From NCBI GenBank assembly GCA_001725415.1, contig MEGH01000006.1, positions 25,022 to 89,021 of the forward strand: 64,000 nucleotides of DNA, given 5' to 3'. The notes under the pieces are model-generated. The model did not search any database. It was not told the DNA's origin and saw nothing but the letters and a program-made list of their open reading frames with translations. The translations under genes and the position numbers were made by a program. The DNA comes from Pseudonocardia sp. SCN 73-27 (GTDB taxonomy: Bacteria > Actinomycetota > Actinomycetes > Mycobacteriales > Pseudonocardiaceae). This document shows, in pieces, positions 1-64,000 of this stretch. How positions within the stretch are numbered: position 1 is the stretch's first letter; each line of letters starts with the position of its first letter.

Positions 1-2
1 CT

Positions 3-521
3 CCCGACGTCCTCCTCGAGCTGGACGCCCTCGCGGCCGCCGCACTACGCCTCGGACTGCTCCCGCTGCACTGGCCCGCGTCGCTCGCGGCGGCCGATCT
101 GGCCGACCGCCCGGGCGTCGCCGCGGCCGCCGCCGTGATGGCCGCCGAGGGCGCTGCGACCGCCCGCAGCTGGGGGGATGTCCTGGGACTCGCGTCGGGC
201 GCCGAGGTTGCCTGTCATCCCCCGGACGGCCGTGTGCGACCACCGGTCAGACGGCCGGACACGTCCGTGGCGGCCACCCGATCGGCCCTGCCGTCCGCCC
301 CGCGTCGGCGACCGTCCGACGTCGCCGAGTGCGCCGGGAACGCAAACGACCGACACGTGAATCGATCCTCCGATGCGCCGAATGACACGGTGAGCGACAC
401 GCCACGCCGACGACACGCCGCCGCAGCAACGCTGAGCGTCCTCTACTCCCGATCGGACCCGATCGGCAGGCGCCTGATGGGGGAGTCGGCGTGGGTTCCA
501 GGGTGGCACCGGGTAATGTAA
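3..521 (+). CDS. C-terminal fragment of an unidentified protein, 5' end outside the window
   Basis: An open frame enters from the left edge and stops at 521. Its first 70 or so codons have the high G/C third positions of real genes here and encode an Ala/Leu-rich helical stretch. After about position 215 the codon bias fades and the sequence becomes Arg/Pro/Ser-rich. The true coding part may therefore end early through a frameshift, or the tail may be poorly conserved. I do not recognise a family. It could be the last gene before the bldM-sigD block, but no motif supports a function. Confidence 0.3.
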   Translation, partial: PDVLLELDALAAAALRLGLLPLHWPASLAAADLADRPGVAAAAAVMAAEGAATARSWGDVLGLASGAEVACHPPDGRVRPPVRRPDTSVAATRSALPSAPRRRPSDVAECAGNANDRHVNRSSDAPNDTVSDTPRRRHAAAATLSVLYSRSDPIGRRLMGESAWVPGWHRVM

Positions 522-622
522 TTACTCCGTTCGGACGTTCGTCACCCACATGACGAGTGCCACTCGGCGAAACGCGCTCGAATGGAGGGCACAAACTCGC
601 CCTGATCGTGTCAAGGTGAGGC

Positions 623-657
623 TGTCACCCGCCGATGCGGAGGGTGACACATCACCC
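623..657. promoter_or_regulatory. Three alternating GGGTGA half-sites upstream of the BldM-like gene
   Basis: TGTCACCC at 623-630 and GGGTGACA at 642-649 form an 8-bp inverted repeat with an 11-base spacer. GGGTGA at 642-647 and TCACCC at 652-657 form a second, competing inverted repeat. They lie 30-65 bases before the GTG start. They could be an operator for a dimeric regulator (autoregulation is possible) or mutually exclusive RNA hairpins. The sequence alone does not decide. Confidence 0.4.
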
Positions 658-658
658 G

Positions 659-678
659 GCTGCAGGAAGCTGCAGGAA
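659..678 (+). repeat. Tandem duplication of the ribosome-binding region
   Basis: The ten bases gctgcaggaa occur twice in direct tandem (659-668 and 669-678) and are followed by gg, so two purine-rich Shine-Dalgarno-like cores are present. The second one, AGGAAGG at 674-680, is 7 bases before the GTG at 688 and fixes that start. Confidence 0.6.
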
Positions 679-687
679 GGAATCGTC

Positions 688-1284
688 GTGACGACGGTAC
701 TCATCTGCGACGATCGTCGCAGCGTCCGCGAAGGTCTCACCCGCGTGATGTCCGCGGTGCCGGGGGTGCACCGGATCGACTGTGTGGCTCATGGCGACGA
801 GCTGCTGGCCCGGTTCTCCCGGCAGCCGGTGGACGTCGTCCTGGTCGGGACCCAGCGTGCGGTCCCCACCGGTGTGGAGGCGACGCGACGACTCGTCGCT
901 GCGCACCCGCAGGCCAACGTCATCGTGTTCGGCGCCCCTGACGACGCGGGCAGCATCGCCGCCGCCATCGCGGGCGGCGCACGCGGTTACCTCCGCTGGG
1001 ACGCGTCCCGCCCGGAGCTCGTCGCCGCCCTCGCCCACACGCTGGCCAGCACCGCGGTTCCCACGCCGCGCACGCCGGCCGACCCGGGCGTCCAGCTCAC
1101 CGAGCGCGAGCTGCAGGTGCTCCGCGGGATGAGCCAGGGTAAGAGCAACGGCCAGATCGGCCGCGAGCTCTACCTCTCCGAGGACACGGTCAAGACCCAC
1201 GCGCGGCGGCTGTTCCGCAAGCTGGGTGTCCGCGACCGCGCCCAGGCCGTCGCCCACGGTTTCCGTCGCGGCCTCGTGTCCTGA
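688..1284 (+). CDS. bldM: BldM-like orphan response regulator with a degenerate receiver domain
   Basis: A 198-residue protein with an N-terminal receiver-like domain (about 1-120) and a C-terminal LuxR-type helix-turn-helix (about 135-198). The helix-turn-helix region and the position beside sigD and guaB match Streptomyces BldM, a developmental regulator that acts without phosphorylation (family knowledge from memory). The acidic pair Asp8-Asp9 is present, but the phospho-acceptor position 54 is Gly. The conserved Thr and Lys positions are also replaced (local FGAPD and RWDAS), so phosphorylation is very unlikely. GTG 688 is chosen for its AGGAAGG site 7 bases upstream; an open frame extends further 5' but has poor coding character. 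BldM partners with WhiI in Streptomyces; whether it controls sporulation genes here is inference. Confidence 0.85.
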   Translation: MTTVLICDDRRSVREGLTRVMSAVPGVHRIDCVAHGDELLARFSRQPVDVVLVGTQRAVPTGVEATRRLVAAHPQANVIVFGAPDDAGSIAAAIAGGARGYLRWDASRPELVAALAHTLASTAVPTPRTPADPGVQLTERELQVLRGMSQGKSNGQIGRELYLSEDTVKTHARRLFRKLGVRDRAQAVAHGFRRGLVS

Positions 1285-1968
1285 CGTCCGTCCGCCGAGA
1301 GGCGGTCGCCCGGCTCCCCCTTGCCGGGCACCCGGTCGTCGCGTCGGACCCCGAATTCGACGCGCGGCCACGACGGACGCCGGCGGCGCCCCACGCCGCC
1401 CCTGTCCGCCCGGGACGTACCGTCCGGCTCGAGTTTCCGCCCCAGAGGGCTCGATCCGCGACACGGTGCGTCCCGTTGCTCCCCACGGGTCGCCGGGTTC
1501 TCCGGCGATCCCGGTCCGGCCCTTGCCGCGATGCCGCCCGGGTGACCATTTCCCCGGGCCTCCCCACCGCCCCGCGCGGCTCACGCTCCGCCCGGGTGCA
1601 GCCGTGGGCCCGGTGCCGGCGTGCCGGTCGCGTTCCGTCGCCTCTCCCGTGGCCCCGGCTGCCGTCGTCGCAGGGGCGGCTCCGGTCGGATGTCACCCCT
1701 CCGCGAACCCGCCCGGGACCCGTTCGTGACTCCTTCCGGCGGAACCCACGGGGCCGAACGGCCGGACCGTACGAGAGGATTGCGCCACTCGGCGGCGTGA
1801 CCTCCCGGCGTCGTCACTCGTTCCCACGATCGAGGCCTTGTCCGCAGTTCGGGCCCGGGCTTCGCTACCGTGTCCGTTGTCGAGGACTCATTACGACACT
1901 CTCCGTAGTCGTCCTCACCGATCGGATGATGTCGACCATGTTGCGTAACACCCGGAGCACGGCCTGCG
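1285..1968. other. 684-base intergenic region before sigD
   Basis: No reading frame here on either strand looks like a real gene; the open frames are arginine/proline-rich GC artefacts. An imperfect inverted repeat (GAGGAC 1882-1887 with GTCCTC 1911-1916) lies about 55 bases before sigD and may be a regulatory site. The rest shows nothing I can name. Confidence 0.5.
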
Positions 1969-2541
1969 ATGAGTGAACCGACAGACGTTCTCGACGAACT
2001 CGTGGCATCTGCCATGGCAGGTGACCGCCGGGCCGTCGAACGTGTGCTGGCCATCATCCGGCCGCTGGTCGTGCGCTACTGCCGCGCGCGGCTGGGTCGG
2101 GTGGACCGATCGTCCGTCTCGGCGGACGACGTCGCGCAGGAGGTGTGTCTGGCCGTGCTGACGGCCTTGCCCGGCTACCGGGTCCAGGGGCGGCCCTTCC
2201 TCGCATTCGTGTACGGCATCGCTTCACACAAGGTGATCGACGCCCACCGGGCCGCCACCCGCAACCGTTCCGAACCCGTCGCCGACGTCCCCGACGCCGT
2301 CGAGGTGGCGGACGGCCCCGAGCAGCGCGCGCTCCGCGTCGAGCTGTCCGGGGAGATGGCACGACTTCTCGAGGTACTACCCGAGAAACAACGCGAGATC
2401 CTCGTGCTGAGGGTCGTCGTCGGTCTCTCGGCGGAGGAGACGGCGGAGGCCGTCGGCTCCACACCGGGCGCGGTCCGCGTCGCCCAGCACCGTGCACTCG
2501 CCCGATTGCGCAAGTCGATGCCCGAGGAGGAGGTGGTCTAG
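1969..2541 (+). CDS. sigD: ECF RNA polymerase sigma factor SigD
   Basis: A 190-residue extracytoplasmic-function sigma factor. Region 2 (about 25-90, with SADDVAQEVCLAVLTALPGY) recognises the -10 element. Region 4 (about 130-185, with LPEKQREILVLRVVVGLS and a GAVRVAQHRAL helix) recognises the -35. The central motifs match mycobacterial SigD almost word for word. The next gene, two bases downstream, is its membrane-bound anti-sigma factor, so the two are co-transcribed. ATG 1969 is chosen because it precedes the conserved start of region 2; its ribosome site is weak. The guaB/guaB3 genes nearby are the usual neighbours. Confidence 0.93.
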   Translation: MSEPTDVLDELVASAMAGDRRAVERVLAIIRPLVVRYCRARLGRVDRSSVSADDVAQEVCLAVLTALPGYRVQGRPFLAFVYGIASHKVIDAHRAATRNRSEPVADVPDAVEVADGPEQRALRVELSGEMARLLEVLPEKQREILVLRVVVGLSAEETAEAVGSTPGAVRVAQHRALARLRKSMPEEEVV

Positions 2542-2543
2542 AG

Positions 2544-3938
2544 ATGAGTGATCGTGAACAGGGCGGTCCCGAGGAGACCCCCCGCCGCGGCCGTCACCGC
2601 CGTCCCGACGGCGCCCCCCCGAACGGCTTTTCCCTGAACGGGGTCCCCGACAGTGGGACGCCCGGCGGCCGAGCACACGGCAACGGGGCACCTGCGGCAC
2701 CCGGCAGCGGTGACTCGTGGTTCGACCCCGGTCCGCGCGCCCAGGGCCCCCAGGGCCCCCAGGGCCCCTGGCAGCAGCCGGCCAACGGCTCCCACGTCAA
2801 CGGGTCCCCCCACAACGGTTACGACAACGGCTCTCACACCAACGGGCGGCACGTCAACGGCTCCGGCGGCCCCGCCATGGGCCGGCCGTTGCCCCCGCGC
2901 GTCCCGCACCCCGCGGTCACACCTGCGGCAGGCGCCGAGGAGGCGCCCGACCTGATGGCCGTCCAGTCCGACGACGCCCTCATCGACGCCCTCGCCCGCG
3001 GCTACGGCGGCGGTGACGGAGGCGGTGAGGACGACCGCATCGCCGCGATGCTCGCCGCCTGGAAGGCCGAGGTCGACGCCGACCCGATCCCCGAGCTCGT
3101 CGACACCGACACCGCGCTCGCGACGATCATGGCCGTCACCGGCGGCCCGATCGACGTCGACACCACCGTGTTCCCTGCGGTACCGGCCGACGTCGAGGCC
3201 ACCGGCCCGCGGGGCGCCGTCGGGGCGGAGGCGGAGGACGTCGCCGCGACCGTCACACCCATGCGCCGGAGCAGGCGTCCGGGCAAGCGGGCCCGGCACC
3301 TCGTGCCGCTGGCCGGCGCGGCCGCGCTGATCGTCGTCGCCGTCACCGGGGTGTCGATCGGGGCGCACAGTGCCCAGCCCGGCGACGCGCTGTTCGGCGT
3401 CACCGAGGTCCTCTACACCGAGACCGCGCAGTCTCGCCAGGCGGCGGTCGACGCCCAGGCAGGCATCGTCGCGGTCAAGGAGTCGCTCGCCTCGGGCGAC
3501 ACGAGCGGCGCCGCGGCGCAGCTCACCAACGTCGAGACGCTCATGGCCAAGGTGAAGCCCGAGGACGGCGCGCCCGTCCTGCAGGCCAACCAGCGGTTCC
3601 TGACCATGAAGCTGCAGGAGACGCCCGCGGGGCAGAAGGCCGACCCCGAGGCCCCGCTGCGCGACGGCACCCCGGCACCCGCGCCGCCGTCGATCCCCGG
3701 CAAGCCGAGCACGCCCACCTCGCCGTCCACCCCCGGTGGTTCGGTGACGTCGACGCCGTCGGCCCCGCCGACGACCTCGACTCGGCCGCCGTCGACCACG
3801 ACGGCGCCCACGACGACCCAGTCGCCGTCGGGCACGGTGCGGCCGACGTCGGAGGGCCAGCCCGACCCGTCGTCGACGACGTCCGGGATGGGCTCGACCA
3901 GCACGTCCGACCGCACGCCGGTCACCCAGCCCAGCTGA
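2544..3938 (+). CDS. rsdA: Anti-sigma-D factor RsdA
   Basis: A 464-residue single-pass membrane protein. The N-terminal 110 residues are low complexity: repeated Asn-Gly pairs and a collagen-like QGPQGPQGP run. A sigma-binding segment follows at about 136-155 (LMAVQSDDALIDALARG), as in RsdA of mycobacteria. A transmembrane helix lies at about 253-272, then an extracytoplasmic domain with GDALFGVTEVLYTETAQSRQ, and finally a Thr/Ser/Pro-rich tail typical of wall-spanning linkers. It holds SigD inactive at the membrane until regulated proteolysis releases it (family knowledge). It starts two bases after sigD stops, so translation is probably coupled. It is longer than the mycobacterial homologue, mainly through the low-complexity head and tail. 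Confidence 0.88.
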   Translation: MSDREQGGPEETPRRGRHRRPDGAPPNGFSLNGVPDSGTPGGRAHGNGAPAAPGSGDSWFDPGPRAQGPQGPQGPWQQPANGSHVNGSPHNGYDNGSHTNGRHVNGSGGPAMGRPLPPRVPHPAVTPAAGAEEAPDLMAVQSDDALIDALARGYGGGDGGGEDDRIAAMLAAWKAEVDADPIPELVDTDTALATIMAVTGGPIDVDTTVFPAVPADVEATGPRGAVGAEAEDVAATVTPMRRSRRPGKRARHLVPLAGAAALIVVAVTGVSIGAHSAQPGDALFGVTEVLYTETAQSRQAAVDAQAGIVAVKESLASGDTSGAAAQLTNVETLMAKVKPEDGAPVLQANQRFLTMKLQETPAGQKADPEAPLRDGTPAPAPPSIPGKPSTPTSPSTPGGSVTSTPSAPPTTSTRPPSTTTAPTTTQSPSGTVRPTSEGQPDPSSTTSGMGSTSTSDRTPVTQPS

Positions 3939-3946
3939 GCCACCGA

Positions 3947-3987
3947 CGGCGAAGGCCCCCACCCGATCCGGATGGGGGCCTTCGCCG
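3947..3987. terminator. Bidirectional hairpin between convergent rsdA and the DUF5319 gene
   Basis: A perfect 15-bp stem (3947-3961 with 3973-3987) closes an 11-base loop between two convergent genes. There is no T-run, as is common in high-GC actinobacteria, so the termination role is inferred from stem strength and position. Confidence 0.8.
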
Positions 3988-3999
3988 TGTCAGGGGGAC

Positions 4000-4356
4000 T
4001 CAGCCGTCGCTGATCGTGGCGTCGGCGTAGCCGCGGCAGTACTCCCACGTCACGTAGTCGGCCGGGTCGGGATCGAACGCCGGCTCGTGCGGACGCATCT
4101 GCCCCTCGTCGAGCAGCTGCTGCAGGCTGGCCCGCAGCAGGCGCCACTCGTGGAAGTGCTGCTCACCGCAGTCGCCGCAGTCGACGACGATGCCGCGCAC
4201 CCCGCGGCACTCCAGCAGCGCCTGGTAGACGGCGAGATCGGCGAGATCGGCCACGACCTCCTCGCGCTCGGAGCTGCTCAGCTCGTCGTGGTGTGCGGCG
4301 TCGTCGAGGGACAGCGCGGGATCGTGGGGATCGCCCGCGAAGGGGTCCGGAGGCAT
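4000..4356 (-). CDS. DUF5319 family conserved actinobacterial protein
   Basis: A 118-residue acidic cytoplasmic protein of unknown function. It matches the DUF5319 family (Rv3412 in M. tuberculosis, as I recall it): the start MPPDPF, the core ADLADLAVYQALLE, a CGDCGEQHFHEW segment with two Cys and nearby His that could bind metal, and the near-invariant YVTWEYCRGYADA close to the C-terminus. ATG 4356 is preferred because it gives the conserved MPPDPF start; an in-frame GTG at 4380 would add eight residues. It diverges from guaB and converges on rsdA, an arrangement kept in mycobacteria, but no role has been shown to my knowledge. Confidence 0.82.
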   Translation of the reverse strand: MPPDPFAGDPHDPALSLDDAAHHDELSSSEREEVVADLADLAVYQALLECRGVRGIVVDCGDCGEQHFHEWRLLRASLQQLLDEGQMRPHEPAFDPDPADYVTWEYCRGYADATISDG

Positions 4357-4491
4357 CGCGTCGGCCGACACGCTCGACACCGTACCCCCCGCACACCGGT
4401 CCCGTGTCCCGGACGGAACAATCCCCGCAGGTGCGCCCGGCGCCAGGTGTGCCGCACGACTCGTCGGTTCGGCCCCGCTCGTCGACCCGGA

Positions 4492-4497
4492 TACGAT
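4492..4497 (+). promoter_or_regulatory. Possible -10 element for guaB
   Basis: TACGAT fits the actinobacterial housekeeping pattern TAnnnT and lies 62 bases before the guaB start, in the guaB/DUF5319 divergent region. No clear -35 is visible. Confidence 0.35.
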
Positions 4498-4550
4498 GGA
4501 CCGAGGGCGGCGCCCGGGCCGTCCGCACGTGCTGACCGGTGAGGGGCTGA

Positions 4551-6065
<1,515 letters not shown>

Positions 6066-6070
6066 CCCTC

Positions 6071-6076
6071 TAGGCT
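6071..6076 (+). promoter_or_regulatory. -10 element giving a near-leaderless guaB3 transcript
   Basis: TAGGCT sits 8 bases before the GTG of guaB3, a spacing expected for a transcript starting at or next to the start codon. No Shine-Dalgarno is present, which agrees. It would let guaB3 be transcribed independently of guaB. Confidence 0.4.
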
Positions 6077-6084
6077 CGACACCC

Positions 6085-7209
6085 GTGCGTGACCTCGTTG
6101 AGATCGGGATGGGCCGGACGGCCCGTCGCAGCTACGACCTGCAGCAGATCGAGATCGTTCCGTCGCGGCGGACGCGGAGCTCGAAGGAGGTCACGCTCGG
6201 CTGGCAGCTCGACGCGTACCGCTTCGAGATCCCGCTGATGACGCACCCCACCGACGCGGTCGTCTCGCCCGCCAGCGCCGTGCGGATCGGGCAGCTCGGC
6301 GGCCTCCCGGTGCTCAACGCCGAAGGGCTCTGGGCCCGGCACGGCGACGCCGACGCCGCCCTCGCGAAGGTCCTCGACGCCGCCGACGCCGGCGACGAGT
6401 CCGCCGCCATCCGGCTGCTGCAGGGGCTGCACGCCGCCCCGATCCAGCCCGACCTGCTCGCCGAGTCGCTCAAGACCGTCCGCGAGGCCGGTGTGACCGT
6501 CGCCGTGCGCGTCAGCCCGCAGCGCGCGCGGGAGATCACCCCGACGCTGCTCGCCGGCGGCGTCGAGATCCTCGTCGTGCAGGGCACGATCATCTCCGCC
6601 GAGCACGTCTCCCAGGGCGAACCGCTCAACCTGGGCGAGTTCATCAAGGGCCTCGACGTGCCCGTCGTCGCCGGCGGGGTCGGCGACTACCGCACCGCCA
6701 TGCACCTCATGCGCACCGGCGCCGCCGGCGTCATCGTCGGCTACGGCGAGTCCACCGGCACCACCACCGACGCCGTCCTCGGCATCGGCGTGCCCATGGC
6801 CACCGCCATCGTCGACGCCGCCGCTGCCCGCCGCGACTACCTCGACGAGACCGGTGGCCGCTACGTCCACGTCATCGCCGACGGCGGCATGGCCGGCTCG
6901 GGCGACATGGCCAAGGCCATCGCCTGCGGCGCCGACGCCGTCATGCTCGGCGAGCAGCTCGCCGCCTCCTCCGAGTCGCCCGGAGGCGGCCTGTACTGGA
7001 CCTCCTCGGCTGCCCACCCCGCCCTGCCGCGGTCGGAGATCACCGTGCAGGACACGGGCGACCGGACGCTGGAGCAGGTCCTCTTCGGCCCGTCCGACAG
7101 CCCCTACGGCGACGTCGCGCTCTTCAGCGCGCTGCGCCGGGCCATGGCCAAGACCGGCTACTCCGACCTCAAGGAGTTCCAGAAGGCCGGCCTGACCGTC
7201 CGCGGCTGA
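6085..7209 (+). CDS. guaB3: GuaB3 family IMP dehydrogenase-related protein
   Basis: A 374-residue protein with the IMPDH/GMP-reductase TIM barrel but no CBS domains. It begins MRDLVEIGMGRTARRSYDL, the signature of the actinobacterial and cyanobacterial GuaB3 group. The loop that carries the catalytic Cys in IMPDH reads VGYGESTGTTTDA, without Cys. Classical IMPDH chemistry is therefore not expected. GuaB3 members have been linked to GMP reductase-like activity in cyanobacteria (recalled, not checked). GTG 6085 is chosen by conservation of the N-terminus and the upstream -10. A strong hairpin follows the stop. Confidence 0.9.
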   Translation: MRDLVEIGMGRTARRSYDLQQIEIVPSRRTRSSKEVTLGWQLDAYRFEIPLMTHPTDAVVSPASAVRIGQLGGLPVLNAEGLWARHGDADAALAKVLDAADAGDESAAIRLLQGLHAAPIQPDLLAESLKTVREAGVTVAVRVSPQRAREITPTLLAGGVEILVVQGTIISAEHVSQGEPLNLGEFIKGLDVPVVAGGVGDYRTAMHLMRTGAAGVIVGYGESTGTTTDAVLGIGVPMATAIVDAAAARRDYLDETGGRYVHVIADGGMAGSGDMAKAIACGADAVMLGEQLAASSESPGGGLYWTSSAAHPALPRSEITVQDTGDRTLEQVLFGPSDSPYGDVALFSALRRAMAKTGYSDLKEFQKAGLTVRG

Positions 7210-7214
7210 GGCAG

Positions 7215-7244
7215 TCCCGGGCCGGTGCATGCACCGACCCGGGA
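7215..7244. terminator. Near-perfect palindrome terminating guaB3
   Basis: TCCCGGG (7215-7221) pairs with CCCGGGA (7238-7244), and the interior cggtgcatgcaccg (7223-7236) is itself palindromic. It lies between convergent genes and has no T-run. Confidence 0.75.
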
Positions 7245-7279
7245 GCTCATTCACTCCAGGGCTCGCCGTACGCACCGGA

Positions 7280-7750
7280 TCAGGAGCCTTCGACGAACGC
7301 GGCCAGGTTGGCCAGGGCCATGCGGGTGCCGGCCTCGTTGTCGGCGGGGGCGACGGCCTCGGGGAGGCCGTCGTGGGCGATCGTGACCTCGGTGCCGCCG
7401 TTCGCGTCGGCGAGGGTCGTCGTCTGGACCATGGTGCCGCCGGCGGCGGGGTCGTCGGACTCGAACTCCAGGGTTTCGACGAGGGTCTCGTCGGCGCGCA
7501 TCGTCGTGAAGACGCCGTGGTAGGTGTCGGTGTTGGCCTCGGACTTCCCGACGACGTCGGGGCCGGTGTAGGTCAGCGAGATGCGGAAGCGCCCGCCCTC
7601 GCGGGCGTCGAACTCGTGGACCTCGCAGGTCATGCCGTCGGGGACGCGCCAGCGGGCGATGGCGTCGGCGTCGACGAGCGCCCGCCACACCGCGGCGCGC
7701 GGGGCACGGACCAGCAGGGTCACTCTCGTCGACCGCATGTCCGCGCTCAC
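7280..7750 (-). CDS. SRPBCC (AHSA1-type) ligand-binding protein
   Basis: A 156-residue START-like protein: the N-terminal MRSTRVTLLVRAPRAAVWRAL strand and helix, and the middle ISLTYTGPD ... YHGVFTT of activator-of-Hsp90-homologue-1 proteins. Such proteins bind small hydrophobic ligands and the substrate here cannot be inferred. GTG 7750 overlaps the TGA of the upstream crotonase gene by four bases (GTGA), so the two are translationally coupled; an internal ATG at 7738 is an alternative start. The pair may handle one acyl-CoA-linked substrate, which is inference. Confidence 0.8.
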   Translation of the reverse strand: MSADMRSTRVTLLVRAPRAAVWRALVDADAIARWRVPDGMTCEVHEFDAREGGRFRISLTYTGPDVVGKSEANTDTYHGVFTTMRADETLVETLEFESDDPAAGGTMVQTTTLADANGGTEVTIAHDGLPEAVAPADNEAGTRMALANLAAFVEGS

Positions 7751-8499
7751 CGGAAGCTCGCGACGCGCGACTCGGTGTCGGGGATCGGGTAGCCGGTGGC
7801 GGCCTCGTAGGCGAGGCCGTCGGCCAGGCCGGTGCCGTCGAGGGCGTGGGCGTAGAGGTCCTTGTAGGCGACGAGCGAGCCCTGGCTGTTGGCGAGGACG
7901 GCGTCGAGTAGCTCGCCGACGGCGGCGTCGAGATGCGCGAGCGGTGCCGAGCGGGTGGCCAGACCCCAGGCTGCGGCCTGGGCGCCGGTGAACGTCGCGG
8001 CGGTGTACGAGAGCGATCGGGCCCGGGCGACGCCGACGAGCCGGATCAGCCGCTGGCTCATGCCCCAGGAGGGGCGGAGCCCGAACTTGGCGTGGGTGTC
8101 GCCGAACTTGGCCTCGTCGGCGGCGACGATCATGTCGCAGCCGAGCGCGATCTCCAGCCCGCCGGTGAAGCAGGCGCCCTGGATGCGGGCGACGACGAGC
8201 TTGGGGATCGTCGTGAGCCGGGTGATGACGCCGCGGGCGGGGAGGTCGAGGAGGTCGCCGACGGCGCCGTCGGAGATCTCCAGCTGCCCGAGGGCCTTGA
8301 GGTCGACGCCGGCGCAGAAGGCCCGGCCGGCACCGGTCAGGACGACGACCCGGATCGTGGGGTCGCCAGCCACCTCGTCGAGCCGCTCGGAGAGCCGGTC
8401 GAGCGATTCCGGGGTGAGCGCGTTGAGGGCGGCGGGCCGGTTGAGGGTCATCGTCGCGGTCGCACCGTCGCGGTCGAGAAGCACGAGGTCGTCGGTCAT
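7747..8499 (-). CDS. Enoyl-CoA hydratase/isomerase family protein lacking both classical catalytic glutamates
   Basis: A 250-residue crotonase-fold protein with the oxyanion-hole motifs FCAGVDLKALG and GACFTGGLEIALGCD, which bind acyl-CoA thioesters. Aligned to rat enoyl-CoA hydratase, the two general acid/base glutamates fall on His (in GDTHAKFGL) and Ser (in ARSLSYTAA). Plain hydration of enoyl-CoA is therefore unlikely, and another crotonase reaction (isomerase, hydrolase or similar) is possible. ATG 8499 gives MTDDLVLLDRDG; an upstream in-frame start would run into the guaA promoter. It is divergent from guaA and coupled to the SRPBCC gene downstream. Confidence 0.82.
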   Translation of the reverse strand: MTDDLVLLDRDGATATMTLNRPAALNALTPESLDRLSERLDEVAGDPTIRVVVLTGAGRAFCAGVDLKALGQLEISDGAVGDLLDLPARGVITRLTTIPKLVVARIQGACFTGGLEIALGCDMIVAADEAKFGDTHAKFGLRPSWGMSQRLIRLVGVARARSLSYTAATFTGAQAAAWGLATRSAPLAHLDAAVGELLDAVLANSQGSLVAYKDLYAHALDGTGLADGLAYEAATGYPIPDTESRVASFR

Positions 8500-8545
8500 G
8501 GTCACACCGTAGGTCGCCGCCGCCGGGGTGACAGGGCGCACGAAC

Positions 8546-8551
8546 TATCCT
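8546..8551 (+). promoter_or_regulatory. -10 element for a leaderless guaA transcript
   Basis: TATCCT ends 6 bases before the GTG start at 8558, and no Shine-Dalgarno lies between. This spacing predicts transcription starting at the initiation codon. Confidence 0.45.
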
Positions 8552-8557
8552 CGACAC

Positions 8558-10108
8558 GTGCAGCAGCCGACCGTCCTCGTCGTCGACTACGGGGCCCAGT
8601 ACGCCCAGCTCATCGCCCGCCGGGTGCGTGAGGCGCAGGTGTACTCCGAGATCGTCCCGTCCGACATGCCGGTCTCGGAGATCGTGGCCCGCAAGCCGGT
8701 GGCGTTGATCCTGTCGGGCGGTCCGTCGAGCGTGTACGCCGAGGGCGCCCCGGAGATCGACCCGGCGCTGTTCACGGCGGGCATCCCGGTGCTCGGGCTC
8801 TGCTACGGCTTCCAGGCGATGGCCAGGGCGCTGGGCGGCGAGGTCGCGCCCGACGGCACCCGTGAGTACGGCCGCACCGAGCTGTGCCTGACGTCGACGG
8901 CCGGGTCGTTGCACGACGGGCTACCCGCGAGGCACCCGGTGTGGATGAGCCACGGCGACTCCGTCGTGCGCGCGCCCGAGGGGTTCACGGTGACGGCGTC
9001 GTCGGACCGGGTCGCGGTCGCGGCGTTCGAGGACGTCGACCGCCGCCTCGCGGGCGTGCAGTACCACCCGGAGGTCGGGCACAGCCCGCACGGCCAGGAG
9101 GTGCTCACGAGGTTCCTGCGCGAGGTCGCGGGTGTCGCCCCGAGCTGGACGACGTCGTCGATCATCGACGACTCGGTCGCCGCGATCCGCGCGCAGGTCG
9201 GCGACGGGCACGCGGTGTGCGGGCTGTCGGGCGGCGTCGACTCGGCGGTGGCCGCGGCGCTGGTGCAGCGCGCGATCGGCGACCGGCTGACGTGCGTGTT
9301 CGTCGACCACGGGCTGCTGCGCAGCGGCGAGCGTGAGCAGGTGGAGCGCGACTTCGTGTCCGCCACCGGCGCGAAGCTGCACACCGTCGACGCGGCAGAC
9401 CGCTTCCTCGACGCGCTCGCCGGGGTCAGCGAGCCCGAGACGAAGCGCAAGATCATCGGTCGTGAGTTCATCCGGGTCTTCGAGGCGGCGACGTCGGAGG
9501 TCGCGGCGGCCGAGCACGTCGGCTTCCTCGTGCAGGGCACGCTCTACCCGGACGTCGTCGAGTCCGGTGGCGGTAAGGGCACGGCGACGATCAAGAGCCA
9601 CCACAACGTCGGCGGGCTGCCCGACGACATCGAGTTCGCCCTGGTCGAGCCGCTGCGCGCGCTGTTCAAGGACGAGGTTCGCAAGGTCGGGGCGGAGCTG
9701 GGGCTGCCGGACACGATCGTCGGCCGCCAGCCGTTCCCCGGCCCCGGGCTGGGCATCCGCATCATCGGCGAGGTCACGTTCGACCGGTTGGAGACGCTGC
9801 GGGCCGCCGACGCCATCGCCCGCGAGGAGCTCACCGCGGCGGGCCTGGACAGGACGATCTGGCAGTGCCCGGTCGTGCTGCTGGCCGACGTGCGCAGCGT
9901 CGGTGTCCAGGGCGACGGCCGCACCTACGGGCACCCGGTCGTGCTGCGGCCGGTGTCGTCCGAGGACGCCATGACCGCCGACTGGACGCGCCTGCCCTAC
10001 GACGTCCTCGAGCGCATCTCCACGCGCATCACCAACGAGGTCGCCGAGGTCAACCGGGTCGTCCTCGACGTGACGAGCAAGCCACCGGGCACGATCGAGT
10101 GGGAGTGA
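8558..10108 (+). CDS. guaA: GMP synthase (glutamine-hydrolysing)
   Basis: A 516-residue enzyme converting XMP, ATP and glutamine to GMP. The N-terminal class I glutamine amidotransferase domain has the nucleophile Cys82 in GLCYGFQ and the His/Glu pair in QYHPEV near residue 170. The ATP-pyrophosphatase domain has the P-loop [11 protein letters not shown] near 222-232. The C-terminal dimerisation domain ends in the invariant [12 protein letters not shown] 8558 is chosen because it starts just before [18 protein letters not shown] and is preceded by a -10 element. It completes the guanine pathway with guaB. Confidence 0.97.
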
Positions 10109-10130
10109 CGCGAGGGCGCATGATGGGGGC

Positions 10131-11054
10131 GTGATCACCCCCACGGCGCTGTCGCCGGAGCTCCCGGGCCGGCTCGCGGACGCGTTGCGTTCCGGCCGGT
10201 TCGCCGTCACCGCCGAGATCGCGCCCCCGCGCGGGGCCGATCTCGTGCCCGTCCGCCGTGCCGCCGAGCATCTGCGCGGTTGGGTCGACGCGGTCAACGT
10301 CACCGACAACGCGGGTGCGAACGTCCGCATGTCGAGCCTCGCGGGCAGCCTCGCGCTGCTGGAGGAGGGCGTCGACCCCGTCATGCAGATGACGTGCCGC
10401 GACCGCAACCGGATCGCGCTGCAGTCGGACCTGCTGTCGGCGTCGGCGCTCGGGGTGCCGAACCTGGTGCTGATGACGGGGGACCGGCCCGAGCAGGGCG
10501 ACCATCCGGACGCGGCCGCGGTGTTCGACCTCGACTCCGGGGGACTCATGTCGGCAGCCCGGACCCTGCGCGACGACGCGACCCTGATGTCGGGGCGGGC
10601 CGTCGACCCGGCGCCGCGCTACCTGCTCGGTGCGGTCGACAGCCCGGGGCCGTCGGCCGACCGGTTCGCGCAGAAGGTCGACGGTGGCGCCCAGTTCGTG
10701 CAGACGCAGTTCGTCTTCGACATCGCAACGTTCAGGGGCTGGCTGGGCCAGGTCCGCGACCGGGGCCTCGACACCCGTTGCGGCGTGCTCGCCGGGGTGG
10801 GTCCGATCCGGTCGCTGCGTGCGCTGGAGTTCATGTCGTCGATCCCGGGGGTGGTGATCCCCGAGGCGCTGGAGCGGCGGCTGCGCGGGGTCCCGTCGGA
10901 CAAGGTGGCGGCCGAGGGGGTCGCGGCGTGTGTCGAGACCCTGCGTGAGCTGCGGGAACTTCCCGGCGTGGCGGGCGTGCACGTGATGGTCGTGGGCGAC
11001 GAGCGTGGCGTCCCGGAGATCCTCGAGGTGGCGGGACTGTCCAGAACGTCGTGA
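10131..11054 (+). CDS. Methylenetetrahydrofolate reductase-type protein
   Basis: A 307-residue protein of the MTHFR (PF02219) family. These TIM-barrel flavoproteins reduce 5,10-methylene-THF to 5-methyl-THF for methionine synthesis. Visible features are the start AVTAEIAPPRG, VTDNAGANVRMSS, the conserved MTCRDRNRIALQSDLL and LVLMTGDRPEQGDHP, and the C-terminal GVHVM. It resembles the short MTHFR type without the N-terminal extension of MetF. GTG 10131 lies 22 bases after guaA stops. The stop codon sits inside a 40-base palindrome. Whether it uses NADH, ferredoxin or F420 cannot be read from the sequence. Confidence 0.85.
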   Translation: MITPTALSPELPGRLADALRSGRFAVTAEIAPPRGADLVPVRRAAEHLRGWVDAVNVTDNAGANVRMSSLAGSLALLEEGVDPVMQMTCRDRNRIALQSDLLSASALGVPNLVLMTGDRPEQGDHPDAAAVFDLDSGGLMSAARTLRDDATLMSGRAVDPAPRYLLGAVDSPGPSADRFAQKVDGGAQFVQTQFVFDIATFRGWLGQVRDRGLDTRCGVLAGVGPIRSLRALEFMSSIPGVVIPEALERRLRGVPSDKVAAEGVAACVETLRELRELPGVAGVHVMVVGDERGVPEILEVAGLSRTS

Positions 11055-11090
11055 GTGGCGATAGTCGCTACAGCGACTATCGCCACTCAC
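11051..11090. repeat. 40-base near-perfect palindrome overlapping the MTHFR stop codon
   Basis: The 19-base arm gtgagtggcgatagtcgct (11051-11069) is repeated exactly in inverse at 11072-11090 around a 2-base centre. The TGA stop of the upstream gene lies in the left arm. It could terminate transcription, but its perfection and extrusion-prone shape resemble a dispersed palindromic element. No other full copy is in the window; gccactcacagg recurs at about 54131. Confidence 0.75.
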
Positions 11091-11155
11091 AGGGCCATCG
11101 GTCCCCCAACCGGCGGCCTTTCCGGCGGGCGGCGCCTCCCCAGGGGCCGCCGAAG

Positions 11156-11368
11156 TTACTGGGAACCGTTGCGGCGCAGGCTGCCGATGAGCATCAGCAG
11201 TCCGAACAGGACCGCCGCCCCGGCGAGCAGCCACCGCAGATCGAACCCGGCCCGGAGCGGGTCGTGGCCGGTCAGCACCGCCCCGGCGACGCCGAGGCTG
11301 ATCAGCCCGACGAGCAGGGTGAACAGGTCGGGGAACCGGCGGGTCGCCGGTGAGGTCTTGTCAGCCAC
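11156..11368 (-). CDS. Small two-helix membrane protein of the PspC/LiaF operon
   Basis: A 70-residue protein with two hydrophobic helices (about 13-32 and 45-63) separated by a short polar loop, and a basic C-terminus. No family is recognised with certainty. Its GTG start lies 8 bases inside the end of the upstream PspC/LiaF-like gene, so it is translationally coupled to it. This suggests it works in the same envelope-stress membrane complex (inference). Codon usage is typical of real genes here. Confidence 0.7.
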   Translation of the reverse strand: MADKTSPATRRFPDLFTLLVGLISLGVAGAVLTGHDPLRAGFDLRWLLAGAAVLFGLLMLIGSLRRNGSQ

Positions 11369-12659
11369 GGTGCACCTCCACGTTGCCCAGACCCGCGTGC
11401 AGGTACAGGACGATCGGCTTGCCGGAACGGATGCCGTCGGCACCCAGGTCGTCGACCACGTCGATCTTGGCATCGCTGCCCTCGCTGACCCGGTCGCCGA
11501 ACTGGACGTGGCCGAGCCCGGCCGAGCCGAACACGGTGACGTCGGCGTCGGGCGGGACCCACACCTCGAGGTTGCCCATGCCGACGTCGGCCGACGTCTG
11601 CACCGGCACGAGGGCCGCCCCGTCGCTGCCCGCCGGGAGCGAGAGGTCGAGCTGCCGCAGGTCGATGCCGATGTTGCCGGCGGCCCGCTCGTAGGTCGGG
11701 GCGACCAGCTCGATCGACGCCGGCTGCACCTCGGTGTTGCCGACGCCGCCGCGCAGCGAGTCGGTCGGCACGTGCATCGCCCCCCACGTCAACAGGCACA
11801 TGATCAGCGCGAACGGGATGATCCCCCGGCCGGCGCGCAGGAACGCACCCACGACCAGACCCACGCCCAGGATGCCCAGCACGATCGCGAGGAGGGTCGG
11901 CAGCGGCATCAGCCCGACACCGCCGAGCATCAGCGCCCCCAGCACCCCGCCGACGACGAGCGCGGTGGCCAGGGTGACCGCCATGACCGGCGGGCGGCGG
12001 CGCGGCGCGGGCGGCTCCGGCTCGGGCTGCGGCGACGGCTCGGGCAGGTCCCACGCGAACGGCGCGGCGCCCAGCGGGTCCCACGACGGCGGCGTCGGCC
12101 TCGGCTCACCCGTCACCGGGTCGAGCTCTGTCGTCTCCTGCTGCGCGGCGTCCCCGGCCGTGCCGTCCTTGCGGAGGTTCACCGTCGGCGCGCTCTCCGG
12201 CGCGGCGGCACCTGCCTGCTGGGGGCGGCCCGGGCCGGCGATGCCGCGGCTGCCGCGTGCCCGGTGGAGCAGGAACAGCAGGCCCAGCGCGATGATCGCC
12301 GGCCAGATGATCCCGCCGTCGTGGCCGAAGATCGCCCCGGTACCGACGACGGCCGCCACCACCAGCGCGATCAGCAGGCCCGGGTGCGGGCGCTTGCCCG
12401 GCTTGGACGCCGACTCGGCGCCGTCGGTCGGGTCGTTCTCGTCGGCCTCCGGGAGCAGGACCCAGCCCGCGATGTACAGCGCAGCACCGATCCCGTAGAT
12501 CGCCGCCACCACGAAGCCCACCCGTACCAGCACCGGGTCGATGTCGTAACGACGGGCGATCGCCGCCGCCACCCCCGCGACCTTGCGGTCGTGGCGAGGA
12601 CGCGCCGGGCGCGTCTCCCACATCTCCCGCAGCGTCGACTGAACGTCCGTGCCGTTCAT
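11361..12659 (-). CDS. PspC-domain membrane protein with LiaF-like C-terminal domain
   Basis: A 432-residue protein. A PspC domain lies at about 20-75 (KVAGVAAAIARRYDIDPVLVRV plus a transmembrane helix). Further hydrophobic helices follow at about 93-140 and 225-300, split by a Pro/Glu-rich cytoplasmic linker. The C-terminal beta-rich domain from about 310 has repeated GNIGIDLRQLDLSLP, VGMGNLEVWVP and AGLGHVQFGD strands, as in the LiaF/cell-wall-active-antibiotics-response family. LiaF restrains its histidine kinase in Firmicutes. A good GGAGG-rich site precedes ATG 12659. It is divergent from, and likely controls, the adjacent kinase/regulator pair (inference from context). Confidence 0.82.
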   Translation of the reverse strand: MNGTDVQSTLREMWETRPARPRHDRKVAGVAAAIARRYDIDPVLVRVGFVVAAIYGIGAALYIAGWVLLPEADENDPTDGAESASKPGKRPHPGLLIALVVAAVVGTGAIFGHDGGIIWPAIIALGLLFLLHRARGSRGIAGPGRPQQAGAAAPESAPTVNLRKDGTAGDAAQQETTELDPVTGEPRPTPPSWDPLGAAPFAWDLPEPSPQPEPEPPAPRRRPPVMAVTLATALVVGGVLGALMLGGVGLMPLPTLLAIVLGILGVGLVVGAFLRAGRGIIPFALIMCLLTWGAMHVPTDSLRGGVGNTEVQPASIELVAPTYERAAGNIGIDLRQLDLSLPAGSDGAALVPVQTSADVGMGNLEVWVPPDADVTVFGSAGLGHVQFGDRVSEGSDAKIDVVDDLGADGIRSGKPIVLYLHAGLGNVEVHRG

Positions 12660-12785
12660 CGCTCCCCCTCCATCATGGGCACCAGCCTCCCGCGTGGCGG
12701 GCGCGCGCCCATCCGGGACGACCCTGAGGTCACCCGGAGGTCGTCCCCGATGCCCCGGGGACGTCCTGCGTGTGACGATGGTGTC

Positions 12786-14162
12786 GTGAGTCAGCCTGCA
12801 GCGACGAGTGGCGCCCCCGGCGCGGCGCGTCCCGGGGCACCCGCCGCGGCGGCGGCCCCGGAGCCGCCCGTGCCCACGCGAGGTGCGCTGGAACGTCGCC
12901 GGTCCGGCCGGCTCGTCGCCGGCGTCGCCGGGGGTGTGGCCGACCACCTCGGAATCGACGTCCTGTGGGTGCGCGCTGCGTTCGTCGTGCTCGCCGCGAT
13001 CAACGGTGCCGGCGTCGTCGGCTACGCGCTGCTGTGGATGTTCGTGCGCCAGGAGAGCGCCGACACCGAACGCGCGGTGCCGCGCCGGGAACGGCAGCAG
13101 GCCATCGGCCTCGTCGTCCTCGGGCTCGGCATCGGGCTGGTCGCCGCGCTGCTGGGCAACTCGGTCATCGGCTGGATCGTCGGCCCGCTCGGCGTCGCCG
13201 CCCTCGGCGCGGCCGTCGTCTGGCGGGAGGCCGACGAGGCGCAGCGCCGTCGCTGGGCCGCCGGCGCCCGCTCCGGTGTCACCGGCGCCGCGGGGGGCGG
13301 GCGCACCGCACTGATCCGCATCGTCGCCGGCGCCCTGTTCGTGGCGCTGGGCATCGCGGTGTTCCTGATCGGCAACATCAACCTCGGCCAGGTCCAGTTC
13401 GGCCTGCTCGCCGTCATCGCGACGATCGTCGGCGTCGGCGTGCTGACCGTCCCCTGGTGGCTGCGGCTGGCCCGCGACCTCGGCGAGGAGCGTCGTCAGC
13501 GCATCGTCGAGGCGGAGCGCGCCGAGATCGCCGCCCACCTGCACGACTCGGTGCTCCAGACCCTCGCGCTCATCCAGCGCCAGTCCGACGACCCCCGCGA
13601 GGTCGCCCGCCTCGCCCGCGGCCAGGAACGCGAGCTGCGGCACTGGCTCTACGGCCCGCAGGGCTACGGGCGTGGCAGCACCGGCGGCGGGGTCAAGGCG
13701 CCCGCGCTCGACGAGGGCCTCGCCGAGTCGCTCACCAAGGCCGCGGCCGAGGTCGAGGACACCTACGCGCTGACCGTCAGCCCCGTCCTCGTCGGTGCCG
13801 ACCGCCAGCTCGACGCCGACCTGCGTGCCCTCGTCCTCGCCGCCCGCGAGGCCATGGTCAACGCCGCGAAGCACGCAGGGGTCGACGAGATCAGCGTCTA
13901 CGTCGAGATCGAGCCCGACGAGGTCAACGTCTTCGTCCGCGACCGCGGCAAGGGCTTCGACCCCGACGACGTCCCCGCCGACCGGCACGGCCTCGCCGAC
14001 TCGATCAAGGCTCGCATGGCCCGCCACGGCGGCCGCGTGCGGCTGCGCAGCACCCCTGGCGAGGGCACCGAGGTGCACCTGGCCATGACGATCAGCGATC
14101 CGGCCGCTCCCGATCGCGCGACCGACACCGACAACGAGGACAGGCAGGAGGCCCCGTCGTGA
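12786..14162 (+). CDS. PspC-domain sensor histidine kinase (LiaS-like)
   Basis: A 458-residue kinase. A Pro/Ala-rich head leads to a PspC domain (about 38-85, RSGRLVAGVAGGVADHLGID) and several transmembrane helices (about 60-80, 100-150, 180-230). The HisKA_3 dimerisation segment has the phospho-acceptor box AAHLHDSVLQTLALIQRQ near 250. The HATPase domain has N-box REAMVNAAKHAGV and G-box RDRGKGFD. It should phosphorylate the response regulator whose GTG overlaps its TGA. The PspC domain suggests sensing of membrane or wall stress. GTG 12786 is the only suitable start near the PspC domain; its ribosome site is weak. Confidence 0.88.
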   Translation: MSQPAATSGAPGAARPGAPAAAAAPEPPVPTRGALERRRSGRLVAGVAGGVADHLGIDVLWVRAAFVVLAAINGAGVVGYALLWMFVRQESADTERAVPRRERQQAIGLVVLGLGIGLVAALLGNSVIGWIVGPLGVAALGAAVVWREADEAQRRRWAAGARSGVTGAAGGGRTALIRIVAGALFVALGIAVFLIGNINLGQVQFGLLAVIATIVGVGVLTVPWWLRLARDLGEERRQRIVEAERAEIAAHLHDSVLQTLALIQRQSDDPREVARLARGQERELRHWLYGPQGYGRGSTGGGVKAPALDEGLAESLTKAAAEVEDTYALTVSPVLVGADRQLDADLRALVLAAREAMVNAAKHAGVDEISVYVEIEPDEVNVFVRDRGKGFDPDDVPADRHGLADSIKARMARHGGRVRLRSTPGEGTEVHLAMTISDPAAPDRATDTDNEDRQEAPS

Positions 14163-14857
14163 CCGACGAGCAGCCCGACACCGACAGCACCGGCGGCGAG
14201 GCGCAGAAGCCGATCACCGTCTTCCTCGTCGACGACCACGGCCTCTTCCGGGCGGGTGTGCGTGCCGAACTCGACCGCGGCGTTCCGGACGTCGAGGTCG
14301 TCGGCGAGGCCGGCTCGGTCGACGAGGCGGTCGCCGCGATCCGCCACCACACGCCCGACGTCGTGCTGCTCGACGTGCACATGCCCGACGGCGGCGGCGC
14401 AGAGGTACTGCGCCGCGTCCGGCCCGAGGCCCCCAGCGTGGTGTTCCTGGCGCTCAGCGTCTCCGACGCCGCAGAGGACGTCATCGCCGTCATCCGGGCC
14501 GGGGCGCGCGGGTACGTCACCAAGACGATCTCGGGACGCGACCTCGCCGACGCGGTCCGCCGCGTCCACGGTGGCGACGCCGTGTTCTCGCCGCGGCTGG
14601 CCGGGTTCGTGCTCGACGTGTTCTCCGACCGCCCCGGCGCCGCCCCGCCCGGCGACCCCGAGCTCGACCTGCTGACCCGTCGCGAGCGCGACGTCCTGCG
14701 GCTGCTCGCGCGCGGCTACGCGTACAAGGAGATCGCGGGGGAGCTGTTCATCTCGGTGAAGACGGTCGAGACGCACGTGTCGAGCGTCCTGCGCAAGACG
14801 CAGCTGTCCAATCGCTACGAGCTGTCGCGCTGGGCCTCGGACCGCCGCCTGGTCTGA
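14159..14857 (+). CDS. NarL/LuxR-family response regulator (LiaR-like)
   Basis: A 232-residue regulator. The receiver domain (about 20-140) has an intact acidic pocket FLVDDHG, phospho-acceptor Asp in VVLLDVHMPDGGG, and Lys in GYVTKTISG. The LuxR helix-turn-helix at about 170-232 has LTRRERDVLRLLARGYAYKE and the recognition region SVKTVETHVSSVLRKTQL. GTG 14159 overlaps the kinase stop by four bases, so the two proteins are made together. It probably activates the divergent PspC/LiaF operon and wall genes (inference from Lia logic). Unlike the BldM-like protein in this window, all phosphorylation residues are present. Confidence 0.9.
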   Translation: MTDEQPDTDSTGGEAQKPITVFLVDDHGLFRAGVRAELDRGVPDVEVVGEAGSVDEAVAAIRHHTPDVVLLDVHMPDGGGAEVLRRVRPEAPSVVFLALSVSDAAEDVIAVIRAGARGYVTKTISGRDLADAVRRVHGGDAVFSPRLAGFVLDVFSDRPGAAPPGDPELDLLTRRERDVLRLLARGYAYKEIAGELFISVKTVETHVSSVLRKTQLSNRYELSRWASDRRLV

Positions 14858-14881
14858 CGTCCGGCCCCGAAGACGACTGCG

Positions 14882-14908
14882 CCGGGTCCGATGTGGTGTC
14901 GGACCCGG
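14882..14908. terminator. Hairpin after the response regulator gene
   Basis: A 10-bp stem (14882-14891 with 14899-14908) around a 7-base loop lies between two convergent genes. Confidence 0.7.
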
Positions 14909-14928
14909 GCCAGTCGGGGAAGAAGGGG

Positions 14929-16110
14929 TCAGCGCGCGCCGGTCAGGCCGCCGACGAGCCCACCGACGGTGCCGCCCGCGGTCTCGACGAGGCCGCCCGC
15001 GGTGTCGCTGACGCCGCGGCCGACCGTCTCGACGACCGACTGCTGCGGGCCGCTGCTCGGGGCGGGGTTGGACGGGGTGAGCAGGTCGAGAGCCGGGGCC
15101 AGCGGCGGGGCCAGCTGCTCGACCTGGCCTGTGACCGGCGCGAGGACATGGTTGACCGGCTTCGTGACCGGCTCGGCCAGCTTGTTGACGGTGCCGACGG
15201 CCGAGCCGAGGGTCTTGCCGAGGCCGTTGCCGAGGCCCTCGACAGCGCCGCTCGCGCCGTCGGTGACGGGCTTGAGCGGGGTGTTGTTGCCGGCCTGCTG
15301 GACGACGTCGGCGACCGGCTCGGTCACGCTGGTGACGGTGTCGTCGACGATGTCCGAGTGCTGCGGCGCCTGGCCGTCGGCCGGATTCTGGCCGCTGTTG
15401 CCGCCCGTGCCGCCGCCGGGGTTGGTGACGACCCCGCCGTTGCCGCCGGAGCCCGAACCACCGACGCCACCGACGCCACCCGCGCCGCCGCTGCCACCGG
15501 ACCCGTACAAGACGCCGCCCGCGCCACCCGCACCGCCGCGTCCGGCCGAGGCCGCCTGCGGGAGCGCGGAGGGGAACGCGACGTTCATCCACGACGTCGG
15601 GGCCGCGGTGCCGGCGGCGAGGGCGTTGCCGGAGGACGGCAGCGCCGCACCGGAACCGTCGCCGGCTCCGCCACGGCCGGGGAAGCTGCCGTCGAGCTGG
15701 TCCTGCGCGGCCGAGGAGTTGGAGGCCGCGTCGGTGAAGACGGCCGCGCCGAGGACGCCGCCGATCGTGAGCATGGCGGCCGCGGCCGCGGTCATCCGGC
15801 GCCGTCCGGAAACGCGCTCCTCGACGGCGTCGTCGGCGCTGCGCTCGAGGCGGGAGGCGCGCGGCTTGAGGGGCCGGTCGAACGAGTGCGGGGCGCGGCC
15901 CTCGCGGCGCATCAGGGCGCCGACGGAGACGTAGTCGGGCTCGGCGTCTGCATCGCGCTGGCCGGGGATGTCGAGCTCGGAGTCGCCCAGGAGGTCGTCG
16001 TCCACATCGGAGGCTGTGCGAGGCGCGGGGACGTTGCGCCGCATCAGTTCGGCGACCGTGACGATCTCGGCTTCACGTCGAGATGGACCACGCTGAGCAA
16101 ACGCGACCAC
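14929..16110 (-). CDS. Glycine-rich membrane-anchored surface protein
   Basis: A 393-residue protein of unknown function. The cytoplasmic head (1-105) carries two copies of a short motif: VTVAELMRRN at about 17-26 and VSVGALMRREGR at about 61-72. A transmembrane helix lies at about 106-127. The outer part has a run of Gly-Gly-X repeats (about 200-260), then repeated PVTxxVxxV segments (VTEPVADV, VTKPVNHVL, VTGQVEQL), a pattern of extended wall proteins. GTG 16110 is chosen because an AGGAGG lies 10 bases upstream; a longer in-frame start exists but lacks this. It converges on the response regulator gene. Function cannot be assigned. Confidence 0.72.
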   Translation of the reverse strand: MVAFAQRGPSRREAEIVTVAELMRRNVPAPRTASDVDDDLLGDSELDIPGQRDADAEPDYVSVGALMRREGRAPHSFDRPLKPRASRLERSADDAVEERVSGRRRMTAAAAAMLTIGGVLGAAVFTDAASNSSAAQDQLDGSFPGRGGAGDGSGAALPSSGNALAAGTAAPTSWMNVAFPSALPQAASAGRGGAGGAGGVLYGSGGSGGAGGVGGVGGSGSGGNGGVVTNPGGGTGGNSGQNPADGQAPQHSDIVDDTVTSVTEPVADVVQQAGNNTPLKPVTDGASGAVEGLGNGLGKTLGSAVGTVNKLAEPVTKPVNHVLAPVTGQVEQLAPPLAPALDLLTPSNPAPSSGPQQSVVETVGRGVSDTAGGLVETAGGTVGGLVGGLTGAR

Positions 16111-16564
16111 GGTGTGCCGTCCTCCTTCGGGTGATGACTTGCAGGGTCCACACTTACCGGACACGCGGAATGTTCACCAAGTGTCATTCGCCCGCTCATC
16201 GATGCCGCCCCGAACGCGTGAATTCCGCTCACCGACGACGACCGACCGTTGACCGTCGGTCGCCCTGCGGAGTCGATCACTCACGCAGATGGACCTGACG
16301 GCAAAGGTGCAGGCAGCGTCAGGTGCGGGGCTGTCCGGCCCAACGGTGCCCGTGTCGGGGATCACCTGTCGCCGAGCGGTGCATCCGATCGGAGGGCCTG
16401 TCGACGCCGAACGGACGTGTCCCCCGTAGGACCACCCGGGTGGGGGAGCGGGCACCCGGCGACCGTCGGCGGTTCAGCCATGTTCCACACAGAGCCGGCC
16501 CCGACCGCGGCCGGCAGGCCTCGGGTCGGACCCGGCGCGGTGTTCCCGGCCGGTACGGGTGGGG
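16111..16564. other. Intergenic region without recognisable genes
   Basis: It holds the upstream region of the glycine-rich protein. A palindrome GACCGAC (16240-16246) / GTCGGTC (16255-16261) could be an operator. Open frames here lack normal codon bias. Nothing else is recognised. Confidence 0.5.
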
Positions 16565-16888
16565 TCAGCGCGGGAGCTGGTTGCGGAACTCGCGTCGGGT
16601 CGCGTCCAGCGCGCCCTTGGCCGCGACCCCGGCGCCACCCGCGAGCAGGATGCCGATGATGTCCGGCACGACGCCCCCCGTGGTGAAGAGCAGCCCGATC
16701 AGCGCGACGAGCGCCGTACCACCCGCGACCTTCCACCGGCCGTTGACGTAGTCGGTGGTCGCGCCGCCGGACAGGCCGCGCTCCTTGGCACTCTTGTTGA
16801 GCATCGCGAGGTAGCCGACGTGGCCGAGCGCGACGAGCACGCCGACCAGCGCGATGACGAATGCGACGATGCCGAAGACGGTCCCCAT
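16565..16888 (-). CDS. Small membrane protein of unknown function
   Basis: A 107-residue protein with an N-terminal hydrophobic helix (about 3-30), a polar middle (LNKSAKERGLSGGATTDYVNG), and two closely spaced hydrophobic stretches (about 57-90) before a charged C-terminus. The open frame is clean, with strong G/C third positions and an ATG start. No family is recognised. Its direction matches chorismate mutase upstream (58 bases away), so it may be read as the distal gene of the attenuated transcript. A functional link is not supported. Confidence 0.7.
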   Translation of the reverse strand: MGTVFGIVAFVIALVGVLVALGHVGYLAMLNKSAKERGLSGGATTDYVNGRWKVAGGTALVALIGLLFTTGGVVPDIIGILLAGGAGVAAKGALDATRREFRNQLPR

Positions 16889-16946
16889 GCCTCCACTGTG
16901 CCACCGGAAGCCCCGGTGGCGGCGGGTTTTCCGCCTGTGGGTGTGC

Positions 16947-17258
16947 TCAGCGTCCGCCGAGGCGGCCGCGGCCGAGGCGCAGCAGGAGCATGGCCAGCTC
17001 GCGGCCCTCCTCGCCGAGCTCGCGGAACCGGGCGAGGACGTGGATCTCGCGGCTGTAGACGATGCGCGGTCCGCCGCCCGCCATCCGGACGGCGCCGATG
17101 CGCCGGGAGACGTCGGTGCGCTCCTTGACCAGTCTCAGGATCTCGGCGTCGAGCCGATCGATCTCGAGGCGCAGCGCGTCGATGTTCGCGGCGTCGGCCT
17201 CCACCTCGTCGGCGCGCGGTGCCGGGGTGGCGGGGGCGGGCTCGGTGCTCACGGACAT
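16947..17258 (-). CDS. AroQ-type chorismate mutase
   Basis: A 103-residue protein of the all-helical AroQ chorismate mutase fold, which turns chorismate into prephenate for Phe and Tyr. It shows the helix-1 signature IDALRLEIDRLDAEILRLVKERTDVSRRIG with active-site Arg and Lys, a shortened middle, and the C-terminal helix. It corresponds to intracellular chorismate mutase Rv0948c of mycobacteria, also next to uvrD1. Such enzymes are weak alone and are activated by DAHP synthase (family knowledge). ATG 17258 has a strong AGGAGGA site. The 140-base leader encodes a Phe/Tyr-rich peptide and paired hairpins, so attenuation is predicted. Confidence 0.9.
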   Translation of the reverse strand: MSVSTEPAPATPAPRADEVEADAANIDALRLEIDRLDAEILRLVKERTDVSRRIGAVRMAGGGPRIVYSREIHVLARFRELGEEGRELAMLLLRLGRGRLGGR

Positions 17259-17300
17259 GGTCTCCTCCTGTGTGCGGTCCACCGGCCCGTGACATGCAAG

Positions 17301-17328
17301 CGCCCCGGGTCCAGTGGACTCCGGGGCG
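17301..17328 (-). terminator. Attenuator terminator hairpin in the chorismate mutase leader
   Basis: CGCCCCGG plus GTCCA (17301-17313) pair with TGGAC and CCGGGGCG (17315-17328), with one unpaired T at 17320. The stem lies in the leader between the peptide stop and the gene, on the transcribed minus strand. Its 5' arm in the RNA (17318-17331) can instead pair with the antiterminator strand at 17352-17367. Confidence 0.65.
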
Positions 17329-17343
17329 TCGGGGCTGAGTGCG

Positions 17344-17397
17344 TCAGGCGGCGACGGGAACCGGAATCCGGTACCCGTAGAAAAATCGCTGCGCCAT
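17344..17397 (-). CDS. Phe/Tyr-rich leader peptide of the chorismate mutase attenuator
   Basis: A 17-residue open frame, MAQRFFYGYRIPVPVAA, starts at ATG 17397 and ends at TGA 17344, 85 bases before the chorismate mutase ATG. Residues 5-9 are FFYGY, the end products of the pathway. The codons after FFYGY overlap a hairpin (17355-17377) whose 3' arm can alternatively pair with the terminator's 5' arm. This is the classical arrangement of ribosome-mediated attenuation: stalling at scarce Phe or Tyr tRNA frees the antiterminator. An aromatic attenuator before chorismate mutase has been reported in Corynebacterium glutamicum, as I recall. Confidence 0.75.
   Translation of the reverse strand: MAQRFFYGYRIPVPVAA
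17352..17377 (-). promoter_or_regulatory. Pause hairpin and antiterminator strand of the aromatic attenuator
   Basis: In the RNA, CGGGTACCGG and CCGGTTCCCG form the 1:2 hairpin (17355-17377) inside the leader peptide codons. The strand ATTCCGG...GTCG (17367-17352) is complementary to CGAC...CCGGAGT (17331-17318) over 7 plus 4 pairs with one G-U, forming a 2:3 antiterminator that excludes the terminator. Confidence 0.6.
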
Positions 17398-17456
17398 CGA
17401 CACGTCGGCGAGTGTGCCACACCGGCGCCGCGGCGCGCATCGTCGTACCCCGCCGG

Positions 17457-17462
17457 TACCGT
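17457..17462 (+). promoter_or_regulatory. Possible -10 element for uvrD1
   Basis: TACCGT, a TAnnnT match, lies 10 bases before the uvrD1 ATG, so the transcript would have almost no leader. No Shine-Dalgarno is seen. Confidence 0.35.
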
Positions 17463-17472
17463 GTTCGACACG

Positions 17473-19875
17473 ATGAGCGCGCTGTTCGAACTGCCTTCCA
17501 GCAACCCCGCCCGCCCCACCACCGAGCGGGGGAAGAAGCTGCTCGAGGGGCTCAACCCCCGTCAGGTGGAGGCGGTCACCCATGCCGGGTCGCCGCTGCT
17601 GATCGTCGCGGGTGCGGGCTCGGGCAAGACGCGGGTGCTCACGCACCGGATCGCGTGGCTGCTGGCGGAGCGGCACGTCCACCCCGGCGAGATCATGTCG
17701 ATCACGTTCACCAACAAGGCCGCGGCCGAGATGAAGGAACGTGTCGACGGGCTGGTGGGCCGCCGGGCCAACGCAATGTGGGTGTCGACGTTCCACTCCA
17801 TGTGCGTGCGCATCCTGCGCCGCGAGGCCAAACACCTGGGGGTGCGCAGCGCCTTCTCGGTGTACGACGCGGACGACTCGCGCCGCCTCGTCGGCATCGT
17901 GGCGCGCGACCTGGAGCTCGACCCCAAGAAGTTCGCCGCCCGTGGGCTGGCCGCGCACATCTCGAACCTGAAGAACGAGCTGCTCTCGGCCGACGACGCC
18001 GCCGAGCGCGCCGGCAACGACTTCGAGCGCCGGGTCGCGGAGGTCTACGTCGGCTACCAGTCGCGGCTGCGGCAGGCCAATGCGTTCGACTTCGACGACC
18101 TGATCATGGAGACGGTGTCGCTGCTGTCGCGGCTGCCCGCCGTCGCGGAGTACTACCGGCGCCGGTTCCGCCACGTCCTGGTCGACGAGTACCAGGACAC
18201 CAACAAGGCGCAGTACGAGCTGGTGCGCCGGCTGGTGGAGCCGGCCACGGCGGGGGCGAAGCCGGCGGAGCTGTGCGTCGTCGGCGACTCCGACCAGTCG
18301 ATCTACGCGTTCCGCGGCGCGAACATCCGCAACATCATCGAGTTCGAGCAGGACTTCCCCGACGCGCGGACGATCCTGCTGGAGCAGAACTACCGGTCGA
18401 CGCAGACGATCCTGTCGGCGGCCAACGCGGTGATCGCGCGCAACGCGAACCGTCGCGACAAGCGGCTGTGGTCGGACCAGGGCGACGGCGAGAAGGTCGT
18501 CGGCTACGTCGCCGACAACGAGCACGACGAGGCGTCGTTCGTCGCGAACGAGATCGACCGGCTGGTCGACTCTGGGGAGTTCCGCAACAGCGACGTGGCG
18601 GTCTTCTACCGCACCAACGCGCAGTCGCGTGTGTTCGAGGACGTGTTCCTGCGGGTCGGGCTGCCGTACAAGGTCGTCGGCGGGGTGCGGTTCTACGAGC
18701 GGCGCGAGATCCGCGACGCGCTGGCCTACCTGCGGGTGCTGTCCAACCCGGAGGACACGGTCAGCCTGCGGCGCATCCTCAACGTGCCCAAGCGTGGCAT
18801 CGGCGACCGGGCGGAGTCGCTGGTCGCGGAGTACGCGGAGCGGCACCGCACGTCGTTCTCGCGGGCGTTGCGGGTCGCGGCCGAACAGCCGGAGGAGCTC
18901 CCGGCGCTGGCCACGCGGTCGCAGCGCAACATCGCCGACTTCCAGCGGATGCTCGACGAGCTGCGCGAGCTGGTCGAGCGCGGCGACGACACGGCCGAGG
19001 TCCTGGAGGCCGTGTACGGGCGCACCGGCTACGTCTCCGAGCTGGAGGCGAGCGACGACCCGCAGGACGGCTCCCGGCTGGAGAACCTCGCCGAGCTGGT
19101 CACGGTCGCGCGCGAGTTCGCGGGCGACGCGGCGGTGGCCGACCTGCTCGACGGCGGCTCCTCCGATCCCGACGGCACCGTCATCGGCTCCGGTGAGCTG
19201 GCGCTCGACACCGACGACACCAACGTCGGCGCCCCGCCGCCCGGATCGCTCGCGGCGTTCCTGGAGCGGGTGGCCCTGGTGGCCGACGCCGACTCCATCC
19301 CCGACGACGACTCGGGCATGGTCACGCTGATGACCCTGCACACGGCCAAGGGCCTGGAGTTCCCGGTCGTGTTCCTCACCGGCTGGGAGGACGGCGTCTT
19401 CCCGCACATGCGCGCGCTGGGCGACCCGGCGGAGCTGGCGGAGGAGCGGCGGTTGGCCTACGTGGGCATCACGCGGGCGCAGCAGCGGCTGTTCCTGTCG
19501 CGGGCGATCGTGCGCACCGCGTTCGGCCAGCCGAGCGTCAACCCGGCGTCGCGGTTCCTCGACGAGGTGCCGGCCGAGCTGGTCGACTGGCGTCGTGAGG
19601 AGGCGCAGCGGCCGTCGGCACCGGTGGGGCGCTTCGGGTTCGGCCGCCGCCCGAACGCGACCGACCGCGGTGACTGGCGGGTGCCGGAGCGCAAGCTCAA
19701 CACGGCGACGATCAGCCTCGACGTGGGCGACCGGGTCAACCACGACAAGTACGGGCTGGGCACGGTCATCTCCTCCGACGGTGCGGGCGCGCGGGCCACG
19801 GTGACGATCGACTTCGGCAGCGCCGGCACGGTGCGGCTGATGCTGATCGGCGGGGTCCCGCTCCAGAAGCTCTGA
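17473..19875 (+). CDS. uvrD1: ATP-dependent DNA helicase UvrD1/PcrA
   Basis: An 800-residue superfamily 1A helicase working 3' to 5' in nucleotide excision repair and at stalled forks. All motifs are visible: Q motif LNPRQVEAV, Walker A AGAGSGKT near residue 46-53, motif II DEYQDTN, motif III GDSDQSIYAFRGA, motif IV QNYRST, motif V LHTAKGLEFP and motif VI VGITRAQQRLFLS. The C-terminal VGDRVNHDKYGLGTV is the Tudor-like fold that binds RNA polymerase or Ku in homologues. ATG 17473 (MSALFELP) is chosen; earlier in-frame codons run into the chorismate mutase leader. Divergent chorismate mutase and the following M23 peptidase gene keep mycobacterial order. Confidence 0.96.
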   Translation: MSALFELPSSNPARPTTERGKKLLEGLNPRQVEAVTHAGSPLLIVAGAGSGKTRVLTHRIAWLLAERHVHPGEIMSITFTNKAAAEMKERVDGLVGRRANAMWVSTFHSMCVRILRREAKHLGVRSAFSVYDADDSRRLVGIVARDLELDPKKFAARGLAAHISNLKNELLSADDAAERAGNDFERRVAEVYVGYQSRLRQANAFDFDDLIMETVSLLSRLPAVAEYYRRRFRHVLVDEYQDTNKAQYELVRRLVEPATAGAKPAELCVVGDSDQSIYAFRGANIRNIIEFEQDFPDARTILLEQNYRSTQTILSAANAVIARNANRRDKRLWSDQGDGEKVVGYVADNEHDEASFVANEIDRLVDSGEFRNSDVAVFYRTNAQSRVFEDVFLRVGLPYKVVGGVRFYERREIRDALAYLRVLSNPEDTVSLRRILNVPKRGIGDRAESLVAEYAERHRTSFSRALRVAAEQPEELPALATRSQRNIADFQRMLDELRELVERGDDTAEVLEAVYGRTGYVSELEASDDPQDGSRLENLAELVTVAREFAGDAAVADLLDGGSSDPDGTVIGSGELALDTDDTNVGAPPPGSLAAFLERVALVADADSIPDDDSGMVTLMTLHTAKGLEFPVVFLTGWEDGVFPHMRALGDPAELAEERRLAYVGITRAQQRLFLSRAIVRTAFGQPSVNPASRFLDEVPAELVDWRREEAQRPSAPVGRFGFGRRPNATDRGDWRVPERKLNTATISLDVGDRVNHDKYGLGTVISSDGAGARATVTIDFGSAGTVRLMLIGGVPLQKL

Positions 19876-19953
19876 CCGCTCAGTTCCGGCCGGCTGCGTC
19901 GTCAGTACTCCCGGAGGCGGCTCAGAGGGGTCGTCCCGGGACGAGGAGCCTGC

Positions 19954-20430
19954 ATGTCCGACGAGACGATGACCGCCGCCCTGACCGTCGACGCGCCCGT
20001 CGACGCCGTGTTCGCCGTGCTGGCCGATCCTGCGGCCCACGCGGCGATCGACGGCACCGGCTGGGTCCGCGAGCCGATCGACCGGGCGCCGCTCACCGAG
20101 GAGGGCCAGGTCTTCCGGGTGCACATGTTCCACACCAACCATCCCGACGGCGACTACCTGATGGCGAACCAGGTGAACGTCATCGACGCGCCGCGCGCGA
20201 TCGGCTGGCGGCCCGGGCAGGAGGGCGAGCGCGGCCTCGAGTTCGGCGGTTGGACCTGGCGCTACGACCTGACGCCCGCGGGGTCGGGGACCGAGATCGT
20301 GCTGACCTACGACTGGGCGCAGGTGCCGCCGGCGATCCGGGAGTTCATCTCGTTCCCGCCGTTCGGGCCGGAGCACCTGACGAACTCGCTGCAGCACCTG
20401 GGGGAGCTGGCCGGGAAACCTGCCGCGTAG
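19954..20430 (+). CDS. SRPBCC (polyketide cyclase-like) protein
   Basis: A 158-residue START-like protein: first strand MTAALTVDAPVDAVFAVLADP with the usual helix, a central GWTWRYDLTPAGSGTEIVLTYDW, and a C-terminal long helix (EHLTNSLQHLGELAG). These domains bind hydrophobic ligands; no catalytic residues can be named. An ACGAGGAG site precedes ATG 19954. It converges tail to tail with the M23 peptidase gene with only three bases between, so no independent terminator is present. It is the one gene that departs from the mycobacterial order here. Confidence 0.8.
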   Translation: MSDETMTAALTVDAPVDAVFAVLADPAAHAAIDGTGWVREPIDRAPLTEEGQVFRVHMFHTNHPDGDYLMANQVNVIDAPRAIGWRPGQEGERGLEFGGWTWRYDLTPAGSGTEIVLTYDWAQVPPAIREFISFPPFGPEHLTNSLQHLGELAGKPAA

Positions 20431-20433
20431 CCC

Positions 20434-21384
20434 TCAGTCGTGCGAGGGGCCGTCGTCGCCGGTGCCGGGGATGACGATCCCGCGCGCGGCGAGCCACGGG
20501 ATCGGGTTGATCTTCTGCCCGCCCGGGGTCCAGATCTCGAAGTGCAGGTGCGGGCCGGTCGACTGGCCGCGGTTGCCCATCTCGGCGATCTTCTCGCCGG
20601 CGGTGACCTTCTCGCCGACCGTGACCAGGCTGCGGTTGATGTGGCCGTAGACGCTGTGCGAGCCGTCGGGGTGCTGCAGCACGACCCACATGCCGAAGCC
20701 GCTGGCCGGGCCGGACTCGGTGACGACGCCGTCGGTGACCGCGTAGATCGGGGTACCGATGCTGTTGGCCAGGTCGATGCCGTAGTGCGTGACGCCCCAG
20801 CGGGCGCCGAAGCCCGAGGTGAAGCGGCCCGTGGTGGGCAGGACGTAGGCAGCGCCCTGGAACAGCACGCCCTGCGGGGCGCCGGCGGCGAGCGCCTGGC
20901 GCAGCACGTTGGCCTGCTGGGCGATCTTGGCGCCGATGTCGACGGCCTTGGTCAGGTTCGCGACGTCGACGTCCTCGCCCGGGTCGAGCGAGTCGACCGG
21001 CTGGGATGTGCGCAGCTGGCTCGCACCGATGGCGGGCTGCGCCGGAGCCGGGCCGGTGTCGTCGGGGAGGGCCTCGGTGGTTGTCGAGACCGGGATCATC
21101 GCGTTGGTCGAGAGGTTCGCGTACGGCTCGTCGACCGGGTGGCTCTGGCCCCAGAGGGAGGCGAGCGACTGTCCTGCGGCCACGAGCGCTCCGGCCGCCG
21201 CGAAGGCGACCGTCGCACGTCCACGGACGTGCGCAGGCGGTGGTGCCGGAAGCCGGTGTCCACCCCGGGCGTCACGCCCACGGTTGTGCGGGCGTACGTC
21301 GGGATGGTCCTGGTCGGCGCCGCGTGGGGAGCGGTGGCGCGACAAGAACTGCCCTTCTCGATGCGATGAGGCAGTCCGTTCCAC
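20434..21384 (-). CDS. M23-family peptidoglycan endopeptidase (LytM domain)
   Basis: A 316-residue membrane-anchored metallopeptidase. A 50-residue basic cytoplasmic head precedes a transmembrane helix (about 57-75), a Pro/Thr-rich linker, and a short helical segment. The LytM domain (about 195-305) has the zinc ligands in THYGIDLA and HLHFE plus SVYGH. It should cut peptide stems of the wall or act as a regulator of amidases. It corresponds in position to Rv0950c, between uvrD1 and sucC. The GTG start at 21384 is uncertain because no ribosome site is visible; a shorter head is possible. Confidence 0.88.
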   Translation of the reverse strand: MERTASSHREGQFLSRHRSPRGADQDHPDVRPHNRGRDARGGHRLPAPPPAHVRGRATVAFAAAGALVAAGQSLASLWGQSHPVDEPYANLSTNAMIPVSTTTEALPDDTGPAPAQPAIGASQLRTSQPVDSLDPGEDVDVANLTKAVDIGAKIAQQANVLRQALAAGAPQGVLFQGAAYVLPTTGRFTSGFGARWGVTHYGIDLANSIGTPIYAVTDGVVTESGPASGFGMWVVLQHPDGSHSVYGHINRSLVTVGEKVTAGEKIAEMGNRGQSTGPHLHFEIWTPGGQKINPIPWLAARGIVIPGTGDDGPSHD

Positions 21385-21548
21385 GGTGGGGCGTCAGGGC
21401 GGGTTGGGGAGACCCTCGGCGGGCCGGTTCGGGGCCGGTCCGTCACCTGTCGTGACCCGTCCGTGATCCGGACCCGGCGAAGGTAGCGGGCTCCGCGGCG
21501 GGGTGGCAAATCCCTCGGGGGCGTGTGCGCAGATACACCTGGACGTGG

Positions 21549-22502
21549 TCAGGCGGGCGAGGACTCGTCACGCAGCGTCGCGGATCCGGTCCTGCGAGTG
21601 CGCGACCTGCGCGTGAAGTGATCAGTCGGAGCATCCATGCGTGCGAGTGCTGTGGCGACCCAGTGGACGGTCCGCGCGTCGATCGGCAGCGATAGGTGAC
21701 CCACGTCACGTAGCTCGAGCTCGTCGACGACCAGATCCGAGTGGACCAATCGGGCATTCCGTTGTGGCACGACCATTTCGTCCATCCGGCTCCAGACGAC
21801 CAGGAACCGCGTACTGCAGTGCGGCGCCGGCTCCGCGAGCTCGGTGAGGACCGGCGAACCCGGCCGCAGCTGGCGCGCGAGCGGCGTCGGCATCAGGTAT
21901 GCGGTGGCCGTCCCGGTGTGCGGACTGCCCAGCGTCACCAGCGTGTCGACGGCCTCGTCGCCGCCCATCCGTTGCACGTAGTAGCGGGCGATCATGCCGC
22001 CGAGCGAATGCCCGACGATGTGCACCTTCTCCGCACCCGTCGTCTCCCGGATCTCCTCGACGGCCCGCCGCAGGTCCCGTGCGGCGTCGCGCAGGTCGCC
22101 GGTGAGGATGCCGTAGTTCACCGCGTGCACCCGGCCGAAACCGCGGCGGCGCAACGCCCGACCGAACACGCTGAACACCGACCGGTTGTCCATGATCCCG
22201 TGCACCAGCAGGATCGGCGTCCCCGCAGCGGTCACGTCCGACACCACGAGGCTGCGGCTGCGCGGCGGCATCACGTCGGTGCGGTAGTGGTCGGGATCGC
22301 GCACCGACTCCGCGAGCAGCCCCAGCGGGTAACTCGCGGCGTGCACGGCCAGCCACGCGCCCTCCAGCGCGACACCGCGCAGACCCGCAGGGGACCCGAA
22401 CGTGCGGACCGCGTACTCGGCGGCGCGGCCCGCCTCACGCGCGAGCGACCGCGCCCCGCCTGCCGCCGTGGCCAGGCAGGCCAGAGCATCCGTGGCCGCC
22501 AT
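21549..22502 (-). CDS. Alpha/beta-hydrolase, triacylglycerol lipase-like
   Basis: A 317-residue hydrolase with a helical N-terminal extension of about 90 residues, then the lipase core: ILLVHGIMDN (oxyanion strand), nucleophile elbow HIVGHSLGGMIA, acid Asp in WSRMDEMVVP, and His in RDVGHLSLPID. These fit the PF01674/PF12697 lipase group. No signal peptide is clear, so it may be cytoplasmic or membrane-associated. ATG 22502 is preferred over a TTG two codons earlier. The natural substrate is unknown. Confidence 0.85.
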   Translation of the reverse strand: MAATDALACLATAAGGARSLAREAGRAAEYAVRTFGSPAGLRGVALEGAWLAVHAASYPLGLLAESVRDPDHYRTDVMPPRSRSLVVSDVTAAGTPILLVHGIMDNRSVFSVFGRALRRRGFGRVHAVNYGILTGDLRDAARDLRRAVEEIRETTGAEKVHIVGHSLGGMIARYYVQRMGGDEAVDTLVTLGSPHTGTATAYLMPTPLARQLRPGSPVLTELAEPAPHCSTRFLVVWSRMDEMVVPQRNARLVHSDLVVDELELRDVGHLSLPIDARTVHWVATALARMDAPTDHFTRRSRTRRTGSATLRDESSPA

Positions 22503-22643
22503 GGACAAACGGTAGGTCAGGACCTCGGTTCCTGCCCATCCTGGACATCCGGACGCGCTGCCGCGTCACCCGGTGTGAGCAGCCCCACCGGCATGGTGAC
22601 CGGCCTCACCGGGCCAGGTCAGGGCGGGTGCGCCGACCGTCGC

Positions 22644-22649
22644 TAGGGT
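22644..22649 (+). promoter_or_regulatory. Possible -10 element for the sucCD operon
   Basis: TAGGGT fits TAnnnT and would give a 5' leader of about 100 bases before the sucC GTG. Confidence 0.35.
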
Positions 22650-22755
22650 CCTTGGGCGGAGAGCACGGTCGAGTCCGGTGGTCGACGGCGGAGACGCGTC
22701 CGATCACGCGCCCGCGGCCGCCTTGGCACACCGGAGTGATCAGGAGAAGAGCCGA

Positions 22756-23925
22756 GTGGACCTGTACGAGTACCAGGCGAAGGACCTCTTCGCCGCACAC
22801 GGAGTCCCGGTCCTGCCGGGCCGGACCGTCGAGACCGCGGACGACGCGGCCGCGGCCGCCGCCGAGCTGGGCACCGCCGTCGTCGTGAAGGCGCAGGTGA
22901 AGACGGGCGGCCGCGGCAAGGCGGGCGGCGTCAAGCTCGCCGAGAGCGCCGACGAGGCGAAGGAGAAGGCTGGTGCCATCCTGGGGATGGACATCAAGGG
23001 CCACACCGTCCACCGCGTCCTGGTGACCACCGCCAGCGACATCAGCGAGGAGTACTACTTCTCGTTCCTGCTCGACCGGTCCAACCGCACCTTCCTGGCC
23101 ATGTGCTCGGCCGAGGGCGGCATGGAGATCGAGCAGCTCGCAGTCGAGCGTCCCGACGCGCTCGCGCGCATCCCCGTCGACGCCATCGCCGGCGTCGACA
23201 AGGCGAAGGCCGACGAGATCGTCGCCGCGGGCAAGATCCCCGCCGCGGTCGCCGACGAGGCCGCGCAGGTCATCGTCAAGCTCTGGGAGACCTTCGTCTC
23301 CGAGGACGCGACACTGGTCGAGGTCAACCCGCTGGTCCGCGACCCGCAGGACAAGGTGATCGCGCTCGACGGCAAGGTCACCCTCGACGAGAACGCCGGC
23401 TTCCGCCACCCCGACCACGCCGCACTGGTCGACGAGCGCACCGAGAACGCGCTCGAGGCCAAGGCGAAGGCCAAGGGCCTCAACTACGTCAAGCTCGACG
23501 ACGGCCAGGTCGGCATCATCGGCAACGGCGCGGGCCTGGTCATGTCCACGCTCGACGTCGTGGCCTACGCGGGGGAGAAGCACGGCGGGGTCAAGCCGGC
23601 CAACTTCCTCGACATCGGTGGCGGCGCCTCGGCCCAGGTCATGGCCGACGGTCTCGACGTCATCCTCGGCGACCCCGACGTCAAGAGCGTGTTCGTCAAC
23701 GTCTTCGGCGGCATCACCGCGTGCGACGCCGTCGCCGACGGCATCGTCGAGGCGCTGAAGATCCTGGGCGACGCCGCCACCAAGCCGCTGGTCGTGCGGC
23801 TCGACGGCAACAACGTCGTCGAGGGACGCCGGATCCTCGACGAGGCCAACCACCCGCTGGTCACGCAGGTGGACACGATGGACAACGCGGCCGACAAGGC
23901 CGCCCAGCTGGCGGCGGGTGCCTGA
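22756..23925 (+). CDS. sucC: Succinyl-CoA synthetase beta subunit (ADP/GDP-forming)
   Basis: A 389-residue subunit with an N-terminal ATP-grasp domain (start [22 protein letters not shown], nucleotide motif [16 protein letters not shown]) and a C-terminal CoA-ligase domain ([26 protein letters not shown]). With SucD it makes ATP or GTP from succinyl-CoA in the TCA cycle. GTG 22756 has a CAGGAGA site 9 bases upstream and gives the universal N-terminus. sucD starts one base after its stop. The pair is bounded by a strong terminator. Confidence 0.97.
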
Positions 23926-23926
23926 C

Positions 23927-24814
23927 ATGTCGATCTTCCTCAACGAGAACAGCAAGGTCATCGTCCAGGGCATCACCGGCGGCGAGGGCACCAAGCACGC
24001 CACCAAGATGCTGGCGGCCGGCACCGACATCGTCGGCGGTGTCAACGCCCGCAAGGCCGGCACCACCGTCACCATCGGCGGCAAGGACCTCACGGTCTTC
24101 GGCACCGTCGAGGAGGCGATGAAGGAGACCGGCGCCGACGTCAGCGTCGTCTTCGTGCCGCCGAAGTTCGCCAAGGACGCCGTCATCGAGGCGATCGACG
24201 CCGAGATCCCGCTCGCCGTCGTCATCACCGAGGGCATCCCGGTGCACGACTCCGCCTACTTCTGGGCGCACGCCGTCGCCAAGGGCAACAAGACGCGCAT
24301 CATCGGCCCGAACTGCCCCGGCATCATCAGCCCCGGCAAGTCCAACGCCGGCATCATCCCCGCCGACATCGCGGGTCCGGGCAAGATCGGGCTCGTCTCG
24401 AAGTCGGGCACGCTGACCTACCAGATGATGTACGAGCTGCGCGAGATCGGCTTCTCGACCGCGATCGGCATCGGCGGCGACCCCGTCATCGGCACCACGC
24501 ACATCGACGCCCTCGAGGCGTTCGAGGCCGACCCCGAGACCGCCGCCATCGTCATGATCGGCGAGATCGGCGGCGACGCCGAGGAACGGGCCGCGGCCTT
24601 CATCGAGGCCAACGTCAGCAAGCCGGTCGTCGGCTACGTCGCGGGCTTCACCGCCCCCGAGGGCAAGACCATGGGCCACGCCGGCGCCATCGTCTCCGGC
24701 TCCGCGGGCACCGCCCAGGCCAAGAAGGAGGCCCTCGAGGCCGCCGGGGTCAAGGTCGGCAAGACGCCGTCCGAGACCGCCGCCCTGATGCGCGAGATCA
24801 TCGCCGGACTCTGA
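23927..24814 (+). CDS. sucD: Succinyl-CoA synthetase alpha subunit
   Basis: A 295-residue subunit with the CoA-binding Rossmann domain ([27 protein letters not shown]), the [14 protein letters not shown] motif and the phosphohistidine loop [12 protein letters not shown] near residue 250. It transfers the phosphoryl group between succinyl phosphate and nucleotide bound by SucC. ATG 23927 is preferred; a GTG at 23918 overlapping the sucC stop would add three residues. Confidence 0.97.
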
Positions 24815-24819
24815 TCGTG

Positions 24820-24857
24820 CAGTGCGGTGGCCCGCCAGACGGCGGGTCACCGCACTG
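24820..24857 (+). terminator. Terminator of sucCD
   Basis: CAGTGCGGTG plus GCCCGCC pair with GGCGGGT plus CACCGCACTG around a 4-base loop, a 17-bp stem with one G-T pair. It is followed by ggtta rather than a T-run. Confidence 0.85.
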
Positions 24858-24921
24858 GGTTACCGTCGGCCCGGTCGGAGGACGACGCGCGGCCCGGGGG
24901 TCGCGTGACGAGGGGAAGTCG

Positions 24922-25632
24922 ATGTCTGCACAGACCGAGGCACAGGCCGGCAAGACGCTCGAGGGCCCGGCACGGTTCGTCGCGATGGGCGTCGGCGCCC
25001 TCGGGATCGTCGTCTACCTCTGCTCGTTCTCCAGCGCGATCTTCCTGTACCTCACGCAGGGCCAGCAGATGCTGATGATCGGCGGGCTGCTCGTCGCCGC
25101 CGGCCTCATCCGCCGCTCGCTCGTCCTCCCCGGCGCGATCGTCGCCCTCGTCGGCGGCCTCGCCGTCCTCCAGGGCTCGCTCGCCGCGTCGTCCGCCGCC
25201 TCGGCGCTGTCCGGCGGGTTCGGCTCGTCCAGCGCCTCGTTGCCGACGATCGTCATCGTCGTCATGATCCTGGCGCTGCTCGAAGCAGCAGGCGCCGTCG
25301 TCGTCGTGCTCATGGAGCTGGGCGTCATCAAACCCCCGGCCCCCAAGCCGCCCGCCGGCTACGGTCCGCCCCCCGGCTACGGCCAGCCCTACCAGGGTGG
25401 ATACATGCAGCAGCCGCCGCCCGGCTACGGCGCCCAGCAGCAGCCGCCCAACTACGGCCAGCCGACCGGCCCGCCGGCCTCGCCCTACGTGCAGTCGCCG
25501 TCGTACGGGGCGCACGGCTGGGGTGGCCCGACCACCGGTCAGCAGCCCGCTGCGCAGCCCCCGGGCGACTCCACGCAGACCATCCACACCAGCAGCACCG
25601 GCGAGCAGCAGCCCCCCACGCAGCAACAATGA
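24922..25632 (+). CDS. DUF5336 membrane protein (Rv0954-like)
   Basis: A 236-residue protein: four hydrophobic helices in the first 135 residues (GALGIVVYLCSFSSAIFLYL, then about 53-70, 74-90, 108-134) and a cytoplasmic or surface tail rich in Pro, Gly, Tyr and Gln (repeated PPGYG, QPPNYGQ). It matches DUF5336; Rv0954 of M. tuberculosis has been placed in the cell-division complex (recalled). Here as there it stands just before perM, so both may act at the divisome. ATG 24922 has a GAGGGGA site; upstream in-frame codons overlap the sucCD terminator. Confidence 0.82.
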   Translation: MSAQTEAQAGKTLEGPARFVAMGVGALGIVVYLCSFSSAIFLYLTQGQQMLMIGGLLVAAGLIRRSLVLPGAIVALVGGLAVLQGSLAASSAASALSGGFGSSSASLPTIVIVVMILALLEAAGAVVVVLMELGVIKPPAPKPPAGYGPPPGYGQPYQGGYMQQPPPGYGAQQQPPNYGQPTGPPASPYVQSPSYGAHGWGGPTTGQQPAAQPPGDSTQTIHTSSTGEQQPPTQQQ

Positions 25633-25691
25633 GGTGTGGCGCCACCGTCCTCGCCCGGCGTGCCTGACCCGAACGGGCCGCCCGCGCTGAG

Positions 25692-27452
25692 ATGGTGGAC
25701 GACGTGAGCCGCACCCACCCTCCCCGGAGCCGTTCGGTCCCGGCCACGCCCGACGCCCCCGACCTCGGCGAACCCCAGTCCGACGCGCCGGGCCCCGACC
25801 CGGGCGACGGCCTCGACCGCCTCCGGATCCTCCTCGCCTCCGCGATGGGGACCGTGCTCGTCAGCTACGGCGTCCTGCTCCCCGCCGCCGCGCTCGTCGT
25901 CCTCACCGCCGGTTCCGGCATGTCCGTCGACGGTGTCTTCGCCACCGCCATCCCGCTCTGGCTGGCCGCGCACCAGATCCCGCTGACCGTCGTCGGCGCG
26001 CCCCTCAGCGTGCTCCCGCTGCTGCCGACGCTCGTCCTCGTCCTGGTCGTCGCCGCCGGCGCCCGCTGGTCGGTGCGTCGCCTCGGTGGCCGCATCCGCA
26101 CCGACGGCGGCGCCGTCCTCGCCGCCCAGGCCGGGGCGCACGCCGCTGTCGCCGTCCTCGCCAGCGCCCTGCTGCCCGCCGCCGCACCCGTCTCCGTCGC
26201 CCCCTGGGCCGCGATGGTCGGCGCCGGTGTCGTCGCCGCCCTCGCCGCCGGGCTCGGGCTGCTGCGCCAGTGCGGCGTGCCCGCCGAGTGGCGCGCCCGG
26301 CTCCCGCGCTGGGCCCCACCCGCGCTGCGCGGCGCCGCCGCCGGGCTCCTCGCCCTCGTCGCCGCCGGGGCCGCCGTCCTCGCCGTCGGCGCGGTGCTGC
26401 GCGCCGGGGAGGTCGAGGCTTCCTTCGCAGCACTCGCCCCCGGCTTCGGGTCGTCGCTGGGCGTCTTCGTCCTGGCTGTCGCCTACCTGCCCAACGCCGT
26501 CGTCGCCGGGGCGTCGTGGCTGCTCGGACCCGGTGTGTCGGTCGGGGCAGCCGCGGCCTCGCCGTTCACCGTCGCCGGTGGCCCGCGGATGCCGTTCCCG
26601 CTGCTCGCCGCCATGCCCGAGACCCCGCCCCCGGCCTGGGTCCTCGTCGTCCTGCTGGTCCCGCTCGCCGTCGGCGCCGTCGTCGGGGCCGCGTGCCGAC
26701 GCGCCCTCGCCGACGTCCCCGACGTGAAGCTGCGGCTGCGCGCCACCGCCGCCGCGGCGGTGCTCGTCGCGCTCGGGGTGGTCGTCGCCGCCCTGCTCGC
26801 CGGGGGCCGGCTCGCCGCGGGGCAGTTCGACCCGGTCCGGTTGCGTCCGGAGTTGCTGTTGCCCGCCGTCCTGCTGTGGGTGGGTGGTCCCGCTCTCCTG
26901 GTGGCGACGTTCCAGCGCTCCGTCCCCGGAGCCGTCGCGCTCGTCGAGGAGCCGGAGTTCGAGGAGATCGAGGACGAGCCGGAGCCGTCCGACGAGCCCG
27001 CGCGCAACCTCATTGCTGTCGAGGAGCGACGGAACGACCGTGAGGTTGCGGACGAGCCCGGCGACGACTCCGACGACGGCTCCGGCGACGAGTCCGAGGC
27101 GGACGAGTCCGGCGGTGTGTCTGCGGCCGGGTCCGATGCCGGAGGGTCCGACGGTGAGCCTGCCGACGAGTCCGACGCCGGCGGGTCCGACGGGTCCGAC
27201 GGTGAGCCTGTGACCGGGTCCGACGCCGGCGAGTCCGACGGCGACTCCGACGGCGGGTCCGGGGCCGGGGGGTCCGACGCCGGCGAGTCCGGCACGAGCG
27301 ACGATCCGGCTGACGACGAACCCGCGCGCAACCTCACTGCTGTCCGGGGCCGCCGGGAGGACCGTGAGGTCACGGCCGAGGCCCCGCGGAAGCCGCAGAC
27401 CGTGGCCGAGCTCGTCGCCCAGCGGCAGGCCGACGGCGACGCCGACTGGTGA
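25692..27452 (+). CDS. perM: PerM-like DUF6350 multi-pass membrane protein with palindromic elements in its tail
   Basis: A 586-residue protein. Residues 35-425 form 8-10 hydrophobic helices typical of DUF6350. M. tuberculosis PerM (Rv0955), at the same place between the DUF5336 gene and purN, stabilises the divisome through FtsB (recalled). The C-terminal 160 residues are cytoplasmic and acidic, with tandem GSD/DES/AGG repeats. Two copies of a 51-bp palindromic element lie in frame at 27001-27051 and 27325-27375, each encoding ARNLxAVxxRRxDREV, exactly 108 codons apart. The protein ends [20 protein letters not shown], with a TVAEL motif like that in the glycine-rich surface protein. ATG 25692 or GTG 25704 could start it. 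Confidence 0.85.
27001..27051 (+). repeat. Palindromic element copy A, in frame within perM
   Basis: A 51-bp element with inverted ends (CGCAACCTCA / TGAGGTTGCG). It encodes [17 protein letters not shown]. The ten bases gacgagcccg flank it directly on both sides (26991-27000 and 27051-27060), which could be a target duplication or chance in this repetitive tail. Confidence 0.8.
27057..27312 (+). repeat. Acidic low-complexity coding repeat in perM
   Basis: Degenerate tandem units of the type gacgagtccgacgccggcgg encode alternating Asp, Glu, Ser and Gly. They lie exactly between the two palindromic copies, as if this tail had grown by unequal recombination or slippage. Confidence 0.7.
27325..27375 (+). 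repeat. Palindromic element copy B, in frame within perM
   Basis: Same element and same codon phase as copy A, encoding [17 protein letters not shown]. The left flank gacgaacccg resembles that of copy A. The right arm has changed (TGAGGTCACGG). Confidence 0.8.
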
Positions 27453-27511
27453 CCACACCCCTCTGCGACCCCGGCAACCGGGGCGGCGACGGTGTGACGG
27501 CCGCCTCGGCC

Positions 27512-27517
27512 TAGGCT
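27512..27517 (+). promoter_or_regulatory. Possible -10 element for purN-purH
   Basis: TAGGCT, in the same context (TAGGCTCGAC) as the guaB3 -10, lies 46 bases before the purN GTG, which has its own GAGGAG site. Confidence 0.4.
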
Positions 27518-27563
27518 CGACCTCGACGTTCGTCCTGTCGACCCGTCGTGCCCGAGGAGTGGT

Positions 27564-28205
27564 GTGCCCGAGTCGTCCGGTTCTGCCCCGCAGAGCGAGC
27601 AGCCCGTCCGCAGCCGGATCGTGGTCCTCGCATCCGGCACCGGCACCCTCCTGCAGGCCCTTCTCGACGCCACGGTCGAACCCGCCTACCCCGCGGGTGT
27701 CGTCGCCGTCGGCACCGACCGCGCCGGAGTGGGCGCGCTCGACCGGGCGCAGGCGGTGGGCGTCGACACCTTCTCCGTCGCCGTGTCGGCGTACCCCGAC
27801 CGCGCGGCCTGGGACGTCGCACTCACCGAGGCCGTCGCCGCGTACCGGCCGGACCTGGTCGTGTCCGCCGGATTCATGAAGATCCTCGGCCCAGCCTTCC
27901 TGTCGGGCATCACGTGCCCGGTGATCAACACCCACCCCGCGCTGCTGCCGTCGTTCCCCGGGGCCCACGGGGTCCGCGACGCGCTGGCCTACGGGGTCAA
28001 GATCAGTGGTGCGACGGTGCACCTCGTCGACAGCGGCGTCGACACCGGACCGATCCTCGCCCAGGAGGCGGTCCCGGTGCTGCCCGGCGACACCGAGGCC
28101 GAGCTGCACGAACGCATCAAGATCACAGAGCGGCGGTTGCTGGTGGGCACCGTCGCCGCGCTCGTCCGAAGCGGGCGCGACCGGACGAGAGGTGACCTTC
28201 CGTGA
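27564..28205 (+). CDS. purN: Phosphoribosylglycinamide formyltransferase
   Basis: A 213-residue GART enzyme transferring formyl from 10-formyl-THF to GAR in purine synthesis. The N-terminal phosphate loop is [15 protein letters not shown]. The catalytic [12 protein letters not shown] supplies Asn and His, and the Asp is in [12 protein letters not shown]. About 18 residues precede the first strand, slightly more than usual. Its TGA overlaps the purH GTG by four bases, so the two are coupled, as in mycobacteria. Confidence 0.96.
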
Positions 28206-29773
28206 GCGAGCCCGTGAGTCAGCGTAGAGCGGTCCGACGGGTCCTGATCAGCGTCTACGACAAGACCGGCCTGCTCGACCTCGCGACGGGGCTGCACGCT
28301 CTCGGCGTCGAGATCGTGTCGACGGGGTCGACCGCGCAGCGGATCGCCGCCGCCGGCGTGCCCGTGACCCCCGTCGAGGAGCTGACCGGTTTCCCCGAGT
28401 GCCTCGACGGCCGGGTGAAGACGCTGCACCCGCGCGTGCACGCCGGGCTGCTGGCCGACACCCGCCGCCCCGAGCACGTCCAGCAGCTCGAGCAGCTGGG
28501 CATCGCCCCGTTCGACATGCTGGTGTCGAACCTCTACCCGTTCACGCAGACGGTCGCGTCGGGTGCGTCGCCGGAGGAGTGCGTCGAGCAGATCGACATC
28601 GGCGGCCCCGCGATGGTCCGCGCGTCGGCGAAGAACCACGACAGCGTCGCGGTGGTCGTCGACCCGTCGCGGTACGCGTGGGTGCTCGAGCAGGTCAAGC
28701 AGGGCGGGTTCGACCTCACCGACCGGCGCCGGCTCGCCGCCGACGCGTTCCGGCACACCGCCACCTACGACGTCGCCGTCGCGTCCTGGATGGGCAGCGT
28801 CCTGGCCGCCGACCCCGAGGGCGGGCCCTTCCCGGAGTGGGCGGGCGCCACGTGGGAGCGCGCGGCGACGCTGCGCTACGGCGAGAACCCGCACCAGGCG
28901 GCGGCGCTCTACGTCGACGGCTCCGGCGGTCTCGCGGGCGCGGAGCAGCTGCACGGCAAGGAGATGTCGTACAACAACTACGTGGACGCCGACGCCGCCT
29001 GGCGGGCCGCGCACGACCACGGCGACGTGCCGACCGTCGCGGTCATCAAGCACGCCAACCCGTGCGGCATCGCGATCGGTGCCGACGTCGCGGAGGCTCA
29101 CCGCAAGGCCCACGCCACCGACCCGCTGAGTGCCTTCGGCGGCGTCATCGCGGTCAACGGCGAGGTCACCGCGGAGATGGCCACGCAGGTGGCCGACATC
29201 TTCACCGAGGTCGTCGTCGCTCCCGGCTTCGCGCCGGAGGCGCTGGAGATCCTGGGGCGCAAGAAGAACGTGCGGCTGCTGCGCATCGACGGCGCCGGCC
29301 GGCGCCTCGGCGTCGAGCAGCGGCCGATCTCCGGTGGGCTGCTGTTGCAGCAGCGCGACGCGATCGACGCCCCGGGCGACGACCCGTCGGCGTGGACCCT
29401 CGCCGCCGGTGAGCCGGTCTCCGACGAGGTGCTCGCCGACCTGCTGTTCGCGTGGCGGGCCTGTCGCGCGGTCAAGTCCAACGCGATCCTGCTGGCGTCG
29501 GGCGGCGCGGCCGTCGGTGTCGGGATGGGCCAGGTCAACCGGGTCGACTCGGCGCGGCTCGCCGTCGCGCGGGCGGGCGACCGGGCCCGTGGGTCGGTCG
29601 CGGCGTCGGACGCGTTCTTCCCGTTCCCCGACGGCCTGGAGATCCTGCTCGAGGCCGGTGTCGCCGCGGTGGTGCACCCGGGCGGCTCGATCCGCGACGA
29701 CGTCGTCACCGAAGCGGCCGCTGCAGCAGGTGTGCCTCTCTACCTGACGGGGACCCGGCACTTCGCGCACTGA
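28202..29773 (+). CDS. purH: Bifunctional AICAR transformylase/IMP cyclohydrolase
   Basis: A 523-residue enzyme for the last two steps to IMP. The N-terminal IMP cyclohydrolase domain has [18 protein letters not shown] and the [17 protein letters not shown] motif. The C-terminal transformylase domain has [15 protein letters not shown], the catalytic Lys-His in [12 protein letters not shown], and the end GTRHFAH. GTG 28202 overlaps purN by four bases. Its product feeds guaB and guaA elsewhere in the window. Confidence 0.97.
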
Positions 29774-29782
29774 GTTCTCGCC

Positions 29783-29965
29783 TCACCCGCGGCCCCGCCC
29801 TCTCGGCAACGTCCGGAGCAGGGCGAGGGTCGCGGTGAGCAGCGTCGTCATCGCGACGACGTACCACAGCATCGCCATCGGCCACGGCAGGTCGTCGACG
29901 GCGTAGCCGGCCGGCCCGACCGGGACGGCGACCCCGCCCGAGGCGGCGCACAGCCTGGCGTACAA
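29783..29965 (-). CDS. Short single-helix membrane protein after the glycosyltransferase
   Basis: A 60-residue frame begins with TTG four bases after the glycosyltransferase stop on the same strand. It has one hydrophobic helix (about 30-50, MAMLWYVVAMTTLLTATLAL) and a basic C-terminus RTLPRGRGRG. Third positions are almost all G or C, so it is probably coding. No family is recognised. The start codon is unusual and uncertain. Confidence 0.45.
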   Translation of the reverse strand: MYARLCAASGGVAVPVGPAGYAVDDLPWPMAMLWYVVAMTTLLTATLALLRTLPRGRGRG

Positions 29966-29969
29966 CGGC

Positions 29970-31142
29970 TCACGCCCTGCTCGGCGCGAGATGGTGCCAG
30001 GTGGCGCCCCTGCCGCGCAGGGCGTCGGCCGCCGCGCGCAGGAACACCGCCTGCTGGAACAGGTCGTAGCCGAACTCGATCAGCATCGGCAGCGCGAGCG
30101 CCATGCCGCCGATCCCGCGGGCCCGGACGGTCCACACCCGTTCGACGACGAACACCGCGGTGACGCCCAGCCAGACCCCGACGGGTGGGCCGAGCAGACC
30201 CGCCGTCGCGAACAGCGCGTTGGCCAGGAGGAAGAGCGTGACCGCGACGATGCCGAGGTACATTCCGACCTGCCGGGCCAGATAGGGCACCGTGACGGCG
30301 GTGAGGCCGTAGCCGTGCAGGTTCTCCAGCGCGCCGCGCTGCCAGCGCAGACGTTGCCGCCACAGGTCACCCCACGTCGGCATGATCTCGGTGAGGACGC
30401 CGCAGCCCGCGGGCGAGACGGTCTGCCAGCCGAGGGTGCGCACCGCCAGGGTGATCTCGTTGTCCTCGGTGAGCGCGCCGGGGTCGTAGACGTGGCCCGC
30501 CGGGCCGGGCAGCCCGTCGCCGCGGGTGCGTGCGACCTCCCGCAGCACCCCGACCCGGAACACCGTGGCCGTCCCGGTGAGGACCGACGCCCGGTCGGCC
30601 CGCCGGGAGATCTCCCGGGCATAGCGGGCGTACTCGTTGCGCTGCAACGCTCCGATGAGCCCGGACCCCGCCTCGCCGTGGAAGACGCCGCCGACCGCGC
30701 CCGCAGTGTGGTCGGTGCGCAGCCGCAGCGCAGCGGTCTCGACGAACCCGGGCACGAGCATCGAGTCGGCGTCGGCGACGAGCAGGAGATCGTCGTCGGA
30801 CAGGGTGGGCAGCAGGAGGTCGAGCGCCTGGTTCAGCGCGCCGGCCTTGCGGTCGCGGTTGGCGTGGGTCTCGACGACCTCCGCCCCGTGCCTGCGCGCG
30901 ACGACGGCGGTGTCGTCGGTGCAGTTGTCGGCCACGACGACGATGCGGTCGAGCGCGACCGTCTGGCCGCGCAGCGACGCGATCGCCTCGGGGAGGGCCC
31001 GCTGCTCGTCGTGCGCCGGGACGAGGGCGACGACCCGGGGCGGCCGGTGTCCGGGTAGGCCGGCGGCATGGTCGAGCGGCGCCGACGGCAGGTCGAGTGT
31101 GAGGGTGGCCAGCTGGCTACGTCGTTTCTGACCCCGCGTCAC
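29970..31142 (-). CDS. Membrane-bound family 2 glycosyltransferase
   Basis: A 390-residue GT2 enzyme with an N-terminal catalytic domain: PAHDEQRALPEAIASL, VADNCTDDT, the DxD-type DADSM, the acceptor-base segment TEDNEIT, and QRLRW, the QxxRW motif of processive synthases such as cellulose and hyaluronan synthase. Three to four transmembrane helices follow from about 290 (VGMYLGIVAVTLFLLANALF and on). It may make or extend a surface polysaccharide; donor and product are unknown. GTG 31142 has TTGGAG at a good distance. It is divergent from imuA'. Confidence 0.87.
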   Translation of the reverse strand: MTRGQKRRSQLATLTLDLPSAPLDHAAGLPGHRPPRVVALVPAHDEQRALPEAIASLRGQTVALDRIVVVADNCTDDTAVVARRHGAEVVETHANRDRKAGALNQALDLLLPTLSDDDLLLVADADSMLVPGFVETAALRLRTDHTAGAVGGVFHGEAGSGLIGALQRNEYARYAREISRRADRASVLTGTATVFRVGVLREVARTRGDGLPGPAGHVYDPGALTEDNEITLAVRTLGWQTVSPAGCGVLTEIMPTWGDLWRQRLRWQRGALENLHGYGLTAVTVPYLARQVGMYLGIVAVTLFLLANALFATAGLLGPPVGVWLGVTAVFVVERVWTVRARGIGGMALALPMLIEFGYDLFQQAVFLRAAADALRGRGATWHHLAPSRA

Positions 31143-31247
31143 GTGTATCGCTCCAACGAGTAGGGGGGGAGCCCGGGACGGGGATCGGCCCGGCTGCATA
31201 TTCGTACAGTCGCGGCGGGCGGTGACGGGATTCCTCGATCGAGTGAC

Positions 31248-31256
31248 TGTGGACAA
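31248..31256 (-). promoter_or_regulatory. DnaA-box-like site 1 upstream of imuA'
   Basis: TGTGGACAA is the complement of TTGTCCACA, the preferred DnaA box in high-GC actinobacteria. It faces a second box 38 bases away. Confidence 0.45.
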
Positions 31257-31294
31257 CCGGCGGATCTGCACCCCTTCCGGGTGGCTTTCCGGAG

Positions 31295-31303
31295 TTGTCC
31301 ACA
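31295..31303 (+). promoter_or_regulatory. DnaA-box-like site 2 upstream of imuA'
   Basis: TTGTCCACA, an exact match, inverted relative to site 1. It is 46 bases before the LexA box. Confidence 0.5.
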
Positions 31304-31343
31304 GGCGGTCGTGGGGCCGGTTGAGTCGCTCTCCGTCGGTCCC

Positions 31344-31349
31344 TATGAT
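31344..31349 (+). promoter_or_regulatory. -10 element of imuA'-imuB
   Basis: TATGAT directly abuts the LexA box, so bound LexA would block polymerase. Confidence 0.6.
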
Positions 31350-31365
31350 TCGAACATCAGTTCGA
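31350..31365 (+). promoter_or_regulatory. LexA (SOS) box of imuA'-imuB
   Basis: TCGAACATCAGTTCGA is a perfect match to the actinobacterial SOS box TCGAAC-N4-GTTCGA, centred 32 bases before the imuA' ATG. Confidence 0.92.
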
Positions 31366-31389
31366 ACGACGGGTGCCGGGGGGCGGGCG

Positions 31390-32136
31390 ATGGCCGAGGT
31401 GACGCGGGCCGATGCGGCGAGCAGGCTCGAGGTGGCGCGCGGGTTGTTGCGACGGGTGGAGCGTCCCGCCCGGCTCGACCCGGCAAGGGTCGCACCCAGC
31501 CCGGGTGACGACGGACGGGTCCTGCCCGTCACCGCCGGCCTCGCGCGGGCGCTCCCGGCGGGAGGGCTGCGTCGGGGGTCCACGGTGGCGGTGGGCGCCG
31601 CGCCGGGGGCCACCTCGCTGCTGTTCGCGCTGCTCGCCGAGGCCTCGGCGTCCGGGGCCTGGGCGGGGGTGGTCGGCCGGCCCGACCTGGGGGCGCTCGC
31701 CGCCGCCGAGGCCGGGATCCGGCTCGACCGGCTGGCGCTGGTGCCCGACCCCGGCCGTGATCTCGTCGCAGTGGTGGCCGCCCTGGTCGACGGGCTCGAT
31801 CTCGTGGCCGTCGCGGGTCACGAGCGCGCCGGGGTCCGGACGGCCGACCGGCAGCGGCTCGCCGCGCGGGCCCGCCAGCGCGGCACCGTGCTGATCGCGC
31901 TGGGCTCGTGGCCGGGAGCCGATCTGGAGCTGACCTGCACCCGGCCGGTGTGGGAGGGGCTGGTCGGCGGCGGTGCCGGGCGGCTGCGTGCCCGGCGGGC
32001 CGGGGTGCGGGTGCGCGGGCGGGGGATCGCCCCGGGCGGCCGGGAGACGCGGGTGCTGCTGCCCGGCCCGGTGGGTGCCCCCGAGTCGGCGACCGTGGAC
32101 GCGATCCCGGTCCAGGAGCGGGTGGCCGCCGTATGA
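31390..32136 (+). CDS. imuA': ImuA' component of the mutagenic SOS polymerase complex
   Basis: A 248-residue RecA-like protein without a good Walker A: the GLRRGSTVAVGAAPGATSLLFAL region stands where RecA has its P-loop, and later strands (LALVPDPGRDLVAVVAALVD, LDLVAVAGHERAG) follow the RecA fold. In mycobacteria ImuA' links ImuB and DnaE2 during DNA-damage mutagenesis. The gene starts at ATG 31390 downstream of a perfect LexA box and overlaps imuB by ATGA. Assignment rests on operon, SOS box and fold pattern. Confidence 0.87.
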   Translation: MAEVTRADAASRLEVARGLLRRVERPARLDPARVAPSPGDDGRVLPVTAGLARALPAGGLRRGSTVAVGAAPGATSLLFALLAEASASGAWAGVVGRPDLGALAAAEAGIRLDRLALVPDPGRDLVAVVAALVDGLDLVAVAGHERAGVRTADRQRLAARARQRGTVLIALGSWPGADLELTCTRPVWEGLVGGGAGRLRARRAGVRVRGRGIAPGGRETRVLLPGPVGAPESATVDAIPVQERVAAV

Positions 32137-33938
32137 GTGGGGCGGACCCGGGCGAGGTGCCGGTGCGGGTGCTGGCGCTCTGGTCGCCCGACTGGCCGGT
32201 CACCGCCGCCGCCCGCGCCGAAGGTGTCCCCTCGCACCGGCCCGCGGCGGTGGTCGTCGCCAACCGGGTGCTGGCCTGCTCGGCCACCGCCCGGGCCCAC
32301 GGGGTGCGCCGGGGACTGCGCCGTCGCGAGGCCCAGGCCCGCTGCCCCGACCTCGCGGTCCTGGGCCGCGACCCGGAGCGCGACGCCCGGCTCTTCGAAC
32401 CCGTCGTCGTCGCGGTGGAGGAGCTGGCGCCAGGGGTCGAGGTCGTCCGGCCGGGACTGGTGGCCCTCCCCGCGCGCGGGCCCGCCGGGTTCTTCGGTGG
32501 AGAGCTGGGGGCAGCGGAACGGCTGGTCGACCAGGTGGCGGCCCGCACCGGCGTCGAGTGCCAGGTCGGGGTGGCCGACGGGCTGTTCGCCGCCGTGCTC
32601 GCCGCCCGCCGCGGGGTCGCCGTCGAGGCGGGTGCCACGCCGGCGTTCCTCGCCCCCATGGACGTCGACGAGCTCGACCGCGAACCGGAGATCGACCGGT
32701 CCGAGCTCGTCGGGCTGCTGCGCCGGCTCGGGCTGCGCAGCCTCGGCGCCTTCGGCTCGCTCGACGCGGCCGACGTCGCGTCCCGCTTCGGCGCCGACGC
32801 CGTGCTCGCCCACCGGCTGGCCCGCGGGCTCGACCCGCGCCCGCCCGTGCGGCGCTGCCCGCCCGAGGAGCTGGCGGTGGAGCTGGAGCTCGACCCCCCG
32901 GTCGACCGGGTCGACGCCGCCGCGTTCGCCGCCCGCGGCCTCGCCGAACGGCTGCACCAGGTACTCGCCGGGCACGGGTTGTCCTGCACCCGGCTGGGCG
33001 TCGCCGCCACCACCGAACAGGGCGAGGAGCTGCTGCGGATCTGGCGCTGCGCCGAGCCGCTCACGCCGTCCGGCACGGTCGACAGGGTGCGCTGGCAGCT
33101 CGACGCGTGGCTCACCCGTGGCGGGTCGGGTGCGGTCGTGCGGATGCGGCTGACCCCGGAGGAGACCGTCACCGCCGGGGCGCTGCAGCTCGGACTGTGG
33201 GGCGAGGTCGGGGTGGCCGACGAACGGGCGGGCCGCGCCCTCGTCCGGGCCCAGGCGCTGCTGGGGCCGGGCGGGGTCCTCACCGCGGTGCTCACCGGCG
33301 GCCGCGACCCCGCCGAACGGGTCCGGCTCGTCGCCTGGGGCGACGCCCGCGGCACGCTCGACGGCGTCTCCGACGAACGCGCCGGAGCGATGCCGGGGGA
33401 GCCCGCTCCCGAGGAGAGCCGTCCCTCCGACGATGCCGGTCCCCGGGCCGGTCGTGCCGGTGGCGGTTCGGGACCGGGCCGGGCGCGCGAACCCGGCCCC
33501 GGGGCGGCCCAGCCGCCGTCCCCGCCCGCGGGCCCCATGCGGCGCAACGCCCGGCGCGGCACCCGTCGCACCAAACCGGTCCGGACCGCCCGCCCCGCCC
33601 TGCTGTCGCCCCCGCCCGCGTGGCCGGGCCGGCTCCCCGCGCCGTCGCCCGCGTCGGTGCTGCCCGAGCCGCAGCCCGCCGTCCTGCTCGACGCCGCGGG
33701 AGGGCCCGTCGGGCTCCGGGCGTCCGACCTGCTCGCCACCGCCCCCGAACGGCTCGACACCCCGGGCGGGCCGTCGGGCACGGTCGTCGGCTGGGCGGGG
33801 CCGTGGCCGGTGCAACAGCGCTGGTGGGTGCCCGGCGCGGTGGGGACGGCCCGGTTGCAGGTCGTGCTCGACGACGGCGTGGCCGTGCTGCTCACGGCGG
33901 CGCGGGGGAGGTGGTGGCTCTCCGCCGTCTACGACTAG
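32133..33938 (+). CDS. imuB: ImuB, catalytically inactive Y-family polymerase-like protein
   Basis: A 601-residue protein. The Y-family palm and fingers are recognisable (VLALWSPDWPVTAAAR, VVVVANRVLACSATARAHGVRRGLRRREAQARCP), followed by a helix-hairpin-helix and little finger, then a long Pro/Arg-rich linker (about 420-510) and a C-terminal domain (about 520-600). The acidic SxDE motif of active polymerases is replaced by AVEELAPGVEVV, as expected for ImuB, which recruits DnaE2 to the beta clamp rather than copying DNA. It is coupled to imuA' by ATGA overlap. Confidence 0.88.
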   Translation: MSGADPGEVPVRVLALWSPDWPVTAAARAEGVPSHRPAAVVVANRVLACSATARAHGVRRGLRRREAQARCPDLAVLGRDPERDARLFEPVVVAVEELAPGVEVVRPGLVALPARGPAGFFGGELGAAERLVDQVAARTGVECQVGVADGLFAAVLAARRGVAVEAGATPAFLAPMDVDELDREPEIDRSELVGLLRRLGLRSLGAFGSLDAADVASRFGADAVLAHRLARGLDPRPPVRRCPPEELAVELELDPPVDRVDAAAFAARGLAERLHQVLAGHGLSCTRLGVAATTEQGEELLRIWRCAEPLTPSGTVDRVRWQLDAWLTRGGSGAVVRMRLTPEETVTAGALQLGLWGEVGVADERAGRALVRAQALLGPGGVLTAVLTGGRDPAERVRLVAWGDARGTLDGVSDERAGAMPGEPAPEESRPSDDAGPRAGRAGGGSGPGRAREPGPGAAQPPSPPAGPMRRNARRGTRRTKPVRTARPALLSPPPAWPGRLPAPSPASVLPEPQPAVLLDAAGGPVGLRASDLLATAPERLDTPGGPSGTVVGWAGPWPVQQRWWVPGAVGTARLQVVLDDGVAVLLTAARGRWWLSAVYD

Positions 33939-34094
33939 GGGGGTGTGCTGACAACCTCGAGTTGTTCGGCAGGCCCCAAGGGTCGTTCGTCCGTTCCGCA
34001 CCGCACGGAAGCGCTGCCGCGAACCCCGGAAGTTCATGAGGTACGGGACGAAAGTACGTTGACCCCGATCACGGCCGGTCCGGGAGGAGTCGTC

Positions 34095-35306
34095 ATGAGG
34101 GCGGGAAGACTCGCGCACGTCCACAACGTGGAGGACATGCGCAGCCTGGCGCGCCGACGCCTGCCCCGGGCGGTGTTCGACATCGTCGACGGCGGCGCGG
34201 GCGACGAGGTGACGTTGCGCCGCAACCGCGAGTCGCTCGACCGGATCGTCCTGCGCCCCCGGGCGCTCGCCGACGTCACCAAGGTCGACACCACCACGAC
34301 GATCCTGGGCGATCAGGTGTCGGTGCCGTTCATGCTCGCCCCGTGCAGCTCCGCGCGCATGTGCCACAGTGCGTCCGAGCCCGCGGTCGCCCGCGCCGCC
34401 GGCCGGCTCGGCACCGCGTTCGCCGTCGCCGGCGGGGCGAGCGAGAAGCCCGAGATCATCGCGAAATCCGCCACCGGCCCGCTCTGGTACCAGCTGTACA
34501 TGAAGCCCGAGCACCGGGCGAACGTCGAGCTGATCGACCGCGTCGAGGGCGCCGGCTACCGGGTGCTGTGCGTGACCGTCGACAGCGCGATCAAGCCGTA
34601 CCGCGAGAAGGACCTGCGCAACCGCGTCGGTATCCCGCTGAAGATCTCCCCGCAGCTCGTCCTCGCCGGCGCGTCCCGCCCGCTGTGGGCGCGCGACTAC
34701 CTGCTGGGCAGCGCCGGCTTCGGCCGGGTCGCGGCCAAGCTCGACCCGCGCGCGAAGCGGGGCGGCGGCGTCCCGGCCGCCGACAGACAGAGCGGCCCGG
34801 CCGTCGACGTCATGGCCGCCAAGCGCGCCTACGACAACCTCGCCGACGCCATCAGCCACGTGAAGTCCGTGACCCCCGAGGACATCCGCTGGCTGCGTGA
34901 GCGCTGGGACGGCCCTCTCGTCGTCAAGGGCATCCTCCGCTCCGACGAGGTCCCGATGCTGGTCGACCTCGGGGTCGACGGGATCGTCGTCTCCAACCAC
35001 GGCGGCCGGAACATGGACGGCGCCCCCGCCACGATCGACGTCCTCGGCGAGGTCGTCGACGCCGCCGCCGGCCGCGCCGAGGTGTTCCTCGACAGCGGCG
35101 TGCGCCGGGGCGCCGACGTCGTCAAGGCCGTCGCCCTCGGCGCCCAGGCCGTGCTCGTCGGCCGGCCGTACATGTACGCGCTCGCCGCCGGGGGCGAGGC
35201 CGGTGTCGACCGGGTGCTCGACCTGCTGCGCAACGAGGTCGTCCGCGTGATGTCGCAGCTCGGCGCGGCCTCCGTCGCCGACATCGACTCCTCGCTGGTG
35301 CGCTGA
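34095..35306 (+). CDS. FMN-dependent alpha-hydroxy-acid dehydrogenase (lactate dehydrogenase family)
   Basis: A 403-residue TIM-barrel flavoenzyme. It has FDIVDGGAGDEVTLRRNRE at the N-terminus, YQLYM, a PLVVKGIL Lys strand, the catalytic IVVSNHGGRNMDGAPAT (His base and Arg) and LDSGVRRGADVVKAVALGA for flavin binding. Family members oxidise L-lactate, glycolate, mandelate or related acids. The mycofactocin-associated MftD is similar in length, but no mycofactocin genes are visible. ATG 34095 has GGGAGGAG upstream. It sits between the SOS operons and is transcribed the same way, with its own 150-base upstream region. Confidence 0.87.
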   Translation: MRAGRLAHVHNVEDMRSLARRRLPRAVFDIVDGGAGDEVTLRRNRESLDRIVLRPRALADVTKVDTTTTILGDQVSVPFMLAPCSSARMCHSASEPAVARAAGRLGTAFAVAGGASEKPEIIAKSATGPLWYQLYMKPEHRANVELIDRVEGAGYRVLCVTVDSAIKPYREKDLRNRVGIPLKISPQLVLAGASRPLWARDYLLGSAGFGRVAAKLDPRAKRGGGVPAADRQSGPAVDVMAAKRAYDNLADAISHVKSVTPEDIRWLRERWDGPLVVKGILRSDEVPMLVDLGVDGIVVSNHGGRNMDGAPATIDVLGEVVDAAAGRAEVFLDSGVRRGADVVKAVALGAQAVLVGRPYMYALAAGGEAGVDRVLDLLRNEVVRVMSQLGAASVADIDSSLVR

Positions 35307-35385
35307 CCTCCGACCGGGCGGGATTCGGGCTGGCGTTCACGTCGGCGTCAAGGTCTACCGTCGGTCTCGACCCGAGGGGGCGAGG

Positions 35386-35766
35386 ATGCGGATCGGTGAG
35401 CTGGCCCGGCTGGCGGACGTGACCACGCGGACGCTGCGGCACTACGACGAGCTCGGCCTGCTCACCGGGCGCCGCGGTGCGAACGGCTACCGCGTCTACG
35501 ACGACGCCGATCTGCGCACCGTCCGCGAGATCCGGATGCTCGTGGGCCTCGGGTTCGCGCTGGAGGACACGCGCCCGTTCGTCGAGTGTCTGCGGGCGGG
35601 TCACGAGCGGGCGGCGAGCTGTCCCGACTCGCTCGCCGTGCTGCGGCGGCGGATCGCCGAGGTCGACGACTCCGTCGACCGGCTGCACGAGGTCCGCGGT
35701 GAGCTCACCCGCCAGCTCGGCGAGGCCTCGCGCGCCCGCTGCGAGTTCTCCGGCATCGACCCATAG
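35386..35766 (+). CDS. MerR-family transcriptional regulator
   Basis: A 126-residue regulator. The N-terminal winged helix is RIGELARLADVTTRTLRHYDELGLL with the GYRVYDDADLRTVREI wing, followed by the long antiparallel dimerisation helix (about 80-115). Three Cys are present, but the CX2CXCX5C cluster of SoxR is absent, so it is not SoxR. It stands 58 bases before a thioredoxin-like gene on the same strand, a common MerR-target pairing, which suggests thiol or electrophile sensing (inference). Confidence 0.88.
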   Translation: MRIGELARLADVTTRTLRHYDELGLLTGRRGANGYRVYDDADLRTVREIRMLVGLGFALEDTRPFVECLRAGHERAASCPDSLAVLRRRIAEVDDSVDRLHEVRGELTRQLGEASRARCEFSGIDP

Positions 35767-35824
35767 CGCCCGCACGCCCCGTCAGGTCGACCACACCCTT
35801 CGCACGACGTTCCCGGGAGGAACC

Positions 35825-36172
35825 ATGTCCGCACCCGACCTGCCTGCCGTCACCGACGCCACGTTCGCCACCGAGGTCCTGGGCTCCGACGTGCCGGTGC
35901 TCGTCGACTTCTGGGCGACCTGGTGCCCGCCCTGCCGCATGATCGTCCCGGTGCTCGCGCAGATCGCGCGGGAGCGGGAGGGCGGGCTGCGGATCGTGTC
36001 GGTCGATGCCGACGTCAACCCGCTGGTCTGCCGCGACACCGGCATCATGGCGATGCCGACGCTGGACCTGTACGTCGGTGGGGAGCGGGTGGCGAGGGTC
36101 GTGGGGGCACGGCCGAAGTCGGCACTCGACGCAGTGCTCGACGAGCACCTGCCCACCCCGGCCCGCACCTGA
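35825..36172 (+). CDS. Thioredoxin with a WCPPC active site
   Basis: A 115-residue thioredoxin fold protein. The active site is ATWCPPCRMI, with Pro replacing the Gly of standard WCGPC, which raises redox potential in homologues. The cis-Pro loop AMPTLDLYVGGE and C-terminal helix are intact. No signal peptide is present, so it is cytoplasmic. A GGGAGG site precedes ATG 35825. It probably shares a transcript with the MerR gene. Confidence 0.88.
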   Translation: MSAPDLPAVTDATFATEVLGSDVPVLVDFWATWCPPCRMIVPVLAQIAREREGGLRIVSVDADVNPLVCRDTGIMAMPTLDLYVGGERVARVVGARPKSALDAVLDEHLPTPART

Positions 36173-36205
36173 CGACCCGCCTCGTAGTCGGGGAGCACCG
36201 AACCG

Positions 36206-36256
36206 CGCGCAACCTCATGGTTGTCCTGGCGCCGGACGACGACCATGAGGTTGCGG
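36206..36256 (+). repeat. Palindromic element copy C
   Basis: A 51-bp element whose arms gcaacctcatggttgtc and gacgaccatgaggttgc pair over 17 positions with one mismatch, the best palindrome of the family. It lies just after the thioredoxin gene and before the recQ remnant. Confidence 0.8.
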
Positions 36257-36267
36257 CCGATCTGCCG

Positions 36268-36285
36268 CGCGCAACCTGACGGTCC
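36268..36285 (+). repeat. Half copy of the palindromic element
   Basis: CGCGCAACCTGACGGTCC repeats the left half of the element 11 bases after copy C. The right half is missing, and recQ-derived sequence follows. Confidence 0.55.
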
Positions 36286-36350
36286 TCCCAGGGCCCGGAG
36301 CTGCATCTCGCGGCGCACCTGCTCGCGACGCCGACCGGCGCAGGCGGCGG

Positions 36351-37292
36351 GTCGTCGACCGTGCCGTCGACCTGTCGGGGTGTGGGCTCGTCCACTGCGC
36401 GACCCGGCGAGAGAGCATGCGGCTCGCGGACGGGCTGCCGCCCGCGGTGTGGCCGCCGCGGCCTGTCACGCAGGCCTCGGGCGGCGCCGTCGCGACGAGG
36501 TGTACGACGGCGTCATGAACGGCGGCCTCGACGTCGTCGTCGCCACGTCGGCGTTCGGGACGGGGATCGACAAGCCCGACGTGCGGTTCGTGCTGCACGC
36601 CGCCGCACCCGCGTCGCTGGACGCCTGCTACCAGGAGATCGGACGGGCGGGCCGCGACGGCGACCCGGCCGCGGTGGAGCTGCACCACCACGGCGACGAC
36701 CTGCACCTGCAGCGGTTCCTCACGGCGCGCCGCTCGCGTCCCGACGCGGTGCGCGCCGCGTTCGACGTACTCGACCGGGAGGAGCCGCGGACGGTCCGCG
36801 AGGTGGTCGCCGCCTCGGGGCTGTCGCGGCAGCGCGGTTCGGCGGCGGTGAACCTGCTGGAGCTCGTGGGCGCGGCCGAGGGCGATGCCGACGCCCGGCT
36901 CCGGCGCACCGCGATGCCCGCCGACGAGGCGGTCCGCGCCGCGGTGGAGGCGGCGGGAGATCGTGCGGTCGCGGATCGACGTGATGCGCGGGTACGCGGA
37001 GAAAACCGACTGTCGTCGTCGCATGCTGCTCGGCTACTTCGGCGAGACCCGGCCCGCGCCGTGCGGCACGTGCGACAACTGCGACGCGGGGACGTCGCGC
37101 GACGACGCCGGGGACGTCCCGGAGGGGGTTCCGGCCGCGCAGGAGGCGGTGCGGGACCCGGAGTTCGGCGACGGCGTCGTGATGTCGGTCGAGCCGCACC
37201 GGATGACCGTGCTGTTCACCGAGCACGGCTACCGGACGTTCGCGCTCGACGCCGTCCGCGCCCTCGACCTCGTCGAGCCGGTCGAGGCCTGA
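36351..37292 (+). pseudogene. Decayed recQ-type helicase, N-terminally truncated with two frameshifts
   Basis: Three frames carry consecutive RecQ pieces. Frame 3 (36351-36437) has GLVHCATRRESMRLADGL. Frame 2 (36440 to about 36952) has ARGVAAAACHAGLG, VVVATSAFGTGIDKPDVRFV (motif V), and YQEIGRAGRDG (motif VI). Frame 3 (about 36955-37292) has RIDVMRGYAEKTD and the zinc domain CRRRMLLGYFG with CGTCDNCDAG. Helicase motifs I to IV are absent; palindromic elements stand where they should be. The gene cannot make a working helicase. Sequencing error could explain the shifts but not the missing half. Confidence 0.85.
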
Positions 37293-37318
37293 GCCGGGTC
37301 CTCCGAGGACGTCCACCC

Positions 37319-37327
37319 TGTGGACAA
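37319..37327 (-). promoter_or_regulatory. DnaA-box-like site upstream of dnaE2
   Basis: TGTGGACAA, the complement of TTGTCCACA, ends 9 bases before the LexA box. The neighbouring ttcctcgatcga also occurs beside the imuA' DnaA site. Confidence 0.45.
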
Positions 37328-37336
37328 CTTCCTCGA

Positions 37337-37352
37337 TCGAACAGATGTTCGA
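37337..37352 (+). promoter_or_regulatory. LexA (SOS) box of dnaE2
   Basis: TCGAACAGATGTTCGA matches the actinobacterial SOS consensus perfectly, immediately before the -10 element. Confidence 0.93.
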
Positions 37353-37353
37353 C

Positions 37354-37359
37354 TAGACT
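37354..37359 (+). promoter_or_regulatory. -10 element of dnaE2, leaderless
   Basis: TAGACT ends 7 bases before the GTG start, so the mRNA probably begins at the start codon. Confidence 0.55.
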
Positions 37360-37366
37360 CGGGCGC

Positions 37367-40300
37367 GTGGGTTTCAACAATCCCGACGTCAGCTGGGCCG
37401 AGCTGGAGTCGGTACTCTCCGGCAGGCCTCGCGACGGGGCGAGCCTCACCGGCGGCCCCCCGGAGGGCGATGGTGGCGACAGTCCTGCCTGGTCACGCAA
37501 GCGCGAGCCGTACCAGGCTCCGCCGTTCACGGCCGGTGGGGGCGAGCGGGTGCCCTACGCCGAGCTGCACTGCCATTCGAACTTCAGTTTTCTCGACGGC
37601 GCGAGCCATCCCGAGGAGCTCGTCGAGGAGGCGGCCCGGCTGGGGCTCGAGGCGATCGCCCTCACCGACCACGACGGGATGTACGGGGTGGTCCGGTTCG
37701 CCGAGGCGGCGGCGGAGCTGGGGGTGGCCACGGTCTTCGGTGCCGAGCTGAGCCTGGGGCTGTCCGCGCCGCAGAACGGGGTGCCCGATCCCGAGGGCGA
37801 CCATCTGCTGCTGCTGGCCCGTGATCCTGAGGGCTACCGGGCGCTGTGCCGGGTGATCAGCAAGGCGCAGATCGAGGGCGAGGAGAAGGGCCGCCCGGTG
37901 TACGACCTGGAGCACGTCGTCGGGGAGACGGCGGGCCGGGTCGTGGCGCTCACCGGGTGTCGCAAGGGTGCGGTGCAGCGGGCGTTGCGGGCGGGTGGGC
38001 CCGCGGCGGCCGAGGAGGCGCTCACGTGGCTGGTCGAGTGGTTCGGGCGCGAGCACGTCGTCGTCGAGCTCACGCAGCACGGGCTGCCGGGCGACACCGA
38101 ACGCAACGACGCGCTGGCCGCCCTCGCGGCCCGCGCGGGCCTGCCGACGGTGGCCACCACCGCGGCCCACTACGCCACGCCGGCGCGATACCCGCTGGCC
38201 GGGGCGCTGTCGGCGGTCCGGGCCCGGCGCAGTCTCGACGAGGCCGACGGCTGGCTCCCGCCCGCGGGTACGACACACCTGCGGTCGGGCGCGGAGATGG
38301 CGGCGCGCTTCGAGGCCCGGTACCCGGGCGCGGTGGCCCGGGCGGCGGCGCTGGGCAGGGAGTGCGCCTTCACGATCGACCTGGTGGCGCCCGACCTGCC
38401 GCCGTTCGACGTCCCCGAGGGGCACGACGAGACGTCGCTGCTGTGGGAGCGGGTGCGCAAGGGGGCGATGTGCCGCTACGGCAGCCAGGCGGAGAACCCC
38501 GAGGCGGCCGAGACGATCGAGCACGAGATGGCGATCATCGTCGAGAAGAAGTTCCCGGGGTACTTCCTGATCGTCCACGACATCGTCGAGTTCTGCGGAA
38601 GGGAGGACATCCTCTGCCAGGGCCGGGGGTCGGCGGCCAACTCCGCGGTCTGTTACGCGCTGGGCATCACCCATGTCGACGCGGTGGCCAGCGGCCTGCT
38701 GTTCGAGCGGTTCCTCTCCCCGGCGCGCGACGGCTACCCCGACATCGACCTCGACATCGAGTCGGGCCGCCGCGAGGAGGTCATCCAGTACGTCTACGGC
38801 AGGTACGGGCGGGGCTGCGCCGCGCAGGTCGCCAACGTCATCACCTACCGGCCGCGCTCGGCGGTGCGCGACATGGCCAAGGCGCTGGGCTTCTCGCCCG
38901 GCCAGCAGGACGCCTGGAGCAAGCAGATCGAGCGCTGGCACGGCATCGGCGGCCCCGACGGCCCGCCGACGCCCGAGGGGATGCCGCCCGCGGTGCTCGC
39001 TCTCGCCGAGCAGCTGCTCGGGTTCCCCCGCCACCTGGGCATCCACTCCGGCGGCATGGTCATCTGCGACCGTCCGGTGTCGGAGGTCGTGCCCGTGGAG
39101 TGGGCGCGGATGGAGGACCGCACCGTCGTGCAGTGGGACAAGGACGACTGTGCGGCCGCAGGCCTGGTGAAGTTCGACCTGCTCGGCCTGGGGATGCTCA
39201 CCGCGCTGCACACGATGATCGACCTCGTCGCCGCGCACCACGACCGGGAGGTGGAGCTGCACGAGCTGCAGCCGACCGATCCCGAGGTCTACGCGATGCT
39301 GCAGCGGGCCGACTCGGTCGGGGTGTTCCAGGTCGAGTCACGGGCGCAGATGGCCACCTTGCCCCGGTTGAGACCGGAACGCTTCTACGACCTTGTGGTG
39401 GAGGTCGCGCTGATCCGGCCCGGCCCGATCCAGGGCGGCTCCGTGCACCCCTACATCCGGCGCCGCCGCGGCCTGGAGACCTGGCACCACGAGCACCCGC
39501 TGCTCGAGGGGGCGCTCCAGAAGACCCTGGGGGTGCCGCTGTTCCAGGAGCAGCTCATGCAGGTCGCGGTCGACGTGGCCGGGTTCTCCGCGGCCGACGC
39601 CGACGAGCTGCGCCGCGCGATGGGCTCCAAACGGTCGACGGAGAAGATGGAACGGCTGCGCGGCCGCTTCTTCGACGGCATGGCCGCCAACGGGATCACC
39701 GGCGAGGTGGCCGACGGCATCTTCACCAAGATGCTGGCCTTCGCGAACTTCGGCTTCCCCGAGAGCCACTCGATCAGCTTCGCGTCGCTGGTCTACTACA
39801 GCGCCTGGTTCAAGCGGTACTACCCGGCCGCCTTCTGCGCCGCGCTGCTGAACTCGCAGCCGATGGGGTTCTACTCGCCGCAGTCGCTGGTGGCCGACGC
39901 CCGCAGGCACGGGGTCCTCGTCCGCGGCCCCGACGTCTGCGAGGGCGGCGCGGAGGCGACGCTGGAGCCCGACCCGCGCAGCGAGGGCGGGGTCGCGATC
40001 CGGCTCGGGATGGGTGAGGTGCGCTCGGTCGGGATCGACAAGGCGGAGGAGATCGAGGCCGAACGCGTCCGCAACGGCCGCTACCGCGACCTGGCCGATC
40101 TGGCCCGCCGGGTCCGGCTCACCGCGCCGCAGGCCGAGGCGCTGGCCACCGCGGGGGCGTTCGGCTGCTTCGGGATCGACCGCCGGTCCGCGTTGTGGGC
40201 GGCAGGGGTGGTCGCGGCGGTGCGGCCGGAGCACCTGCCGGGGGCCGCCGTCGGGATGGAGGCGCCTGCCCTGCCGGGGATGACCGAGGTCGAGCTCACC

Positions 40301-40804
40301 GTCTCCGACGTGTGGGCCACCGGTGTCTCGCCCGACAGCCATCCGATCGAGCACCTGCGCGCGACGCTCGACGGCCTCGGCGCGGTGCGCATCGACATGC
40401 TCGACGAGGTCGGCAGGCGGGCCATGGCAGGGACCGCGCGGCGGACCGGCCGCGGGGGGCGGGGCGGCTCGGAGGGCGGCGACGCGGTCGTCGAGACCCT
40501 CGACCCCTACGATCCCGACGTGCGGCCGCCCCGGGTGCTGGTGGGCGGGCTGGTGACGCACCGCCAGCGCCCCGCCACCGCGGGCGGGGTCACGTTCATC
40601 AACCTCGAGGACGAGAGCGGCATGCTCAACGTGACGTGCTCGGAGGGGCTGTGGGCCCGGTACCGGTCGGTGGCACTCGGCAGCAGCGCGCTGCTGGTGC
40701 GGGGGCGGCTGGAACGCAGCCCGGAAGGCGTCCTCAACCTGGTGGCCGATCGCATGCAGAAGTTGGCGCTGGCGATCGCCGTCCCGTCGCGCGATTTCCG
40801 ATGA
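37367..40804 (+). CDS. dnaE2: Error-prone DNA polymerase DnaE2
   Basis: A 1145-residue C-family polymerase alpha subunit. The PHP domain starts at about 65 (AELHCHSNFSFLDGASHPEEL). The palm has catalytic aspartates in YPDIDLDIES near 457-466. The fingers and tandem HhH follow, and a C-terminal OB fold (TFINLEDESGMLNVTCSEG) ends at about 1120. It lacks the long tail of replicative DnaE1 and is preceded by a perfect LexA box, both marks of DnaE2. It acts with ImuA' and ImuB, encoded 3.4 kb upstream, in damage-induced mutagenesis. GTG 37367 gives MGFNNPDVSWAELE. Confidence 0.95.
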   Translation: MGFNNPDVSWAELESVLSGRPRDGASLTGGPPEGDGGDSPAWSRKREPYQAPPFTAGGGERVPYAELHCHSNFSFLDGASHPEELVEEAARLGLEAIALTDHDGMYGVVRFAEAAAELGVATVFGAELSLGLSAPQNGVPDPEGDHLLLLARDPEGYRALCRVISKAQIEGEEKGRPVYDLEHVVGETAGRVVALTGCRKGAVQRALRAGGPAAAEEALTWLVEWFGREHVVVELTQHGLPGDTERNDALAALAARAGLPTVATTAAHYATPARYPLAGALSAVRARRSLDEADGWLPPAGTTHLRSGAEMAARFEARYPGAVARAAALGRECAFTIDLVAPDLPPFDVPEGHDETSLLWERVRKGAMCRYGSQAENPEAAETIEHEMAIIVEKKFPGYFLIVHDIVEFCGREDILCQGRGSAANSAVCYALGITHVDAVASGLLFERFLSPARDGYPDIDLDIESGRREEVIQYVYGRYGRGCAAQVANVITYRPRSAVRDMAKALGFSPGQQDAWSKQIERWHGIGGPDGPPTPEGMPPAVLALAEQLLGFPRHLGIHSGGMVICDRPVSEVVPVEWARMEDRTVVQWDKDDCAAAGLVKFDLLGLGMLTALHTMIDLVAAHHDREVELHELQPTDPEVYAMLQRADSVGVFQVESRAQMATLPRLRPERFYDLVVEVALIRPGPIQGGSVHPYIRRRRGLETWHHEHPLLEGALQKTLGVPLFQEQLMQVAVDVAGFSAADADELRRAMGSKRSTEKMERLRGRFFDGMAANGITGEVADGIFTKMLAFANFGFPESHSISFASLVYYSAWFKRYYPAAFCAALLNSQPMGFYSPQSLVADARRHGVLVRGPDVCEGGAEATLEPDPRSEGGVAIRLGMGEVRSVGIDKAEEIEAERVRNGRYRDLADLARRVRLTAPQAEALATAGAFGCFGIDRRSALWAAGVVAAVRPEHLPGAAVGMEAPALPGMTEVELTVSDVWATGVSPDSHPIEHLRATLDGLGAVRIDMLDEVGRRAMAGTARRTGRGGRGGSEGGDAVVETLDPYDPDVRPPRVLVGGLVTHRQRPATAGGVTFINLEDESGMLNVTCSEGLWARYRSVALGSSALLVRGRLERSPEGVLNLVADRMQKLALAIAVPSRDFR

Positions 40805-40835
40805 GAATGCGATTTCGGTGAACATTCGGACAGCA

Positions 40836-40870
40836 CCGGACACCCCGCCCCGAAAAGGTGGGGTGTCCGG
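40836..40870. terminator. Terminator between dnaE2 and the acetate transporter
   Basis: CCGGACACCCC (40836-40846) pairs exactly with GGGGTGTCCGG (40860-40870) around a 13-base loop between convergent genes. Confidence 0.85.
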
Positions 40871-40883
40871 CGGAAGAACGGAC

Positions 40884-41525
40884 CTACTTGACCATCGGGT
40901 TACCCATGGGCATGGCACGCCCACCGAGATCCTGACCGATCCCGTCCACCAGGATGTAGGCGAAGATCGCGCAGAAGACGAACGTCGTGATGCCGGCGAT
41001 CGGGAACAGGCCGGTATTGCCCGCGCTGACGCCGATGAATGCCAGTGCGAACGTGACGTCGACGAACACGAGCCCCAGCGTGTACATGATGGGGAGGCGC
41101 AGGGTCGCCACCGTCAGGAGCACGAAGACGATCAGGAACGCCAGCAGGTACGTCCGCTGCACGGAGGCGACCTGGGCGGCCTGCGTGACGCCCCACCAGC
41201 CGCTGGTCAGGCCGATCAGGAGCACGCCGAAGCTGGCCCAGAAGCCGGCGAACGTGCCGAGCACGGCGGCGACCGTGCTCATCCCGGCACGGCCGGCCCA
41301 GACCGTGGCGACCAGCATGAACACGCCCGTGCAGATCGCGACGGCGGGAATCATCCCGCCGGGGAGCGTCGCCGTGTCGAGATAGCCGACGAACCAGAGA
41401 CCGAGGGTGATTCCGCCCGGTAGAAATGTCGCCAGACCGAGCAGGAGGGGATTGCCGACAGGGGCCGGGGCAGCTGTTTCGGTAGCGGCATGCGCCCCGG
41501 ACTGCACGTCGCTTTCAACGCTCAT
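40884..41525 (-). CDS. GPR1/FUN34/YaaH (SatP) family acetate transporter
   Basis: A 213-residue protein with six hydrophobic helices and the family N-terminal motif GNPLLLGLATFLPGGITLGL. The conserved segments FAGFWASFG and VFVDVTFALAFIG are present. Members move acetate or succinate with protons. The C-terminus PMGNPMVK is short. ATG 41525 has a GAGGAG site. The 274-base region to mfpA is divergent and must hold both promoters, though I see no clear elements. Confidence 0.87.
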   Translation of the reverse strand: MSVESDVQSGAHAATETAAPAPVGNPLLLGLATFLPGGITLGLWFVGYLDTATLPGGMIPAVAICTGVFMLVATVWAGRAGMSTVAAVLGTFAGFWASFGVLLIGLTSGWWGVTQAAQVASVQRTYLLAFLIVFVLLTVATLRLPIMYTLGLVFVDVTFALAFIGVSAGNTGLFPIAGITTFVFCAIFAYILVDGIGQDLGGRAMPMGNPMVK

Positions 41526-41799
41526 GACCACACTCCTCGTCGAGACGGTCACCGATGACGTCCGACGCCATCGGTGCTCCGATTGTGCGCCCCGGCAGTG
41601 CGGAAGACACCCCTGCGAACGGGCAGTGCCGCCCATGGATCAGGTGAACCCATCGTGACGACAGGACTGATCGAGCCGAATTCGAATCGAATGACGGATG
41701 CCGGGAGCACCTAGTGGACCGGGCAGTACGACGGGACGGTCGGTGGGATGTGGCACCGTGCGTCCGGACGGGACGGTCGGTGGAGCCGGAGGAGTAGTG

Positions 41800-42423
41800 G
41801 TGGCGGAGTCGCCGGAGACGGTCGAGGTGGCGGAGGAGGTCCACGAGGACGAGGACTTCTCGGAGATCGTGGCGGCCGACGAGCACTGGGTTCGGCGACG
41901 CTTCGTGCGCTGCTCGTTCACCGGATCGGACCTGCGCGGACTGCGGACGGAGGCCTGCACCTTCGACGAGTGCGACTTCGCGCGTGCCGATCTCGGGGAC
42001 TCCCGGCACCGCGGGACGGCCCTGCGGACGTGCACGTTCCAGGGCGTGACGTTGCTGGGTGCGGAGTTCCACGGGTGCTCGCTGCTGGGCAGCAGCCTGC
42101 TCGGGGCGCGGTTGCGGCCGATCTCGTTCGCCGACTGCGACCTGACGCTGGTCGCGCTGGGCCGTGCCGACCTGCGGAAGACCGACCTGTCGGGGCTGCG
42201 GATGCGGGAGGTCAACCTCGTGGAGGCCGATCTGCGGGAGGCCGATCTGTCGGGGGCCGATCTGTCCGGTGCCCGGCTGCGCGACGCCCGCCTCGAGGGC
42301 GCCGACCTGCGCGGCACCCGCATCGACGCCGACGGCCTGGTGCAGGCGCGGCTGACGGGGGCGAAGGTCGACGCCGAGACGGCGGTCCGGTTCGCGGTGG
42401 CGCACGGCCTCGTCATCAGCTGA
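41800..42423 (+). CDS. mfpA: MfpA-like pentapeptide repeat protein
   Basis: A 207-residue right-handed quadrilateral beta-helix protein. From about residue 38, pentapeptide units of the A(D/N)LxX type run to about 195, with CSFTGSDLRGL, CTFDECDFARADL, RHRGTALRTCTFQGVTLLG, LRPISFADCDLTL and AVAHGLVIS. This follows mycobacterial MfpA closely. MfpA mimics B-form DNA, binds gyrase and lowers fluoroquinolone susceptibility. The N-terminal 30 residues are acidic and extra. GTG 41800 is chosen because GGAGGAG at 41788-41794 is 5 bases upstream; GTG 41797 is too close. Confidence 0.85.
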   Translation: MAESPETVEVAEEVHEDEDFSEIVAADEHWVRRRFVRCSFTGSDLRGLRTEACTFDECDFARADLGDSRHRGTALRTCTFQGVTLLGAEFHGCSLLGSSLLGARLRPISFADCDLTLVALGRADLRKTDLSGLRMREVNLVEADLREADLSGADLSGARLRDARLEGADLRGTRIDADGLVQARLTGAKVDAETAVRFAVAHGLVIS

Positions 42424-42509
42424 CGGCCCGGCCCGGCCCGACTCGGCCCGGCCCGGCCCCGGAAGCCGAGCCGCGCGGCCGCGCGGGCCGCTCCCGACAC
42501 CCTGGAGCG

Positions 42510-42554
42510 CGACCCGGGACTGGTCCGGACCATGATCGAACCAGTACCGGGTCG
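42510..42554. terminator. Terminator between mfpA and the DUF3017 gene
   Basis: CGACCCGG plus ACTGGT pair with ACCAGT plus CCGGGTCG, 14 pairs with single-base bulges around a 15-base loop. It follows a CCCGG-rich tract (42425-42463). Confidence 0.75.
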
Positions 42555-42591
42555 AGCTCGGGGCGAAGAAGGCCGGCGGCGGATCGCAGGG

Positions 42592-42903
42592 TCAGGGTGC
42601 CGACAGGCGCACGCGCGTGATCGTCACCGCGAGGATGGTCATGACCAGGCCGAAGCTGGAGTACAGGAGCACGTCGACGACCTTGCTGCGGATCGCCAGC
42701 AGCCCGGTGCGCTCCTGCGGCAGGATCACCCGCAGCACTGCAGCGACGATCAGCGCCCCGCCGAGCAGCACCGCGCCCTCGCGCCAGTGCGCCGTGAGCA
42801 CCCGCTGCATCCCGGCGAGCGCGATGGCCAGCACCAGCAGCAGCCCGCCGTGGTCGGCGAGCACGGCCCGCCAGCCGCGGCGGGCACCGTCGGCATCGGT
42901 CAT
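42592..42903 (-). CDS. DUF3017 small membrane protein
   Basis: A 103-residue protein with three hydrophobic helices: [39 protein letters not shown] and [19 protein letters not shown]. The pattern and the position directly after folD match DUF3017 (Rv3355c). ATG 42903 overlaps the folD stop by four bases, so it is coupled to it. Function is unknown. Confidence 0.83.
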
Positions 42904-43760
42904 CCGAGGGCTCGCTCGGCGGCCTCGACGACGTTGGTGAGCAGCATGGCGCGCGTCATCGGGCCGACGCCGCCGGGCATGGGCGCGAGCAGCCCGGCGA
43001 CCTCGGCGACCTCGGGGGCGACGTCGCCGACGAGCCCGATGTCGGTGCGGGTGACGCCGACGTCGAGGACGGTGGCGCCGGGGCGCACCATGTCGGCGGT
43101 GATCAGCCCGCGCACGCCGGCGGCGGCCACGACGATGTCGGCGCGGCGGACCTCCTCGGCGAGGTCGCGGGTACCGGTGTGGCAGAGGGTGACCGTCGAG
43201 TTCTCGCTGCGCCGGGTGAGGAGCAGTCCGAGGGGCCGGCCGACGGTGACGCCACGGCCGACGACGGCGACCCGGGCGCCGTCGAGCTCGACGTCGTAGC
43301 GCCGGCACAGCTCGACGATGCCGCGCGGGGTGCAGGGCAGCGGGCCGGGCTCGTTGAGGACGAGCCGTCCGAGGTTGGAGGGGTGCAGGCCGTCGGCGTC
43401 CTTGTCGGGGTCGATGCGCTCGAGTGCGGCGCCGGAGTCGAGGCCCTTCGGCAGGGGCAGTTGCACGATGTAGCCGGTGCACTCGGGGTCGGCGTTGAGC
43501 TCGTCGATGGCGCGCTCGACGTCGGCCTGGGTGGCGTCGGCCGGGAGGTCGCGGCGGATCGAGCGGATGCCGACCTTCTCGCAGTCGCGGTGCTTGGCCC
43601 GCACGTAGGAGTGGGATCCGGGGTCGTCGCCGACGAGGACCGTCCCGAGTCCGGGTGTCGCTCCCGCCGCCGTGAGCTTCTGCACGCGGGCCGAGAGCTC
43701 GACGAGCATCTCCGCCAGGGTCGCCTTGCCGTCCATCACCGTCGCCGTCACGACGCCCAT
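42900..43760 (-). CDS. folD: Bifunctional methylenetetrahydrofolate dehydrogenase/cyclohydrolase
   Basis: A 286-residue FolD. The substrate motif [16 protein letters not shown] holds the catalytic Tyr and Lys, [12 protein letters not shown] and [11 protein letters not shown] complete the site, and [17 protein letters not shown] binds NADP. It interconverts 5,10-methylene-, methenyl- and 10-formyl-THF, supplying purN and purH. ATG 43760 ([18 protein letters not shown]) is preferred to a TTG three codons earlier. It is divergent from icd. Confidence 0.95.
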
Positions 43761-43863
43761 TGTCCCCAACGTCGTCGGCGCACGTCACGGCCCCGCCCGC
43801 GTGTGTCGGGTCGCATCGGGGGAGCGCGGTGGAGGTCACCCGGGCGCGCCGGAGCTTTACCAG

Positions 43864-43869
43864 TACGCT
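43864..43869 (+). promoter_or_regulatory. Possible -10 element for icd
   Basis: TACGCT lies 40 bases before the icd ATG, which has a GAGAGGAGAG ribosome site. Confidence 0.35.
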
Positions 43870-43909
43870 TGTCCGGAGAAGACGCGTCCCGAGAGGAGAG
43901 CCCGCCGAC

Positions 43910-45124
43910 ATGGCGAAGATCAAGGTCGAGGGCAAGGTCGTCGAGCTCGACGGCGACGAGATGACCCGGATCATCTGGCAGTTCATCAAGGACAAGCTGA
44001 TCCACCCGTACCTGGACGTCGATCTCGAGTACTACGACCTCGGCATCGAGGCCCGCGACAAGACCGACGACCAGATCACGATCGACGCGGCCAACGCCAT
44101 CAAGAAGCACGGCGTCGGCGTCAAGTGCGCGACGATCACCCCTGACGAGGCCCGCGTCGAGGAGTTCGGCCTGAAGAAGATGTGGCGGTCCCCGAACGGG
44201 ACGATCCGCAACATCCTCGGCGGCGTGATCTTCCGCGAGCCGATCATCATCTCGAACATCCCGCGCCTGGTGCCGGGCTGGACGAAGCCGATCATCGTCG
44301 GCCGTCACGCGTTCGGTGACCAGTACCGCGCCACGGACTTCCGGTTCCCGGGCGAGGGCACGCTGACCGTCACCTTCACCCCGGCCGACGGCTCCGAGCC
44401 GATCCAGCACGAGGTCTTCCAGGCCCCGGGCTCGGGCGTCGCGATGGCGATGTACAACCTCGACGAGTCGATCCGCGACTTCGCGCGGGCGTCGATGAAC
44501 TACGGCCTGACCAGGGACTACCCGGTCTACCTGTCGACCAAGAACACGATCCTGAAGGCCTACGACGGCCGCTTCAAGGACCTGTTCGCCGAGATCTACG
44601 AGTCGGAGTTCAAGGACCAGTTCGAGGCCAAGGGCCTGACCTACGAGCACCGCCTGATCGACGACATGGTGGCGGCCTCGCTGAAGTGGGAGGGCGGCTA
44701 CGTGTGGGCCGCCAAGAACTACGACGGCGACGTGCAGTCCGACACCGTGGCGCAGGGCTTCGGCTCGCTGGGCCTGATGACGTCGGTCCTCATGACCCCG
44801 GACGGCAAGACCGTCGAGGCGGAGGCCGCGCACGGCACCGTCACGCGGCACTACCGCCAGCACCAGGCCGGCAAGCCGACGTCGACCAACCCGATCGCGT
44901 CGATCTACGCCTGGACGCGGGGCCTGGCCCACCGCGGCAAGCTCGACAGCAACCCCGAGCTGATCGGCTTCGCCGAGGCGCTCGAGGACGTCGTCATCAA
45001 GACGGTCGAGAGCGGCAAGATGACCAAGGACCTGGCGCTGCTCGTCAGCAAGGACGCGCCGTTCCAGACCACCGAGGAGTTCCTCGAGACGCTGGACGCG
45101 AACCTGCAGAAGGCCCGCGCCTGA
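43910..45124 (+). CDS. icd: NADP-dependent isocitrate dehydrogenase, eukaryote-like homodimeric type
   Basis: A 404-residue enzyme. The start [20 protein letters not shown], the substrate motif [12 protein letters not shown], the [14 protein letters not shown] and [24 protein letters not shown] segments, and [17 protein letters not shown] are those of the mitochondrial/cytosolic type (Icd1 of M. tuberculosis), not the 740-residue monomeric type. It oxidises isocitrate to 2-oxoglutarate and makes NADPH. A strong hairpin follows. Confidence 0.96.
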
Positions 45125-45144
45125 CGTTCCGCTCCACACCACCC

Positions 45145-45173
45145 GGCGCGCATCCCACGACGGGGTGCGCGCC
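45145..45173 (+). terminator. Terminator of icd
   Basis: GGCGCGCATCCC (45145-45156) pairs with GGGGTGCGCGCC (45162-45173) with one G-T pair and a 5-base loop. Confidence 0.8.
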
Positions 45174-45275
45174 GCGCGGCGTTCCACGAGGGCGTGGCGT
45201 TTCGGACGGTCACGGCGGCGTCGCCCTCGGCTACGGTGGACGGAGCCCGCGCACCCGAAAGGCCGCTGACCGCCC

Positions 45276-45617
45276 ATGGCTGGCAAGATCACGGTTCCGA
45301 AGCTCGACTCGTCCACCTTCAAGGGCTGGGCGTTCGTCCTCGTGGCGGGGTGTGTCCTGACGGTCCTCGCGCTCATCGACGCCGGCCAGTTCGGCAAGGG
45401 CGCGAGCGGGTCGACGGGGTGCGTGATGATCGTCGTCTCCGACACGGTCAACGTGCGGCAGAACCCCGGCGTCGAGCTCGCGCCCGTCGGGGAGCTGACC
45501 AAGGGCCAGGAGGTCGACGCGCAGCGCAACGTCGTCAACGGGTACCGGCAGCTCACCGGGGAGAACCGTTGGGCGCTCGACTCCAGCCTCTCCACGAAGG
45601 CCGGCTCGAGCTGCTGA
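45276..45617 (+). CDS. Single-pass protein with an SH3b-like extracytoplasmic domain
   Basis: A 113-residue protein: a short cytoplasmic head (KITVPKLDSSTFKG), a transmembrane helix (about 18-38, WAFVLVAGCVLTVLALIDAG), then an outer domain with MIVVSDTVNVRQNPGVELAPVGEL and KGQEV, the start of bacterial SH3 domains (VNVRxxP). Two Cys at 49 and 113 could form a disulphide. Such domains often bind wall peptides. No operon partner is evident. Confidence 0.72.
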   Translation: MAGKITVPKLDSSTFKGWAFVLVAGCVLTVLALIDAGQFGKGASGSTGCVMIVVSDTVNVRQNPGVELAPVGELTKGQEVDAQRNVVNGYRQLTGENRWALDSSLSTKAGSSC

Positions 45618-45660
45618 CCCGCTGTTCCGGGCCGCGCGACCGATCTGCCAGTCTCCTCCC

Positions 45661-46467
45661 GTGCTCACGGTCAGTTCCGTCAACGTCAACGGTGTCCGCG
45701 CTGCGGGCCCCAAGGGACTCACCGCGTGGCTGGCCGCCACCGAAGCCGACGTCGTCTGCCTGCAGGAGACGCGCGCCCGCCACGAGGACCTGCCCGACGC
45801 ACTGCTGGCCGCCCTCGACGTGCACGGCTGGCACCTGACCCTCGCTCCGAGCGACGCGGCCCAGGGCCGGGCCGGGGTCGCCGTGCTCACCAGGGCGGAG
45901 CCCGAGACCGTGCGCGTCGGCGTCGACGCGGCCGAGTGGGCCGACGCGGGCCGATACGTCGAGGTCGACCTCCCGGGCGTCACGGTCGCGTCGCTGTACC
46001 TGCCCAACGGCACCGTCGGCACCCCGCGCCAGGACGAGAAGGACCGCTTCCTCGCGACGTTGGGCCCCTATCTGGCGTTGCGCCGGGAGAAGGCGGCCGC
46101 CGAGGACCGCGAGGTGCTCGTCTGCGGCGACTGGAACATCGCCCACGCCGAGGCCGACATCCGCAACTGGCGCGGCAACGTCGAGAACTCGGGGTTCCTG
46201 CCCCACGAGCGGGCATGGCTGACGGAGCTGTACGGCGCCGGCTGGGTCGACGTGGTCCGCGGCCTGCACCCGGGTGTCGACGGCCCGTACTCGTGGTGGT
46301 CCTACCGCGGTCGCGCCTTCGACAACGACACGGGCTGGCGCATCGACCTCCATGTTGCGACGCCCGGCCTCGCGGAACGCGCGCAGAGCGCCGTCGTCGA
46401 ACGGGCCGCGACCCACGGGGAACGCTGGTCCGACCACGCGCCCGTCACCGTCCGGTACGCGTCGTGA
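45661..46467 (+). CDS. xthA: Exodeoxyribonuclease III family AP endonuclease
   Basis: A 268-residue nuclease of the exonuclease-endonuclease-phosphatase fold. The active-site residues are in order: Asn in VNVNGVRAAG, Glu in CLQETRA, Tyr in SLYLPNGTVG, Asp-Asn in CGDWNIAH, Asp in WRIDLHVA and SDHAPV. It cuts at abasic sites and trims 3' ends in base excision repair. GTG 45661 is the only suitable start. Its TGA overlaps the GTG of the kinase gene. Confidence 0.93.
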   Translation: MLTVSSVNVNGVRAAGPKGLTAWLAATEADVVCLQETRARHEDLPDALLAALDVHGWHLTLAPSDAAQGRAGVAVLTRAEPETVRVGVDAAEWADAGRYVEVDLPGVTVASLYLPNGTVGTPRQDEKDRFLATLGPYLALRREKAAAEDREVLVCGDWNIAHAEADIRNWRGNVENSGFLPHERAWLTELYGAGWVDVVRGLHPGVDGPYSWWSYRGRAFDNDTGWRIDLHVATPGLAERAQSAVVERAATHGERWSDHAPVTVRYAS

Positions 46468-47903
46468 ACCCGAGCAGGGTGATCGGCGGCCGCTACGTCG
46501 TCCTCGGCGAGTTGGGCCGCGGCGGCATGGGTGTCGTCTGGCGGGCCGAGGACCGGGTGATCGGCCGGCAGGTCGCGGTGAAGGAGCTACGGCTGCCCGC
46601 GGGCCTGTCCGACGAGGAGCACCGCCAGTTCCGCGACCGGCTGCTGCGCGAGGCGCGCACGGCGGGGCGGCTCAACCATCCGGGCATCGTCACGGTGCAC
46701 GACGTCGTCACCGACGAGGGCGTCGACCACATCGTGATGGAGCTGATCGAGGCCGACACGCTGACCGACGTCGTGTCGCGGCGCGGCCCGCTCGACGAGC
46801 GCTCGGCCACCGAGGTCGCCCGCCAGGTCCTCGCGGCGCTGCGCCGGGCGCACTCGGGCGGGGTCGTGCACCGCGACGTCAAGCCCAGCAACGTCATGCT
46901 CGGCCACGACGGCCGCGTCACCCTCACCGACTTCGGCATCGCCCAGGCCGCCGACGACCCCCGCCTCACGACGACCGGCCTGCTCGTCGGCTCGCCCGGC
47001 TACATGGCGCCCGAACGGCTCGAGGGGGCGGACGCCGCGCCACCCGCCGACCTGTGGGCGCTCGGCGCGACCCTCTACTACGCCGTCGAGGGCACCGGCC
47101 CGTTCAACCGCGAGACCACCCCGCAGACGATCTATGCGGTCATGAACGAAGACCCGCCCCCGCCGCGGGCGACCGGGCCGCTCGCCGCGGTCATCGCGGG
47201 CCTGCTCATCCGCAACCCGGCCGCGCGGCTCACCGCCGAGCAGGCCGAGGTCATGCTCACCCGCCCCGCCGACGGCTCCGGCGCGACCACGGCCCACGTC
47301 CCGGCCCGGACCAACCCGGGGGCCCCGTTCGGCGTCGCCGGTGCGCCGCAGAGGAAGCGGACGGTGCCCGTCGTCGTCGCCGCCGTCGTCGCGCTGCTGG
47401 CCGGGCTCGGCCTCGGAGCCTGGGGCGGCGCCACCCTCCTCGGCGGGGGCGGCGGCGGGAGCACCACCACGACCGCGGCCGCGGTCCGCACCTTCACCTA
47501 CGGCCCCGACGGGCAGATCCCGCAGTTCGACTTCGCCTACCCGACCTGCCTCACCGCGCAGCTCGCCGCGGGCCGGATGGTCACCTCGGACGCGTCGACC
47601 AGCTGCACCGAACCCCACGACCTCGAGATCTTCGAGTCGCTGACACCGTTCGACAGCAGCACCAAGGTGCCCTACCCGCCCTCCGACGACCTCACCCGCT
47701 TCGGCCAGGCCGCCTGCTCGCTGATCTTCGACTCGGCGCGTGTGACCGGGGACAAGACGCCCCTCACCCTGACGGTGCTCGTCCCGTCGCAACAGACGTT
47801 CGACGCCGCGACCGCCGACAGCAGCAAGGGCTCCAAGAGCGTCCTGTGCGTGCTGGGCCGCACCGACGGTGCACAGCTGACCGGAACGAGGGTCGCGACG
47901 TGA
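46464..47903 (+). CDS. Transmembrane Ser/Thr protein kinase
   Basis: A 479-residue Hanks-type kinase. The glycine loop is LGELGRGGMGVVW, Lys40 is in VAVKE, the catalytic loop HRDVKPSN has Asp138, and DFG starts at Asp156. The activation segment is LTTTGLLVGSPGYMAPE. A Pro-rich juxtamembrane part leads to a transmembrane helix at 301-325 and an outer domain of 150 residues with paired Cys (CLTAQ, SCTEPHD, ACSLIF, VLCVL). The outer part resembles septum-formation-type domains more than PASTA repeats and may sense a wall ligand (inference). It overlaps genes on both sides by four bases. Confidence 0.9.
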   Translation: MNPSRVIGGRYVVLGELGRGGMGVVWRAEDRVIGRQVAVKELRLPAGLSDEEHRQFRDRLLREARTAGRLNHPGIVTVHDVVTDEGVDHIVMELIEADTLTDVVSRRGPLDERSATEVARQVLAALRRAHSGGVVHRDVKPSNVMLGHDGRVTLTDFGIAQAADDPRLTTTGLLVGSPGYMAPERLEGADAAPPADLWALGATLYYAVEGTGPFNRETTPQTIYAVMNEDPPPPRATGPLAAVIAGLLIRNPAARLTAEQAEVMLTRPADGSGATTAHVPARTNPGAPFGVAGAPQRKRTVPVVVAAVVALLAGLGLGAWGGATLLGGGGGGSTTTTAAAVRTFTYGPDGQIPQFDFAYPTCLTAQLAAGRMVTSDASTSCTEPHDLEIFESLTPFDSSTKVPYPPSDDLTRFGQAACSLIFDSARVTGDKTPLTLTVLVPSQQTFDAATADSSKGSKSVLCVLGRTDGAQLTGTRVAT

Positions 47904-48385
47904 ACGCCGAACACCCCAACGTCGCCGCCGTGCGCGCGGCCCTGCTCGCCGGGGGTGCCGACCCGGCCCGGGTCGCGCGGCTGCAGGTGCTGCCCGGCGA
48001 GGTCCGCACCGCCGCGGCCGCCGCGGAGGCGTTGGGCGTGGAGGTCGGCCAGATCGCCAACTCGCTGGTCTTCGACGCCGGCGGCACCCCGCTGCTGGTG
48101 CTGACCTCCGGTGCGCACCGCGTCGACACCGGGAAGGTGGCCGCGGCCCTGGGCGTCGCCGCGGTCGGTCGCGCCACCCCGGAGTTCGTGCGCGCCGCGA
48201 CGGGCCAGGCGATCGGCGGGGTCGCGCCCGTCGGGCACCCGGCACCCGTCCGGACCCTGGTCGACCGCGCGCTGGCCGGTCACCACGAGGTCTGGGCCGC
48301 CGGCGGCATCCCGCACGCGGTGTTCCCGACGACCTTCGACGAGCTCGTCGCCGTCACCGGCGGCACCCCGGCCGACGTCGCCTGA
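47900..48385 (+). CDS. YbaK/ProX-type aminoacyl-tRNA deacylase
   Basis: A 161-residue protein of the YbaK/EbsC fold: EVGQIANSLVFDAGGTPLLVL, the catalytic-type Lys in VDTGKVAAALG, TGQAIGGVAPVGHPAPV (the GxxxGG.xP.G signature) and EVWAAGGIPHAVFPTTFDELV. Such proteins free mischarged Cys- or Ala-tRNA(Pro). GTG 47900 overlaps the kinase stop by four bases, so exonuclease, kinase and deacylase form one tightly coupled operon. Confidence 0.88.
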   Translation: MNAEHPNVAAVRAALLAGGADPARVARLQVLPGEVRTAAAAAEALGVEVGQIANSLVFDAGGTPLLVLTSGAHRVDTGKVAAALGVAAVGRATPEFVRAATGQAIGGVAPVGHPAPVRTLVDRALAGHHEVWAAGGIPHAVFPTTFDELVAVTGGTPADVA

Positions 48386-48459
48386 CCGCGCCAGGGGCAG
48401 GCCCCCGCCGCGACGGCCCCGTGCCGTGTGAAGGCCCCGCGCCGTGGGGAGAACGCTGC

Positions 48460-48510
48460 GCGCACCCTCACGGTCGTGAATCGGCCGCGGAACAGCAGTG
48501 AGGCTGCGCG
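48460..48510 (-). repeat. Palindromic element copy E
   Basis: Read on the minus strand it begins cgcgcagcctcactgctgtt and ends gaccgtgagggtgcgc, aligning to the other copies over 51 bases with changes in both arms. It is intergenic. Confidence 0.75.
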
Positions 48511-48680
48511 GGGGTTCGGCCGGCTCCGCTGCGGCCCGCCTCCGGGCGAACGAACGGGCAGGGCGCCGCGGCGGGCGGGTTTCAACCTCCGGGGCAGGCC
48601 GTCTGTTCCGGGAACGGCCGGGCGTGTGACGAGAGCGCCACGGGGGCGCCCGGTCGGTCGACCCTCGCGCGGGGGCGACC

Positions 48681-48686
48681 TAGGGT
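48681..48686 (+). promoter_or_regulatory. -10 element of fbiC, leaderless
   Basis: TAGGGT ends 7 bases before the ATG at 48694, with no Shine-Dalgarno in between. Confidence 0.45.
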
Positions 48687-48693
48687 GGCGTCC

Positions 48694-51273
48694 ATGGTCG
48701 ACGTCCTGCCCGATCCGCGCGCCGCGGAGCCCGAACCCTCCCCGTCCGCGGTGCGACGGGCGTTGCGGCGGGCCCGGGACGGCGCAACGCTCGACGTCAC
48801 CGAGGCCGCGGTGCTGCTGGCCGCGCGCGGGGAGCAGCTCGACGAGCTCCTCGACGCCGCCTCCCGGGTCCGTGACGCGGGCCTGGCCGACGCGGGGCGC
48901 CCCGGCGTCGTCACCTACTCGCGCAAGGTGTTCATCCCCCTGACGCGACTGTGCCGCGACCGGTGCCACTACTGCACCTTCGCGACGGTCCCGCACCGGC
49001 TCCCGGCGGCGTTCCTGGAGCGCGACGAGGTCCTGGAGATCGCCCGTCAGGGCGCGGCGGCGGGCTGCAAGGAGGCCCTGTTCACCCTCGGCGACCGGCC
49101 CGAGGAACGCTGGCCCGCGGCCCGGGAGTGGCTCGACGCCCGCGGCTACGACTCCACGTTGGACTACGTGCGCGCGTGCGCGATCGCGGTCCTGGAGGAG
49201 ACGGGCCTGCTGCCGCACCTCAACCCCGGCGTCATGTCGTGGGAGGAGCTGACGCGGCTGAAGCCGGTCGCGCCGTCGATGGGCATGATGCTGGAGACGA
49301 CGGCGACGCGGCTGTGGTCGGAGAAGGCCGGCCCGCACTACGGCAGCCCCGACAAGGAGCCCGCGGTCCGGCTGCGCGCGCTGACCGACGCCGGGCGCGT
49401 CGGCGTCCCGTTCACCACGGGCATCCTGATCGGCATCGGGGAGACCCGCACCGAGCGCGCGGAGTCGATCTTCGCGATCCGGGCGGCGTCGCGGGCGCAC
49501 GGGCACGTGCAGGAGACGATCGTCCAGAACTTCCGGGCCAAGCCCGACACCGCGATGGCGAACGACTCCGACGCCGACATCGAGGACCTGGCCGCGACGA
49601 TCGCCGTCACGCGGATCGTGCTGGGCTCGAAGATGCGCGTGCAGGCCCCGCCCAACCTGGTCGGCGACGAGTTCGCGCTGATGCTGCGCGCGGGCATCGA
49701 CGACTGGGGCGGCGTCTCGCCCGTCACCGCCGACCACGTGAACCCCGAGCGGCCCTGGCCCGCGATCGACGAGCTGGCCGCCCGCTCCGCCGAGGCCGGG
49801 TTCACGCTGCGGGAGCGGCTGACGGTGTACCCGCGCTACGTGCAGGCGGGCTCGCCGTGGATCGACACCCGGCTGCACGCCCACGTCGCCGCGCTCGCCG
49901 GTCCGGACGGGCTGGCGGACGAGGACGCGGTCGTCGAGGGCAGGCCGTGGCAGGAGCCCGACGGCGGCTTCGCGTCGACGGGCCGCATCGACCTGAACTC
50001 CTCGATCGACACGACGGGCCGTACCGACGACCGGCGCGGTGACTTCGACTCCGTCTACGGCGATTGGGAGGCGTTGCGCGACAGCGTGTCCGCCTCCGCG
50101 GTGGCGGCGCCGGAGCGGCTCGACTCGGACGTCCGCGCCGGGCTGCGGCTCGCCGCGTCGAACCCTGCCGCGCTGCTGAACCCGGCCAACGAGCCGGCCG
50201 CGATGGCCGTCCTCACCGCCGACGGTGCCGCGCTGGAGGAGCTCGCCCGCCTCGCCGACGACGTGCGCCGGGACGCGGTCGGCGACGAGGTCACCTACGT
50301 CGTCAATCGCAACATCAACTTCTCGAACGTCTGCTATGTCGGGTGCCGGTTCTGCGCGTTCGCCCAGCGTGAGCGGGATGCCGACGCGTTCCGGCTGTCG
50401 CTGGACGAGGTGGGCGCCCGCGCCGCCGACGCGGCCGCCGACGGCGCGACCGAGGTCTGCATGCAGGGCGGGATCGACCCGCAGCTGCCCGTCACCTTCT
50501 ACGCCGACCTGGTCCGCTCGGTGCACGCCGCGGTGCCGGGGATGCACGTGCACGCGTTCTCGCCGATGGAGATCGTGTCCGCGGCGGCGAAGGCGGGCGT
50601 CTCGATCAAGGAGTGGATCACCGAGCTGCGCGACGCCGGGCTGGGCTCCATCCCCGGCACGGCCGCCGAGATCCTCGACGACGAGGTCCGCTGGGTGCTC
50701 ACGAAGGGCAAGCTGCCTGCGGCACAGTGGATCGAGGTGGTGTCCACGGCGCACGAGCTGGGCGTCGCATCGAGCTCGACGATGATGTACGGGCACGTCG
50801 ACACCCCGGCGCACTGGCTCGGGCACATGCGCACCCTGGCCTCGATCCAGGACCGGACGGGCGGGTTCACCGAGTTCGTGCCGCTGCCGTTCGTGCACCA
50901 CAACGCCCCGATCTACCTGGCCGGTATCGCCCGCCCGGGTCCGACGGAGCGCGACAACCGCGCGGTGCACGCCTTCGCCCGGCTGGCCCTGCACGGACGG
51001 ATCGACCACATCCAGTGCTCGTGGGTGAAGCTCGGCGACGATCTGGCCGCGGAGATCCTGCGCGGCGGTGCCGACGACATGGGCGGCACGCTGATGGAGG
51101 AGACGATCTCCCGGATGGCGGGCTCGGAGAACGGCTCGGCCCGCTCGGTCGCGGAGCTGACATCGATCGCCGCCGCGGCCGGCCGCCCGGTCCGTCAGCG
51201 GACGACGACCTACCGGGGCCGCCCCGAGCACCTCGTCCCGACCCGCCGCGCCCTGCCGCTCACTCCCGCCTGA
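48694..51273 (+). CDS. fbiC: 7,8-didemethyl-8-hydroxy-5-deazariboflavin (FO) synthase, CofG-CofH fusion
   Basis: An 859-residue enzyme with two radical SAM halves. The CofG half has CRDRCHYC (Cys87, 91, 94). The CofH half has CYVGCRFC (Cys547, 551, 554) with the downstream [10 protein letters not shown]. Together they build the deazaflavin core of coenzyme F420 from tyrosine and 5-amino-6-ribitylaminouracil. Fused FbiC is the actinobacterial form. ATG 48694 (MVDVLPDP) fits the leaderless promoter; a GTG three codons earlier is possible. A luciferase-like oxidoreductase gene nearby may use the cofactor. Confidence 0.96.
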
Positions 51274-51278
51274 CAACG

Positions 51279-51297
51279 CCCGCGCAGTGGTCGCGGG
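51279..51297 (+). terminator. Weak hairpin after fbiC
   Basis: CCCGCG and CGCGGG form a 6-bp stem around 7 bases just after the fbiC stop. Confidence 0.4.
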
Positions 51298-51312
51298 AGC
51301 CGCTCCGGGACG

Positions 51313-51318
51313 TAGCAT
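51313..51318 (+). promoter_or_regulatory. -10 element of the 64-residue gene, leaderless
   Basis: TAGCAT ends 6 bases before ATG 51325. Confidence 0.4.
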
Positions 51319-51324
51319 CGGGGC

Positions 51325-51519
51325 ATGGGCGTACTCGGTGAGATGTTCCCCGGGCCGAAGATCCGCGACGAGAGCAGCGAAGCCGGCGACGGCGAGAAGT
51401 GGCAGCTCGGTCCGATCGACCTCGACTCCAACACGGTCGTCCTGCACCGTGGCGGTGACGCCACCCAGAGCGACATGGAGGCCGTGGTCGTCGAGGATGC
51501 GGACGGCGACTCCGACTGA
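51325..51519 (+). CDS. Small acidic conserved-type protein of unknown function
   Basis: A 64-residue, strongly acidic protein: MGVLGEMFPGPKI start, WQLGPIDLDSNTVVLHR centre and an Asp/Glu-rich end. It has good codon bias and its own leaderless promoter. No family is recognised. It lies between fbiC and the convergent luciferase-like gene. Confidence 0.6.
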   Translation: MGVLGEMFPGPKIRDESSEAGDGEKWQLGPIDLDSNTVVLHRGGDATQSDMEAVVVEDADGDSD

Positions 51520-51528
51520 CGCCGCCGC

Positions 51529-52494
51529 TCACGACCTGACGGCGGCCAGGGTGCGGCGCCCGGCCGGGTCGGCGTCGGTCGCGACCGGGACGAGGCACAC
51601 CTCGTCGACACCTGCCGCGGTGTACTCGGCGATCCGTGACCTGACGTCGTCGGCCGTGCCGATCGCGCCCACCGCCGCGGCCAGCGATTCGGGGACGGCG
51701 GCGAGCAGCTCGCGCGGCGACGGCCCGGTTCTGGCGAACCTGACGAGATCGCCGAACCCGGCCTCGGCGAACGCCTCCCCGTAGCCCGGTACCCCGAGGT
51801 AGCCGACGACCCCGCGCGCCAGCCGTGCCATGGCCTCCGCATCGGGATCGACGGCGGCGGTCACCCATGCGGCGACGCGCGGCGGCTCCCGCCCCGCGTC
51901 AGCAGCGGCGTCGCGGACGCCGGCGACCAACCGAGCGGCAACGGCCGGCGGCAGCAGGTTCAGCACCATCCGGTCGGCGTACCTGCCCGCGACCCGGACC
52001 GCCTGCGGGCCGAACGCCGCGATCGTCACCGGTCCGCCGGGCGCGGGCGCGCGCAGCCGGTAGCCGCGGGTGCGGACGACCGTCCCGTCGACGTCGGCGC
52101 GCCCGCCGCGCCCGCCGTCGAGCAGTGTCCGCAACGCCTGCGCCGTCTCCGCCAACGCCCGCGCAGGGGTCGGCGCGGCGCGCCCGTGCCACGCCGACAC
52201 CACGACGGGGCTCGACGACCCGATCGCCACCTCGACGGTCCGCCCGGTCAGCTCGGCGACGGTCGCGGCCCCGATCGCGATCTGCACCGGCGTGCGGACC
52301 GCCACCGCGAACGGGCCCAGCACCAGCGGGATCCTGCCGGGGAGGGCGGCCGCGAGGGCGAAGGCGTCGTAGGTCGCCATCTCCCCGATCCACAGTCGCG
52401 CAAAGCCGAGCTCGTCGGCGGCGAGGGCGGTGTCGAGGGCCTCGATGGACGGCCGGTCCTGCCACAACCCGAGGGAGACCGAGAGCTCACCCAC
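51529..52494 (-). CDS. LLM-class (luciferase-like) oxidoreductase, possibly F420-dependent
   Basis: A 321-residue TIM-barrel protein of the bacterial luciferase-like family: LGLWQDRPSIEALDTALAADELGFARLWIGE at the start, LVLGPFAVAVRTPVQIA, IGSSSPVVVSAWHGR and VTIAAFGPQAVRVAGRYAD. Many actinobacterial members use F420 and fbiC is next door, but cofactor use is inference. GTG 52494 overlaps the end of the upstream CoA-ligase gene by 8 bases, so it is the third gene of that operon. Confidence 0.83.
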   Translation of the reverse strand: MGELSVSLGLWQDRPSIEALDTALAADELGFARLWIGEMATYDAFALAAALPGRIPLVLGPFAVAVRTPVQIAIGAATVAELTGRTVEVAIGSSSPVVVSAWHGRAAPTPARALAETAQALRTLLDGGRGGRADVDGTVVRTRGYRLRAPAPGGPVTIAAFGPQAVRVAGRYADRMVLNLLPPAVAARLVAGVRDAAADAGREPPRVAAWVTAAVDPDAEAMARLARGVVGYLGVPGYGEAFAEAGFGDLVRFARTGPSPRELLAAVPESLAAAVGAIGTADDVRSRIAEYTAAGVDEVCLVPVATDADPAGRRTLAAVRS

Positions 52495-54121
52495 GCAGCT
52501 GCTCCCGCAGCTCGCGCTTGAGGATCTTGCCGACGGGGTTGCGCGGCAACGCCTCCACGACCTCGAGGCGCTCGGGGAGCTTGTAGGAGGCGATCCGCTG
52601 CGCGCGCAGGGCGTCGACCAGCAGGGACAGGGTCGGCGGTGTTCCAGGGTCGGCCGGCACGACGACCGCCGCGACGCGCTCACCGAGCACGTCGTCGGGG
52701 TAGCCGACGACCGCCGCGTCGGCCACCGCCGGATGCGCGACGAGCAGCGCCTCGACCTCGGCGGGGGAGATGTTCATGCCGCCGCGGACGACGAGGTCGC
52801 GGGCCCGGTCGACGTAGCGCAGCATCGTCGGGTCCTCGGGCGCGATCTCGAAGACGTCGCCGCTGCGGTAGAAGCCCTGTTCGTCGAACGGGTCGGTCGT
52901 CGAGGACCAGTAGCCGGAGAAGATCGTCGGGCCCGCGACCCGCAGCTCGCCGGGCCGGCCCGGCTCCGTCACGTCCTCCCCGGAGTCCACGTCGACGAGC
53001 CTCGTGCGCACCCCGGCGCTCGTCGGGTTCGGCCAGCTCAGACCTGGCCTGCCGAACCACGGGAAGAACGCGGCGCGCGCGTCGGGATCGGGGACGGTGT
53101 GCTGGTCGGAGATCAGGGGGACGCCCTCGTTGGACCCGAAGAAGTTGGTGATCTCGATGCCGAAGCGGTCGCGCCACTCCCGGATCAGCCACCCCGACAG
53201 GGGTGCCGACCCGGACCCGATGACGCGCAGGCTCGACAGGTCGGCGGCGTCGAGCAGCCCGGGTGCGCGGAGCATGCCGGTGAGCAGCGCGGGCGGGGCG
53301 AGGGTGTAGGTGACGCGTTCGCGGGCGATCTGGCCGAGGAACGTCGGCAGGTCGAAGGGGTGGTGCTGCACGAGCGTCGCGCCGGTCAGCAGCCACGGGA
53401 CGAGCACGCCGCCGAAGCCGGCCATGTTGACCAGCGGGAACGGGCTGAGGATGACGTCGTCGGCGGTGAGCGCCGGCGCGGCGGCGCACCCCTCGCCGAT
53501 GATGTTCCAGCCGTTCGCGCACCGCGGCACGCCCTTGGGGGTCGCCTCGGTGCCGGAGGTCCAGCACAGCGTGACGACGTCGGAGGGGTGGCGCTTCACC
53601 GGCGCCGGCACGGAGGACGCCGCGGGTACCGGCCCGTCGAGCGCGAGCACCTCGAACCCGCCCACCGACGACGCCTCGTCCACGAGGGGACGGTCGCCGA
53701 ACCGCGACACCGTCACGAACGCGCGCAGGCCGGCGACGGGCGCGAGCGTCGACAGCTCGTGTTCGCGGTACTGCATCGGGAACGGCGAGACGATCGCGCC
53801 CAGCCGCACGCACGCCAGGTAGGCGACGACGAGCTCGACGGTGTTGGCCAGCTGCGTCCCGACGACGTCGTCGACACCGACCCCGGCTTCGTGCAGGACG
53901 CCGGCGAACCGGTCGACCTCCGCGTCCAGCTCGGCCCAGCTCAGCCGCCGCGGCGGGGTGCCGAGCAGCGCCTCGCGGTTGGCGGGGTCGACGACGGCCG
54001 TCGTGTCGCCGCGTTCGACCACCCGCGCCCGGAACAGCGCGTCCCACGTCCAGGCGGGGTCGTCACGCCACCAGCCGGCGGCGACGAACTCGTCGATCCG
54101 GTCCTGCGGATGAAGCCTCAC
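52487..54121 (-). CDS. Acyl-CoA synthetase (class I adenylate-forming enzyme)
   Basis: A 544-residue ANL enzyme. The P-loop-like A3 motif is LCWTSGTEATPKGVP. A5 is ITNFFGSNEGVP, A7 FYRSGDVFEI, A8 YVDRARDLVVRGGMNISPAEVE, and A10 the catalytic Lys in PRNPVGKILKRELRE. It adenylates a carboxylic acid and loads it on CoA. The GTG start lies 13 bases after the carotenoid oxygenase stop, and the luciferase-like gene overlaps its end. The substrate may be an acid derived from the oxygenase's aldehyde product (inference). Confidence 0.9.
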   Translation of the reverse strand: MRLHPQDRIDEFVAAGWWRDDPAWTWDALFRARVVERGDTTAVVDPANREALLGTPPRRLSWAELDAEVDRFAGVLHEAGVGVDDVVGTQLANTVELVVAYLACVRLGAIVSPFPMQYREHELSTLAPVAGLRAFVTVSRFGDRPLVDEASSVGGFEVLALDGPVPAASSVPAPVKRHPSDVVTLCWTSGTEATPKGVPRCANGWNIIGEGCAAAPALTADDVILSPFPLVNMAGFGGVLVPWLLTGATLVQHHPFDLPTFLGQIARERVTYTLAPPALLTGMLRAPGLLDAADLSSLRVIGSGSAPLSGWLIREWRDRFGIEITNFFGSNEGVPLISDQHTVPDPDARAAFFPWFGRPGLSWPNPTSAGVRTRLVDVDSGEDVTEPGRPGELRVAGPTIFSGYWSSTTDPFDEQGFYRSGDVFEIAPEDPTMLRYVDRARDLVVRGGMNISPAEVEALLVAHPAVADAAVVGYPDDVLGERVAAVVVPADPGTPPTLSLLVDALRAQRIASYKLPERLEVVEALPRNPVGKILKRELREQLRG

Positions 54122-54134
54122 GAGAACCTGCCAC

Positions 54135-55586
54135 TCACAGGAGTTGGTCCTGGCGCACCCACGTCGCGTGGAAGCCGAGCGGGACGCGTTGGGGGAGAAG
54201 AACTCTCGCCACCGGTCCCGCGGTCAGGTCCGAGGCGTCGAGAATCTGTACCTCGGAGCGGTTGTCGCGCTCGTCGGTCACGAAGGTGACCAGGTAGCCG
54301 TCGTCCTCGCCGGTGCTGCCGTCGCGCGGGGCGAACGGCGCCTCGCTCCCGAACCTCCCGTCGCCGAACCAGTGGTGCTGACGCTCGCCGGTGACGCGGT
54401 CGTAGCGGAGCAGGCCGTCGAATCGGACGGTCTCGGCGTCGGCGATGTGGACGTTGTAGGCGTAGCGGGTGGGCCGCCCGCAGGAGCGGGCGTCGATCGA
54501 CGGGAACTCGGTGTTGACGTCGTCGAGCTGCGTCTCGGTCGTGGTGCCGGAGTCGAGGTCGAAGACGTAGCGGTGGAGCCGGGCGTCGAGACGCAGGTAG
54601 CCGAGGAGCTTGCCCAGCGGCCCGGGGCGCGTCGGGACGGGCTCGGGGCGGGTCACCCGGCAGACGTCCATGACGATCGTCCGGCCCTCCTCCCACGCGT
54701 TGACGACGTGGTAGATGTAGCAGGGCTCGGCCTCGAACCACCGCACGTCGGAGGCCTGCCCGCGCCTCGGGACGACGGCGAACCGCGACGGCGTCCCCCG
54801 GTCGAACCCGATCTTGTAGCGGCCCTGCTTCGCGGCGGCCGCATCCTGGGTGAGGGGCAGGTCCATGAGGATCGAGAAGTTCTCGGTGATCGCCATGTCG
54901 TGGGGCAGCCGGGGGCCGGGCAGGTCGATCTCCACCTCGTGGTCGATCGCCCCGTCGGCGTTGACGACGCCGTAGCGCAGCAACGGGTCCCGCGCACCGT
55001 AGTCGAACCACATCAGCTCACCGGTGTGCTCGTCGACCTTCGGATGGGCCATGACGTCGCCGTGCAACGTCCCCAGGAAGTCCTCGGCGCCCAACGTCTC
55101 CAGCGAGAGCGGGTCCATGCTCATCGGCTGCCCGCACAGGTACCAGGTCGCCAGCACCCGGCCGCGGTGATGGATCAGGTCGGTGTTCGCGGAGTCCTTG
55201 AACGGCAGCCCCCGCGCCGTGCCGACAGGGTTCCCGCGAGGCGACTCCATGACCCCCGACCACACCGCGTGCCCCGCAGCCTCCTCCGCGGCGAACGCCC
55301 GGGTGCGCACCCACCGGTTGCGGTAGCGGGCCCGCCCGTCCTCGAACGACATCGCGTGGACCATGCCGTCGCCGTCGAACCAGTGGTAGCGGCCGTCGGC
55401 GTCGAAGCGGCGGTTGGGGCCGTTGCGCAGGTAGACGCCGCCCAGGTCGCGAGGGATCTCGCCGATCACCTCGAGCTCGTCGGCGGAGATCTCGTCACGC
55501 ACCGGGGCGAAGATGCCCAGCAGGTACGGGTTGTCCTGGTCGTTCGCGTCGACGGCGACCGCCGTGGGCTCCTCGAACGTGGTCAC
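54135..55586 (-). CDS. Carotenoid cleavage oxygenase family protein
   Basis: A 483-residue seven-blade propeller dioxygenase. The four iron-binding histidines are clear: His181 (DVMAHPKVD), His229 (LPHDMAIT), His293 (YIYHVVNAWEE) and His473 (GFHATW). The N-terminal YLRNGPNRRF and WFDGDGMVHAM motifs are typical. Members cleave C=C bonds of carotenoids, stilbenes or phenylpropenes to aldehydes. GTG 55586 has a GGGAGG site. It heads an operon with a CoA ligase and a luciferase-like oxidoreductase. No carotenoid synthesis gene is in the window. Confidence 0.92.
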   Translation of the reverse strand: MTTFEEPTAVAVDANDQDNPYLLGIFAPVRDEISADELEVIGEIPRDLGGVYLRNGPNRRFDADGRYHWFDGDGMVHAMSFEDGRARYRNRWVRTRAFAAEEAAGHAVWSGVMESPRGNPVGTARGLPFKDSANTDLIHHRGRVLATWYLCGQPMSMDPLSLETLGAEDFLGTLHGDVMAHPKVDEHTGELMWFDYGARDPLLRYGVVNADGAIDHEVEIDLPGPRLPHDMAITENFSILMDLPLTQDAAAAKQGRYKIGFDRGTPSRFAVVPRRGQASDVRWFEAEPCYIYHVVNAWEEGRTIVMDVCRVTRPEPVPTRPGPLGKLLGYLRLDARLHRYVFDLDSGTTTETQLDDVNTEFPSIDARSCGRPTRYAYNVHIADAETVRFDGLLRYDRVTGERQHHWFGDGRFGSEAPFAPRDGSTGEDDGYLVTFVTDERDNRSEVQILDASDLTAGPVARVLLPQRVPLGFHATWVRQDQLL

Positions 55587-55797
55587 CGCTGACCTCCCGT
55601 ACCGACCGATGCGGACACCCCGACGCTAGGGCCCGGTGCCGGCGGTCACAACCCGATCGGGTCAGCGGCTGCCGTTCGCCCGGCTGCAGGAACGGGTAGT
55701 GGGACTACGAGTGCCCCGACGGGTGACCCGACCACCGCGACACCGGTGCCGGTTCGCGAGAAGATCGGGACCCGTGAGACGACGTGAGGTGACTGCC

Positions 55798-56883
55798 GTG
55801 GCCGTCGACGACAGGCCGACCGACCCGAAGGCGGCCGACAAGGCCGCTGTCGACGACGACGACACCCCCGACCAGCCCAGCAAGTTCGAGCAGCTGCGCG
55901 AGAAGTACCCGTGGCTCGACCACATGGTCCGCGCGGGCGCCCGCTACACCGACCGGCACGGCGACCACTACGCCGCGGCCATCACGTACTTCAGCGTGCT
56001 CGCCCTCGTGCCGCTGCTGATGATCGCGTTCGCCATCGCCGGGTTCGCGCTGCGTGCCCAGCCCGAGCTGCTCGACCAGCTCCGCGTCGGCATCACCACC
56101 GCCGTTCCCGGCGCCCTCGGCGACACCCTCAACGACATCATCCAGAAGTCCATCGACCAGGCCGGCGCCGTCGGTTTCCTCGGCCTGATCGGTGCGCTCT
56201 ACTCCGGCATCGGCTGGATGAGCAACCTGCGCGAGGCGCTGTCGGAGCAGTGGGCGCAGCCGCCGGAGGCACCGAACGTCGTCAAGAAACTGCTGTTCGA
56301 CCTGCTCGCGCTCCTCGGCCTCGGCCTCGCGCTCGTCGTCTCCTTCGCGGTGACCGCCGTCGGCACCGGGGTGGGGCGGTTCATGCTCGATCTTGTCGGC
56401 CTCGGCGACCAGGGCTGGGCGCTGTTCCTGCTGGGCGTCGCCGGCGTCGTGCTCGGTCTGGTCGCCAACTGGCTCGTGTTCCTCTGGGTGATCGCCCGGC
56501 TGCCGCGTCAACCCGTCGCCATCGGCAGCGCGCTGCGGGCCGCGGTGCTCGGTGCCGTCGGCTTCGAGATCCTCAAGCAGATCATGACGATCTACCTGCG
56601 TGCCGTGACCAACTCGCCCGCGGGCGCAGCGTTCGGGTCGATCATCGGTCTGCTGATCTTCGTCTTCTTCATCTCCCGCTTCATCCTGTTCGTGACGGCC
56701 TGGGCGGCGACGTCCAAGGAGAACGAGCAGGAGGAGCCCGCCGACGTGCCGGCGCCGGCGATCATCCGGTCGGAGGTCGTCGTCAGGTCGGGGCCGACGC
56801 CGGTCGCCGCGGCGGGGCTCGTCGGTGCAGGGGTCCTCACCGGGCTGCTGGGCCTGCGCGCCTTCTCGGGGAAGCGCCGCTGA
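55798..56883 (+). CDS. YihY/BrkB-family inner membrane protein
   Basis: A 361-residue protein: an acidic cytoplasmic head (about 1-45), six hydrophobic helices, the family motif GDHYAAAITYFSVLALVPLLM, GLIGALYSGIGWMSNLREAL and IARLPRQPVAIGSALRAAVLGA, and a charged tail with a last hydrophobic stretch. YihY was once called RNase BN wrongly; its role is unknown, possibly envelope homeostasis. GTG 55798 is chosen since GAGGTGA lies 5 bases upstream; GTG codons at 55774 and 55789 are alternatives. Confidence 0.87.
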   Translation: MAVDDRPTDPKAADKAAVDDDDTPDQPSKFEQLREKYPWLDHMVRAGARYTDRHGDHYAAAITYFSVLALVPLLMIAFAIAGFALRAQPELLDQLRVGITTAVPGALGDTLNDIIQKSIDQAGAVGFLGLIGALYSGIGWMSNLREALSEQWAQPPEAPNVVKKLLFDLLALLGLGLALVVSFAVTAVGTGVGRFMLDLVGLGDQGWALFLLGVAGVVLGLVANWLVFLWVIARLPRQPVAIGSALRAAVLGAVGFEILKQIMTIYLRAVTNSPAGAAFGSIIGLLIFVFFISRFILFVTAWAATSKENEQEEPADVPAPAIIRSEVVVRSGPTPVAAAGLVGAGVLTGLLGLRAFSGKRR

Positions 56884-56892
56884 CCGGCGGCG

Positions 56893-58137
56893 TCACGACG
56901 TCGGCGGGTTGTCGTCCTTCGTCTGCCTGGCCCGCCTGACGATGTACCCGACGCCCGTCGCGACCCCCACCACCAGGATGAGTGCGGCGACGATCCAGCC
57001 CACCGGGCTCGACGCCGGAAGCACCCCTGAGGGTCCGCCCGGCGTCCCCGGCGACGGCGTCGTCGGTGTCTGCGTCACCGGCGCCTGCTCCACCAACGTC
57101 CCGACCGGCGCCAGACCCGCCGGCAGCGCGAACCCGTAGTCCAGCAACGCACTCGCCTGCGCGACCATCCGCACAGGGTGCTGCTCCCCGCGCACCAGCG
57201 CCACCACCATCCGCCGCCCGTCGCGCGTCGCCGCGCCGACGAAGGTGTGCCGCGCCGCGTCGGTGAAGCCCGTCTTGCCGCCGAGCGCGCCGTCGTAGGA
57301 ACGCAGCAGCGGGTCGTCGTTGGACAGCGTGAAGCCCGGATGCGTGCCGAAACCCGGGAACTGCACCAGCCGCGTCTGCGTCAGCTCCGCGAACGTCGCG
57401 TTGCGCATCGCCGCGCGGAACAGCAGCGCCAGGTCGTAGGCCGATGTCGACATCCCCGGACCGTCGAGCCCCGACGGCGTCGCCGGACGGGTGTCGAGCG
57501 CCCCCATCGCCGCGGCCCGCTGCTGCATCAGGTCGAGCGTCTGCGGGACGCCGCCGAGGGTGCGGGCGAGCGCGTGGGCGGTGTCGTTGTCCGAGTTCAG
57601 CAACAGCCCCGACAGCAGCTGCTGCACCGTGTACGTGCCGCCCGGCCCGATCCCGGCGCGGCTGCCGTCGACCTGCACGTCCGTCATGTCGCCGGTGACG
57701 ACCTGGTCGAGCGGGAGCTTGTCGAGGACCACCAGCGTGGTCAACAGCTTGAGTGTCGACGCCGGGCGCTGCCGCCCGTGCGGGTCGCGGGCCGCGAGGA
57801 CGGCGCCGGAGTCGAGGTCGGCGATCACCCAGCCCGCCGCGTCGATCCCTGCCGGGACGGGGGGTGCGCCCGCCGGAAGCGCCAGGTCGCACGTGCCCAG
57901 CGCGGGGCCGCCGACGGCCGGGTCCTGCACCGGCAGCGGCGCCATCGGGTTCGGGCCCTCCTCGACCGCGGGCGGGCCCGGGGGCGCCGCGTGGTCGTGG
58001 CACACCGGGGGCGCCTCGGCCCCCGCCGGCCCTGCGGCCCCCGCCGGCCCTGCGGCCATCGTCGCCGCCGACAGCATCGCCACGACCGCCAGCCCGACGG
58101 CCGCCGCCCTCACCCGCCCCCGCACGCCGATCGACAC
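56893..58137 (-). CDS. D-alanyl-D-alanine carboxypeptidase (DacB/PBP5-like)
   Basis: A 414-residue secreted, membrane-anchored penicillin-binding protein. The signal helix lies at about 10-30. Catalytic motifs are STLK (Ser127, Lys130), SDN (182-184) and KTG (288-290). A Pro/Thr linker precedes a C-terminal transmembrane helix with a basic stop (GYIVRRARQTKDD). It removes the terminal D-Ala of wall pentapeptides and is a beta-lactam target. Start is uncertain: GTG 58137 or a TTG four codons earlier. It converges with the YihY gene. Confidence 0.92.
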   Translation of the reverse strand: MSIGVRGRVRAAAVGLAVVAMLSAATMAAGPAGAAGPAGAEAPPVCHDHAAPPGPPAVEEGPNPMAPLPVQDPAVGGPALGTCDLALPAGAPPVPAGIDAAGWVIADLDSGAVLAARDPHGRQRPASTLKLLTTLVVLDKLPLDQVVTGDMTDVQVDGSRAGIGPGGTYTVQQLLSGLLLNSDNDTAHALARTLGGVPQTLDLMQQRAAAMGALDTRPATPSGLDGPGMSTSAYDLALLFRAAMRNATFAELTQTRLVQFPGFGTHPGFTLSNDDPLLRSYDGALGGKTGFTDAARHTFVGAATRDGRRMVVALVRGEQHPVRMVAQASALLDYGFALPAGLAPVGTLVEQAPVTQTPTTPSPGTPGGPSGVLPASSPVGWIVAALILVVGVATGVGYIVRRARQTKDDNPPTS

Positions 58138-58237
58138 TAGCCGCCGCAACCGCTCTCCCGGCAGCGCCGCGCAGGGGCTGATCCGGGGCGAACCGCCACG
58201 CCGCGCAGGCAGGCTTCTGCCGGGCGGGCCACAACTG

Positions 58238-58262
58238 CCGGAGGGGGCGGCTGTGCCTCCGG
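58238..58262 (-). terminator. Hairpin after the SRPBCC gene
   Basis: CCGGAGG and CCTCCGG form a 7-bp stem around 11 bases, between the SRPBCC and carboxypeptidase genes on the minus strand. Confidence 0.5.
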
Positions 58263-58270
58263 GGCGCGGG

Positions 58271-58732
58271 TCAGGCTCGGGCGGTGCGCTCGGCCCGGGC
58301 CTTCACCGCGGCGAGGGCGTCGCCCATGTCGTCGACCATGATCCGCTCGCGGTCCCGGCCGAGCAGCCCGCTGCTGGTCAACGCCCTGACCAGCAGGTTG
58401 GGCCTCGCGTACCGCTCACGCCACTGCGTCACCCGGCTCGTCGACGGGCCCGTGGCCTCGATCCGCCACCCCCACCGCATCCGGCTCTCCGCGACCCGGA
58501 ACGAGAACGCACCCGGCCGCACGCAGTCCTCGACCCGGCAGCGCGTCACCCACCTCACGATCCCGTGCCGGTTGAACCCGACGAACCGGGCACCCGGCGC
58601 GGGGCCCGTCGCGCCGCCCAGCCAGCGTCCGCCGGTGCTCTCCGGGCTCCACTCCCCGGAGCGGGTCACGTCGCTCACCAGGTCCCACACGACCTCCGCG
58701 GGAGCCGCGACGTCGATGCTGCGTTCGTCCAC
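58271..58732 (-). CDS. SRPBCC-family protein
   Basis: A 153-residue START-like protein: VDERSIDVAAPAEVVWDLVSDVTRSGEWSPE at the start, PGARFVGFNRHG in the middle, and VTQWRERYARP with a long C-terminal helix. It is like polyketide cyclase/dehydrase group members and probably binds a hydrophobic ligand. GTG 58732 has AGAGGAG 7 bases upstream. It is divergent from the MurJ-type gene across a 120-base region with two palindromes. Confidence 0.82.
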   Translation of the reverse strand: MDERSIDVAAPAEVVWDLVSDVTRSGEWSPESTGGRWLGGATGPAPGARFVGFNRHGIVRWVTRCRVEDCVRPGAFSFRVAESRMRWGWRIEATGPSTSRVTQWRERYARPNLLVRALTSSGLLGRDRERIMVDDMGDALAAVKARAERTARA

Positions 58733-58800
58733 CGGGACGCTCCTCTCGCCTGTCGCACGTCCTACCCTCGACGGGGCGCGACGGTGTGACGGACACGCCA

Positions 58801-58850
58801 CACCGTCGGGCGACGGTGCCGCCCGGCGCTCGGTCCGGCACCATTGCCGG
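58801..58850. promoter_or_regulatory. Two palindromes before the MurJ-type gene
   Basis: CACCGTCG-gg-CGACGGTG (58801-58818) and CCGGCA-ccat-TGCCGG (58835-58850) lie in the divergent region. The second abuts the ATG at 58853 and could hide the start in RNA or bind a regulator. The function is unproven. Confidence 0.4.
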
Positions 58851-58852
58851 TG

Positions 58853-61663
58853 ATGCGTGACGAGCCGAGCCCCGTTCCCACGACCGAGCCCCGACCCGGG
58901 GGCCCTGTCGCGGACGACGACGCGCACCCTCGCCGCGACCCGCGCGCTGCCACGACCGATGCCCCCGACGGCCGGCCCGCGCCCCGGACGCCCGCCCCGC
59001 GTGCAGAGCCGGGGCAGGTCGTCCGCGACCCCCCGCGCGACGACGGCCCGCCGACGACGATCGTCGGTCCCGCCGACGAGCCACGCCCCGCCGCGCCGCA
59101 GAGCCCGCCCCCGGGTGCGACGCCGCTGACACCGCAGGGGCAGGTCGGCCGGTCGTCGGCGCAGCTGCCCGCGGTGACGCCGCGTCCGCCCGACGGGGAC
59201 CCCCGCGCGACCGGTCGGCACGAGGCACCGCAGGACGAGCGTCGCCGTGACGCGCCGCTCGGCCCGTACCCGGCGGGCGACCCACGCCGCTCGTTGTGGC
59301 CCGGCGGCTCCGGCCAGCCGCCTCCGGCGCGCCGCGCACCCCAGGGCCCCGAGGGACCGCAAGGGCCGCCGCAGGGACCGCCGCCGCAGGGGCCGCCGCC
59401 GCAGGCACCCCGCCCGCAGGGCGGCCCTGGACCCGGCCGTGGTCAGGGTCAGGGCCGTCCGGCCCCGGTCCCGCAGGGCCCGGTCCAGCAGGGCCCCGGC
59501 CGACCCGGCCCCGGACCGCGGGGCCCCGTGCCGCCCGGACCGCCCGCCCCCGGGCCGAGGCGACCGGGACCGGGCCCCGGACCGCAGGGCGCGAACCGGC
59601 CCGGCCACGGCCGCCCGGGTCTGCGCCACCCCGACTCCCCGCCGGACCCCGGTCCGGTCCCACCGCCCTGGCAGCGCGGCCCCGGAGCCGTACCCCCTGG
59701 TGCCGTGCCGCCGGGCGCCCTGCCGACGACCCCGCTCGTCCGTGGCGCCGACCTCCCGACCCTGCGCCCCCAGGCCATGCCCGGCGGGCTCTCGCCCGAC
59801 CAGGCGCCCACCCAGCTGTTCTCGGGTGCGGAGCTGCGGGCCGCCGCGGCGCAGGACGAGGCGGCGATGCAGACGCGCATCGTCTCCGGTACGGGTGTGC
59901 GCGCGGCCCTGCGGGCGGGTGCCGAGCCGGGCACGCAGGCCTACCCGTGGCTGGGCGACTCACCGACCGAGCTCATCCCGGCGATCACCGACGACACCGA
60001 GCTGCTCACCCGCCCCGAGGCACCCGCCCCGGCGCAGCAGCCCAAGGGCCGCTCGCTGGGCCGCTCGACCGGGATGATGGCGATCGCCAGCCTGGTCAGC
60101 CGCGTGACGGGTTTCCTGCGGCAGATCGTGCTGGTCGCGGTGCTGTCCCTGGGCATCGTCAACAGCTCGTACACCGTCGCGAACACGTTGCCCAACATCG
60201 TCTACGAGCTGCTCCTGGGCGGCGTGCTGAGCAGCGTGATGATCCCGCTGCTCGTCCGCGCACAACGCGACGACGCCGACGGCGGTGAGACCTACACCCG
60301 CAAGCTCCTCACCGTCGCCGGTGTCGCGCTGCTGGTGGCGACGATCGTCGCCATGCTCAGCGCCGGCCTCCTGACCAGGCTGTACCTGGGCGGGGAGACG
60401 ACCGCGACGGCCAACCCCGAACTGGCGACGGCGTTCGCCTGGCTGCTGCTGCCGCAGATCTTCTTCTACGGCATCGGCGCCCTGTTCGGGGCGGTGCTCA
60501 ACAGCAAGGGTGTGTTCGGGCCGTTCGCATGGGCGCCCGTGCTGAACAACGTCGTGGTGCTGGTGGTGCTGGGCGTCTACGTCCTGGTGCCGGGCGACAT
60601 CAGCCTGAACCCCGTCGAGATGGGCAACGCGAAGCTGCTGGTGCTGGGCATCGGCACGACCCTCGGCATCGCGGTGCAGGCGTTGATCCTGCTGCCGGCG
60701 CTGCGCCGGGTCGGAGTGTCGTTCAAGCCGCTGTGGGGCTGGGACCCGCGACTGCGCTCGGCCGGCGGGCTGGCGTCGTGGGTGATCGGCTACGTGCTGA
60801 TCGGCCAGGCCGGCTACATCGTGACGACGCGGGTCGCCGCGGGCGCGGACGCCGGTGCCGTCGCGATCTACAGCAACGCGTGGCTGCTGCTGCAGGTGCC
60901 CTACGGCGTGCTGGGCGTGTCGTTGCTGACGGCGCTCATGCCGCGGATGAGCAAGGCCGCGGCCGAGGGCCGCATCGACGACGTGGTCATCGACCTGTCG
61001 CTGGGCAGCCGCCTGTCGACGGTGTTCCTGGTGCCCATCTCGGCACTGCTGACGGTGTTCGGCACCGAGGTCGGCGTGGCCCTGTTCTCGCTGGGGCACG
61101 GCGACCGCGACGGCGGTGCGGCGACGCTCGGTGCGGCACTGGCGGTGTCGGCGTTCGGGTTGCTGCCGTATGCGGTGACGTTGCTGCAGCTGCGGGTGTT
61201 CTACGCGCTGACCGACTCCCGGACGCCGACGATGATCCAGCTGGTCATCGTCGTCGCCAAGATCCCGATGCTGCTGCTGTGCCCGGTGCTGCTGCCGCCC
61301 GACAAGGTCGTGCTGGGGCTGGCCGCGGCGAACAGCCTGTCGTTCGTGATCGGCGCGATCGTGGGGCAGTGGCTGTTGGCGCGCCGGCTCGGACACGTCG
61401 CCACCGGTGAGGTGCTGAAGACGATCGGGACGACGGCGCTGTCGTCGGTGGTCGGCGCGATCGTCGCCTACGGCGTGGTGCTGGGGATCGGGCACCTGTT
61501 CGGCGGCTGGGGCTCCGGCGCGGGCAGCGCGTGGGCGCAGCTGGTGCTGGCGCTGGTCGTGGCGGCGCCGGTGATGCTGGCGATGCTGTGGGTGTTCCGG
61601 CAGCGCGAGCTCGAACCCGTCTGGCGACGCCTGGGCGGTTCCCGCGCCCGCACCCGCGTCTGA
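58853..61663 (+). CDS. murJ: MurJ/MviN-type lipid II flippase with a 400-residue Pro-rich head
   Basis: A 936-residue protein. Residues 1-400 are disordered: Pro, Gly, Arg and Gln-rich with many QGPxGP runs. The MOP-fold transporter starts near 403 ([21 protein letters not shown]) and shows 12-14 helices with the MurJ segments [22 protein letters not shown] and [22 protein letters not shown]. It should flip lipid II for wall synthesis. Unlike mycobacterial MviN there is no C-terminal pseudokinase after the last helix, and the tail is short and basic. ATG 58853 is chosen by coding bias. Confidence 0.9.
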
Positions 61664-61668
61664 CCCTG

Positions 61669-61719
61669 CCCGCAACCTCACGGTCCCGGGCGGGCTCCGG
61701 ACAGCGGTGAGGTTGCGCG
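61669..61719 (-). repeat. Palindromic element copy D
   Basis: Five bases after the murJ stop. The arms cgcaacctcac and gtgaggttgcg pair perfectly over 11 bases. Read on the minus strand it aligns to copies A and B (cgcgcaacctcaccgctgtc start). Confidence 0.8.
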
Positions 61720-61767
61720 GTCTGTCGGCCCGGCGCGCAGGTCGATGCCGCGGCCGGGAACGCCGAC

Positions 61768-61800
61768 GGCCGGCGACCCCTTCGCAGAGGGGCGCCGGCC
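61768..61800. terminator. Terminator between murJ and the coiled-coil gene
   Basis: GGCCGGCG and CCCC (61768-61780) pair with GGGG and CGCCGGCC (61789-61800) with one bulged A and an 8-base loop, between convergent genes. Confidence 0.85.
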
Positions 61801-61822
61801 GGCGGGAACGGGCTGCCGGGAC

Positions 61823-62899
61823 TCAGTCGTCCGGGTCGTCGGTCACCGTGTCGGCGGCCGAGGCGCCGTTGGGCGACTTCACCGCAGCCTTGGCCCGGTG
61901 GTTGTTGCGCCGGGCGGTGGGGCGGGGCGGGGGCGGGGGCGTCTGCATCTGCGAGGAGCCGCGGCCGAGGATGAGCTCGGCGAAGGTGGCCATGGCCTCG
62001 TCGAGCTGGCCGGCGTTGCGACGCTCGGACTCGTTGTTGGCGCGCACGACGAGCTCGGTGACGGCGGCGGTGTCGGGGCGGTCGGCCAGCGCCGACTCGA
62101 GCGCACCCAGCTTGCTGTCGACGCCGCTGCTCAGCGCGGTGACCGCGCCGGTCAGCCCGTCCTCGACGGTGTCGATCCGGGTGGCGACGGCCTCGAGGCG
62201 CTCCGCGAGGGTCTCCAGGCGCGCGGTGAGCCCGTCGAGCGCCGGGGTGTGGTCGACCTGCGGCCGCGAGGCCAGGTCCTCCAGGCGGCGGTGCAGGCCG
62301 ACGCTGGTGTCGCCCAGCAGGTTGCGGACGCCCTCGTTGTTCTCCTCCACCGAGCGCAGGGCCCCGTCGAGCTGCTCGCGCACCATGCGCTCGACGCCGT
62401 CGACGCGCTCCTTGATCGGGGTGGCGACGGCGTTGGGCATCGCGTCGAGGCGCATCTCGTGCCGGTCGAGCCGGTTGTCGAGGTCGTCGAGGCGCTTGTG
62501 GAGGCCGCCGAGGCGGTCGTCGAGGCCGTCCATCCGGCCCGAGACGCCCTCGAGGCGGCCTGCCATCCCGTCGAGTCGGCCGTCGAGCTGGGCGAACGGC
62601 TTGGCCAGCTTGTCGGGCAGGGACTCGATCGCCCGGACCAGGGTGGCGAGAGCGGCGTCCTGCGCGTCGAGCTTGGCGACGGTCTCGTCGAGCCGCTCGG
62701 CCAGCACGCTGACCTCGGTGCGGTCCGGCAGCTCGGTGAGCCGCTTGCGGACGGTGCCGATCGCGTCGAGCGCGGTGAGGCGGGCGTGGATCTCGTCGAG
62801 GGAGTCGAAGATCTGCTGCTGCTCGCTGTCGCGGATCTCGGCAGCACGCATGAGCATGCCGCGCATCCGGTCGAACGACAGGGTGGAGTTATCGCTCAT
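61823..62899 (-). CDS. Coiled-coil protein of unknown function
   Basis: A 358-residue soluble protein, almost wholly heptad-repeat coiled coil from about 25 to 300, with repeated LDxRLDxMxGRLEGV / [18 protein letters not shown] units. The C-terminal 50 residues are Pro and basic-rich. An AGAGGAAG site precedes ATG 62899. No family is recognised. The repeated 11- and 7-residue spacing suggests a long rod such as a scaffold or polar protein. It is divergent from adenosine deaminase. Confidence 0.78.
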
Positions 62900-63034
62900 C
62901 GATGGTGCTTCCTCTGAGCCGGATGGGGGAGCTGAACAGAGCGTAGCGACTGGCCCATTTCGCTCGACAGGGAGTCACCGTTGGGCCGTTCGGGCGTCTC
63001 CTCGCGCCCGTCCCGGGGAGCGGACCGTCGGGTA

Positions 63035-63040
63035 TAGCGT
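63035..63040 (+). promoter_or_regulatory. -10 element of add, leaderless
   Basis: TAGCGT (within GGTATAGCGT) ends 7 bases before the GTG at 63048. Confidence 0.4.
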
Positions 63041-63047
63041 GGCCGAC

Positions 63048-64000
63048 GTGCCCGCGCCCCTGAGCCCGGAGAACATCCGCAACGCACCGAAGGTCCTGCT
63101 CCACGATCACCTGGATGGCGGTTTGCGGCCATCCTCGATCGTCGAGCTGTCCGATGCCGTCGGCTACCGGTCACTGCCGACGCGCGATCCCGGTGAGCTC
63201 GCCGAGTGGTTCCTCGGTGCCGCTCACAGCGGCTCGCTGGAGCGGTACCTGGAGACGTTCGGCCACACGGTCGCGGTGATGCAGACGGCCGAGGCGCTGT
63301 ACCGCGTCGCGGCCGAGTGCGCCGAGGACCTGGCGGCCGACGGAGTCGTCTACGCCGAGGTCCGGTTCGCCCCGGAGCTGCACACCGAGCGGGGCCTCGA
63401 CCTCGACCAGGTCGTCACCGCGGTGCTGGAGGGCTTCGCCGCCGGCGCCGCGCGCGCGGCGCAGAACGGCCGGTCGACGAGGATCGGCTGCCTGCTCACC
63501 GCCATGCGCCACGCCGCCCGCTCGCGGGAGATCGCCGAGCTCGCGGTGCGCCACCGGGACGCGGGCGTCGTCGGGTTCGACATCGCCGGTGCGGAGAAGG
63601 GCTTCCCGCCCACCCGCCACCTCGACGCGTTCGAGTACGTCCGCCAGCAGAACGCACACGTCACGATCCACGCCGGTGAGGCGTTCGGCCTGCCGTCGAT
63701 CTGGGAGGCCATCCAGTGGTGCGGGGCGCACCGCCTCGGGCACGGGGTGCGCATCGTCGACGACATCTCGCTGGGCAACGACGGCCTGCCCGCGCTGGGC
63801 CGGCTGGCCGCGTTCGTCCGCGACACCCGCATCCCGCTGGAGATGTGCCCGACGTCGAACATCCAGACCGGCGCCGCGGAGTCGATCGCCGAGCACCCGA
63901 TCGGCCTGCTCACCAAGCTGCGGTTCCGGGTCACCGTCAACACCGACAACCGGCTGATGTCGGGCTGCACGATGACCTCGGAGCTGGCCGCGCTCGTCGA
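63048..64000 (+). CDS. add: Adenosine deaminase, 3' end outside the window
   Basis: The first 317 residues of a zinc amidohydrolase converting adenosine to inosine in purine salvage. Metal and catalytic motifs are present: [53 protein letters not shown] and [18 protein letters not shown]. The frame is open to the window edge, so perhaps 40-60 residues are missing. GTG 63048 gives the start [20 protein letters not shown], as in other actinobacterial Add proteins. Confidence 0.94.

Follow-up and report, generated by a model that had tools for sequence, protein, structure and literature searches.

A probable REPIN-like family of palindromic repeats at gene 3' ends in a Pseudonocardia clade, with rare in-frame copies inside genes

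MITEs are non-autonomous inverted-repeat units. REPINs, found in Pseudomonas, are inverted REP doublets with invariant inverted ends and a poorly conserved spacer of fixed length; they are extragenic, occur in many copies, form near-identical head-to-tail clusters and are associated with RAYT and with compensatory changes in the spacer (PMC3116915, in the passages drawn on here). Two large REP super-families are defined by GTAG and CGTC tags, and consist of short palindromes of 20-40 bp located downstream of coding regions, between convergent or unidirectional genes; those of the CGTC type apparently have no dedicated transposase, and occasional intragenic copies are described (PMC3733652, as excerpted). 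Rickettsia palindromic elements are ~150 bp long, nearly half of them being found in ORFs (PMC10969869, as excerpted).

The window analyzed in this work is a stretch of 64,000 nucleotides from Pseudonocardia sp. SCN 73-27 (assembly GCA_001725415.1, contig MEGH01000006.1, positions 25,022 to 89,021). One of its ORFs (25692-27452) matches Pfam DUF6350 over residues 67-405 (E=2.8e-47), and an NCBIfam search of the same ORF gave no name. We take this DUF6350 gene to be the one named perM (Rv0955 in M. tuberculosis), and its neighbors to be presumably purN-purH. A match to perM was obtained in 59 of 62 genomes of the genus. The C-terminal tail of the PerM-like protein is acidic and of low complexity, and it contains both copies of an imperfectly palindromic element, which share 81% identity across 70 nt, are spaced by exactly 324 nt (108 codons) and in their common reading frame give ARNL[I/T]AV...DREV. 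An earlier note on this DNA had described two related palindromes in the same phase 108 codons apart, which these data confirm. It had also given the unit as 51 bp, i.e., 17 codons, so that insertion would keep the frame. This size proved to be an underestimate and is rejected here, since the profile gives ~58 bp and the arrays repeat every 62 bp; neither figure is a multiple of three, so that a whole unit, once inserted, would not on its own leave the frame intact. The palindrome of copy 2 has partly decayed, its right outer arm (GTGAGGTCACGG) being lost; this copy falls outside the 43 exact copies described below and, as RNA, folds no better than shuffled sequence (z -0.2 on the + strand and -1.1 on the - strand). 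The coordinates of all these features are collected in Table 1.

Table 1. Coordinates of the element copies and of the genes carrying them (window positions unless a contig is given)
Feature	Position	Strand	Remarks
PerM-like gene (Pfam DUF6350, PF19877)	25692..27452	+	586-codon ORF; Pfam match; two in-frame element copies in tail
Element copy 1 in perM	unit 26998..27055, exact-arm core 27005-27048	+	in frame; 50.7 bits
Element copy 2 in perM	unit 27322..27379, core 27329-27372	+	in frame; 39.8 bits; right outer arm decayed
Element copy, intergenic, stem nearly fully paired	36203..36260		51.7 bits; RNA fold z -6.2; counterpart in P. sulfidoxydans
Partial element (one half) adjoining the 36203 copy	36265..36296	-	12.8 bits
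Element copy, intergenic, arms mutated	48456..48513		37.1 bits; ends placed by hand from match; counterparts in P. sulfidoxydans and P. dioxanivorans
Element copy, intergenic, between convergent genes	61666..61722		43-bp exact-arm core 61673-61715; counterparts in N23 and P. dioxanivorans
NDP-forming acyl-CoA synthetase with element copy	C5:95761-97818		outside window; copy in interdomain linker

The note had proposed a search of the whole genome, and it is evident from that search that the element is a dispersed family. The exact-arm pattern (CAACCTCA-N24..34-TGAGGTTG) occurs 43 times in the 6.95 Mb genome, while the reversed pattern gave 0 matches, and at 38 places the flanking G and C are present together with a gap of 26-30 nt. 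An HMM built from 13 copies and run on an 864-kb sample (the window plus 800 kb, ~12% of the genome) retrieved 31 sites of at least 10 bits, compared to a best score of 8.5 bits in reversed DNA. The conserved unit of ~58 bp is made of two inverted halves of ~22 nt flanking a variable center of 14 nt, with the layout CCGCGCGCAACCTCA-YKGYYGT-N14-mirror. Its inner seven-base segment is most often CGGTCGT, CTGCTGT, or TTGCTGT in this genome (41 of 90 half-sites), and the ancestral unit may have been asymmetric, with one half of each type. In the profile of 245 isolated half-sites conservation stops at -7, apart from a weak extension as far as -14, and the spacing between half-sites is nearly constant at 28 bp. 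A scan of the window against Rfam gave no match at gathering thresholds, and a literature search recovered no report of the family in open-licence PMC papers.

The element appears to represent a new family within a repeat type already described, not a new system. It shares with the REPINs, as far as the cited excerpts describe them, the inverted conserved ends, the variable spacer of fixed length, the extragenic location, the head-to-tail arrays and the high copy number, but differs in that its carriers have no RAYT match, compensatory change is hardly seen, the sequence is unrelated and it has been seen only in a Pseudonocardia clade. It also has the properties by which REPs are recognized, being palindromic, extragenic mainly downstream of genes, and present in many repeats with a common motif. 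Like the GTAG and CGTC REPs of the excerpts it sits on the 3' sides of convergent or unidirectional genes with occasional intragenic copies, whereas its length of 58 bp, the 14-nt variable center and the lack of a clear terminal tag set it apart. In positions -22 to -8 of the 245 half-sites GTAG was found in 5 and CGTC in 17, versus 1 and 25 in the control positions -44 to -30. Intragenic REPs having been described (PMC3733652, as excerpted), capture inside genes is as such already known. The likeness to MITEs lies in being a non-autonomous inverted-repeat unit, although here the center is only 14 nt and an unsystematic search identified neither a parent transposon nor a target-site duplication.

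Overall, we think it probable that this is an orphan REPIN-like family restricted to one clade, residing at gene 3' ends and only rarely captured in frame by genes. The location of the copies was determined with a purpose-written gene finder based on codon usage (86-91% coding, not the official annotation). Although ~90% of the sampled DNA is predicted to be coding, 41 of the 43 exact copies are intergenic, with 20 lying between convergent genes, 20 between co-directional and 1 between divergent ones. The expectation from the gaps of at least 58 bp is 7.0/21.9/12.1 in the same order (chi-square p=3.6e-8). At least one gene 3' end is faced by 40 of these 41 copies, and the distance from the core to the facing gene end is 30 nt or less in 31 of 60 cases. 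A similar picture is given by the 864-kb sample, in which 27 of the 31 sites are intergenic (of the other four, two are in perM, one is in the synthetase and the last is a half-site within a 42-codon ORF of doubtful status), and by three relatives, where 99 of the 101 sites in 59 exact-match loci are outside predicted genes (13 of these adjoin the end of the locus). The hairpin, or dyad, downstream of genes would most likely act on transcript 3' ends, as in REPs, or might be merely tolerated, and any use that the element has is more likely to be found at gene 3' ends than in PerM.

Within the genomes searched the family has narrow limits. Allowing up to two mismatches, we counted 216 copies in P. 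sulfidoxydans (G058), 122 in P. dioxanivorans (G010), 76 in this genome (G000) and 27 in Pseudonocardia sp. N23 (G037), out of 62 genomes of the genus; of the others, G014 had 12 (of a different type), P. acidicola 2 and four genomes a single copy, and the remaining 52 had 0. With the reversed pattern the same count gave no match in any of the four main carriers and a single one in each of G014 and G042. Exact matches in 200 genomes drawn from the bacterial family (46 genera) came only from this genome and P. dioxanivorans, the other carriers being outside that draw. In a scan of named genomes, 73 of at least 101 matching stretches belonged to Pseudonocardia, among the matches listed, and 7 of the 28 stretches from elsewhere in that same set, when checked by HMM, contained no site. 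A de novo count of inverted repeats in 200 kb each of G017, G056, and G008 revealed nothing resembling the element family, but this count is insensitive, since it ranked the family in the P. sulfidoxydans sample and did not do so in those of this genome, P. dioxanivorans and N23.

The search for a transposase covered G000, G058, G037, G010, and G014, these five genomes having at least nine exact copies each, with two models that were both positive in named control genomes. The Y1 transposase model (PF01797) had 0 matches in these five and was present in 5 of 62 other genomes of the genus, and the RAYT model (NF047646) had 0 at E<=1 in the five, with subthreshold matches in G007 and G040. Spread by a RAYT still present in the carriers is rejected on these two results. 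As G000, G058, and G037 are drafts (~100 to 210 contigs), a transposase gene could have been lost in a gap; the genome of P. dioxanivorans is nearly closed. The 58-bp unit was probably dispersed in the past by a transposase that went undetected in the carriers examined. The family would be a REPIN-like addition from actinobacteria, in a clade that gave no RAYT match, so that what spreads or maintains repeats of this kind becomes testable in the small group of P. sulfidoxydans, P. dioxanivorans, N23, and this genome.

At present the element appears to be inherited mostly at fixed intergenic sites and to multiply locally as head-to-tail arrays of 62-bp period. Neighbors separated by up to 300 bp are exactly 62 bp apart in 27 of 38 pairs. 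Their similarity is that of direct repeats, with a mean of 19.4 of 28 positions in common versus 14.0 in random pairs and 12.9 when inverted, and at least 22 of 28 positions are shared in 14 of the 38 pairs, versus 0.9% of random pairs. Identical centers were found in seven pairs among 157 copies (0.02 expected); six of these are neighbors, one being a perM pair of P. sulfidoxydans, and the only dispersed pair is also from P. sulfidoxydans. As to inheritance, 35 copies from relatives could be located on this genome, and for 29 of them an element lies close to the corresponding position, a tally that uses loose placing, includes three perM copies and lets several relative copies map to a single counterpart. 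The remaining six have no counterpart, and their junctions are not unit-precise. Five candidate empty sites gave no clean gap of 58 or 62 bp; the clearest absence (L149) concerns a segment of roughly 170 bp, element included, that seems to have been either lost or gained, and the other four had no clear junction.

The main alternative is that the copies are not mobile and represent a maintained, operator-like site for a sequence-specific DNA- or RNA-binding protein from the clade, with a role in the nucleoid, in termination or in chromosome organization, for which half-sites and spacing are conserved. At 14 orthologous pairs, differences were counted at 17 of 280 positions in the arms (6%), 60 of 196 in the inner segments, 87 of 196 in the center and 199 of 336 in the flanks (59%); seven of 21 named pairs were dropped from this set, their cores not being 44 bp, and the orientation taken was that of higher identity. 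The low divergence of the arms is more in keeping with maintenance than with an element that is entirely dead, and the half-sites are conserved with hardly any covariation, at a near-constant spacing and array period, and mostly at places common to several species. However, the arms served to find both members of each pair, so that their divergence tends to be underestimated; the copy number varies from 27 to 216 in four related genomes and is 0-2 in 57 of the other 58; and the binding protein is putative. We regard a maintained site of this kind as improbable, if well ahead of the explanations that follow, and it is similarly doubtful that dozens to hundreds of half-sites (28 bp apart, in 62-bp arrays of about six helical turns) are under selection at gene 3' ends. 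If they were, a putative actinobacterial protein would shape transcript ends or chromosome structure, and its site would occasionally become protein sequence.

The in-frame copies had led the earlier note to a resemblance with Rickettsia palindromic elements, which invade coding genes. As an explanation, this would make the element a selfish unit adapted to invading genes in frame. Part of this stands, as the element is a repeated palindrome that can be read in frame inside unrelated genes; a preference for genes does not. Clear in-frame copies are found in two genes, perM and an NDP-forming acyl-CoA synthetase. All of them use the RNL frame, which is open in 304 of 312 oriented reads of 156 copies (TSL is open in 270 and QP in 38). 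Against such an invader, only two of the 43 exact copies are genic, in contrast to the nearly half in ORFs given in the Rickettsia excerpts, and frequent in-frame insertion into ORFs was not found; moreover, only two genes are affected, the unit of 58 or 62 bp does not preserve the frame, and the only two of the 101 relative sites that overlap predicted genes do so at gene ends. A peptide search over four carriers (at least 312 matches) also gave, in the 30 loci inspected, genic copies only in perM and the synthetase, and relatives may have further ones. This reading is disfavored, and we consider it very unlikely.

Within the orphan REPIN-like family that we prefer, the best explanation of the genic copies is that they are accidental survivors, located where the protein is free to differ from one relative to the next. 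With two of the three frames usually open, genic survival of the element needs no special coding design, and the resulting peptides would be neutral. In the synthetase the copy is located between the alpha-type part (TIGR02717, below cut-off, to residue 447) and the ATP-grasp domain (from residue 474). A DNA scan of the synthetase loci of N23, P. acidicola, G014, and P. dioxanivorans found no element at the linker, and the linker of N23 has about the same length as the one with the element here, so that the element segment seems to have replaced or overwritten the linker rather than being simply added to it. The captures, in a protein tail in one gene and between two domains in the other, would be a natural case of noncoding repeat DNA turned protein-coding. 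Two other observations were made at synthetase loci. P. sulfidoxydans has lost nearly the whole gene (L332 5860-6030, C4, compared to the locus of this genome), one end of the deletion coinciding with the place of the element here. In G014 (L246) the linker is much longer and contains several REIRD/RDMG-like peptides, which might reflect expansion of another repeat.

The note had proposed comparing perM between relatives, and these do vary. Among 30 loci scanned, perM has two copies in this genome, three in P. sulfidoxydans and one decayed copy (17.9 bits) in N23, and the other 27, P. dioxanivorans among them, have none. In P. sulfidoxydans the centers of two copies are identical, and that of the third is similar to them, as are the centers of copy 2 here and of the N23 copy. 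This suggests that the tail copies arose by duplication of one old insertion within the gene. Copy 1 has a different center, and it is possible that it represents a separate, second insertion. An effect of the element on a divisome protein is not supported; PerM tails differ greatly in length and composition (16 tails from 30 loci, L064-L093, window 27060-27310 included). Extraction of these tails required a C-terminal motif plus a second motif, which missed the tail of P. dioxanivorans, although its locus was kept in the DNA scan. A TV[AG]ELVA-type motif is seen near the C-terminus after the tail, the same motif that served as extraction criterion.

A dedicated family of bidirectional intrinsic terminators would account for the short distances to gene ends, for the enrichment between convergent genes and for the folding of the window copies, four of the five tested being better than shuffled RNA (z -2.2 to -6.2, the exception being perM copy 2). 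It would not account for a conserved profile without a T-run, for conservation of sequence rather than pairing, or for there being just 31 sites versus 785 predicted genes in the 864-kb sample, and we hold it to be highly improbable. The covariation analysis of 156 copies was essentially negative, pairing at variable positions being in general no higher than in shuffled data. The exceptions are the center pair 21/22 (z 3.5) and another pair that is nearly invariant, and at 9/34 and 11/32 matches are fewer than expected by chance. Selection on RNA structure, as judged by covariation, is rejected on this result. One shared site has a C-G to T-A exchange.

The least probable explanation, that the perM repeats are a duplicated ARNLxAV...DREV peptide under protein selection in which the palindrome is incidental, could draw on the three peptide copies of P. 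sulfidoxydans and on the RREDRE retained in N23 despite a decayed palindrome, but as the origin of the repeats it is refuted by the same DNA at dozens of intergenic places, besides the 27 perM loci without the element, later selection on the perM copies at protein level being possible.

Other repeats were observed in these genomes. The 12 places in G014 represent what looks like a related family, in which the outer arms are TCAACCTCA and the inner ones are, for example, GCACCT/AGGTGC; the spacing is again 28 nt, and the inner arms are paired in several copies. This genome also has another palindromic family, of the type TCGTGAGTGGCGTTATTGGCCATGGCCAATAACGCCACTCACGA, whose members are 44 bp long and nearly perfect; the 864-kb sample contains nine copies, eight of them intergenic (C5 23227-23270, 24430-24473, 54893-54936, 79624-79667, and others, on C23 and C8 too, all outside the window). 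By eye, both sides of the stem of this second family have changed, and variants are found in G014 (3) and G010 (1). Lastly, the first 200 kb of contig C1 of G014 (L292-L301) have GTGAAACA inverted repeats in five intergenic regions, which we take to resemble parS sites, so that this stretch may lie near the origin.
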